Shown piece by piece: positions 1 through 32,927 of a stretch of 32,927 nt of DNA. This DNA is from a virus. A program made the position numbers and the translations under genes. The DNA lies in IMG/VR virus record IMGVR_UViG_3300023175_001298, positions 1-32,927 of that record. One strand, 5' to 3'. Every line of letters starts with the position of its first letter. Position 1 is the first letter of the stretch. Under the pieces are notes generated by a model. That model searched no databases. It was not told where the DNA came from and worked only from the letters and a program-made list of their open reading frames with translations.

Positions 1-1
1 A

Positions 2-121
2 TTTCGTGGGATCTCTGAAGGCGCAACACACTACCATGCGACATACGTGAACCCATCATGGGCACGTACACTTCAACAAGTTGGTCGTTTAGGATCGCAC
101 ATCTATTATCGTTGGGAATAA
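2..121 (+). CDS. Cell wall hydrolase, SleB-like, C-terminal fragment (endolysin candidate)
   Basis: Only the last 39 codons lie in the window; the reading frame enters from the left edge and stops with TAA at 119-121. The fragment reads GATHYHATYVNP, then a W-A-R-T segment, then GRLGSHIYYRW. This matches the end of the SleB/CwlJ-type cell wall hydrolase domain, where a Gly-Ala-Thr-His-Tyr-His-Ala block and a terminal Gly-x-His-x-(F/Y)-Tyr block are typical. In phages this domain usually serves as an endolysin that cuts peptidoglycan at lysis. The nearby two-helix membrane protein at 1082-1408 would fit a lysis partner. The N-terminal part and the catalytic Glu lie outside the window, so full activity cannot be judged. 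Confidence 0.75.
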   Translation, partial: FRGISEGATHYHATYVNPSWARTLQQVGRLGSHIYYRWE

Positions 122-159
122 AAAAAATTAAAAAAAGTGAAAAAAGTTGAAAAAAACGC

Positions 160-188
160 TTGACGAATCACTTTAGATGTACTATATT
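160..188 (+). promoter_or_regulatory. Sigma70-type promoter for the RNA gene cluster
   Basis: A TTGACG -35 hexamer (160-165) and a TATATT -10 hexamer (183-188) are separated by exactly 17 bases. An A-tract region lies just upstream (122-156), like an UP element. Transcription would start near 195, at the first base of a highly structured untranslated stretch, and would run through the two tRNAs. This suggests that host RNA polymerase expresses the RNA genes early. Confidence 0.7.
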
Positions 189-194
189 AATAAA

Positions 195-480
195 GTAAGA
201 GCGAGACAGTAGTGAGTGGTTGTCGACTCCCCCATGCTGAAGTATGGAAAACGACTTAAAGAGATCTACTGTCTGTGGTAGCCTGCGCCACGTTAGAAAA
301 TAAGGTCGGGCCAAGATTAAAAGACTATTTTCTGGATGTGTCTGTGTAGAGGGCAGGCCACCTATAAGCACTATCTCTTATGAGATGTTAGTTTCAACCT
401 ACCCTAGACAAGGCAACGTCAATAAGGCCTTTGCGGAGAAGTTGGAGATACTAACTGGGCGCATTCAGTAAATAGTCTTT
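195..480 (+). ncRNA. Structured noncoding RNA of unrecognised family
   Basis: This stretch between the promoter and tRNA-Gly has no plausible plus-strand gene but contains many clean helices. They are 205-212 with 266-273 (8 bp, GACAGTAG/CTACTGTC); nested 222-225 with 252-255; nested 232-237 with 242-247 closing a TGAA tetraloop; 275-278 with 288-291; 295-302 with 326-333 (8 bp) with 305-307/323-325 inside it; 373-377 with 382-386 (TTAT loop); a two-part helix 387-391/451-455 plus 393-398/441-446; and inside that 410-414/427-431. The helices follow one another without conflict, as in a real folded RNA. I do not recognise 6S, RNase P or another named class; GOLLD-type phage RNAs also sit by tRNAs but are much longer. 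Ends are estimates from the promoter and the tRNA. Confidence 0.55.
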
Positions 481-482
481 AA

Positions 483-558
483 GCGGATGTAGCTCAGTTG
501 GTAGAGCGTCAGATTTCCAATCTGAATGTCGTGAGTTCGAGACTCACCGTCCGCTCCA
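483..558 (+). tRNA. tRNA-Gly (anticodon UCC)
   Basis: The cloverleaf is complete. The acceptor stem pairs 483-489 (GCGGATG) with 548-554, followed by discriminator U and an encoded CCA (556-558). The anticodon stem TCAGA/TCTGA encloses loop TTTCCAA, giving anticodon UCC. The T arm is GTGAG-TTCGAGA-CTCAC. G1-C72, C2-G71 and U73 are typical glycine identity elements. It reads GGA, a codon favoured by AT-rich phages. Confidence 0.96.
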
Positions 559-748
559 GTTTTTAAGGTTTTCACTCGACGGAGTGGGATCGTGGTGGCT
601 GAATAATCCCTTGCAAATGGGGATAAGGCAATACCGAAGGATCTTAGCGGATCGTCTTAGCGGATGCAGGTAGGTACACGCCCAGTTTAGACAGGAAGTT
701 TGTCAGTGGTACGTTGCAGGATCCTAACCCTGCCCACAATTTTATTTT
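559..748 (+). other. Inter-tRNA spacer with hairpins and an 11-base direct repeat
   Basis: No gene is visible here. The stretch holds hairpins at 573-586 (CACTC-GACG-GAGTG), 606-624 (ATCCC/GGGAT), 690-704 (GACA/TGTC) and 716-733 (GCAGG/CCTGC), and two copies of TCTTAGCGGAT at 642-652 and 655-665. It lies inside the presumed RNA-gene transcript and may be a processed leader or a second small RNA. Function unknown. Confidence 0.4.
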
Positions 749-824
749 GCTGGTTTAGCTCAGATGGTAGAGCAACTGATTTGTAATCAGTGGGCCGGGA
801 GTTCAAGTCTCTCAACCAGCACCA
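749..824 (+). tRNA. tRNA-Thr (anticodon UGU)
   Basis: The acceptor stem pairs 749-755 (GCTGGTT) with 814-820 (AACCAGC), followed by A73 and an encoded CCA (822-824). The anticodon stem ACTGA/TCAGT encloses loop TTTGTAA, giving anticodon UGU, which reads ACA. The T arm GGGAG-TTCAAGT-CTCTC has one G-U pair. It is likely co-transcribed with tRNA-Gly. Confidence 0.96.
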
Positions 825-843
825 TAACAGGGGGGAGTCATTT

Positions 844-1035
844 ATGTGGACTCTATTTGTAATAAGCATGGTAATGGGACAAGAAGAACCCAAGTTTACA
901 CGATATGGGGAATACAAAACCGAATGGTTGTGTAGGAATGCTTTAGATGATTTGGAAAAAGAATTTATATCTAATGAAGATGCAGTTTGTCTACTCGTTG
1001 GAAAAGAAGAACCAAGATTAGACTCTTTGTATTAA
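844..1035 (+). CDS. Small phage protein with hydrophobic N-terminus
   Basis: This encodes 63 residues. I chose the ATG at 844 because a strong GGGGGAG ribosome-binding site lies at 831-837; an upstream in-frame ATG at 790 falls inside tRNA-Thr and is rejected. The first 12 residues (MWTLFVISMVMG) are hydrophobic, like a short signal peptide or membrane anchor. The rest is mixed and charged with two cysteines in a Y-x-T-E-x-L-C context and a later V-C-L-L. The layout (hydrophobic start, then one helix with Cys) recalls the small protein at 26169-26426, though the similarity is weak. No family recognised. Confidence 0.7.
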   Translation: MWTLFVISMVMGQEEPKFTRYGEYKTEWLCRNALDDLEKEFISNEDAVCLLVGKEEPRLDSLY

Positions 1036-1058
1036 GTGGTGAATTGTTAAAGAGTGAG

Positions 1059-1083
1059 AAAGGGGACTTGTGTCCCCTTTTTT
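1059..1083. terminator. Bidirectional rho-independent terminator between convergent genes
   Basis: A 9-bp stem, AAAGGGGAC (1059-1067) with GTCCCCTTT (1072-1080), closes a TTGT loop and runs into a T tract on the plus strand and, because of the leading A run, a T tract on the minus strand. It lies between the stop codons of the converging genes at 844-1035 and 1082-1408 and can serve both. Confidence 0.85.
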
Positions 1084-1408
1084 ATTTCTTGCGAATTGCG
1101 TCAGCACCAAAGAAGGCGGCAACCAATGCAGAAATTGCAACAAAGTAAGTTGGTGCGATATCACCAACAATGTCTGCAGCTTGATCTAATCCTAGATATG
1201 ATGTTAGGACAATTGCGAATGGATACAACAACATCCCAAATAATGCGAACCAAGTCATATTACGCATAGCATCTCGTTGCGCATCTTGGTCTTCAAGAGC
1301 TTTACGTTTAAATTCTAAGTACATGGCCTTTTCTTCGTCGTCTACTTGACCATCACCGTTTACGTCTGCAGGGTGATAACCTGCATTTTTTACATCTTCT
1401 TCAGACAT
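1082..1408 (-). CDS. EF-hand and two-helix membrane protein (possible holin)
   Basis: This 108-residue protein is the only convincing minus-strand gene. Residues 15-26 (DVNGDGQVDDEE) form a canonical 12-residue EF-hand calcium loop with D1, N3, D5, G6, D9 and E12. A charged helix (about 27-50) follows, then two hydrophobic segments at about 52-72 (WFALFGMLLYPFAIVLTSYL) and 84-102 (IAPTYFVAISALVAAFFGA), and a basic end (RKK). A small protein with two membrane helices and a charged tail, near a cell wall hydrolase end, fits a holin, but lysis function is inferred only from size, topology and neighbourhood. The ribosome-binding site is AAGGAGA on the minus strand about 8 bases before the ATG. 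A late-type promoter octamer lies about 50 bases upstream. Confidence 0.8.
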   Translation of the reverse strand: MSEEDVKNAGYHPADVNGDGQVDDEEKAMYLEFKRKALEDQDAQRDAMRNMTWFALFGMLLYPFAIVLTSYLGLDQAADIVGDIAPTYFVAISALVAAFFGADAIRKK

Positions 1409-1458
1409 ATAAATCTCCTTGATAATTAAAAATCACATGCCGAAGAAATCACTGAGTT

Positions 1459-1470
1459 TATTTATAAATA
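1459..1470. promoter_or_regulatory. Palindromic T4-type late promoter core on both strands
   Basis: The 12-mer TATTTATAAATA gives the T4 late octamer TATAAATA on both strands: 1463-1470 on plus and 1459-1466 on minus. In T4 this motif is read by the gp55 sigma factor with gp33. The minus copy would drive the EF-hand membrane protein and the plus copy the tmRNA region. A gp33 homolog is encoded at 18898-19149. Confidence 0.55.
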
Positions 1471-1483
1471 GGTCTATTGGGTA

Positions 1484-1512
1484 TTGACATATTAGTAAAA
1501 ATGTCATATAAT
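1484..1512 (+). promoter_or_regulatory. Consensus sigma70 promoter of the tmRNA
   Basis: A perfect TTGACA (1484-1489) and a perfect TATAAT (1507-1512) are 17 bases apart. Transcription would start near 1519-1520, just upstream of the tmRNA acceptor piece. A perfect consensus in the intergenic gap is strong support for expression by host polymerase. Confidence 0.85.
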
Positions 1513-1599
1513 GTAAATTGTAATCGATGAAACAAAGCGAACACGAACTGGACTGGGGGGCAGTACCCCACAGCTCCACCATAAACACATGAGGATATA

Positions 1600-1743
1600 A
1601 TGAATTGGGATTGGCACTGGATTAGTTGGTTTAGAGGAGTACCTTTTCAATGGGGTGAATTTAGATTAAATAATGGAAATCCTTATAAAAGTTATAGGTT
1701 TGGACCATTACTTATTCGTGTGTTTATGAAGGGGCTGAAATAG
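1600..1743 (+). CDS. 47-codon Trp-rich ORF inside the tmRNA intervening segment
   Basis: This ORF starts 18 bases after the tmRNA CCA end and covers nearly the whole spacer between the two tmRNA pieces. Its last codons overlap the GGGGCTG start of the coding piece, with the stop TAG at 1741-1743. A GAGG ribosome-binding motif lies at 1591-1594. The product starts MNWDWHWISWFRGVPF and ends FGPLLIRVFMKGLK; it is rich in Trp, aromatic and basic residues. In known permuted tmRNAs the spacer is excised and noncoding. Either this is a real small gene or an accidental frame; the ribosome-binding motif, the exact filling of the spacer and the protein-like composition favour a gene. No family recognised. 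Confidence 0.5.
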   Translation: MNWDWHWISWFRGVPFQWGEFRLNNGNPYKSYRFGPLLIRVFMKGLK

Positions 1744-1813
1744 GATCGACAGGCGGGCTAGTTGAGTGGAGATTACCGTGGTGACCTACGTTATTCGGTC
1801 AAACAAACTAACT

Positions 1814-1858
1814 GCAAACGATAACTTTGCACCATCTGAGTTCGCTCTAGCAGCGTAA
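1814..1858 (+). other. tmRNA proteolysis-tag reading frame
   Basis: The resume codon GCA at 1814 opens a frame encoding ANDNFAPSEFALAA and stopping with TAA at 1856-1858. The A-N-D-N-F-A start and the A-L-A-A end match alphaproteobacterial tags. A tag ending in A-L-A-A would be expected to feed ClpXP-type proteases. Confidence 0.9.
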
Positions 1859-1871
1859 CCACAGGGGGTTG

Positions 1872-1899
1872 GTCACTTACCTAGCAACAGAAAAGTGAC
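1872..1899 (+). terminator. Hairpin at the tmRNA 3' end, possible terminator
   Basis: GTCACTT (1872-1878) pairs with AAGTGAC (1893-1899) over a 14-base loop and is followed by the T-rich ATTTTACTTTT. It may be the last helix of the tmRNA coding piece, a terminator, or both. Confidence 0.45.
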
Positions 1900-1912
1900 A
1901 TTTTACTTTTGG

Positions 1913-1920
1913 CATAAATA
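1913..1920 (+). promoter_or_regulatory. Late-promoter-like octamer before the structural genes
   Basis: CATAAATA differs from the T4 late octamer only at the first base. It lies in a gap about 45 bases upstream of the ATG at 1966, the first of a run of structural genes, which is where a late promoter is expected. Confidence 0.4.
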
Positions 1921-1965
1921 TTTTGAAACCCATATAAAACAAACAAATCTGTAAGGACGAACATC

Positions 1966-2151
1966 ATGGCTTTCAAAGTTGGAACAGTAACTGTTATTGA
2001 TAACTCCAAAGAACTCGAAAATATCGAGGCAACGGATGCGGTAACAGTTGAGACAATTGAAGACGCTATTAGAGAAGCAGACAACAAAATTATCATATAC
2101 GATTCTAATGGGACTGTTTTAAAGACTGTTTATGGACCTCCTGTAGCTTAA
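1966..2151 (+). CDS. Small tail-fibre-like N-terminal domain protein
   Basis: The product has 61 residues and starts MAFKVGTVTVIDNSKELENI. The K-V-G-x-x-T-V-I-D-x-S/N-x-x-L-x-N-I pattern is the N-terminal signature seen in many tail fibre and appendage proteins of marine T4-like phages. Here it stands alone, without the long repetitive shaft that usually follows, so it may be a truncated fibre or a small accessory virion protein. The ribosome-binding site (TAAGGA) lies about 10 bases before the start. It opens the structural run with the two paralogs at 2172 and 3159. Confidence 0.65.
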   Translation: MAFKVGTVTVIDNSKELENIEATDAVTVETIEDAIREADNKIIIYDSNGTVLKTVYGPPVA

Positions 2152-2171
2152 AGATAAAGGAATAAGTCCTC

Positions 2172-3155
2172 ATGGCAGTAAGATCCCCTCTATACTGGAC
2201 TGGTGACGGTTTTAGACCGATGAACAGCACTCAGGTTGGTACGATCTCTGATCGTGCCATCTATTTGTATGCGCAAAATCCTGCAGTAACTTTAACACGT
2301 GTTGCATCGAATGGCAATTTGTCAGAGATGATCGATACTAGATTTCAAGCGGGTGATATGTATAGTAGGGTTGATAGATTTGGTACTGCAGCAGAAACCC
2401 CAGACATCTCACTAGTTACGGAAACATGGGATAATATTAGTCAGAATAATGCATCTGGAACAAGTTATCCTACAGACACCAACAATATTGCGTTTCCAGT
2501 TTACTTGGACACAGATGGTAATATTGTATCGATGACTCAACAAGACTTTATCGATACGTTTATATCACCCGCAATTGTAAATATGACAAAGAATTCATCT
2601 AGTAATTCTTCAAAGGGTGGGACATATGAAATCCACAGTAACTTAGAGTTCAATCCTCTTCCAGCGGAAATCCCTGCACACTTAGAACTGGTTAGTTCTT
2701 TTCCAGTTTTTACAAACACTATTGCAGATATAACAAAGTATACTGCAGCTGGTATTCCAGAAACAAAAGACCAACCAAAAGATGTTGAGTTGTACTATCT
2801 TTACAAGTACATAGGCGCATCATCTGCGCCTGCGATGTTAGAAAGACCTCTGTATCTTACATCAGCAACAAACCCACAACTAAGAGAATTCAGTGATAAC
2901 CAAATCGATCAACTTTTAACTCCTGCAATAAGACATGAGTCTTTGCAGTCTGGTAATAAAATAACATACGCAATATCTACATCCTCTACTGCAACTAATA
3001 GACGTGGTACGATGATCGACACCAGATTGACTGGATCTTCTGCATCTGGTAAAGAAGAAAGATTTGCGGGTATTGATGCGTATTTCACCCAAGAATTTCC
3101 GAACGGTATTGAAGCTGTTCAGACAACATATTATCTAACCGTAGAAAGAACTTAA
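2172..3155 (+). CDS. Virion structural protein, paralog A
   Basis: The protein has 327 residues and starts MAVRSPLYWTGDGFRPMNS. It resembles proteins annotated as virion structural proteins in marine T4-like phages. It contains three degenerate internal repeats, each opening with P-L/V-Y-W/L and a short acidic/Gly turn, then M/F-T/S-x-x-Q-I/D: near residues 6-20, 108-125 (with MTQQDFIDTF) and 223-243. Two repeats end with M-I-D-T-R (residues about 53-57 and 275-279). The C-terminus carries a Q-E-F-P-N-G block also present in the next gene. It is a tandem paralog of the protein at 3159-4151, three bases downstream. Exact virion location is unknown. Confidence 0.75.
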   Translation: MAVRSPLYWTGDGFRPMNSTQVGTISDRAIYLYAQNPAVTLTRVASNGNLSEMIDTRFQAGDMYSRVDRFGTAAETPDISLVTETWDNISQNNASGTSYPTDTNNIAFPVYLDTDGNIVSMTQQDFIDTFISPAIVNMTKNSSSNSSKGGTYEIHSNLEFNPLPAEIPAHLELVSSFPVFTNTIADITKYTAAGIPETKDQPKDVELYYLYKYIGASSAPAMLERPLYLTSATNPQLREFSDNQIDQLLTPAIRHESLQSGNKITYAISTSSTATNRRGTMIDTRLTGSSASGKEERFAGIDAYFTQEFPNGIEAVQTTYYLTVERT

Positions 3156-3158
3156 GTC

Positions 3159-4151
3159 ATGGCAGTAAGAGCGCCACTATATTGGGATACAGTTAACGGA
3201 GATGTGAGAGCAATGACTGCAGCACAGATTACATCTGTGTGTCAACGTATGATATACCAGTATTCTCTGAACCCATCAGCAATTCTAACCTATACGGCAG
3301 GAACTGGTAATCTAACTGCAATAGATGACACGAGAATGCAAGCGGGTGTAGCATCAACATCCACAACGGCGTTTGTATCAGAAGCTTTAACTGCAGACAT
3401 TTCTGTTGTGACAACAACACATCAAAACGTAACTTTTCAAACAAATGGTCCTGCACAATACCCAGTTGATGCGTTGATTAGTTATCCTGTTTACTGGGAT
3501 TCAACTGCAGGGGAAATCCGTGCAATGACTCAACAAGATATGATTGATACATTTGTAAATGAAGCGGTTGGATATCTTGCAGCTGGTAATACAGAAGCAA
3601 CTTCAACTAACAAGGGTGGTATTTATTTCTTAAGTACATCGAACTCTGTAGCAGGCGCAACTCTTGTAGACGCAAACCCAGTTTATGTTGATACTCGTGC
3701 AGACTTGACGTTGTATAGTGCGGCATCAATTCCAGAGTCTGTAGACCAGCCAGAGGACATAAATAGTTATTACTTACATGTCTATAATGGAGATGCAGCT
3801 GCGGGTGCTCTTGTTCCTCTAACGATTGACATTACTGGCGGTGTTACAGATCTGAGAACCCCACCAGATGCGACTTGGGACAATTTCTTATCTGGTTTTA
3901 TTCGTTATGCAGTCGAGTCAGAAAATGGATACAGACTGACTTACGAATTTGATACTAGTACAGGATCAACTGCAACAGGCGGAGCCGCCAACCTTGTTGG
4001 TAGTGCAATAGTAGATACGAGATTAAACGGAACAAGTGCGGCGGGATATAATACACGATTGGTAAATGCAGATGATTATAGATCACAAGAGTTTCCAAAT
4101 GGTGTTCCAATTACAATTAATACATATGGTTTATATGTTGTCAGAGTATAA
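3159..4151 (+). CDS. Virion structural protein, paralog B
   Basis: The protein has 330 residues and starts MAVRAPLYWDTVNGDVRAM, nearly the same as the preceding gene. The same three-repeat plan is visible: PLYWD near residue 6, YPVYWD followed by MTQQDMIDTF near 108-130, and a weaker VPLTID near 217. Conserved blocks I-D-D-T-R-M-Q-A-G (about 54-62), S-I-P-E-S-x-D-Q-P and S-Q-E-F-P-N-G-V near the end are shared with paralog A. The start lies only three bases after the previous stop, so translation is probably coupled. The pair looks like a gene duplication whose products may sit together in the virion. Confidence 0.75.
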   Translation: MAVRAPLYWDTVNGDVRAMTAAQITSVCQRMIYQYSLNPSAILTYTAGTGNLTAIDDTRMQAGVASTSTTAFVSEALTADISVVTTTHQNVTFQTNGPAQYPVDALISYPVYWDSTAGEIRAMTQQDMIDTFVNEAVGYLAAGNTEATSTNKGGIYFLSTSNSVAGATLVDANPVYVDTRADLTLYSAASIPESVDQPEDINSYYLHVYNGDAAAGALVPLTIDITGGVTDLRTPPDATWDNFLSGFIRYAVESENGYRLTYEFDTSTGSTATGGAANLVGSAIVDTRLNGTSAAGYNTRLVNADDYRSQEFPNGVPITINTYGLYVVRV

Positions 4152-4174
4152 TTTGAAAATAGGAGTGAATAACA

Positions 4175-4714
4175 ATGGCAGAATTTAGTGATAACATCAT
4201 TGATGTTTTTTACTTTGATCAAGAAAAAACTATTATCAATGTAGAGTGGAGAGGCAAGGATGAAAAGATCCGTAGATTCTTCGTAAACGTTGATGAAAAG
4301 GATTCAAACTATCGTGACCTTGTCGCAGAGGGTTGGGACGAAGATAAGATTGAAGAATCAACAAGAGAATATCGTCGTCGTGCACGTAAAGCATTTGAAA
4401 AAGAATGTATGTTGATTGCAGAACGTGAAGGTATCATTGATACAACAGAACTTGGATTTACTAAAGTCTTTAACTTCCTTAATAGACCCGAAGACGAAAT
4501 CGGGGCGGAAGAGTTGTTTAAATTTAAAATTGAAGCATTTGACAACCAAGCAGTCGTCGAGTGTACAGATACGTCTGTAAAAAGAGCTATCAGACAAGCA
4601 AAGACATACAAAGAAGTTATTGATATTGTTATGTCTATCAACACGTCTGAAGTTGAAGAAGATGCAAGTGAAGCTCAAGAAGCAGAGGCAGAGGTTGAAA
4701 CAACGTCTGAATAA
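4175..4714 (+). CDS. Conserved marine phage protein with acidic C-terminal tail
   Basis: The protein has 179 residues and starts MAEFSDNIIDVFYFDQEK. The N-terminal half looks beta-rich and ends in charged residues; residues about 58-85 (a segment rich in E, R and K) are probably helical. The last 25 residues are almost entirely Glu, Ala, Ser, Thr and Val, a disordered acidic tail. A clear AGGAG ribosome-binding site precedes the ATG. It follows the structural paralogs and precedes the biosynthetic island, so it may be the last structural-region gene. Family not recognised with certainty; a chaperone or assembly role would be speculation. Confidence 0.65.
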   Translation: MAEFSDNIIDVFYFDQEKTIINVEWRGKDEKIRRFFVNVDEKDSNYRDLVAEGWDEDKIEESTREYRRRARKAFEKECMLIAEREGIIDTTELGFTKVFNFLNRPEDEIGAEELFKFKIEAFDNQAVVECTDTSVKRAIRQAKTYKEVIDIVMSINTSEVEEDASEAQEAEAEVETTSE

Positions 4715-4719
4715 TCATT

Positions 4720-5421
4720 ATGAAAATTTTTGTTGTGAGGATTGGCGAGAAATACGGCCAAGAATACGAAGACTACCTAGAATCTAAATTGGGCGACGAT
4801 TACGATCTGATTTGGATTCGTGAACCATATGACAAATCCGTAAAACTTCAATGGAACAAAATGTCTGTGATGAATCTCCCAGACGAAGAACCAGTGTGCG
4901 TAATTGACATAGATTTGCTCCTGATTAACGATTATAAAGAGTGTTTTGATTACCCAGTAGAACGTGGTGAGTTTTTAGCCATGAGAGCGTGGTGGAGAGA
5001 CACACTTCATCCTGATTATACTCTGAATGGTGGATTCTACAAATACTATCCAAAAGACTGCAATTACATTTACGAAAAGTTTATGGCTGATGTAGATCAT
5101 TGGCAGAGTTTGTATATCCAAGCTGGTATCACTAGTGGTCCAGTTAATGGAGAACAGTATTTCGTAGAGGACGCAGTTAAAGAAAAATTAAAACTAATCT
5201 ATATGCCTAATTCATGGCAGTGTAGATGGTTGAGTGATGACGAACTTTCACCTCAAATTTATACTCAGTGGCAAAAACATTTCAATGCAAAGTATACACA
5301 TGCTACTGGTAACGAATACTGTTGGTTTGGAGACTTCCATGAAGATATCAAACTTGTTCATTTCACTCACGAAAACAACCTGCCGCACAGATGGAAATAT
5401 TGGGATCAATATACTAAATGA
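4720..5421 (+). CDS. DxD glycosyltransferase-like protein (GT-A fold)
   Basis: The protein has 233 residues. An N-terminal MKIFVVRIGEKYG strand is followed by V-C-V-I-D-I-D-L-L-L (residues about 59-68), where D63-x-D65 is the metal and sugar-nucleotide binding motif of GT-A glycosyltransferases. L-N-G-G-F-Y-K-Y (about 106-113) matches the acceptor-side glycine motif of related enzymes, and a late V-H-F-T-H block resembles a metal-binding His seen in GT8-like enzymes. It would move a sugar from a nucleotide donor to an unknown acceptor. Its stop overlaps the start of the next glycosyltransferase by four bases (ATGA), indicating coupled translation. It opens the biosynthetic island. Confidence 0.65.
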   Translation: MKIFVVRIGEKYGQEYEDYLESKLGDDYDLIWIREPYDKSVKLQWNKMSVMNLPDEEPVCVIDIDLLLINDYKECFDYPVERGEFLAMRAWWRDTLHPDYTLNGGFYKYYPKDCNYIYEKFMADVDHWQSLYIQAGITSGPVNGEQYFVEDAVKEKLKLIYMPNSWQCRWLSDDELSPQIYTQWQKHFNAKYTHATGNEYCWFGDFHEDIKLVHFTHENNLPHRWKYWDQYTK

Positions 5422-5996
5422 TGAGAGTGATATGTGTTCGTACTGGAACGAAGTATGAAAAGTGGTACGAAGATAATCTGAAACACATGATAGACAATTA
5501 CTCTGGCCTCGAATATGATGAGTTTGTCTGCATTACCGATGACATATATGACGATGTATATGGTGTGTTCAATAAGTTTCAGATGTTTGATAAATATAGA
5601 GACGGACAGAATATTTACTTTGATTTGGACGTTGTGATTAAAGGAGATTGCAACCACTTTTTGAGAGATGAATTTACAGTATGTCACGCACATTGGCGTG
5701 AACCATTCCATACTCCCCTAAATTCTTCTATTATCTCTTGGAAAGGAGATGCATCACATGTTACGGAAACGTTTCATGAAGAAGAGGACTGGTGTTTAAT
5801 GTGGTATAGAAAAGGCATAGATCAATACATCTATGAAAATACTACATTTAATATGTACATGAAGGAAGATAATTACGTGTCTTATTCGACGGTGCCTCAC
5901 GAAACTGATGCGCCTGTATACTTGTTTAATCAACATTACAAAGAACTAAAACGTGAACAAGCTTGGTTTTCAAAATATCTATTAAAGAGAGCGTGA
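5418..5996 (+). CDS. Second DxD glycosyltransferase-like protein
   Basis: The protein has 192 residues and starts MMRVICVRTGTKYEKWYED, an opening like that of its upstream neighbour. N-I-Y-F-D-L-D-V-V-I (residues about 65-74) supplies the DxD motif at D69/D71. L-N-S-S-I-I-S-W-K-G-D follows, equivalent to the neighbour's L-N-G-G segment. The two genes look like distant paralogs. The ATGA overlap at 5418-5421 couples it to the previous gene; a second ATG at 5421 is an equally possible start. Donor and acceptor sugars cannot be told from sequence. Confidence 0.65.
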   Translation: MMRVICVRTGTKYEKWYEDNLKHMIDNYSGLEYDEFVCITDDIYDDVYGVFNKFQMFDKYRDGQNIYFDLDVVIKGDCNHFLRDEFTVCHAHWREPFHTPLNSSIISWKGDASHVTETFHEEEDWCLMWYRKGIDQYIYENTTFNMYMKEDNYVSYSTVPHETDAPVYLFNQHYKELKREQAWFSKYLLKRA

Positions 5997-6004
5997 ATTA
6001 AAAT

Positions 6005-7219
6005 ATGATTAATATTGTTGTGACAAGCAAACCAGTCGATGGACTATTTCTATACAGTTATGAATACTGTGACCTTTTGAATAAAGAGGGTATTAAAGCA
6101 CGTGTAGTTGTTGTGTGCCATAGAAAATATAAACCTTCTGATTATATAAAAGTTATAGAAAGTAAATATATTCATTGTGAAAACATAGTTTTTGATACTG
6201 GGTATGAAAATCTTCTCATAACAATGGTTATGGGTAGAAGCATGATTACTCAAGCTTGGAGAAACTGGAAAGACTATCGTCCAGAACAACAAGATACTTT
6301 AAAAGATTTGTTTTCTAGAAAACTTATTAGTGTATACTCAGAAAACCATCCAACGCAATATCCTATTGCGATAGAATTCTTTAAACCAAAAGAAATTGCT
6401 GATCTTTGTGATCATGATGTATATCCAAATGGTCAAGGTTTGCAATTCGAAAAAAGAATTAACTTTGACATTTACAAAGATTTCCAAGAAGACGTGCAAT
6501 TTGAATATTTGTTCTTAGGAACAAATGAAAGATATTATGAGGTTGCATCTAAGTACCTACCGAAATATCAAGATCATGGCATTATTACATACGATGCGGA
6601 TTGGGTCAATCCTACATTTAATAATGTATTTGTGCCAGTAGATAATTTTTTAGGGTTGTTTAATACATACGTCTACACAAAAGATCATGTGGACCCAGCT
6701 CCTAGAATTATTCAGGAGTGTAAGTATTATGGAAAAGATATGATCTATGAAAGAGAACTAGACGTTGTCGATGGTGGATCTGTATATTGGGAAAGGGAAA
6801 TCGAAACCCCAAAAATTGAACCTATTATAGAAGCGATGAAGAGTCTTATGAAAATACAACCAAGATGCTTATCATTTTTGTTTTCAAAAAATAAACCGCA
6901 CATGGACATCAGTAAAGGCGCAGCGTATACTTCAGATGGATACATGTTGCCTTGTTGTTGGTTAGATGATCCGCCCGTTCACAGATACATCACGGCTTGT
7001 GGATTAAAAGACGAGGAACTTGCACTTGCTAACAATGAAAAACTGGAAGACATCTTTACGTCTGAACAGTGGGAAAACTTTTTTCAAACATTGCTTTGGC
7101 AACCAGAGAATGCATCTTATATGTGTAAGAAAAAGTGTGGTGTAAACATAGACACAGATGCATTAAAAGTAGAAGAAAAAACAGAGGTGGAGTGGCAGTT
7201 TCATGAATCGAGTTACTGA
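6005..7219 (+). CDS. Glycosyltransferase-like protein with C-terminal SPASM-like Cys domain
   Basis: The protein has 404 residues in two parts. Residues 1-260 resemble a GT-B type glycosyltransferase: an alternating beta/alpha start (MINIVVTSKP) and a late DPAPRIIQECKYYGKD block (230-245), typical of the donor-binding half of GT-B enzymes. Residues about 285-380 are Cys-rich: A-Y-T-S-D-G-Y-M-L-P-C-C-W (C317, C318), C332 and C-K-K-K-C-G (C374, C378). This is the pattern of a SPASM/twitch auxiliary iron-sulfur domain, which normally sits at the end of radical SAM enzymes. Here it has no radical SAM core of its own, but the next gene, overlapping by 17 bases, is a radical SAM protein lacking such a domain. 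The two may form a split enzyme. Confidence 0.6.
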   Translation: MINIVVTSKPVDGLFLYSYEYCDLLNKEGIKARVVVVCHRKYKPSDYIKVIESKYIHCENIVFDTGYENLLITMVMGRSMITQAWRNWKDYRPEQQDTLKDLFSRKLISVYSENHPTQYPIAIEFFKPKEIADLCDHDVYPNGQGLQFEKRINFDIYKDFQEDVQFEYLFLGTNERYYEVASKYLPKYQDHGIITYDADWVNPTFNNVFVPVDNFLGLFNTYVYTKDHVDPAPRIIQECKYYGKDMIYERELDVVDGGSVYWEREIETPKIEPIIEAMKSLMKIQPRCLSFLFSKNKPHMDISKGAAYTSDGYMLPCCWLDDPPVHRYITACGLKDEELALANNEKLEDIFTSEQWENFFQTLLWQPENASYMCKKKCGVNIDTDALKVEEKTEVEWQFHESSY

Positions 7220-8033
7220 TTTATATGTGCAAGAACAAAAACGAAGTCGTCCAAACATAGACACTTCTCACAGATGCATTTTTAAGTGCCCGCAATGTAT
7301 TAGACAAAAGAGCACAAGTCAAGAACAGATCCGTAGATCTTTTGACTTGGAACCAGAACAATTTCAGAAAATTCTGGACTATTATGATTACAGTATTACA
7401 TTCTGTGGCCAGATCTCAGATCCAATCTATCACAAAGACTTTTTAAGTCTACTAAGAATGTGTGATGGACAACAGAAAGCTGTGCGGATTGCGACTGTTG
7501 GTAGTGGTAAAAGTGACGAGTGGTGGGAAGAAGCATACAGTTATGGTGTTGGAGAAAACGCTTGGTACTTTGGTGTTGATGGTATTGACGAAAAAAGTGA
7601 GTGGTATCGTGTTGGTTCTAACTTCAAAGAAGTGTGGAGACGTATGCAAGAAGGTAGAGATAAGGGACACTGCATTGTTTGGCAGTATATTATCTTTGGG
7701 TATAACGAACATGAAATTGAAGAAGCACTTGAAATTGCTAAGAAAGAAGACTTTGCATTATTGTTAGTAAACACAAATAGAGGTTTCAGACCAGATAACC
7801 CTTTACTAAGAGATAATGTTAAATTCAAACTGGAAGCCCCCGCATCTAAGTTTAGACAACTTAGAGTCAAAAAAGAATATTGGGCTCATAGAACTGAAGC
7901 GTTGGATAAGTGGCATAAACTTCCAAGAAGACGTTGGTTGAAAATGCAGGAACCCCCAAAGAGTAAACTTCAAATGATTGAAGAAAATGCGCCTTGGAAA
8001 AGACCAGATTGGGACCCCAATAAAAGAGATTGA
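7203..8033 (+). CDS. Radical SAM protein without auxiliary-cluster domain
   Basis: The protein has 276 residues. R-C-I-F-K-C-P-Q-C (C25, C29, C32) is the CxxxCxxC motif that binds the 4Fe-4S cluster used to cleave S-adenosylmethionine. F-C-G-Q-I-S-D-P (about 67-74) stands where the family has a Gly-Gly-Glu-Pro motif, and W-Y-F-G-V-D-G-I-D (about 120-128) is the following core strand. The C-terminus is basic and Trp-rich, with no SPASM cysteines. It overlaps the preceding gene, which carries a SPASM-like tail. Substrate unknown; family members include peptide- and sugar-modifying enzymes. Confidence 0.8.
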   Translation: MNRVTDLYVQEQKRSRPNIDTSHRCIFKCPQCIRQKSTSQEQIRRSFDLEPEQFQKILDYYDYSITFCGQISDPIYHKDFLSLLRMCDGQQKAVRIATVGSGKSDEWWEEAYSYGVGENAWYFGVDGIDEKSEWYRVGSNFKEVWRRMQEGRDKGHCIVWQYIIFGYNEHEIEEALEIAKKEDFALLLVNTNRGFRPDNPLLRDNVKFKLEAPASKFRQLRVKKEYWAHRTEALDKWHKLPRRRWLKMQEPPKSKLQMIEENAPWKRPDWDPNKRD

Positions 8034-8035
8034 AT

Positions 8036-9454
8036 ATGAAATACGAACAGAAATTCAGTACTCAAACTAATATGTCTGACATCTATAAAGGTGGTCCAGG
8101 CGATAACTACTTAGGTGGTGGACTAGTGGATACTAGTTCTTGGTTTCAGCACGTGGATATTCTGGAAGAACAAATTAAAAATCAAGATATCTGGTTTTGT
8201 AGTGCACCATTTCAATTGTTGTACACAGATACAAGAGGCAATCTCTTTCCGTGTTCTTGGGCATATGATCAACACGACGATTTGGTAAACATTAGAGATA
8301 AAACTATTAGTGACTATTTTGTTCATGATGAAAAACTGAACAAAATGCGTCAAGAAATGACAACACCAAATTCTGATTTGACTGTCTGCAAAGATGTGTG
8401 TAGAAACTGTATAAAACAAGAAGCACTTTATGGTCGTTCAAGACGACAAGCTTCACTAAAAATACAAACAAACGATGTCGGTATTTGGCCAGGCATTAGA
8501 GATGCAGTTCGTATCTTTAAAGAAACTGGTAAAGGTAGAATTACAAATAGAATTTTTGAAATGCAAATTAAAGCATTTGGTAATGTTTGTAATTTAGATT
8601 GTTATATGTGTATGCCTTATGATTCTACTACGAGAGAAAAAACTATGGCGAGCGAGTCGTTAGAAACACAAAATGTTTTTGTTGGACGTTCTATCGAACC
8701 ATCACAATCACCAAAAAGACAAAATCAATATAAGTTTATTGATCAGATTGTAGAACTTGCGCCGTATATCCGCAATCTAAAGTTAATTGGTGGTGAACCG
8801 CTTATGATGAAAATGTTCTATGAATTGTTTGATAGAATAATTGAGACTGGGCATTCAAAAGAAATTTTTGTAAAATATCAGACTAATATGAGTTCTCTGT
8901 CTTTGCAGGGACACAACCTTCTTGACTACATCCCTAAGTTCGAAATGTTTGAGTTTACAGTTTCTCTTGATGGTTATGGTAGATATAATAACTATATTAG
9001 ACGAAAGTCTGATTGGGATACGATTATAGAGAATATAAAACGTGTAAAAGATTTTCCAAACGTTCAAGTAAACATTAATGGCACAATAAGTTTCCTCAGT
9101 GTGTTGAGGTTTTATAAATTGGTTGAGTGGTGTGAAGAAAACGAAGATTGGATTGAACAAGTTAATTGGTCTAATATTAGAAACCCAGAAAAACTTCAAG
9201 CAAACATTTTGCCTTACGAGTTAAAACAGGAATTGATACCCAAGTATGAAAAGTTTCCTGATATTCAAAATGTTTTAAAGGAAAGTAATTATGGTATAGA
9301 CTATCAAGATACGTTAAACTATTTGTTAATGATGGACAAATTTTATAAAGGCACAAAATGGGACTGGAATCTTTTTGATGTATATCCAGAATTGAAACAG
9401 TATTATCTGCAAAAGGATTTGCATGATAAACTTCATGAACAAGGGTTGATATAA
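8036..9454 (+). CDS. Radical SAM protein with N-terminal twitch domain
   Basis: The protein has 472 residues from the ATG at 8036; an in-frame TTG at 8030 is possible but less likely. The domain order is inverted relative to most radical SAM enzymes: a Cys-rich SPASM/twitch-like module comes first (W-F-C-S-A-P-F at C55, L-F-P-C-S-W at C73, C118/C122/C125), then the radical SAM core with C-N-L-D-C-Y-M-C (C185, C189, C192), I-G-G-E-P (251-255) and V-S-L-D-G-Y. This matches the family named N-terminal twitch radical SAM protein, common in marine phages. A KGGPGD motif at 18-23 recurs at the domain junction of the fusion protein at 10055, its close paralog. Reaction unknown. Confidence 0.85.
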   Translation: MKYEQKFSTQTNMSDIYKGGPGDNYLGGGLVDTSSWFQHVDILEEQIKNQDIWFCSAPFQLLYTDTRGNLFPCSWAYDQHDDLVNIRDKTISDYFVHDEKLNKMRQEMTTPNSDLTVCKDVCRNCIKQEALYGRSRRQASLKIQTNDVGIWPGIRDAVRIFKETGKGRITNRIFEMQIKAFGNVCNLDCYMCMPYDSTTREKTMASESLETQNVFVGRSIEPSQSPKRQNQYKFIDQIVELAPYIRNLKLIGGEPLMMKMFYELFDRIIETGHSKEIFVKYQTNMSSLSLQGHNLLDYIPKFEMFEFTVSLDGYGRYNNYIRRKSDWDTIIENIKRVKDFPNVQVNINGTISFLSVLRFYKLVEWCEENEDWIEQVNWSNIRNPEKLQANILPYELKQELIPKYEKFPDIQNVLKESNYGIDYQDTLNYLLMMDKFYKGTKWDWNLFDVYPELKQYYLQKDLHDKLHEQGLI

Positions 9455-9456
9455 AT

Positions 9457-10041
9457 ATGGCAAAGAAAAATGCAAATCCTGCAAACAACAAATTTAAACC
9501 TACCCCAAAAAATGTACTAATGCTTATTCACATGGAAGGGAAACCAACTATGACTGATGAGTATTCTGAAGCATTGCGGTGGAGTACACTAAGAAAGGTG
9601 GTTTTTGAAAGTAAAAAGAGAATGGTGATCTTGTCCGATCATCATAGAAACTTTGACCACAAGATGAATGAGTTTCGAAAGGTCGTTGAAGAAGCAGGTA
9701 TTCATAAATGGGTTAATATTGATCCAGTAAAGTTCGACAGTATTCTTGAAATAGAAAAGTTGTTGTGGGATGTAAAAACAATTGCTAAAAACGTAATCTT
9801 TGGTGGTACAAACACCAAAGGATGTATTTTAGATGCGACACCGTACTCTGCACTTGCATGGGCTAGAGAAGGACATCAAGTAAAAGTACTTCTTGACATG
9901 TGTACTGAATATGAAGCAGAAGGCGTCACTCAAATGGAAAGAAACAACGTGGCGTTTTCGGAGTTCTGGCGCAAGGCAAAAGAAGCAGGGGTTGTTGAGA
10001 ATATCGATTTTGTCACAGATCTTGCACGAATAAATGACTGA
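9457..10041 (+). CDS. Isochorismatase-like cysteine hydrolase (possibly degenerate)
   Basis: The protein has 194 residues. V-I-F-G-G-T-N-T-K-G-C-I-L-D-A-T (about 112-127) followed by A-L-A-W-A-R-E-G-H-Q-V-K-V-L-L-D resembles the nucleophile-Cys region of isochorismatase-like hydrolases (G-x-x-T-x-x-C-V-x-x-T-A). The N-terminal strand is V-L-M-L-I-H-M-E, where the family usually has I-D-M-Q, so the catalytic Asp position appears to be His (H25). It may therefore be inactive, use another chemistry, or belong to another fold. It lies between two radical SAM paralogs, three bases after the first, and probably acts in the same pathway. Confidence 0.5.
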   Translation: MAKKNANPANNKFKPTPKNVLMLIHMEGKPTMTDEYSEALRWSTLRKVVFESKKRMVILSDHHRNFDHKMNEFRKVVEEAGIHKWVNIDPVKFDSILEIEKLLWDVKTIAKNVIFGGTNTKGCILDATPYSALAWAREGHQVKVLLDMCTEYEAEGVTQMERNNVAFSEFWRKAKEAGVVENIDFVTDLARIND

Positions 10042-10054
10042 GGTATAATAAAAA

Positions 10055-12364
10055 ATGAAAATTACTCATGGCGATCAAACAATTGATTTGTTTCCAAATG
10101 AAATTCCTGAACTTTGTCCTATATCAATATCGGGCGGGTGCGATTCTGCAAGTTTGCTTTATTTGATTTCAAAACATTTTCCTCAAGTGCAATTGGTTCC
10201 TTACACTTGTCGAGATCAAAATGCACCAAAAGATGCGGATGCTGCAAAAGAAATCGTTGAATGGATGCAAAAGAAGTTTCCCGAAAACAACATCCCCCCT
10301 ATTGAAACTTACGACTTCAACGACAAAGATGAAACCTTTATTACTCATGAAGAAGTTGAAGCCATTATGGCAGAAAACGAAACCTTTAAGACTATGAGAA
10401 GAAGACAGGTTTCTAAAATTATTCAAGTTGATAGAATATCTTGGATGATGATGGAACGTGCATTAGAACTTTATCCAGATGCAATCAGAATTGATGCGAT
10501 GACTAGGAATCCTCCTAGCGATGAAATGATGAAATGGGATTTCTATCACAAAGCAGAAAGACGTAGAGATCAAGAACACGATCCTATTGAAGAGTGGAGA
10601 GTGAGTGGTAAATGGGGTCCTTTCAGTATCTATCAACCATACTGTAATGTTGATAAGAAGTTCGTTGCAGGCGTTTATATCGAAAACAATTTGATGCACG
10701 ATCTATTTCCAATTACAAGATCCTGTGTTGGAACTTCGCCTGTGTTGACTGCAAACTTCACTAAAGAGTGTAAACAGTGTTTCTGGTGTGAAGAGAAAGC
10801 ATGGGCATGGGATTGGCCAGTTGGAGATCTTCCAATTGTGTGGAAAGAACTGCCGCCACATTTGATCAAGGGCGGTCCAGGCGATAAGAATACGCCAGGC
10901 AACATTAGTACTTCTGCGTGGTGGAGAAACATGGATGAGAAGGGCGAAATGGTGGCAGCCCAAGATAATTCTATTGTTCAACTTGCAAAAGCAAAAGACA
11001 TATATTTCTGCACCATTCCCTTTACACAGATTTATGCAGAACTAGACGGTATGTACCAAGCATGTTGTTTTGGCGCCTCAAGCGGCGTATCTGTTGAAGA
11101 AGTAGGTCTTGTAGATTGGATGGAGAACAGCGAATACATGAATAGTATTCGTCGTGAAATGACCACGGTTGGATCTGATTTGAAAAACGTAAAAAGAATT
11201 TGTCAGAGGTGTTATACCGATGAGGAAAGATACGGAAGATCAAGAAGAACAAACTGTTTAAAAATTCATACGAACGATCCGCCATTCTGGAATAAGATTG
11301 CTGCTAAGGTTGAGAGATATAGAAAAACTGGTGAATTCAGAATTAAGAACTCTCGCTACATGGATCAAAATTTACGAGGTCCAAGTGAAAGGATCTTTGA
11401 AGTTCAGTTGAAAATCTACGGATCAGAATGTAACCTTGATTGTTATATGTGTGACTACATCAACTCAACTACACGAATGAAGAGTTTGGAAAAGGGTGTT
11501 GTTACGGATAAAGTGTGGCCTTCTTATGTGCATGGAAGACATTCGAACCCGCAGGGTAGACTCATTCAACACGTCATGAAAGATAAAACAGAGGGTACTG
11601 TTGAACAGATCATTCAACTTGCGCCATATATCAAGAGTATTAAAATCATTGGTGGTGAACCTTTGATTATGAAAAAACAATATGAGATGTTGGATGCGTT
11701 GATTGATTCGGGTCATGCGCCAAAAATCTCTTTGAAATATCAAACAAACTTAACAGAGACGAAAGCTGGTAAACATAACCTACTAACCTATATTCCTTAC
11801 TTCGATCACGTTGCAGTGGTTGCATCCGTTGATGGTATTGGTCCTGTAATTGAATACATGCGTCGAAGAACTGATTGGGATAAAGTTGTAAAGAACGTTG
11901 AACTCTGTGGTCAGTTTGACAACGCAGTTGTTGACTTTAATGGTCTGGTGTCTTTCCTTAGTGTTATGCGTTTCTATGAAGTGGTTGATTGGTGCAAAGA
12001 TCATCCTGTGATTGACCAACTTAATTGGGCGATGTTAGAGAACCCACCACATCTAAGAACTAATAACCTTCCACAAGAACTTAAAGATGAATTGATTCCA
12101 AAGTATGAAGAATGGCCTGATATTCAAGCAGCGTTGTCTAGACCGCCAGAACCAGACGTTGATCTTCAGGACATTTTTGATTACCTATTGCTTCAAGATA
12201 AATATTATGAAGGCACTAGATGGGAAATGTCTTTGTTTGATGTTTTCCCAGAGTTAGAGAAGTTCTATGAGAACAGACCTATGACAGATGAAAGAAAAGA
12301 ACTATTTACGTCATGGGGCAAACAAGTTGAAGAATTAGAAAAAGAACACGACAATTTGATATAA
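10055..12364 (+). CDS. Fusion of QueC-like PP-loop ATPase and twitch-radical SAM enzyme
   Basis: The protein has 769 residues. Residues 1-260 form an N-type PP-loop ATPase: S-I-S-G-G-C-D-S (24-31) is the ATP-binding loop, and C224 with C239/C242/C245 (C-K-Q-C-F-W-C) resembles the zinc knuckle of QueC, which builds 7-cyano-7-deazaguanine using ATP. From KGGPGD (272-277) onward the protein is a full copy of the twitch-radical SAM family at 8036-9454: twitch cysteines C319, C337/C338, C383, C386, radical SAM motif C459/C463/C466 and GGEP (533-536). No queD, queE, queF or dpdA homolog is visible in the window, so queuosine synthesis is not implied. ATP-dependent activation of a carboxylate plus radical chemistry in one chain is a plausible reading. 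Confidence 0.85.
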   Translation: MKITHGDQTIDLFPNEIPELCPISISGGCDSASLLYLISKHFPQVQLVPYTCRDQNAPKDADAAKEIVEWMQKKFPENNIPPIETYDFNDKDETFITHEEVEAIMAENETFKTMRRRQVSKIIQVDRISWMMMERALELYPDAIRIDAMTRNPPSDEMMKWDFYHKAERRRDQEHDPIEEWRVSGKWGPFSIYQPYCNVDKKFVAGVYIENNLMHDLFPITRSCVGTSPVLTANFTKECKQCFWCEEKAWAWDWPVGDLPIVWKELPPHLIKGGPGDKNTPGNISTSAWWRNMDEKGEMVAAQDNSIVQLAKAKDIYFCTIPFTQIYAELDGMYQACCFGASSGVSVEEVGLVDWMENSEYMNSIRREMTTVGSDLKNVKRICQRCYTDEERYGRSRRTNCLKIHTNDPPFWNKIAAKVERYRKTGEFRIKNSRYMDQNLRGPSERIFEVQLKIYGSECNLDCYMCDYINSTTRMKSLEKGVVTDKVWPSYVHGRHSNPQGRLIQHVMKDKTEGTVEQIIQLAPYIKSIKIIGGEPLIMKKQYEMLDALIDSGHAPKISLKYQTNLTETKAGKHNLLTYIPYFDHVAVVASVDGIGPVIEYMRRRTDWDKVVKNVELCGQFDNAVVDFNGLVSFLSVMRFYEVVDWCKDHPVIDQLNWAMLENPPHLRTNNLPQELKDELIPKYEEWPDIQAALSRPPEPDVDLQDIFDYLLLQDKYYEGTRWEMSLFDVFPELEKFYENRPMTDERKELFTSWGKQVEELEKEHDNLI

Positions 12365-12368
12365 TTTG

Positions 12369-12397
12369 TTGACAATTAACGCACGATATGATATAGT
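12369..12397 (+). promoter_or_regulatory. Sigma70-type promoter for the second half of the island
   Basis: TTGACA (12369-12374) and TATAGT (12392-12397) are 17 bases apart in the only sizeable gap inside the island. Transcription would start near 12404, about 26 bases before the DegT gene. All genes from there to gp59 overlap or abut, so this promoter may drive them together. Confidence 0.75.
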
Positions 12398-12429
12398 ACA
12401 AAAATAGAATTGTATGAAGGAGTGAAAAA

Positions 12430-13533
12430 GTGATACCATACGATGCATGGGACCGTGAATATGAAATCAACGAGGGATCATATCACACCCTTTTTGAAAA
12501 GACGATGAAAAAAGACTATGACGGTAAAGTCGATTTCTTGGAAAAGAACATCGAAGTGTTTACTGGTAGGTACTATGCAGTAGGTGTGGCGAACGCAACA
12601 GATGCGTTGTATTTCGCATTGGTAGCGAATGATATTGGATATGGTGACGAAGTTCTGGTTACAAACTTCTCTTGGATTTCTTCTGCGACATGTATCACAC
12701 GTGCGGGCGCAACGCCTGTGTTCTGCGATATTGACCTAGACACATATCATATGTCTTTTGACAGTATTAAACGTATGGTGTCAAAACACACAAGGGCGTT
12801 GATCTACACTCACCTTTTCGGTTCTATGTCAGACACCAGAGAGATTGAAGAATGGTGTAAAGAACACGACATTCTTTTCATAGAGGATGCAGCGCAATCT
12901 CTTGGTTCTTCACTAGACGGACGCAAAGCAGGAACCATTGGTGACTGCAGTGTTTATAGTTTCAATTCAAATAAAGTCGTATCTGGTATCGCTGGTGGTG
13001 GTATGTTCATGACCAACGATAAAGACATGGCAGAAAAAGTACAATCTATGCGTCGACATGGTAAGATCGGAGAAGAGTTTGTAGTACAAAGATCTATGAA
13101 TTCAAAACTATATGTACCTAACGCAGAGGTTATTAATCTAAGACTTAAAAATCTTACAGTATGGCAATCCAAACGACAAGAGATTGCAAAGAAATATGAT
13201 TCTGCATTTAAAGACTTGCCCTTAATTACCCAAGCACAAAAACCTCGTAGTACACTGCAACACAACTATCACAAGTATGTGGTGCGTTTTGAAGATACGG
13301 AAACAAGACACTTTGTGATGCAGGGCATTAAACAATCTAAAAAGTGGAATCCCAAGATTCATTATGATATGGCATTGACTGAAAATAAAGTGTGGGATGG
13401 AGTGGAAATTCGTATGGACGACACACCAAATGCGCTTCACGCTGCACGTACAATCATGTCAGTTCCTATCAATCCATGGCTTACTGAGGACGAAATAAAT
13501 ACAGTTATAGAATCAATTACAGGAATTTTATAA
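12430..13533 (+). CDS. DegT/DnrJ/EryC1 family PLP aminotransferase
   Basis: The protein has 367 residues. It starts with GTG, supported by an AAGGAG ribosome-binding site at 12417-12422, seven bases upstream. V-A-N-A-T-D-A-L (about 53-60), I-E-D-A-A-Q-S-L-G (151-159, with D153 contacting the PLP ring) and S-F-N-S-N-K (177-182, with K182 as the PLP Schiff-base lysine) are diagnostic of DegT aminotransferases. These usually transfer an amino group to a keto-sugar nucleotide to make an amino sugar, sometimes to a cyclitol. Length is normal for the family. It is first in the transcription unit behind the promoter at 12369 and fits modified-sugar synthesis with the neighbouring glycosyltransferases. 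Confidence 0.9.
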   Translation: MIPYDAWDREYEINEGSYHTLFEKTMKKDYDGKVDFLEKNIEVFTGRYYAVGVANATDALYFALVANDIGYGDEVLVTNFSWISSATCITRAGATPVFCDIDLDTYHMSFDSIKRMVSKHTRALIYTHLFGSMSDTREIEEWCKEHDILFIEDAAQSLGSSLDGRKAGTIGDCSVYSFNSNKVVSGIAGGGMFMTNDKDMAEKVQSMRRHGKIGEEFVVQRSMNSKLYVPNAEVINLRLKNLTVWQSKRQEIAKKYDSAFKDLPLITQAQKPRSTLQHNYHKYVVRFEDTETRHFVMQGIKQSKKWNPKIHYDMALTENKVWDGVEIRMDDTPNALHAARTIMSVPINPWLTEDEINTVIESITGIL

Positions 13534-14342
13534 TGAGTTCAGAAGCTTATGGATTGGGTATCGACTTTTACTTAACAAAGTCGTGTAACAAATCCTGTCA
13601 CTACTGCACAGCGTGGACAACAGAGATGCGCAACCTAACAGTGGACATGGAGTTCGCTGCACCCCTATTGGAGTGGTTGAGTCCCTACAATGCACGAATT
13701 AATCTACTTGGCGGAGAACCTGCTCTATGTAAAAACTTAGATGAAGTTATTGCAGAGATTAAGAAGTACCCTAACCTCACACCAGTTGTCCTATCTAACA
13801 GTCTAATAAGGAAGTTTTATCCTCACATCTTAGAAGATCCAGAAGTCCACTATGTAGAACACTTAGTGTTGGACTTTTATGATGATCGTATTGAGAAGTT
13901 GGGTAACTATGACTTCTTTGGCCCAAATGATAATCACAACTATAATCTGATTATCATGACGCCTAACTTTGAAGAGTATAGAAAGAAACATGGGTTGATG
14001 CATCTGTATCACAAAAACACCAAGTTCAAAGAGTACAATTCTAGATCTCCAACTTACGACACATTCGAACAAGAACCAGAGATGACAAGACGCATCTGTT
14101 CTTTGTTTCCTCGTGTTCCAGTTATTGATTTTGAAATCAAAAAAATCAGGCACTGCAGTAAGAAAGTTATTAACGGTTCTCGTCACTTCGATGTTACTAA
14201 AGAAAACATCGACAAGATGATGAACTTTGAATTGTTTGAGTTTGAGAGATATTGTCAGAACTGTGTCGAAAAACTTTCAAGAAGAGAACCCGAAATAGAA
14301 GCTATAATGATGGAAAAGATCCTTGATAGAATGGTGGGTTAA
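13533..14342 (+). CDS. Radical SAM protein with C-terminal cysteine cluster
   Basis: The protein has 269 residues. S-C-N-K-S-C-H-Y-C (C18, C22, C25) is the CxxxCxxC radical SAM motif, and L-L-G-G-E-P-A-L (58-65) is the SAM-amino-group motif. C189, C208 and C241-x-x-C244 near the end suggest a short auxiliary-cluster or zinc site. It is shorter than typical SPASM enzymes. Its start overlaps the aminotransferase stop by one base (TAATG), so the two are translated together. It may oxidise or rearrange the product of the aminotransferase, but no substrate can be read from sequence. Confidence 0.85.
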   Translation: MSSEAYGLGIDFYLTKSCNKSCHYCTAWTTEMRNLTVDMEFAAPLLEWLSPYNARINLLGGEPALCKNLDEVIAEIKKYPNLTPVVLSNSLIRKFYPHILEDPEVHYVEHLVLDFYDDRIEKLGNYDFFGPNDNHNYNLIIMTPNFEEYRKKHGLMHLYHKNTKFKEYNSRSPTYDTFEQEPEMTRRICSLFPRVPVIDFEIKKIRHCSKKVINGSRHFDVTKENIDKMMNFELFEFERYCQNCVEKLSRREPEIEAIMMEKILDRMVG

Positions 14343-15418
14343 TGAAGAAGATTTTTGCGCAACCTTTAAACTTGCACGATCACAATACATTTGATGGAAA
14401 ATATCACATACAATACGAAAGGTACAAAGAGTCTTTTCGTAGAAAACATTGTTATTGGAAATTGAGATACGGCGAGAGCGTCGAACAACAAAGACGTTGG
14501 TATAAAGATCTTGATCAGAAAGTTATAAACGAACAAATTCCTTTTCAAAACATGTATAATGATCTGTGGGATGAAAACGTTGACAACAAGGATGTTGTCT
14601 TTGCAACCAACATTTCAGTCAATGGCGTTAAACTTTATGGAAGAGATAGGTACTTCGAAAAACTAGGAGACTTTGGTGTAGATACGGATACTTACACACC
14701 GAAACACTTGTGGGACGCACTACAGTTCGACAATGTCTATTATGCAGATCATCATCAGTGTCATGCTGCACACACATTCTTAATGTCTGGATATGAAGAA
14801 TCAGACATCTTTGTGATTGATGGACAAGGCAATGTCTTTAGAGCGGTTTTCATTCCATCAGACACACAAGAAATAATTGATCTAAGTGATGACTTACCTA
14901 TTGGTTGGTTGTGGAATGTGATGACACGACTTGCAGGATTTAGTGTTCTTAACGAAGGCAAGTTGATGGGCCTTGCAGGTTATGGAAAACACTCACATAG
15001 ATGGGAAGAAATCTTTCATCTTATGTTTGAAGAGTTTCAAATGAGAGGTGGTAAGTACTGGCCACAAGAGGGGTACTTTGACAAGTTTACTGAAAATAAA
15101 ACTTGGAAAGAAGACATGGCGTTTACCCTTCAAAAATTTACCAACGAAAAAGTTTTAGAAATAATTTTACCATTAAAGACATCCAACAATCTTTGTGTTG
15201 CGGGTGGTGTAACTTATAATGGTTATTTAAATGAAGAGTTTACGAAACATTGGGAAAATGTTCATGTCCCCAATGCGCCTGGCGACGAAGGTCAATCTAT
15301 AGGTCTTTATATGCACTGTGATTATGTTTTAAATAAAAACGTAACTAGTCCCCCTGTGTATGCGGGTAAGGATTGGGAAGTCACAGAAGAGTTGTTTAAA
15401 GATCTAGATCAATGGTAA
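14342..15418 (+). CDS. Carbamoyltransferase-like protein, Kae1-like domain only
   Basis: The protein has 358 residues. A-D-H-H-Q-C-H-A-A-H (135-144) supplies the metal-binding histidines of the Kae1-like domain of NodU/CmcH/TobZ O-carbamoyltransferases. I-D-G-Q-G-N, K-L-M-G-L-A-G-Y-G-K, A-G-G-V-T-Y-N-G and A-P-G-D-E-G-Q-S-I-G follow in family order. The C-terminal YrdC-like domain, which makes carbamoyl-adenylate in TobZ, is missing: the protein ends soon after the Kae1-like part. The next gene, overlapping by seven bases, is a full-length relative with both domains. The short copy may pair with it or serve as a non-catalytic subunit. Confidence 0.8.
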   Translation: MKKIFAQPLNLHDHNTFDGKYHIQYERYKESFRRKHCYWKLRYGESVEQQRRWYKDLDQKVINEQIPFQNMYNDLWDENVDNKDVVFATNISVNGVKLYGRDRYFEKLGDFGVDTDTYTPKHLWDALQFDNVYYADHHQCHAAHTFLMSGYEESDIFVIDGQGNVFRAVFIPSDTQEIIDLSDDLPIGWLWNVMTRLAGFSVLNEGKLMGLAGYGKHSHRWEEIFHLMFEEFQMRGGKYWPQEGYFDKFTENKTWKEDMAFTLQKFTNEKVLEIILPLKTSNNLCVAGGVTYNGYLNEEFTKHWENVHVPNAPGDEGQSIGLYMHCDYVLNKNVTSPPVYAGKDWEVTEELFKDLDQW

Positions 15419-17034
15419 GTGTTATTGGTAGACCTGTACAAAGATCGATTATAGGTGCAGCGGGAACGATGCATGACCAGTCTTGGTATGACGGCGATAT
15501 TCACTGGCAGGCAGAAAGACATACTAGAATAAAAGGTAACCGAAGAAAGAGCGGTTACAAACAAACTGTTTCGGGTTTGTGTACAAGAAAAAAAACTCTT
15601 TACCTTGATACGCAGGAAGAGATATACGAACAGGTATTTCAGTCTTTTCATAATCAATATGAAATCTATGCGTTTACCATGCCTAGAAGAGAAGATAGAT
15701 TTGTATATCCAGAATTTGCAGATCACTTCAATACTATATGGAGATTTGAACCCAAAAAATTATTTGACTATTACCATAAGGATAAAATCTTTTATGCGGA
15801 TCATCACCAATCACATGCAATTTATGCATATCTTCAGAGTGGATTTGAAGAGTGTGATATCTTAGCTGTAGATGGTGGCGCCGCATTGTTTACTAGTTTT
15901 TGGTGCGATTCAGATCAAAACATTACCAACCTAACACCGTTCTTTAATCTTGGTAGAACTTGGATTGCTTGCACTACTGCAGTGGGGTATGTTATGACAT
16001 CAGGCGGTAGAATATGGCAGGATAATGAAACAGGCAAAGTAATGGGTCTTGCGGGTTATGGTAAAGTGCATTGGGGTTTATATGAACTTTTGCATGAAAT
16101 TCTTAAAGATGGTACATCACACCGCAATCTTCCTGATCACGAACACAAGATCATCAAGTATGCACAAGAAAGATTTGTACCCCCTCAAAACATGTCAGCG
16201 ACTATGCAAAAATTAAATGACGATGTTGTTGAGGATCTCGTAACAAAACGTAAGACATCAAAAAACATTTGTGTGAGTGGTGGTGTAGCTTACAATGGTT
16301 ACATGAACGAGATGTTGACTAAGATATATGACAATGTTTTTGTGCCGCCTGCAGTAGGAGATGAGGGACAATCCGTTGGGATTTATATGATGGCAGACTA
16401 TGTCATAAATAATAATGTGCATATTCCAAAAGTGTATGCTGGCATTGAACATGAAGTGAAAGAAGAGATTTTTGTTGGTATGAAATACAAGAAAATGAAT
16501 ATGGATGACATATATCCATTTATTGCAAAACAAATTGCTGGTGGATCTATCGTTGGATGGTATCAAGGTAGATCTGAAAGTGGAAATCGTGCACTAGGAA
16601 ATCGTTCGATCCTTGCGGATCCCAGAAACCCAGATATCAAGGGCATCATCAACGAGAAGATCAAACTCAGAGAAGACTTTAGACCATTCGCTCCTTCAGT
16701 CTTGATTGAGGATTATCAAGAGTGGTTTGATACAAACCAACCCTCACCTTACATGTCACGTATCATGCCTGTGAAGGAAGATAAAAGATCTGTAATACCA
16801 GGCGTGACGCATGTTGACGGAACTGCACGTATTCAGACAGTAGAAAAATCATTCAATGAAAAATATTGGAACGTCATCAATGCGTTCAAAGAAGAGACAG
16901 GCGTCCCTATGCTTTTAAATACGAGTTTCAATTGTCAAGAACCAATTGTAGAAACCCCAGAAGAAGCGCTCGCTACATTCAACAGAGTTGGTTTAGACAT
17001 TTTGGTTATAGAAGATTATGTTGTAGTAAAATGA
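15412..17034 (+). CDS. NodU/CmcH-family carbamoyltransferase, full length
   Basis: The protein has 540 residues. The N-terminal Kae1-like domain carries A-D-H-H-Q-S-H-A (129-136), V-D-G-G-A-A, K-V-M-G-L-A-G-Y-G-K, S-G-G-V-A-Y-N-G and V-G-D-E-G-Q-S-V-G. The C-terminal carbamoyltransferase domain is present: G-W-Y-Q-G-R-S-E-S-G-N-R-A-L-G-N-R-S, then R-E-D-F-R-P-F-A-P-S, and a final L-N-T-S-F-N block. Family members transfer a carbamoyl group from carbamoyl phosphate, through carbamoyl-adenylate, to a hydroxyl on a sugar or antibiotic. It overlaps the shorter relative upstream by seven bases and is itself overlapped by the next gene by four. The pair points to a carbamoylated sugar or small molecule. 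Confidence 0.9.
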   Translation: MVSVIGRPVQRSIIGAAGTMHDQSWYDGDIHWQAERHTRIKGNRRKSGYKQTVSGLCTRKKTLYLDTQEEIYEQVFQSFHNQYEIYAFTMPRREDRFVYPEFADHFNTIWRFEPKKLFDYYHKDKIFYADHHQSHAIYAYLQSGFEECDILAVDGGAALFTSFWCDSDQNITNLTPFFNLGRTWIACTTAVGYVMTSGGRIWQDNETGKVMGLAGYGKVHWGLYELLHEILKDGTSHRNLPDHEHKIIKYAQERFVPPQNMSATMQKLNDDVVEDLVTKRKTSKNICVSGGVAYNGYMNEMLTKIYDNVFVPPAVGDEGQSVGIYMMADYVINNNVHIPKVYAGIEHEVKEEIFVGMKYKKMNMDDIYPFIAKQIAGGSIVGWYQGRSESGNRALGNRSILADPRNPDIKGIINEKIKLREDFRPFAPSVLIEDYQEWFDTNQPSPYMSRIMPVKEDKRSVIPGVTHVDGTARIQTVEKSFNEKYWNVINAFKEETGVPMLLNTSFNCQEPIVETPEEALATFNRVGLDILVIEDYVVVK

Positions 17035-17702
17035 TTGACTTATACAATAACACTATTGATATCGACTACATGAACAGAATCGTTCATATATCTCAGAGGT
17101 TCCCAGAAAAAGCGACTGAATTGTGGGACTCTGTTAGCCCTAATCAATTTATTTCGAAAAAAGAACTCTTGACAACTGTGTTAGAAAGTGGTATACTATC
17201 TAAAGATTTGTCAGTAACAATTATAGGATCTTGGTTTGGTTCTATTTTGGTTCCTGTGTTGGCTCCGCTTGTAAAGGACATCATATGTTTTGATATCGAT
17301 GAAGAGGCGGGACACATTGCTACACAGTTACACAAATATGACAATGTTATTTTTAGTAAACAAGATTTATCTAAACAGAGAGTTAAAACATTACAAGACG
17401 CAAACGATTTGTTAGTTATAAACACTTCCTGTGAACACATGGATGATATGATTGACATTATGCACCTACAGCATTTGAATCCAAAATACAAACAAAATCC
17501 AAGAAACATTTGGATTGCATGTCAATCGAATAACATGTTGGATATAGAAGGTCATATAAACTGCGTTTCGTCCATGAAAGAATTTAAATTGCAAATGCCT
17601 ATGGAGGCAAAAATTTTAAAGGAAATGGAAATAGGAGAAGAAAGAGGTATAAGATATTTCATTTTTGGAATGATACCTCACAGAAAGGAACCAAATGAGT
17701 AA
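17031..17702 (+). CDS. Rossmann-fold methyltransferase-like protein
   Basis: The protein has 223 residues from the ATG at 17031, which overlaps the preceding stop as ATGA. The frame is open further upstream, but that extension lies inside the carbamoyltransferase gene and is rejected. V-T-I-I-G-S-W-F-G-S (62-71) is a plausible SAM-binding glycine motif I, and I-C-F-D-I-D (85-90) a motif II acidic end. L-V-I-N-T-S-C-E-H-M follows at the motif IV position. The order and spacing fit a class I SAM-dependent methyltransferase, although the GxGxG motif is atypical. It is the last island gene before the heme oxygenase and overlaps it by eight bases. Confidence 0.6.
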   Translation: MIDLYNNTIDIDYMNRIVHISQRFPEKATELWDSVSPNQFISKKELLTTVLESGILSKDLSVTIIGSWFGSILVPVLAPLVKDIICFDIDEEAGHIATQLHKYDNVIFSKQDLSKQRVKTLQDANDLLVINTSCEHMDDMIDIMHLQHLNPKYKQNPRNIWIACQSNNMLDIEGHINCVSSMKEFKLQMPMEAKILKEMEIGEERGIRYFIFGMIPHRKEPNE

Positions 17703-18237
17703 TCTAAAAGAACTTACATGGGAACATCACGAAAGAGCAGAACAGTCACCATTTGCATCTTTGCTTATGAGTGGAGATATCGAACCTAAAGATTATCAAA
17801 AGTATCTTTTCAATCAGATGATCTGTTATGGTGCATTAGAAGGAGCGGTGGATCTGCCAGAACCATGGCGTGGTGTGTTCCGTGCAGACGCAATCTTTCA
17901 AGATATGCAAGAACTGATGAAAGAGTATAACCTTTCTCCTATCGAAAAGGCGTTAGATACTACTGTCGAATACGTAGGTTACATTGAAGGAATTAAAAAC
18001 GATAATCATAAACTTCTTGCACACTTATATGTACGTCACTTTGGTGACCTACATGGCGGTCAAATGATTAAGAAGAAGGTGCCAGGCAGTGGTAAGTACT
18101 ACGATTTCGAACATCGTTATGAATTGATCAAGGGTCTTCGTTCGTTACTTGATGACTCTATGGCAGATGAAGCAAGAATTTGTTTTGATTTCGCATTTCG
18201 TTCTTTTGAAGAGTTGAGTAATGAACCACAAGGATAA
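17695..18237 (+). CDS. hemO: Heme oxygenase
   Basis: The protein has 180 residues. It would open heme to biliverdin IX-alpha with release of iron and CO. The N-terminal L-K-E-L-T-W-E-H-H-E-R-A-E (4-16) matches the proximal-histidine helix of heme oxygenases, with H12 the likely iron ligand. H-F-G-D-L-H-G-G-Q (116-124) matches the distal helix; the usual D-L-S-G-G-Q has His for Ser. The length is on the short side, as in phage and some bacterial enzymes. It is followed, with a 17-base overlap, by a bilin reductase that can use its product. Similar pairs are known as auxiliary metabolic genes in marine phages. Confidence 0.9.
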   Translation: MSNLKELTWEHHERAEQSPFASLLMSGDIEPKDYQKYLFNQMICYGALEGAVDLPEPWRGVFRADAIFQDMQELMKEYNLSPIEKALDTTVEYVGYIEGIKNDNHKLLAHLYVRHFGDLHGGQMIKKKVPGSGKYYDFEHRYELIKGLRSLLDDSMADEARICFDFAFRSFEELSNEPQG

Positions 18238-18898
18238 ACTGAAAGAATTCGCTGAGAACATAAGTAGTATATTCGATGAACACTTAATTTCGTATGAAAA
18301 TCCTCTACACGTCCAAGAGTTTGATGGATGGAAAGACGATTTTTGGAAATCAGATCTCATCGAAAAATGTCATTTGAAAACAATTGACTTGCTAGAAGAA
18401 CGACGATTGTGGTTACTGCACTTAAATGTCTTCCCAAAATCTGGATGGGATCTTCCTATCCTTGGATGTGACATTGTTGCAGGACCAAACAAAATCAGCG
18501 GTGCATTTTTTGACTTCTCTCCTGTCGTTCATGATGATCACGTTATGTGTAAACATTTCAATGAAGAGACACAAAAGTTTACTTGGAAGAAACCTCGTGA
18601 ACTTCCAGACTGGGCTAAAGAGATCTTCAGTGATCACATGATGGCTGTGGGTAATGTAAGAGAAGAAGAAACTGATAAATTTTTGCTTGCAACTTCTGAA
18701 TTAATATGTTATTATATGGATAATATGAATCACCAAGCAGTGCAGGTTGATTTCCCTACTAGGGATCTACTCAACAAGTATTGTATAAACCAAAAAAAGA
18801 ATCATCAGTTGCACAATAGTATCCTTGCTATGGGTATTAGTGAGGAAGACAAAGATTATTATGTGAATAACATATTATTTCAGGAGATAGAAGATTAA
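18221..18898 (+). CDS. pcyX: Ferredoxin-dependent bilin reductase, PcyX-like
   Basis: The protein has 225 residues. V-F-P-K-S-G-W-D-L-P-I-L-G-C-D (70-84) and G-A-F-F-D-F-S-P-V (94-102) are the core signature of the ferredoxin-dependent bilin reductase family (PcyA, PebA, PebB, PebS, PcyX). D98 is the likely catalytic proton-donor Asp. The family reduces biliverdin to an open-chain bilin such as phycoerythrobilin or phycocyanobilin using ferredoxin. The name PcyX is proposed because a heme oxygenase/PcyX pair has been described from uncultured oceanic phages thought to infect Alphaproteobacteria; assignment to PcyX rather than PebS needs a tree. Why such a host would need a bilin is unknown. 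Confidence 0.85.
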   Translation: MNHKDKLKEFAENISSIFDEHLISYENPLHVQEFDGWKDDFWKSDLIEKCHLKTIDLLEERRLWLLHLNVFPKSGWDLPILGCDIVAGPNKISGAFFDFSPVVHDDHVMCKHFNEETQKFTWKKPRELPDWAKEIFSDHMMAVGNVREEETDKFLLATSELICYYMDNMNHQAVQVDFPTRDLLNKYCINQKKNHQLHNSILAMGISEEDKDYYVNNILFQEIED

Positions 18899-19149
18899 TG
18901 AAAGATAATGTGGTGTCACTTACACCAGAAAAAATTCACCTCGCCATTGCAGATTTAATTGCAAATGGTGTGCCTTATATCGAGGCACTAATTAGTTATG
19001 CAGATAAACATAATTTGGAAATCGAATCAGTCGCAGATGTCATCAAAAAGTCGTCTATTTTGAAAGAAAAAATAAGAAGAGAAGCAGTCGGTTTGAAGAT
19101 GGTAAAACGAAATGATGAACAACAGGACATTACCGAGTTATGTGAATGA
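18898..19149 (+). CDS. 33: Late promoter transcription accessory protein gp33-like
   Basis: The protein has 83 residues, shorter than T4 gp33 (112). It contains I-E-A-L-I-S-Y-A-D-K-H-N-L-E-I-E (28-43) and S-S-I-L-K-E-K-I-R-R-E-A (51-62), a pattern found in the gp33 proteins of marine T4-like phages. gp33 links RNA polymerase to the sliding clamp and helps the gp55 sigma factor fire late promoters with a TATAAATA core. Position supports the call: in T4, genes 33, 59 and 32 are also neighbours. It overlaps the bilin reductase stop by one base and the gp59 start by 38 bases. Confidence 0.7.
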   Translation: MKDNVVSLTPEKIHLAIADLIANGVPYIEALISYADKHNLEIESVADVIKKSSILKEKIRREAVGLKMVKRNDEQQDITELCE

Positions 19150-19714
19150 TAAGTCGTATGAGGCGTACATAAAATACCTCGCAATGAAGAAACATTTTAC
19201 TTCGCCAAGTTACGATTTTCATAAATATAGGGGTAAGGTAAGAGCATCCTTCGACGCATTCAAAAGTCGCAACGATGCATTTTACTTTGCAAAACTCGCT
19301 AAACATGAGGACTACGAAAACGTTCTTCTTGCAAACTTAGTCAAGAACCCAAACGCATGGATTCGAGATATCGCAGAGGACGACTTTCTGTATGTCGAAT
19401 GGAAGAAAAAGATTGACTCGTTGGGTTATCACTTCAAGTCTGATTTAAAGCATCTTAACGATGATTGGAAGTCAAACTTCGTAACCGATGGTCAACACCC
19501 AGTCGTATTGACTCTGTATCTACAGAAGAAAATAAGTCTGGAAACATTTGCAATACTAATACACATTGCAAATATTTTTACATATTGGGAGCAGAATCTA
19601 CTTGACAAATTCGTGGCTTCTGATATAATACAACACTCAAGAAAGTATTTTCCTTTCCTGATGTTGGACATGAAACGGTACAAGACTTATGTCAAGGACC
19701 ACTTTGATATCTAA
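19112..19714 (+). CDS. 59: gp59-like loader of the replicative helicase
   Basis: The protein has 200 residues (T4 gp59 has 217). The N-terminal Y-E-A-Y-I-K-Y-L-A-M-K-K-H-F (16-29), then Y-D-F-H-K-Y-R-G-K-V-R-A-S (34-46) and the later D-A-F-Y-F-A-K-L-A resemble T4 gp59. That protein binds forked DNA and gp32 and loads the gp41 helicase. All three partners (gp59, gp32, gp41) are encoded within 4.4 kb here. Two adjacent ATGs (19112 and 19115) could start it. Its 3' part contains a sigma70-like promoter aimed at gene 32. Confidence 0.8.
   Translation: MMNNRTLPSYVNDKSYEAYIKYLAMKKHFTSPSYDFHKYRGKVRASFDAFKSRNDAFYFAKLAKHEDYENVLLANLVKNPNAWIRDIAEDDFLYVEWKKKIDSLGYHFKSDLKHLNDDWKSNFVTDGQHPVVLTLYLQKKISLETFAILIHIANIFTYWEQNLLDKFVASDIIQHSRKYFPFLMLDMKRYKTYVKDHFDI
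19602..19629 (+). promoter_or_regulatory. Internal sigma70-type promoter for gene 32
   Basis: TTGACA (19602-19607) and TATAAT (19624-19629), both perfect, are 16 bases apart inside the end of the gp59 gene. Transcription would start near 19636, about 125 bases before gene 32, giving the ssDNA-binding protein its own early promoter. Confidence 0.55.
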
Positions 19715-19762
19715 CACAACGCTATACAACGTAATACACTGCAATATAAAGGAGACAAACAT

Positions 19763-20707
19763 ATGTCATTCGCAGCTCTTAAAAAATCTCGTTCTGCATC
19801 ACTTGATAAACTAAATGCACAACTGGATAAAATTTCCCAAAAATCTTACTCAGATCCGAACGAAGGAAAGTTCTGGAAACCTACTCGTGATAAAGCGGGC
19901 AATGGGTTTGCAATCATTCGTTTCTTGCCTGCGCCTGCGGGTGAAGAGATGCCTTTCGTGCGTATTTGGGATCACGGTTTCCAAGGACCATCTGGTCAGT
20001 GGTATATCGAAAACTCTTTGACGACTCTTAACCAAGATGACCCAGTGTCAGAGTATAACTCTAAACTGTGGAATTCTGGTATTGACTCAGATAAGGAACA
20101 GGCACGTAAACAGAAACGCCGCCTGAAGTATGTCGCAAACATCCAAGTAATCAAGGATGCAGCGAATCCAGAGAACGAAGGTAAAGTATTCCTTTACCAG
20201 TTCGGTAAGAAAATCTTCGACAAACTGAACGATCTAATGAATCCTCAGTTCGAAGATGAGACACCTGTAAACCCATTTGATCTGTGGGAAGGTGCAAACT
20301 TCCGTCTGAAGATCCGTCAGTTCGAAGGTTACCCAAACTATGATAAGTCAGAGTTCGATGCGCCTTCACCATTGTCTGATGATGATTCAGAATTGGAAAC
20401 CATCTACAACCAAGAACATTCTCTACAGGAACTTCTTGATCCGAAGAACTTCAAGTCCTATGCGGAGTTGAAAACCAAACTATATAGAGTGTTAGATCTT
20501 GGTGAAGATGCAGGTCCATCTGCTCCTAGTGCATATGATGATGAAGATGACGGTCTAGATCTATCCGCCACACCTTCATTTGCGAAGACTGCACCTGCAG
20601 TCGAAGAGGACTCAATCCCTTTTGAACCCGCTCCTACAGGTTCTTCATCTACAGTAGATGATGACGATGATGATCTATCAATCTTCAAGGAACTTGCAAA
20701 AGGTTAA
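19763..20707 (+). CDS. 32: Single-stranded DNA-binding protein gp32
   Basis: The protein has 314 residues (T4 gp32 has 301). The N-terminus (MSFAALKKSRSAS) contains a basic K/R-S/T cluster at 7-13 like the LAST motif used for cooperative binding. The core includes F-W-K-P-T-R-D-K (32-39), A-I-I-R-F-L-P-A (48-55) and W-D-H-G-F-Q-G-P (68-75), typical of the gp32 OB-fold family. The T4 zinc-binding cysteines are absent, as in other marine T4-like phages. Residues after about 230 are rich in Asp, Pro and Ser and end in a D-D-D-D-D-D-L-S-I-F acidic tail, which in T4 binds partner proteins. An AAAGGAGA ribosome-binding site precedes the start. In T4 gp32 represses its own mRNA. Confidence 0.93.
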   Translation: MSFAALKKSRSASLDKLNAQLDKISQKSYSDPNEGKFWKPTRDKAGNGFAIIRFLPAPAGEEMPFVRIWDHGFQGPSGQWYIENSLTTLNQDDPVSEYNSKLWNSGIDSDKEQARKQKRRLKYVANIQVIKDAANPENEGKVFLYQFGKKIFDKLNDLMNPQFEDETPVNPFDLWEGANFRLKIRQFEGYPNYDKSEFDAPSPLSDDDSELETIYNQEHSLQELLDPKNFKSYAELKTKLYRVLDLGEDAGPSAPSAYDDEDDGLDLSATPSFAKTAPAVEEDSIPFEPAPTGSSSTVDDDDDDLSIFKELAKG

Positions 20708-20713
20708 GACGGT

Positions 20714-21028
20714 ATGAGTACTAAATCGACAACAGATGTAATCGATTTCGACTTTGGTTTTAGTTTCATCGATGATGAAATTGAAGCAGTAAAAGAAACT
20801 GCAGTAGCTACTCAAGCTGCTGCAGAAGATCTCGAAGGACAACTCAGTGATCTCATGAATGAGAAGATTGCATTGGAAGCAAGGCTGGAAAAACTGTTTC
20901 ATTCGGTTGTTCCATTTCTTGACAATCTGTGTAAGTCACCAGAAAAGAGTACAATCTTCTGGCCTGATCGTGTAGAGAAAATCCAAAATTACAAAGACAA
21001 GTTGAGAGTAATCGCAGAAGGGGAATAG
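20714..21028 (+). CDS. Small coiled-coil protein between gp32 and UvsX
   Basis: The protein has 104 residues. The acidic start (D-V-I-D-F-D-F-G-F-S-F) is followed by a long predicted helix or coiled coil (about 20-65) with regular Leu, Ala and Glu, then a short basic C-terminal part. I know small proteins at this position in marine T4-like phages only as hypothetical proteins. It starts six bases after the gene 32 stop and ends three bases before uvsX, so it is probably co-expressed with them and may act in recombination or replication. No function can be named. Confidence 0.7.
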   Translation: MSTKSTTDVIDFDFGFSFIDDEIEAVKETAVATQAAAEDLEGQLSDLMNEKIALEARLEKLFHSVVPFLDNLCKSPEKSTIFWPDRVEKIQNYKDKLRVIAEGE

Positions 21029-21031
21029 ACT

Positions 21032-22093
21032 ATGAGTCTCTTAGACAAAATGCTCAAAGCAGGAGCAGTGAAGTCTTCCTCAGTTCTCTCTAAATCCAGT
21101 TTTTTCGAAGAGAAGAATCCTATTCAAACGGAACTTCCTATTGTTAATATTGCGTTTAGTGGATCGCTGAAGGGTGGACTAATCCCAGGCCTTACTGTAG
21201 TTGCAGGACAGTCAAAGTCGTTTAAGACTTTGCTGTCACTGTACTGCATGAAGGCATATCTAGATAAGTATGAAGACGGTGTTGCGCTGTTGTACGACTC
21301 TGAGTATGGTATCACACCAGAGTATCTAGAAAGTTACAACATTGATACGGATCGTGTGATCCACATCCCTGTTGAAGATGTTGAACAACTTAAGTTTGAC
21401 ATCACCAAAAGGTTGGAACAGATTGAGAAAGATGACAACGTGTTCATCATGATTGACTCTGTAGGTAACCTTGCATCGAAGAAAGAAGTTGAAGATGCGA
21501 TGAACGAGAAAGCAGTCGCTGACATGTCTCGTGCAAAAGCATTGAAGTCTCTCTTCCGTATTGTTACACCAAAGTTGACTGCAAAAAATATTCCTTTGAT
21601 TGCAATCAATCACGTGTACCAAGAGATCGGTATGTTCCCTAAGGCTGTCGTATCAGGTGGTACAGGGATCTACTATTCTGCAAATCAGATTTTTATCATT
21701 ACCAAATCACAAGAGAAGGATGGTACAGATCTCGCAGGATTCAAGTTCACAATCAACATCGAAAAGTCACGTTTCGTAAAAGAGAAGTCAAAGTTACCTT
21801 TCACAGTTCTTTACGAAAGTGGTATTCAGAAGTGGTCAGCACTATTTGACCTCGCACTGGAAGCTGGGTTTATTTCCAAGTCGACACAGGGTTGGTATAA
21901 CCTTGTTGATTTGGACACAGGAGAAGTTATCGAACCTCGTCGTCGACTAAAAGACATCGAACAAGATGACGCATTCTTTGAGAAACTTGTTGCCAATGAC
22001 GCATTTAACGTGTATATTGAGCGCAAGTATAAACTAAACGTGGACCACAACGATGATAGAACAGACGATCTTATCGAATCTACTTCTGAATGA
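21032..22093 (+). CDS. uvsX: UvsX, RecA-like recombinase
   Basis: The protein has 353 residues (T4 UvsX has 391). G-Q-S-K-S-F-K-T (59-66) is the Walker A motif in the form typical of T4-like UvsX. V-F-I-M-I-D-S-V-G-N-L is Walker B, and P-L-I-A-I-N-H-V-Y follows as the motif equivalent to the RecA L2-region strand. It forms filaments on single-stranded DNA and drives strand exchange for recombination-dependent replication and repair. The C-terminus overlaps the start of the gp41 gene by 41 bases in another frame. Confidence 0.94.
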   Translation: MSLLDKMLKAGAVKSSSVLSKSSFFEEKNPIQTELPIVNIAFSGSLKGGLIPGLTVVAGQSKSFKTLLSLYCMKAYLDKYEDGVALLYDSEYGITPEYLESYNIDTDRVIHIPVEDVEQLKFDITKRLEQIEKDDNVFIMIDSVGNLASKKEVEDAMNEKAVADMSRAKALKSLFRIVTPKLTAKNIPLIAINHVYQEIGMFPKAVVSGGTGIYYSANQIFIITKSQEKDGTDLAGFKFTINIEKSRFVKEKSKLPFTVLYESGIQKWSALFDLALEAGFISKSTQGWYNLVDLDTGEVIEPRRRLKDIEQDDAFFEKLVANDAFNVYIERKYKLNVDHNDDRTDDLIESTSE

Positions 22094-23462
22094 GGAATAC
22101 TACCGAAAGGTATATCCTTATCTGAAGGAAGATTACTTTGAAGACATTACACTACGAAAGGTATTCAACACTTTTGTATCGTATGTCGAACAATACAAGG
22201 AGCCTCCCTCTGTGGAGGCTCTTAAACTCTCTATTGATAAACGAAAAGATTTGAACGAAGACCAGTACAAGGATGCACAATCCGAATTATCTGGTATCTC
22301 TCGTGACAACTCAACAGATCTCCAATTCTTAATTGACGAGACAGAGAAGTTCTGTCAAGACCGTGATCTATACAATTCTATTCGTAAGTCAATTAATATA
22401 CTTGAAGGCAGTGGGGACGGACTCGACAAAGGGTCCATCCCCAAACTTCTCTCTGACTCACTTGGTATCAGTTTCGATACTTCAGTTGGTCACGACTTCT
22501 TAGAAGAGTACGACTCACGTTATGAGTTTTATCATCGTAAAGAAGAACGACTCCCATTTGATATCGACATCCTAAACAAAATCACCAAAGGTGGTCTGCC
22601 TCGTAAGTCTATGACAGTCTTACTCGCCACTACTGGTGGTGGTAAATCTCTTATCAAGTGTCACATGGCTGCAAACGCACTCATGTATGGTAAGAATGTT
22701 CTGTACATTACAATGGAGATGGCAGAAGAAGAGATTGGTCGTCGTATCGATGCGAACATTATGGATGTGACATTGGATGATGTTTCTATCACGCCACGTG
22801 ACGTGTTTGATAAACGTATGAACCGTTACAAGTCAAAGACAACAGGTAAGTTGGTTATCAAAGAATATCCAACTGGGTCTGCGCATGTGGGACACTTCCG
22901 ACATCTCTTGAACGAACTACGAATGAAGAAAGGGTTTGTGCCTGATCTGATCTTCGTAGATTATCTAAACATTTGTTCGTCATCACGTGTGCGTGGTGCG
23001 GCAGCTGCAAACAGTTATACTTTGGTGAAATCAATAGCAGAAGAGGTACGTGGACTTGCAATGGAATTTAATTGTGCTGTGGTTACTTCGTCTCAGTTCA
23101 ATCGTGACGGCTATGGGAATAGTGACGTTGACCTTACTAATACTTCAGAGAGTATGGGAATTACACACACTGCCGACTGCATTCTAGGACTTGTGACTAC
23201 AGAAGAACTTGACCAACTGGGTCAATTAATGTTGAAACAACTAAAGAACCGTTGGGGTGACACTGGTTACTATCGTCGGTTCCTTGTGGGTATTGACAGA
23301 TCAAAGATGAAGATCTATGATCTAGAAGATTCTGCGCAAGACAACATTGGTCAGACAATGGATAATCAGTCACAGGTTACTAAACCTGCATTACCTAATG
23401 ACCTACCTGCTCTTAAGAAACCAAAGAAGAATATCTTTGACGATGTAAGTGGTCTACAATGA
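22053..23462 (+). CDS. 41: Replicative DNA helicase gp41 (DnaB family)
   Basis: The protein has 469 residues (T4 gp41 has 475). The N-terminal domain starts MIEQTILSNLLLNEEYYRK. A-T-T-G-G-G-K-S (192-199) is the Walker A motif of the RecA-like helicase domain; I-T-M-E-M-A-E-E is motif H1a; L-I-F-V-D-Y-L-N is Walker B; V-V-T-S-S-Q-F-N-R follows as motif H3. It unwinds DNA at the fork as a hexamer, loaded by gp59, and would recruit a primase encoded outside this window. The start lies within uvsX, implying translational coupling. Confidence 0.95.
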   Translation: MIEQTILSNLLLNEEYYRKVYPYLKEDYFEDITLRKVFNTFVSYVEQYKEPPSVEALKLSIDKRKDLNEDQYKDAQSELSGISRDNSTDLQFLIDETEKFCQDRDLYNSIRKSINILEGSGDGLDKGSIPKLLSDSLGISFDTSVGHDFLEEYDSRYEFYHRKEERLPFDIDILNKITKGGLPRKSMTVLLATTGGGKSLIKCHMAANALMYGKNVLYITMEMAEEEIGRRIDANIMDVTLDDVSITPRDVFDKRMNRYKSKTTGKLVIKEYPTGSAHVGHFRHLLNELRMKKGFVPDLIFVDYLNICSSSRVRGAAAANSYTLVKSIAEEVRGLAMEFNCAVVTSSQFNRDGYGNSDVDLTNTSESMGITHTADCILGLVTTEELDQLGQLMLKQLKNRWGDTGYYRRFLVGIDRSKMKIYDLEDSAQDNIGQTMDNQSQVTKPALPNDLPALKKPKKNIFDDVSGLQ

Positions 23463-23468
23463 TAAATA
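23461..23468 (+). promoter_or_regulatory. Late-promoter-like octamer at the end of gene 41
   Basis: GATAAATA overlaps the gene 41 stop and would start transcription near 23475-23480, ahead of the ATG at 23501 but after the alternative ATG at 23459. It favours the downstream start if it is a real late promoter. Confidence 0.35.
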
Positions 23469-23500
23469 GTTCGAAAGCACAAAATAATTTGAGTTCGAAC

Positions 23501-24562
23501 ATGAAATCTTACAAATCTTACATCACGGAATCTAAAATCAAAGCAGAAGATTTCGAGGCTGCAATCGTTATGGGTTGGTATGCAATTACTAATCAACCCT
23601 TCGATGCGTCATCTGCAGGTATTAGTGACAAGGTGCATACTCTACTTCTACAGAACCCCGAATATATCGAAGCGGGTAAACGCATTGCACAAGACATTAA
23701 AGACCATTTTAAGTTGGGTAATAATGTCAAGGCAGAACAATACGGCCGTGCAAAATCTAAACTGACTGGTTTCTGGAAAAGTTATGGTGCGACAGACACC
23801 ACACCTAAGTGTGACATTCTGATTGGTGATAAACGTCTATCATTGAAAATCGGAATGGCACAATTGATGTCTGGCGGTAAAGCAGAGTCAGTCGCAACAT
23901 TCCACGCAGCGATGGAAAAATCTAAAATCGAAGAATCTCCACAATTGAAAAAGGTTGTGGGGATTTTTGAGGATTTTGTAACTACATCTCTTGCTCCATC
24001 ACAATTGCGTCCTCTTATTAAGTCTCGTGAAAATCCTCTTGTCAATCAAGGTGAGGCTGCACACAAGACTATTATGAATGAACTGGGTGTACTATTTCAA
24101 ACAAACGAACAATTCAAAATTGAATTTGCACGTGAGGCAATGTCTGGTTTTATGAAATATGGTGAAGGTAGTAATTCTGCTGCAGAGTTTATGGTTGTAT
24201 CAGATCATAGTGGATCTGCAACAAAAATTAAATCCGTATACGACGATGCGTACTGCAAACAGATTGCGGATCAGATGAAACTACAAGCACGTTTCAAAAC
24301 ATCCTCACGTAAACTAGGCGGTAAGAAAACAGGCGAGTATAACTTCTGGTCTGTGATTTCTCTTATCGTGGATGCCAATCTCAAAGAAGAAAATGAACAA
24401 CTAGACGAAAATGCATTCAGACGTATGTTGCAGAAAGTCAAAGGTAAAATTGGTGGATACATTAGTAAAGCTACTCAGTATGTTCGTGGAAAGATGTCGA
24501 ATGTATTGAAGTTTTTTGGACTTCAACCAGACATTAAAGTCAACAAGGACATCAAATTCTAA
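23501..24562 (+). CDS. Conserved marine phage protein with nuclease-like motif
   Basis: The protein has 353 residues from ATG 23501. An in-frame ATG at 23459 overlaps the gene 41 stop (ATGA) and is an alternative start. I prefer 23501 because the resulting start MKSYKSYITE matches the short M-x-x-F/Y-x-x-F/Y-I/V pattern of other proteins here (24562, 31260) and because a late-type octamer lies between the two ATGs. C-D-I-L-I-G-D-K-R-L-S-L-K (104-116) recalls the core of restriction-endonuclease folds, with D105 and the S114-x-K116 pair, though this is weak evidence. The C-terminus is basic. Function unknown; nuclease or structural roles are both possible. Confidence 0.7.
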   Translation: MKSYKSYITESKIKAEDFEAAIVMGWYAITNQPFDASSAGISDKVHTLLLQNPEYIEAGKRIAQDIKDHFKLGNNVKAEQYGRAKSKLTGFWKSYGATDTTPKCDILIGDKRLSLKIGMAQLMSGGKAESVATFHAAMEKSKIEESPQLKKVVGIFEDFVTTSLAPSQLRPLIKSRENPLVNQGEAAHKTIMNELGVLFQTNEQFKIEFAREAMSGFMKYGEGSNSAAEFMVVSDHSGSATKIKSVYDDAYCKQIADQMKLQARFKTSSRKLGGKKTGEYNFWSVISLIVDANLKEENEQLDENAFRRMLQKVKGKIGGYISKATQYVRGKMSNVLKFFGLQPDIKVNKDIKF

Positions 24563-25794
24563 TGGAACGTTTTAAACAGTTCATACTAAAAGAAGAAAAG
24601 AACCTTCACATGACACACGCAGAAGATGCGGTGATCGATGGGGGTGTTAACGGTACACGTAACGTCATCAACTACTTTCGTGCAATCCGTGACATGTTGG
24701 GCGGCAATGCAAAAGCGCCCGTCAACCTAAGTGTCAAGTGGGACGGTGCACCTGCAATTTTCGCAGGAGTAGATCCAAGTGACGGAAAATTCTTCATTGC
24801 GAAGAAAGGTGTTTTCAATAAGAATCCAAAAATCTATAAGACACCAGAAGAAATTGATAATGATATAAGTGGTGATCTGAACAACAAGTTCAAGGTTGCG
24901 CTTAGCGAGTTCTCGAAACTCGGAATTGAAGGAGTTATTCAAGGTGATTTCCTCTATACTAAAGATGATCTCAAAACGGATACTATTGATGGAGAATCGT
25001 ATATTACTTTCCATCCTAATACGATTGTTTATGCGATACCAACGAAGAGTGGGCTCGCTAAGAAAATACGAAGATCCAAGATCGGTGTGGTCTGGCATAC
25101 AGTATACAGAGGATCAACGCTTGAAGGAATGTCAGCAAGTTTTGGAGAGAAGATTGCATCTAATCTCAAAGAAGTAAGTTCTGTTTGGTCAGTTGATGCG
25201 GTGTTCGAAGACAAGTCTGGTAGTGTTACGATGACTGCGAAAGAAACCGCAGCAGTAACTAAAAAACTGTCTGAGGCTGGTAAGATCTTCAGAACAGTCA
25301 AGAAAGATATTCTAAATGAGTTGGGTAACAATGAAGAACTTAACCTTCGTGTGAACACGTTCATCAACTCTAAAGTCCGTGAAGGACAACGTATCGGTAA
25401 TCCTAAGTCGTTTGTAAAAGGTCTTGTCAAGTACATTCAAGACTACTATCAGAAAGAAGCAGACAAGAAGAAAACTGATCGTGGTAAGAAAACACAGACA
25501 GATAAGATGGAAAAAGCACTGACAATGTTCAGTGACAAGAACACTAAAGAGATTGAAAAAGTGTTTGAACTTTACAATCTTCTCGTCGATGTGAAAATGA
25601 TGATCATCGACAAACTTAATAAAGTAGACAGTCTAAAAACGTTCCTCAAAACTCAGTCGGGTTACGAAGTGACAAACCCTGAAGGATTCGTTGCGATGGA
25701 TCGGTTGGGTAAAAACTCTTTGAAATTGGTAGACAGACTACAGTTCTCAAAAGCGAACTTTAGTTCGGAATATATCAAAGGGTGGCAACGATAA
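24562..25794 (+). CDS. DUF6267-like protein with nucleotidyltransferase-type KxDG motif
   Basis: The protein has 410 residues and starts MERFKQFILKEEKN. L-S-V-K-W-D-G-A-P-A (56-65) contains K59-W-D-G62, the motif I sequence of covalent nucleotidyltransferases such as DNA and RNA ligases. F-I-A-K-K-G-V-F-N-K (about 77-86) and E-G-V-I-Q-G-D-F-L (about 123-131) stand where motifs Ia and III would be expected. Proteins of this kind in marine phages are, as far as I recall, annotated DUF6267 with no known activity. A Lys-rich region (about 300-320) separates the N-terminal domain from a helical C-terminus. It overlaps the preceding stop by one base. A ligase-like activity is an inference. Confidence 0.75.
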   Translation: MERFKQFILKEEKNLHMTHAEDAVIDGGVNGTRNVINYFRAIRDMLGGNAKAPVNLSVKWDGAPAIFAGVDPSDGKFFIAKKGVFNKNPKIYKTPEEIDNDISGDLNNKFKVALSEFSKLGIEGVIQGDFLYTKDDLKTDTIDGESYITFHPNTIVYAIPTKSGLAKKIRRSKIGVVWHTVYRGSTLEGMSASFGEKIASNLKEVSSVWSVDAVFEDKSGSVTMTAKETAAVTKKLSEAGKIFRTVKKDILNELGNNEELNLRVNTFINSKVREGQRIGNPKSFVKGLVKYIQDYYQKEADKKKTDRGKKTQTDKMEKALTMFSDKNTKEIEKVFELYNLLVDVKMMIIDKLNKVDSLKTFLKTQSGYEVTNPEGFVAMDRLGKNSLKLVDRLQFSKANFSSEYIKGWQR

Positions 25795-26169
25795 ATGGCG
25801 AACATTCACTATCTCAAAAGATCTCATAACGAAGCAGTCGTAAAGATTTATACAACGGAGTCTGCAGGAGAGACAATCGAATTAGATATCGCAAACCTTG
25901 TTGGGGACGGTGAAACATTCGATGCGAACACTGCGAGTGTAACTATCACAGAAATATTTTGGGGTGCAAAGAAAGATAAGCAAATCGACGTTTCACGTAA
26001 AGAACGTGGCGGATCTGGTGTTCATGGGCATTATTATTTCACTGCTGCAGGTTCATATGATTTTAATGGATTTGTAGATGATGTTTACTCAGAACGTAAT
26101 ATTCAAGTGTTGCTTGACGGGCCAGGACATGTGTTATTGAAACTAACCAAGGTGTCAGGGTATTCATAA
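25795..26169 (+). CDS. Small beta-rich marine phage protein, probably structural
   Basis: The protein has 124 residues and starts MANIHYLKRSHNEAVVKIY immediately after the previous stop. Alternating hydrophobic residues (V-V-K-I-Y-T-T, I-E-L-D-I-A, A-S-V-T-I-T-E-I-F-W-G) suggest an all-beta fold, and a G-G-S-G-V-H-G-H-Y-Y-F loop is prominent. Proteins of this type are common in T4-like marine phages and are usually listed as hypothetical or structural. It overlaps the next start by one base. Confidence 0.7.
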   Translation: MANIHYLKRSHNEAVVKIYTTESAGETIELDIANLVGDGETFDANTASVTITEIFWGAKKDKQIDVSRKERGGSGVHGHYYFTAAGSYDFNGFVDDVYSERNIQVLLDGPGHVLLKLTKVSGYS

Positions 26170-26426
26170 TGAACGCTTGGTTGGTCTTCTGGACGTGGAT
26201 GTTACATGATCCAACTGTCATAATGGGACCACAGGTTAGCGAAAAGGTTTTCGAAAGTCGACAAGAATGTGTAGACTTTGTAAATAAAATTGCAGAACAC
26301 GAAGCTGCAGACAGTAGAACAGGAAATTTCGAATTTGCTTCTATGGATGGAATGATCTTTAGGGGCGGATGCATTGTTAATGAAAAGGAGTTTGATTCTT
26401 TAACCATAAGGATGAATTTTATATGA
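26169..26426 (+). CDS. Small protein with hydrophobic N-terminus
   Basis: The protein has 85 residues and starts MNAWLVFWTWMLHDPTVIMG; the first 12 residues are hydrophobic and Trp-rich, like an uncleaved membrane anchor or signal peptide. A helix with S-R-Q-E-C-V-D-F-V follows and a second Cys occurs in G-G-C-I-V, so a disulfide outside the cytoplasm is possible. It overlaps the previous stop by one base and precedes another exported small protein. Family not recognised. Confidence 0.65.
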   Translation: MNAWLVFWTWMLHDPTVIMGPQVSEKVFESRQECVDFVNKIAEHEAADSRTGNFEFASMDGMIFRGGCIVNEKEFDSLTIRMNFI

Positions 26427-26447
26427 TTGTAAAATCGGAGAACAAGA

Positions 26448-26783
26448 ATGTTGGGAAGACTTGCAGCGTTATTGTTGGGGTCTATCCTCGCAGTAACGAA
26501 TAGCGCACAAGCGGAAAAACAACCTGTCCTAATGCCTGTTGCACTTGCGTGTGACATGGATGTACAAAATATACTAGGTCTGGTGCAATCGAAATACGGT
26601 GAAATACCATTTGCAACTGCAAAGGGTATACTACAACTTGCACAAAATGGTCAATGGATAAATGGAGATGTAATTCAAACCATCAATCCAGAATCTCTAA
26701 GTTATAGTTTGATCATAATGGATCCATCTACAGGAATGGGTTGCATGGTTATAGCTGGAAGAGATTTCACACCAATTAGATAA
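26448..26783 (+). CDS. Exported small protein with signal peptide
   Basis: The protein has 111 residues. The N-terminus MLGRLAALLLGSILAVTNS followed by A-Q-A is a textbook Sec signal peptide with predicted cleavage after A22. The mature part has two cysteines (A-C-D-M and G-C-M-V) that could form a disulfide. A weak GGAGAA ribosome-binding site precedes the ATG. Such periplasmic small proteins are frequent in marine myoviruses and have no known function; altering the host envelope during infection is one possibility. Confidence 0.7.
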   Translation: MLGRLAALLLGSILAVTNSAQAEKQPVLMPVALACDMDVQNILGLVQSKYGEIPFATAKGILQLAQNGQWINGDVIQTINPESLSYSLIIMDPSTGMGCMVIAGRDFTPIR

Positions 26784-26786
26784 ATA
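26779..26786 (+). promoter_or_regulatory. Late-promoter-like octamer before the second decoration cassette
   Basis: GATAAATA overlaps the preceding stop codon, 31-38 bases upstream of the ATG at 26817. It differs from T4 TATAAATA at the first base. It is placed as expected for a late promoter of the methyltransferase/glycosyltransferase/sulfotransferase run. Confidence 0.35.
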
Positions 26787-26816
26787 AAATACAAGATTAA
26801 TAACGGAGAATTTGTT

Positions 26817-27383
26817 ATGGGAATGATACGTGACCGTGGACACGATGGTGGTAACACTTGGCGTTGGTTAACAATCGAAAAATTGGTCCGACAAAACGGT
26901 TGGACCAAAGGTGCGGAACTTGGCGTATGGATGGGACAAACCTTTACGCACTTAGTACGCACATGTAAAAATCTTCACATCATTGGGGTGGATCTTTATG
27001 CGCCTCAACCAGAGAATAATGGTCCAGAGAAATGGACTGCAGGGGAGAATGGTCACCCTTGGGACCACGAAACATACTACAAACGTATGTTGCAATTCTG
27101 TGCGCAATACCCTGATCGTGCGCAAATCATCAAAGGATATACAACTGAAGTCGCAGAGACTGTAGAAGATGGAAGTCTCGACTTTGTATTCATCGACGCA
27201 GATCATGGATACGAAGGTTGTTTGCGTGACATCAAAGCATGGGCTCCAAAAGTTCGTAAAGGTGGATACGTGATGGGACACGATATACACTTTCCAACCG
27301 TTCAACAAGCGGTTACAGAATATTATGGTGAGAACTCATGGAATGTCGAAGACGACTTTGTTTGGTGGGTAGAAAGTAAATGA
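26817..27383 (+). CDS. Class I SAM-dependent methyltransferase
   Basis: The protein has 188 residues. K-G-A-E-L-G-V-W-M-G-Q-T (31-42) is motif I, H-I-I-G-V-D-L-Y (54-61) motif II, and D-F-V-F-I-D-A-D-H-G-Y-E motif IV with a metal-binding-type D-A-D-H. This resembles the Methyltransf_24 group, which often modifies sugars in polysaccharide clusters. A GGAGAA ribosome-binding site precedes the start. It overlaps the next methyltransferase by four bases (ATGA), and the following three genes (glycosyltransferase, sulfotransferase, glycosyltransferase) suggest a glycan as the target. Confidence 0.85.
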   Translation: MGMIRDRGHDGGNTWRWLTIEKLVRQNGWTKGAELGVWMGQTFTHLVRTCKNLHIIGVDLYAPQPENNGPEKWTAGENGHPWDHETYYKRMLQFCAQYPDRAQIIKGYTTEVAETVEDGSLDFVFIDADHGYEGCLRDIKAWAPKVRKGGYVMGHDIHFPTVQQAVTEYYGENSWNVEDDFVWWVESK

Positions 27384-28078
27384 CAAAGGAAATAGATCCT
27401 CATAAGTATCCAAAACATGCTTCGGATGAAGTAAAAAACACACGAGATTATCGTACTTGGATATTTGATGGGGTCTATAGAAACTTTGCATGGCGCATGG
27501 AAGGACGCAATCAAGAATCACGTAGTGGGCCAGGGTCGGAACTTGGGTATACAAAGAACTTACGTGAAAAACTGCCATTGATGTTTAGTCAATTTGGTAT
27601 CAACAGTATGTTGGATGCACCATGTGGAGATATGAACTGGATGATAGAAGTTCTGAAAGAATGTCCAATTGAATATACAGGTGGCGACATTGTTTCTGAA
27701 ATGATACAAGACAATAAAGATAAATATCCAGAATACAAATTTTTAGAGTTGGATGTTGTAGAAGACGAATTACCTTACGCAGATTTATTTTTCTGTAGAG
27801 ATCTATTCTTTCACTTGCACAATGATATATGTTTGAAGATAATTGAAAACTATTTGAGGTCTGAAATACCTTATATTTGTTTGACAACGAATAAAAATAT
27901 ATTACATAGAAGTGCTTCAAACATATATGTGAATTGTGGTGAATTTAGATTGATAGATATATTCGAAGAACCATTTAACTTTCCAAAAGAAGTTCTATAT
28001 ACTATAGATGATACACCAGAGGGTAGTCGATACCCCGCAAAAGATATGGTACTATTAAGAAGAGAGCAACTGTTATGA
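27380..28078 (+). CDS. Second class I SAM-dependent methyltransferase
   Basis: The protein has 232 residues. M-L-D-A-P-C-G-D-M-N-W-M (77-88) is motif I with the C-G-D variant, Y-T-G-G-D-I-V motif II, and A-D-L-F-F-C-R-D-L-F-F-H-L a motif IV-like strand. It differs from the neighbouring methyltransferase in sequence and is not a recent duplicate. Overlaps of four bases with both neighbours indicate one transcript. The substrate is unknown but probably belongs to the same glycan or small molecule as the adjacent transferases. Confidence 0.82.
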   Translation: MTKEIDPHKYPKHASDEVKNTRDYRTWIFDGVYRNFAWRMEGRNQESRSGPGSELGYTKNLREKLPLMFSQFGINSMLDAPCGDMNWMIEVLKECPIEYTGGDIVSEMIQDNKDKYPEYKFLELDVVEDELPYADLFFCRDLFFHLHNDICLKIIENYLRSEIPYICLTTNKNILHRSASNIYVNCGEFRLIDIFEEPFNFPKEVLYTIDDTPEGSRYPAKDMVLLRREQLL

Positions 28079-28725
28079 ATATCGAAAAGAAAATCACACA
28101 GATTTGGATTGGGCCCAATCCTGCGCCTATGAAATGGATGAATACGTGGAAAGAAAAACACCCAGAGTGGGAGTATGAGATTTTCACAGATGAAATGTTG
28201 CACCAACGCAAGTGGATGAATCAACATCTCATTGAACACTATTATAATACAAAGAAGTATTGTGGGGTTTCTGATCTCATTCGATACGAACTCTTACTTG
28301 AACGTGGTGGGTTTTTCCCAGAAGCTGATATGGAGTGTCTAGAAAACACCGATGAGTTGTGGATCTCTGAACCGCACAAAGCGTATACTTGTTATGAGAA
28401 CGAATTGTATCGTGCAAATTTTGTTCAACCAATTCTTGCGTGTAACCCAGGCAATATGTTTGTTCGTATGTTGGTTGAAACTCTACACCAACTTCGTGCA
28501 GATCAACTCGCACCAGAACCTTTCAGATCGACAGGTAACGAGTTCCTAAGTCGTTTGGTGCAGGACAACATGTATCATTTGAAGATTTTCCCTTCACATT
28601 ATTTCATTCCTCAGTTCTATGTGCGTGAATCTAAACGTTATGATGGCGACGATAAGGTCTATGCAGAACATCATTGGGGGTCAACAGGGATGCCTTGGAC
28701 ACAGCAGTACTCAACTGCAACTTGA
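28075..28725 (+). CDS. GT32-like glycosyltransferase
   Basis: The protein has 216 residues. I-T-Q-I-W-I-G-P-N-P (7-16) is the typical first strand of the DXD-sugar-binding GT32 family. S-D-L-I-R-Y-E-L-L-L-E-R-G-G-F-F (66-81) is its most conserved segment. The motif that follows is usually Y-x-D-x-D; here it is P-E-A-D-M-E-C (82-88), so the first Asp is Glu. This substitution could preserve metal binding. It would add a sugar to an unknown acceptor. Part of the second decoration cassette. Confidence 0.75.
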   Translation: MNIEKKITQIWIGPNPAPMKWMNTWKEKHPEWEYEIFTDEMLHQRKWMNQHLIEHYYNTKKYCGVSDLIRYELLLERGGFFPEADMECLENTDELWISEPHKAYTCYENELYRANFVQPILACNPGNMFVRMLVETLHQLRADQLAPEPFRSTGNEFLSRLVQDNMYHLKIFPSHYFIPQFYVRESKRYDGDDKVYAEHHWGSTGMPWTQQYSTAT

Positions 28726-28728
28726 TCG

Positions 28729-29478
28729 ATGTACATATCTCCAAAATATAAATTCATATTTCTCAGAGTTCCGAAGACTGCTAGTACCAGTCTATCGGAA
28801 TTCTTTATTCGTAATATAGATGATCCCGATGCAATATACACAGAAGTGGAAGATGCTAAAATTGATGGTACTCTCTCTGAAGAAAAACTCACAGAGATTA
28901 GAGGAACTCACGAAAACTACCACCCCTTCAAACATCTCCATTTAAATTTAAAACAACTTGTCGAGTATGACATTATCACTGATGAACAAGCCAGAACATA
29001 TCGTTCCGTAGCGGTTCTTAGAGATCCTATCGAAAGACAAAAGAGTTTTTATTACTTCTTTAAACGTTGGGATAAGGATCTGAAAAGTAAACCATACAGT
29101 TTGGCAGAGTACAAATACATGGCTCCACGTGGATGGTTCGATGCAGATAAAGCAACAGGAGAAGACAATTCTAAATTGTTGCAGTCTGATTTCCTTCTTT
29201 ATGATGGAAAGATTCGTGGTGAATATTGGTTATATGAAAACCTTTTGGATCATATACAGTCCTTTATAGAGGACAATGATCTATCAATAAAACATAAACT
29301 GCAAAATCATAAAAATCAATATAGAGTGGATAGAATAGATGCATCTAAAGAAATTCACTTTGATTATGAAGCATTGGGACCAATAAAAGATTATTTTGAA
29401 AAAGATTTAAACCTCTATACGACAATAAAGAAGAAACATTATGCAGACACAACTAGCTTACATACTCAGAATCAATAA
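28729..29478 (+). CDS. Sulfotransferase family protein
   Basis: The protein has 249 residues. F-L-R-V-P-K-T-A-S-T-S-L (11-22) is the 5'-phosphosulfate loop of PAPS-dependent sulfotransferases, with K16, T17 and S19-S21. A-V-L-R-D-P-I-E-R-Q-K-S-F-Y (95-108) is the 3'-phosphate-binding segment, with R98 and S106. These two motifs in this order and spacing are diagnostic. It would transfer sulfate from PAPS to a sugar or other hydroxyl. It overlaps the following glycosyltransferase by 38 bases. No PAPS-synthesis genes are in the window, so the donor presumably comes from the host. Confidence 0.82.
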   Translation: MYISPKYKFIFLRVPKTASTSLSEFFIRNIDDPDAIYTEVEDAKIDGTLSEEKLTEIRGTHENYHPFKHLHLNLKQLVEYDIITDEQARTYRSVAVLRDPIERQKSFYYFFKRWDKDLKSKPYSLAEYKYMAPRGWFDADKATGEDNSKLLQSDFLLYDGKIRGEYWLYENLLDHIQSFIEDNDLSIKHKLQNHKNQYRVDRIDASKEIHFDYEALGPIKDYFEKDLNLYTTIKKKHYADTTSLHTQNQ

Positions 29479-30166
29479 AGAAATCTCAGAACAATATGCA
29501 CGAGACGCAATGGCATCTTGTGATGCAATTGGTTTGAAGTGGGAAACCTTTGATGGTTGGTGCGACATCCCTGGCGTTCTTGCGTGGGCAAAGTCTGGTA
29601 TTAATCTAACTATTAATGAAGGCAAACCAATTCAACTACCGCCTGCAGACTATCCGTTTGAACCCAACGAGAATCTACATGCGGGTGAGAAAGCGGAATG
29701 TTGCACAGTTGGTCACGCTGCAATTTGGAAAAAGATCGCAGAGGGTGAAGAAGATGTTGGTATTGTTCTTGAACACGATGCGCTTATGTTGCAAAGTATA
29801 GATATAGATATACCAGAGAATAGAATTGTTGTCTTGGGGTACAAACTACCCGAACCTGAGAGATATGATCACGTGACTGCAGGACCACCTGTAAGGTTTG
29901 TAGACATTCTTGGTCATGAGGGTGCACATGCATACGCAATGACTAAAAACACTGCAAGAACTTTGATTGAAGAGATCGAAACTGTAGGTCGTCTTGGGTG
30001 TGTAGATAATGCATATTTTATCATGAACCAGAGACGAACAAAGGTTCCTCTTTGTATTGCAGACCCTACGCCAGCGATAGGGTGGTTACGTAAGTCAACT
30101 ATTTGGAGTGGGTCTGCATATAGAAACTATGAATTCATCCCTTCGTTCGCTGAAAATTATAAATAA
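29441..30166 (+). CDS. GT25-like glycosyltransferase
   Basis: The protein has 241 residues. V-G-H-A-A-I-W-K-K-I (90-99) and V-G-I-V-L-E-H-D-A-L (106-115) match the conserved pair in GT25 (LPS biosynthesis) glycosyltransferases, which usually reads S/C-H-x-x-x-W...L-E-D-D-A; here the D-D pair is H-D. G-A-H-A-Y-A-M-T-K matches the later G-x-x-x-Y-x-x-S/T block. It lies last in the decoration cassette and overlaps the sulfotransferase gene by 38 bases. A late-type promoter follows just after it. Confidence 0.72.
   Translation: MQTQLAYILRINKEISEQYARDAMASCDAIGLKWETFDGWCDIPGVLAWAKSGINLTINEGKPIQLPPADYPFEPNENLHAGEKAECCTVGHAAIWKKIAEGEEDVGIVLEHDALMLQSIDIDIPENRIVVLGYKLPEPERYDHVTAGPPVRFVDILGHEGAHAYAMTKNTARTLIEEIETVGRLGCVDNAYFIMNQRRTKVPLCIADPTPAIGWLRKSTIWSGSAYRNYEFIPSFAENYK
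30158..30165 (+). promoter_or_regulatory. T4-type late promoter core
   Basis: A perfect TATAAATA lies at the end of the GT25-like gene, with 31 bases before the ATG at 30197. This matches a T4 late promoter in sequence and position. Confidence 0.55.
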
Positions 30167-30196
30167 ACCATTAATCCTATAAATTAGAGCATTACC

Positions 30197-31258
30197 ATGG
30201 CTAGTCTTACAGAAGTAGAAAAAGATAAAAATAAAAAGAAAAGAGAAATGGTCAAGTTTAAAGAGTTTGACCCATCTCAATACGTGGAACTTGAACCTCA
30301 ATTGAAAGAGGCAAAGAGTAAGACAGTTGTGTTCTCTTTTGGTCGCATGAACCCTGTAACAATAGGTCATGAGAAACTAGTAAACAAGGTGAAATCAGTT
30401 GCTAAGTCCAATAACGCAGACGCACGTATATACCTATCCCACACGCAGAACAACAAAAAAGATCCCCTCAGCTACAAAGACAAGTTCCGATTCGCAAAGA
30501 AGGCGTTCGGCGATGTTGTTATACAGTCAAATGCAAGACAAGTCTTCCAGATCGCAGCAGAACTCGAAAAATCTGGATACGACGAGATCATCATGGTGGT
30601 TGGATCTGATCGTGTAAAAGAATTCCAAACAATCCTCAACAAGTATAATGGTAAAGACTACAACTTCGATTCTATCAAGGTTGTCTCTGCAGGCGAACGT
30701 GATCCTGATGCAGAAGGTGTCGAAGGAATGTCTGGAACCAAGTTAAGAGGCATTGCACAGAAGGGACAGTTTGACGACTATACAGATGAAAAAGGTAAGA
30801 AACAATATGGTTTCAAAAGTGCCGCTGCATCTAAGTTGTCTGACAAAGATAAGATGGCGATGATGAAACTTGTTCAGAAGAACCTTAAAGAAGAGTTAGA
30901 AGAACGTGCGTTGACAAGACAACAACGTATGGCCGCCAAACAAAGGTTCCGTAGAATTAAACATAAAATTAAAATCGGTAGAGAAAAGGCCGCCAGAAAA
31001 CGCAAACCTTTAGAGAAGTTGAGAAAACTTGCGAGAAAAGGTGCAAGAAATCTTCTTAAGAAAAAATTAACCAAAGGACAAGATTATAAGAATATGTCTT
31101 TTGGACAAAGACAAGCTATAGATAAAAGACTGGACAAAATTTCACCTAGTCGCATCAATGCGATTTCTAAACGTATGTTACCTACTGTGAAGAAACGTGA
31201 GATGGATCGTATGAAGAATAGAAACAAACGCCCAGCAGACCAACCTAAAGGTAAGTAA
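30197..31258 (+). CDS. Cytidylyltransferase-like nucleotidyltransferase with basic tail
   Basis: The protein has 353 residues. F-G-R-M-N-P-V-T-I-G-H (48-58) is the T/H-x-G-H type motif of HIGH-superfamily nucleotidyltransferases such as NMN adenylyltransferase and cytidylyltransferases; M-S-G-T-K-L-R (178-184) matches the second (ISTTKxR-type) phosphate motif. Residues 40-230 are thus a nucleotidyltransferase domain. From about 235 to the end the protein is strongly basic, with over a third Lys and Arg, consistent with DNA or RNA binding or a structural role. An internal ATG at 30248 with a better ribosome-binding site is a possible alternative start. Related proteins are widespread in marine T4-like phages. 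Confidence 0.8.
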   Translation: MASLTEVEKDKNKKKREMVKFKEFDPSQYVELEPQLKEAKSKTVVFSFGRMNPVTIGHEKLVNKVKSVAKSNNADARIYLSHTQNNKKDPLSYKDKFRFAKKAFGDVVIQSNARQVFQIAAELEKSGYDEIIMVVGSDRVKEFQTILNKYNGKDYNFDSIKVVSAGERDPDAEGVEGMSGTKLRGIAQKGQFDDYTDEKGKKQYGFKSAAASKLSDKDKMAMMKLVQKNLKEELEERALTRQQRMAAKQRFRRIKHKIKIGREKAARKRKPLEKLRKLARKGARNLLKKKLTKGQDYKNMSFGQRQAIDKRLDKISPSRINAISKRMLPTVKKREMDRMKNRNKRPADQPKGK

Positions 31259-31259
31259 A

Positions 31260-32927
31260 ATGCGATTCGGAACCTTTGTTGAGAAAATGAAAGTCTCACA
31301 GGACAGAGACGTGGATGAGTTGCCTGGCACTCAACCCTCTAAGTACTATAAAGGTGTAGACAAAGACGAAAAAGAAAAACGTGCAAAACAGTTTGCACGA
31401 CAAGCGAAGATGTCTGATGATGATCCTCGTGCATATAAACCTGCGCCTGGCGATAAAGAGGCGAAGACAAAACCTTCCAAACATACTAACAAGTTCAAAC
31501 AGATGTACGGTGAACGTGCACTGACTCCTGCAGAAAAAGATAAGATGAAGGAGTACGAGAAGAAGATCGACAAGAAAGACTTCATTGATCGATACGGTGA
31601 AGAGGAAGGCGAACGCATCTATTACGCAACCATCACAAAGATGGCGAAGAAGAACGAAGCTGTATCCCCCGCCCAACAAGCGGCGATTGCAATCGCAAAG
31701 AAAAAGTCTGGTAAGTACGACAAAGATGGTAATCGTATTGATGAAGCAAACAAAGAGAAGATGATCAAACACGCTGCAGACACACTGCAAAAGGTTTGGA
31801 ACCGCAAGAAAAAAGATGCGAAACACGACATCGGATACTATGCTGCACAAGTTGCACGTGGATATAGAGATATCAGTGGAAGAGATCTCGTCAAGATGGT
31901 ACAAGAAGAAGTGTCTCAAAAACAAATCGACGATCTAGAAAAGTTTGCAGATAGACTTCTTGCGAAGTTTAAAGTCGATGTTGAATTCACAAAACATTTC
32001 AAAGATCGTATGAACGACAAACGCAACTCACCTGAGATCAAGGTCGTAGAGTTGCAGAAACTATTCAAGAAGATCCAAAAGAACAAGGCGAAGAACATTC
32101 AAGGTAACGCAGGACTTGAAGCGGTACTGAAGGATCTTTCGTCGGATCTAAACCTTCCAGTAGTAATCAAACAAAAGGGTGACGAAATCGAACTCGTCAA
32201 TAAGACTATCATGAGAAAACCTGATTTTAAAACAACTTCTAAGATCATCAAGTATGAGGAATTCGTTAACATGGATGAAGCATCACGTGCGGATATGAGA
32301 ATTCGCAAGAGACCACATATGATGTTGAAAGCTGGTAACGCAGGGGTCAAGTTTGATGGTCGTTTCAAAATGTTTAAAAAGAAACAGATGTTGCATGATG
32401 ATGAGAAACCACTAAAAGAGAGTGTTGAAGACTTATCGATGCAAGTCTTTGATTTGATGGAATCTACTGAGAATGCAATCACTGAGGATTCTGGTGAAGC
32501 ATTAAAAAAGAAAGCGGATAAGACAGGGATGCCTTTGAGCATTCTGAAGAAAGTGTTTGACCGTGGAGTTGCGGCGTGGAGAACTGGTCACAGACCAGGC
32601 ACAACTGCAACACAGTGGGGACTTGCACGTGTTAACTCATTTGTCACCAAGTCTAAGGGTACTTGGGGTGGCGCAGACCAAGATCTTGCAAAGAAGGTAA
32701 GGAACGAAGAAATGAACGAAGGTAAATCGTCAACAGGTTACGAACTATATCACAAAGACTTCTCGTCTGCAATGCAACATGCATACAAACATGCGAAAGA
32801 CAAATTGAAGATTGAGATTGATCCAGAAGAGATTGATAATAAAGTTGCGACTGGTCCTCGTAAACCTTCCAAGGGTAAAACAAACACATATCGTCTAACA
32901 GATAAGTCTGGTAAAAAGGCGGTTCAT
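31260..32927 (+). CDS. Large marine phage protein with DUF5824-like domain, partial
   Basis: The frame opens at ATG 31260, one base after the previous stop, and stays open for 556 codons to the window end, so the protein is incomplete. The start MRFGTFVEKMK fits the common opening of these phage proteins. The first 200 residues are charged and Lys-rich. E-F-T-K-H-F-K-D-R-M-N-D followed by P-V-V-I-K-Q-K-G-D-E and L-V-N-K-T-I-M-R-K (about 240-325) is a block I recognise from marine T4-like phage proteins. V-F-D-R-G-V-A-A-W-R-T-G-H-R-P-G-T-T (about 433-450) and W-G-L-A-R-V-N-S-F are the signature of the DUF5824 domain. Function unknown; related proteins are usually placed with virion or head genes. 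Confidence 0.75.
   Translation, partial: MRFGTFVEKMKVSQDRDVDELPGTQPSKYYKGVDKDEKEKRAKQFARQAKMSDDDPRAYKPAPGDKEAKTKPSKHTNKFKQMYGERALTPAEKDKMKEYEKKIDKKDFIDRYGEEEGERIYYATITKMAKKNEAVSPAQQAAIAIAKKKSGKYDKDGNRIDEANKEKMIKHAADTLQKVWNRKKKDAKHDIGYYAAQVARGYRDISGRDLVKMVQEEVSQKQIDDLEKFADRLLAKFKVDVEFTKHFKDRMNDKRNSPEIKVVELQKLFKKIQKNKAKNIQGNAGLEAVLKDLSSDLNLPVVIKQKGDEIELVNKTIMRKPDFKTTSKIIKYEEFVNMDEASRADMRIRKRPHMMLKAGNAGVKFDGRFKMFKKKQMLHDDEKPLKESVEDLSMQVFDLMESTENAITEDSGEALKKKADKTGMPLSILKKVFDRGVAAWRTGHRPGTTATQWGLARVNSFVTKSKGTWGGADQDLAKKVRNEEMNEGKSSTGYELYHKDFSSAMQHAYKHAKDKLKIEIDPEEIDNKVATGPRKPSKGKTNTYRLTDKSGKKAVH

Follow-up and report, generated by a model that had tools for sequence, protein, structure and literature searches.

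A QueC-like PP-loop domain joined to an N-twitch radical SAM protein in a conserved island of uncultured marine T4-like phages

The 32,927-base virus record analysed here (the window) encodes, in one uninterrupted frame, a protein in which a QueC-like PP-loop domain (P) is joined to a complete N-terminal-twitch radical SAM protein (N). The fusion is a genuine single gene with both sets of active-site residues intact. It represents one state of a partnership that more often takes the form of two adjacent genes, and P and N have been fused more than once. In uncultured marine T4-like phages the two genes belong, as an optional module, to a widespread and conserved biosynthetic island. Radical SAM genes are abundant in some marine T4-like phages, with function unassigned in the available parts of the papers describing them (PMC7029224, PMC5332604). 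A recurrent QueC-like partner and its repeated fusion provide a specific clue to the role of some of these enzymes.

The fused gene and its two domains

The virus record carries T4-type replication genes (helicase loader, ssDNA-binding protein, UvsX and a DnaB-like helicase), and the fusion-bearing virus is an uncultured marine T4-like phage. A search of viromes for the same fusion, as suggested in an earlier sequence-only reading of this DNA, was productive. The identical ORF was found in two other IMG/VR records (L001 and L002), inside exact matches of 3,335 and 4,854 bp, and diverged fusions, with identities down to ~60%, were found in further IMG/VR contigs. These include L003-L009, at 68-82% identity, and a more distant group comprising L031/32/43, L036-39 and L044/45. 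The SGGxDS, Cys4, KGGPGD and CxxxCxxC motifs are seen in 16 of the 17 fused ORFs; in the remaining one, L036, the contig end precedes CxxxCxxC.

It might be argued that the two halves were joined only by an error of assembly or annotation, or that the frame is a chance read-through with no function. Split P and N genes are indeed frequent, and the P protein of L026, which is situated next to the fused L009 in the P tree, ends just past KGGPGD and is a decayed fusion. Against this, the same ORF is present in three records and diverged fusions in at least nine more, both active sites are intact, and pN/pS values are low: 0.11-0.29 in the P, twitch and radical SAM domains and 0.20-0.50 in the short linker, so that all four segments are under purifying selection. 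The chance that the join is spurious is thus negligible. Homologs are not always two separate genes, and the independent fused records rule out an assembly join at the domain boundary.

The features of the fusion and of the neighbouring genes are listed in Table 1.

Table 1. Coordinates of the fused gene, its parts and the island genes in the window
Feature	Position	Strand	Basis
Island genes 'a' (4720-5421) and 'b' (5418-5996)	4720..5996	+	Recurrent in relatives and in Mosig
Island gene 'S': domain possibly glycosyltransferase-like, plus SPASM-like domain	6005..7219	+	Weak SPASM match
Island gene 'r': radical SAM protein without a SPASM domain of its own	7203..8033	+	Pfam search, neighbour clustering
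Paralogous N-twitch radical SAM protein, no PP-loop	8030..9454	+	NF033640, 298 bits
Island gene 'I': conserved GGTNTxGC protein	9457..10041	+	27 of 57 dereplicated loci
PP-loop/N-twitch radical SAM fusion protein	10055..12364	+	769 aa
PP-loop (QueC-like ATP pyrophosphatase) domain, residues 1-255	10055..10819	+	Pfam QueC, hhalign, AF2, Foldseek
SGGCDS pyrophosphate-binding loop, residues 26-31	10130..10147	+	S26, G27, G28, D30 and S31 invariant in 44 diverse homologs
Cys4 site C224, C239, C242, C245 (predicted Zn)	10724..10789	+	Conservation in 44 homologs; alignment to QueC zinc site
KGGPGD, residues 272-277, at the junction	10868..10885	+	Native N-terminal motif of stand-alone N proteins
N-terminal twitch domain (C319, C337, C383, C386); predicted auxiliary [4Fe-4S]	11006..11344	+	97 of 97 homologs
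Radical SAM core: CNLDCYMC (C459, C463, C466), GGEP (533-536)	11408..12274	+	Pfam/NCBIfam matches, homolog alignment
Island gene 'D': DegT/PseC-like PLP aminotransferase	12430..13533	+	Pfam 7.5e-78; 40 of 57 loci
Island gene 'R': short radical SAM protein (viperin/QueE/MoaA-like)	13533..14342	+	40 of 57 loci
Island gene 'C': NodU-type carbamoyltransferase, N-terminal domain only	14342..15418	+	Pfam
Island gene 'C': NodU-type carbamoyltransferase, complete	15412..17034	+	39 of 57 loci

A Pfam/NCBIfam search of the fusion revealed a QueC-like signal at residues 25-72, and Pfam QueC was the commonest family match among P homologs (39 of 44, with E values up to 0.01). The P domain of the window scores 21.2 bits against PF06508, for which the gathering score is 22 bits; the homolog in L033 exceeds it at 25.5 bits. 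Profile comparison of P with canonical QueC using hhalign gave a probability of 94.6% (E value 7e-8), the C-terminal part being aligned and the PF(x)4K-type lysine and the Cys4 site being covered. In a search of a defence library, the split P of L018 matched QueC weakly (E value 0.017).

The pyrophosphate-binding loop, which bears the SGGxDS signature of the QueC family, and the four-Cys knuckle lie where the sequence-only reading placed them, as judged from the frame translation and the homolog alignment. Among the 44 homologs C224, C242 and C245 are invariant, and C239 is conserved in at least 90%. The spacing is C224-x14-C239-x2-C242-x2-C245; that of the QueC family is C-x8-C-x2-C-x2-C, so the first gap is longer in P. 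The correspondence of the two sites suggests that P probably binds zinc here.

The motifs by which QueC binds deazaguanine have been defined as YxQxHxxE, VPxRN and YPDC (PMC13329287), and the canonical QueC proteins checked alongside P carry all three. In P they are replaced by PYTxRDxNAPxD, a VSKI-type segment and TRNPP, respectively; YxQxHxxE and YPDC are substituted in all 45 of the P homologs listed. The earlier description of the domain as QueC-like is therefore true of its scaffold, on the evidence of the profile and the Cys4 site, but not of its function. QatC, which likewise lacks these motifs, fails to restore queuosine (PMC13329287). A tblastn search with the P domain against 50,697 annotated phage records returned no match, so a close relative is absent from the isolates in that collection.

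The second half of the protein (residues 318-738) matches NCBIfam NF033640 (N_Twi_rSAM) at 268 bits, with a cut-off of 170, over profile positions 4-398 of 398; the sequence-only reading of a complete N-twitch radical SAM protein is thus borne out. The three cysteines of CxxxCxxC and the four twitch cysteines are present in 97 of 97 N homologs, from which two [4Fe-4S] clusters and SAM cleavage are predicted. To our knowledge, no function is known for the NF033640 family. Searches of PDB profiles with N and with the island proteins S and I found nothing. The paralog upstream, as claimed previously, corresponds to the second half only, is 40% identical to it and has KGGPGD near its start. Among stand-alone N proteins, GGPGD lies within the first 90 aa in 64 of 86. 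The junction thus retains, as KGGPGD, the region with which a stand-alone N natively starts, so the fusion consists of two complete proteins joined together. N-type genes can be numerous: record G016 (locus L043) contains nine N-twitch radical SAM matches and G030 (locus L038) seven, several of them in tandem. Another candidate domain fusion was observed in L061 (930-3074), where an ORF of 715 residues resembles N-twitch proteins in its second half and also has an S-type match.

AlphaFold models the P domain alone with a pLDDT of 94.8. For the 769-residue chain, whose structure prediction had also been proposed, the value is 88.9, and it falls below 50 only at the linker (residues 263-273) and the last three residues. 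The top Foldseek matches of the P model are all PP-loop enzymes, in agreement with a PP-loop fold. With the whole chain, PP-loop and viperin/SkfB structures ranked weakly and no function was singled out. The pTM is 0.70, the linker is of low confidence and there is no sign of a fixed P-N interface; channelling between the two domains is therefore unproven.

Split and fused arrangements of P and N

A profile scan identified 432 viral stretches encoding relatives of P. In a dereplicated set of 74 P genes, 10 are fused, 11 adjacent in the order P-N and 13 adjacent in the order N-P. Fusion to N or direct adjacency, in both orders, thus accounts for 34 of the 74, about half, and was seen in phages and in MAGs of Bdellovibrionia, Chloroflexi and Acidimicrobia. 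Separate genes in the order P-N occur, for example, in L025, L027-L030, L041 and L046, and in the order N-P in L018, L048, L062, L070 and L083. Among 44 dereplicated loci fetched by P alone, 37 have N in the same stretch. Adjacency of P and N was counted 21 times, against a mean of 11.8 in shuffled gene orders, and this count was reached in 9 of 5000 shuffles, related loci not being independent.

Several P-N pairs consist of overlapping genes (ATGA in both L025 and L029), so a small indel would be enough to fuse them. The P tree requires four changes of the fused state, at least three of which are forced by well-supported branches; the fused L044, for example, is placed next to the split L041 and far from the group of the window. 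P and N are not obligate partners, since each also occurs without the other: N with no P in sight in L010-L017, and P without N in L077 and L066. One further phage lineage, L033, L034 and L035 (L035:10264-11637), shows an independent fusion, in which P is joined to another kind of radical SAM protein (r-type) that has homologs encoded as single genes at other places in the islands.

P is sporadic in cells: a set of 84,980 species genomes yielded 17 loci. Some are probably phage contigs binned into MAGs; others are situated on long Bdellovibrionia contigs, again near N genes. Strong, full-length P was found in 5 of 192 Bdellovibrionota genomes, the remaining matches of that survey being many, weak and confined to the loop. 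The Bdellovibrionia genomes with P also carry a separate canonical QueC.

The surrounding island

The island genes of the window are contiguous or overlapping, and around the fusion no gap exceeds 65 bp. The DegT protein (D) is closest to the PseC/LegC nucleotide-sugar aminotransferases, and the short radical SAM protein R is 57% identical to its counterpart in the pelagiphage Mosig. Neighbour clustering also placed a GDSL-like protein in 32 of 57 dereplicated loci and two nitroreductase-type clusters in 26 and 18 of the 57; the second of these scores above the Pfam Nitroreductase cut-off and the first was assigned by similarity to a gene annotated in Mosig. The products of genes a and b look glycosyltransferase-like by inspection only, a having no Pfam match, and the glycosyltransferase-like island genes in general are mostly without Pfam support. 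No Pfam match above the cut-off was obtained for I.

The cultured pelagiphage Mosig EXVC030M has the same island, with nitroreductases, split radical SAM and SPASM genes, GDSL, DegT, R, carbamoyltransferase and glycosyltransferase-like genes. Neither P nor N was found in the 24.7-kb stretch of Mosig that was covered, and for this reason P is regarded as an optional module of the island.

Several other arrangements were observed in the window. Gene S is a second fusion within the island, in which a conserved domain of ~285 residues is joined to the SPASM-like domain. Both parts are two genes in L025, L018 and Mosig, where the matching radical SAM half is a third gene; the island usually has r and S as a split radical SAM/SPASM pair. 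The NodU-type carbamoyltransferase genes stand in tandem (14342-17034), the one with the N-terminal domain only coming first. Beside the island (17695-18898) lie a heme oxygenase gene (PF01126, 7.7e-17) and then one for a ferredoxin-dependent bilin reductase (PF05996, 4.8e-20). Downstream of the replication genes (28075-29478), a DXD glycosyltransferase (PF04488) and a sulfotransferase (PF03567) are encoded.

Possible chemistry and comparison with known systems

Where a PP-loop enzyme has a QueC-type site, it adenylates its substrate at a carboxylate (or carbonyl oxygen) and then adds nitrogen; radical SAM enzymes of the twitch type use one auxiliary cluster in oxidising or rearranging a C-H site. 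The joining of P to N suggests two steps on one substrate, and the companions of the pair (a PseC/LegC-like aminotransferase, an O-carbamoyltransferase, nitroreductases and glycosyltransferase-like proteins) suggest a decorated amino sugar. Our preferred reading, which is put forward tentatively, is that the fused pair is a two-domain enzyme combining radical chemistry with ATP-dependent ligation, and that the product of the island may serve to modify a surface glycan. N, with its putative auxiliary [4Fe-4S] cluster, would abstract hydrogen from a C-H site, the simplest role being that of a dehydrogenase or a rearranging oxidase. P, as a QueC-type ATP pyrophosphatase with a Cys4 site that is probably zinc-bound, would adenylate the substrate, most likely at a carboxylate, and hand it to a nitrogen nucleophile to give an amide or similar group. 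The sequence-only reading had placed ATP activation ahead of the radical step. That order does not follow from the sequence: domain order along a chain is uninformative as to reaction order, and the precedent of QueE followed by QueC runs the opposite way; by that analogy the radical step might come first and the ATP step second. We infer that the substrate is a sugar-linked or small-molecule compound, and the end product may be an unusual sugar, or a group linked to a sugar, with amino, carbamoyl and amide functions, used to modify either a host surface glycan, against co-infection, or a virion glycan. It is more doubtful whether the fusion amounts to a new enzyme class, with ATP adenylation/ligation and radical SAM chemistry acting sequentially on one substrate in one chain, central to a phage pathway to a carbamoylated amino-sugar-type product that is widespread in marine T4-like phages. 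Should a new modified sugar prove to be the product, phage chemistry on host or virion surfaces would be revealed.

SPASM and twitch radical SAM enzymes often work on peptides, and Cap9 and QatC act with a partner protein (a CD-NTase or QatB) that has an unstructured N-terminus with a glycine motif. The fusion and the P and N pairs could accordingly modify a ribosomal peptide or a phage or host protein, with N as a maturase and P conjugating onto a protein terminus. The weak matches of the paralog to peptide maturases (PapB, mycofactocin) fit this suggestion, as do the appearance of Cap9 (9nto, TMt 0.65) among the Foldseek matches of P, the presence of as many as nine N-type matches per record, and the repurposing of QueC-family enzymes for N-terminal protein conjugation (PMC13279940, PMC13329287), as in Cap9 and probably QatC. 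Nevertheless, we consider it unlikely: the deazaguanine motifs of Cap9 and QueC are missing, and QueD was found in none of 24 P-bearing records; DegT, carbamoyltransferase and nitroreductases indicate small-molecule or sugar chemistry; and a gene for a precursor peptide has hardly any room in the compact island of the window. Were it correct, the story of QueC turned to protein conjugation would reach the phages themselves. Either way, the P-N pairs are testable protein pairs.

Sulfur transfer is less probable again. Here P would resemble TtuA, NcsA or LarE, with an iron-sulfur cluster in the Cys site, and the fusion would produce a thio-compound in addition to performing radical chemistry. 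TtuA, NcsA and LarE are among the best Foldseek matches of P besides ligases, with TtuA and NcsA high in the list, and profile matches to ThiI, NcsA and TtuA were obtained. The TM-scores to all PP-loop structures are, however, alike and low (about 0.4), so the ranking does not discriminate; the profile and motif order fit the QueC zinc site, C..CxxCxxC with a preceding PF(x)4K-type lysine, and the predominance of QueC among the Pfam matches argues in the same direction. A place in a deazaguanine (preQ0-type) pathway of DNA or tRNA modification, which a radical SAM and a QueC-like domain recall through QueE and QueC, was rejected and has very little probability left. P has lost the motifs for recognising CDG (PMC13329287), N is of the twitch type and is not QueE, and QueD (PF01242) was found in 0 of 24 P-bearing phage records, many of them fragments, in keeping with the earlier remark that no other deazaguanine genes are visible. 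Canonical QueC was absent from nine P-bearing phage records. Cytosine-carbamoyl modification of DNA is likewise unsupported: a thymidylate-synthase-family gene occurs in 1 of the 24 records, many being fragments, and has stops inside. With the absence of QueD, this argues against the known DNA-base pathways. The probability that remains beyond these readings belongs to something unlisted.

Several known systems resemble parts of what is described here. QueC (PF06508), QatC and Cap9 share with P the SGGxDS loop, the C-terminal Cys4, the PF(x)4K-type lysine and the order of these elements; P differs in that all three CDG-recognition motifs are replaced, in being usually longer than QueC, and in being fused to or paired with an N-twitch radical SAM protein, with QueD absent from 24 P-bearing records. 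The pair QueE-QueC also sets a radical SAM protein beside a PP-loop enzyme, but N and P are distinct from QueE and QueC, respectively, and the analogy is one of reaction logic only. With the N-twitch subfamily NF033640 the fusion shares a full-length match and the invariant CxxxCxxC, GGEP and four twitch cysteines; it differs in the PP-loop ATPase at its N-terminus, and the family is without a sequence-detectable solved relative. The 5-hydroxymethylcytosine carbamoyltransferase detected in phages by MetaGPA co-occurs with thymidylate synthase (PMC8670742); a phage-encoded carbamoyltransferase is common to both cases, but here 23 of the 24 P-bearing records yielded no thymidylate synthase gene.

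A search of the open-access literature returned no paper on a PP-loop/radical SAM fusion or on this island. The closest genomic precedents are the pelagimyophages, in which radical SAM cassettes lie in a host-recognition island and GT8 glycosyltransferases have been proposed to alter the host O-chain (PMC7029224), and a marine genome of T4-like type in which 12 radical SAM genes are present (PMC5332604). As far as the available parts of these two papers extend, their phages are likewise marine and T4-like, with many radical SAM genes and glycosyltransferases, but no PP-loop partner, fusion or conserved DegT/carbamoyltransferase order is named. Thus both domain families were known, as was, from those parts, the abundance of radical SAM genes in such phages (PMC5332604, PMC7029224); what is new with respect to the literature searched is the PP-loop partner, its repeated fusion and the conserved order of the island.
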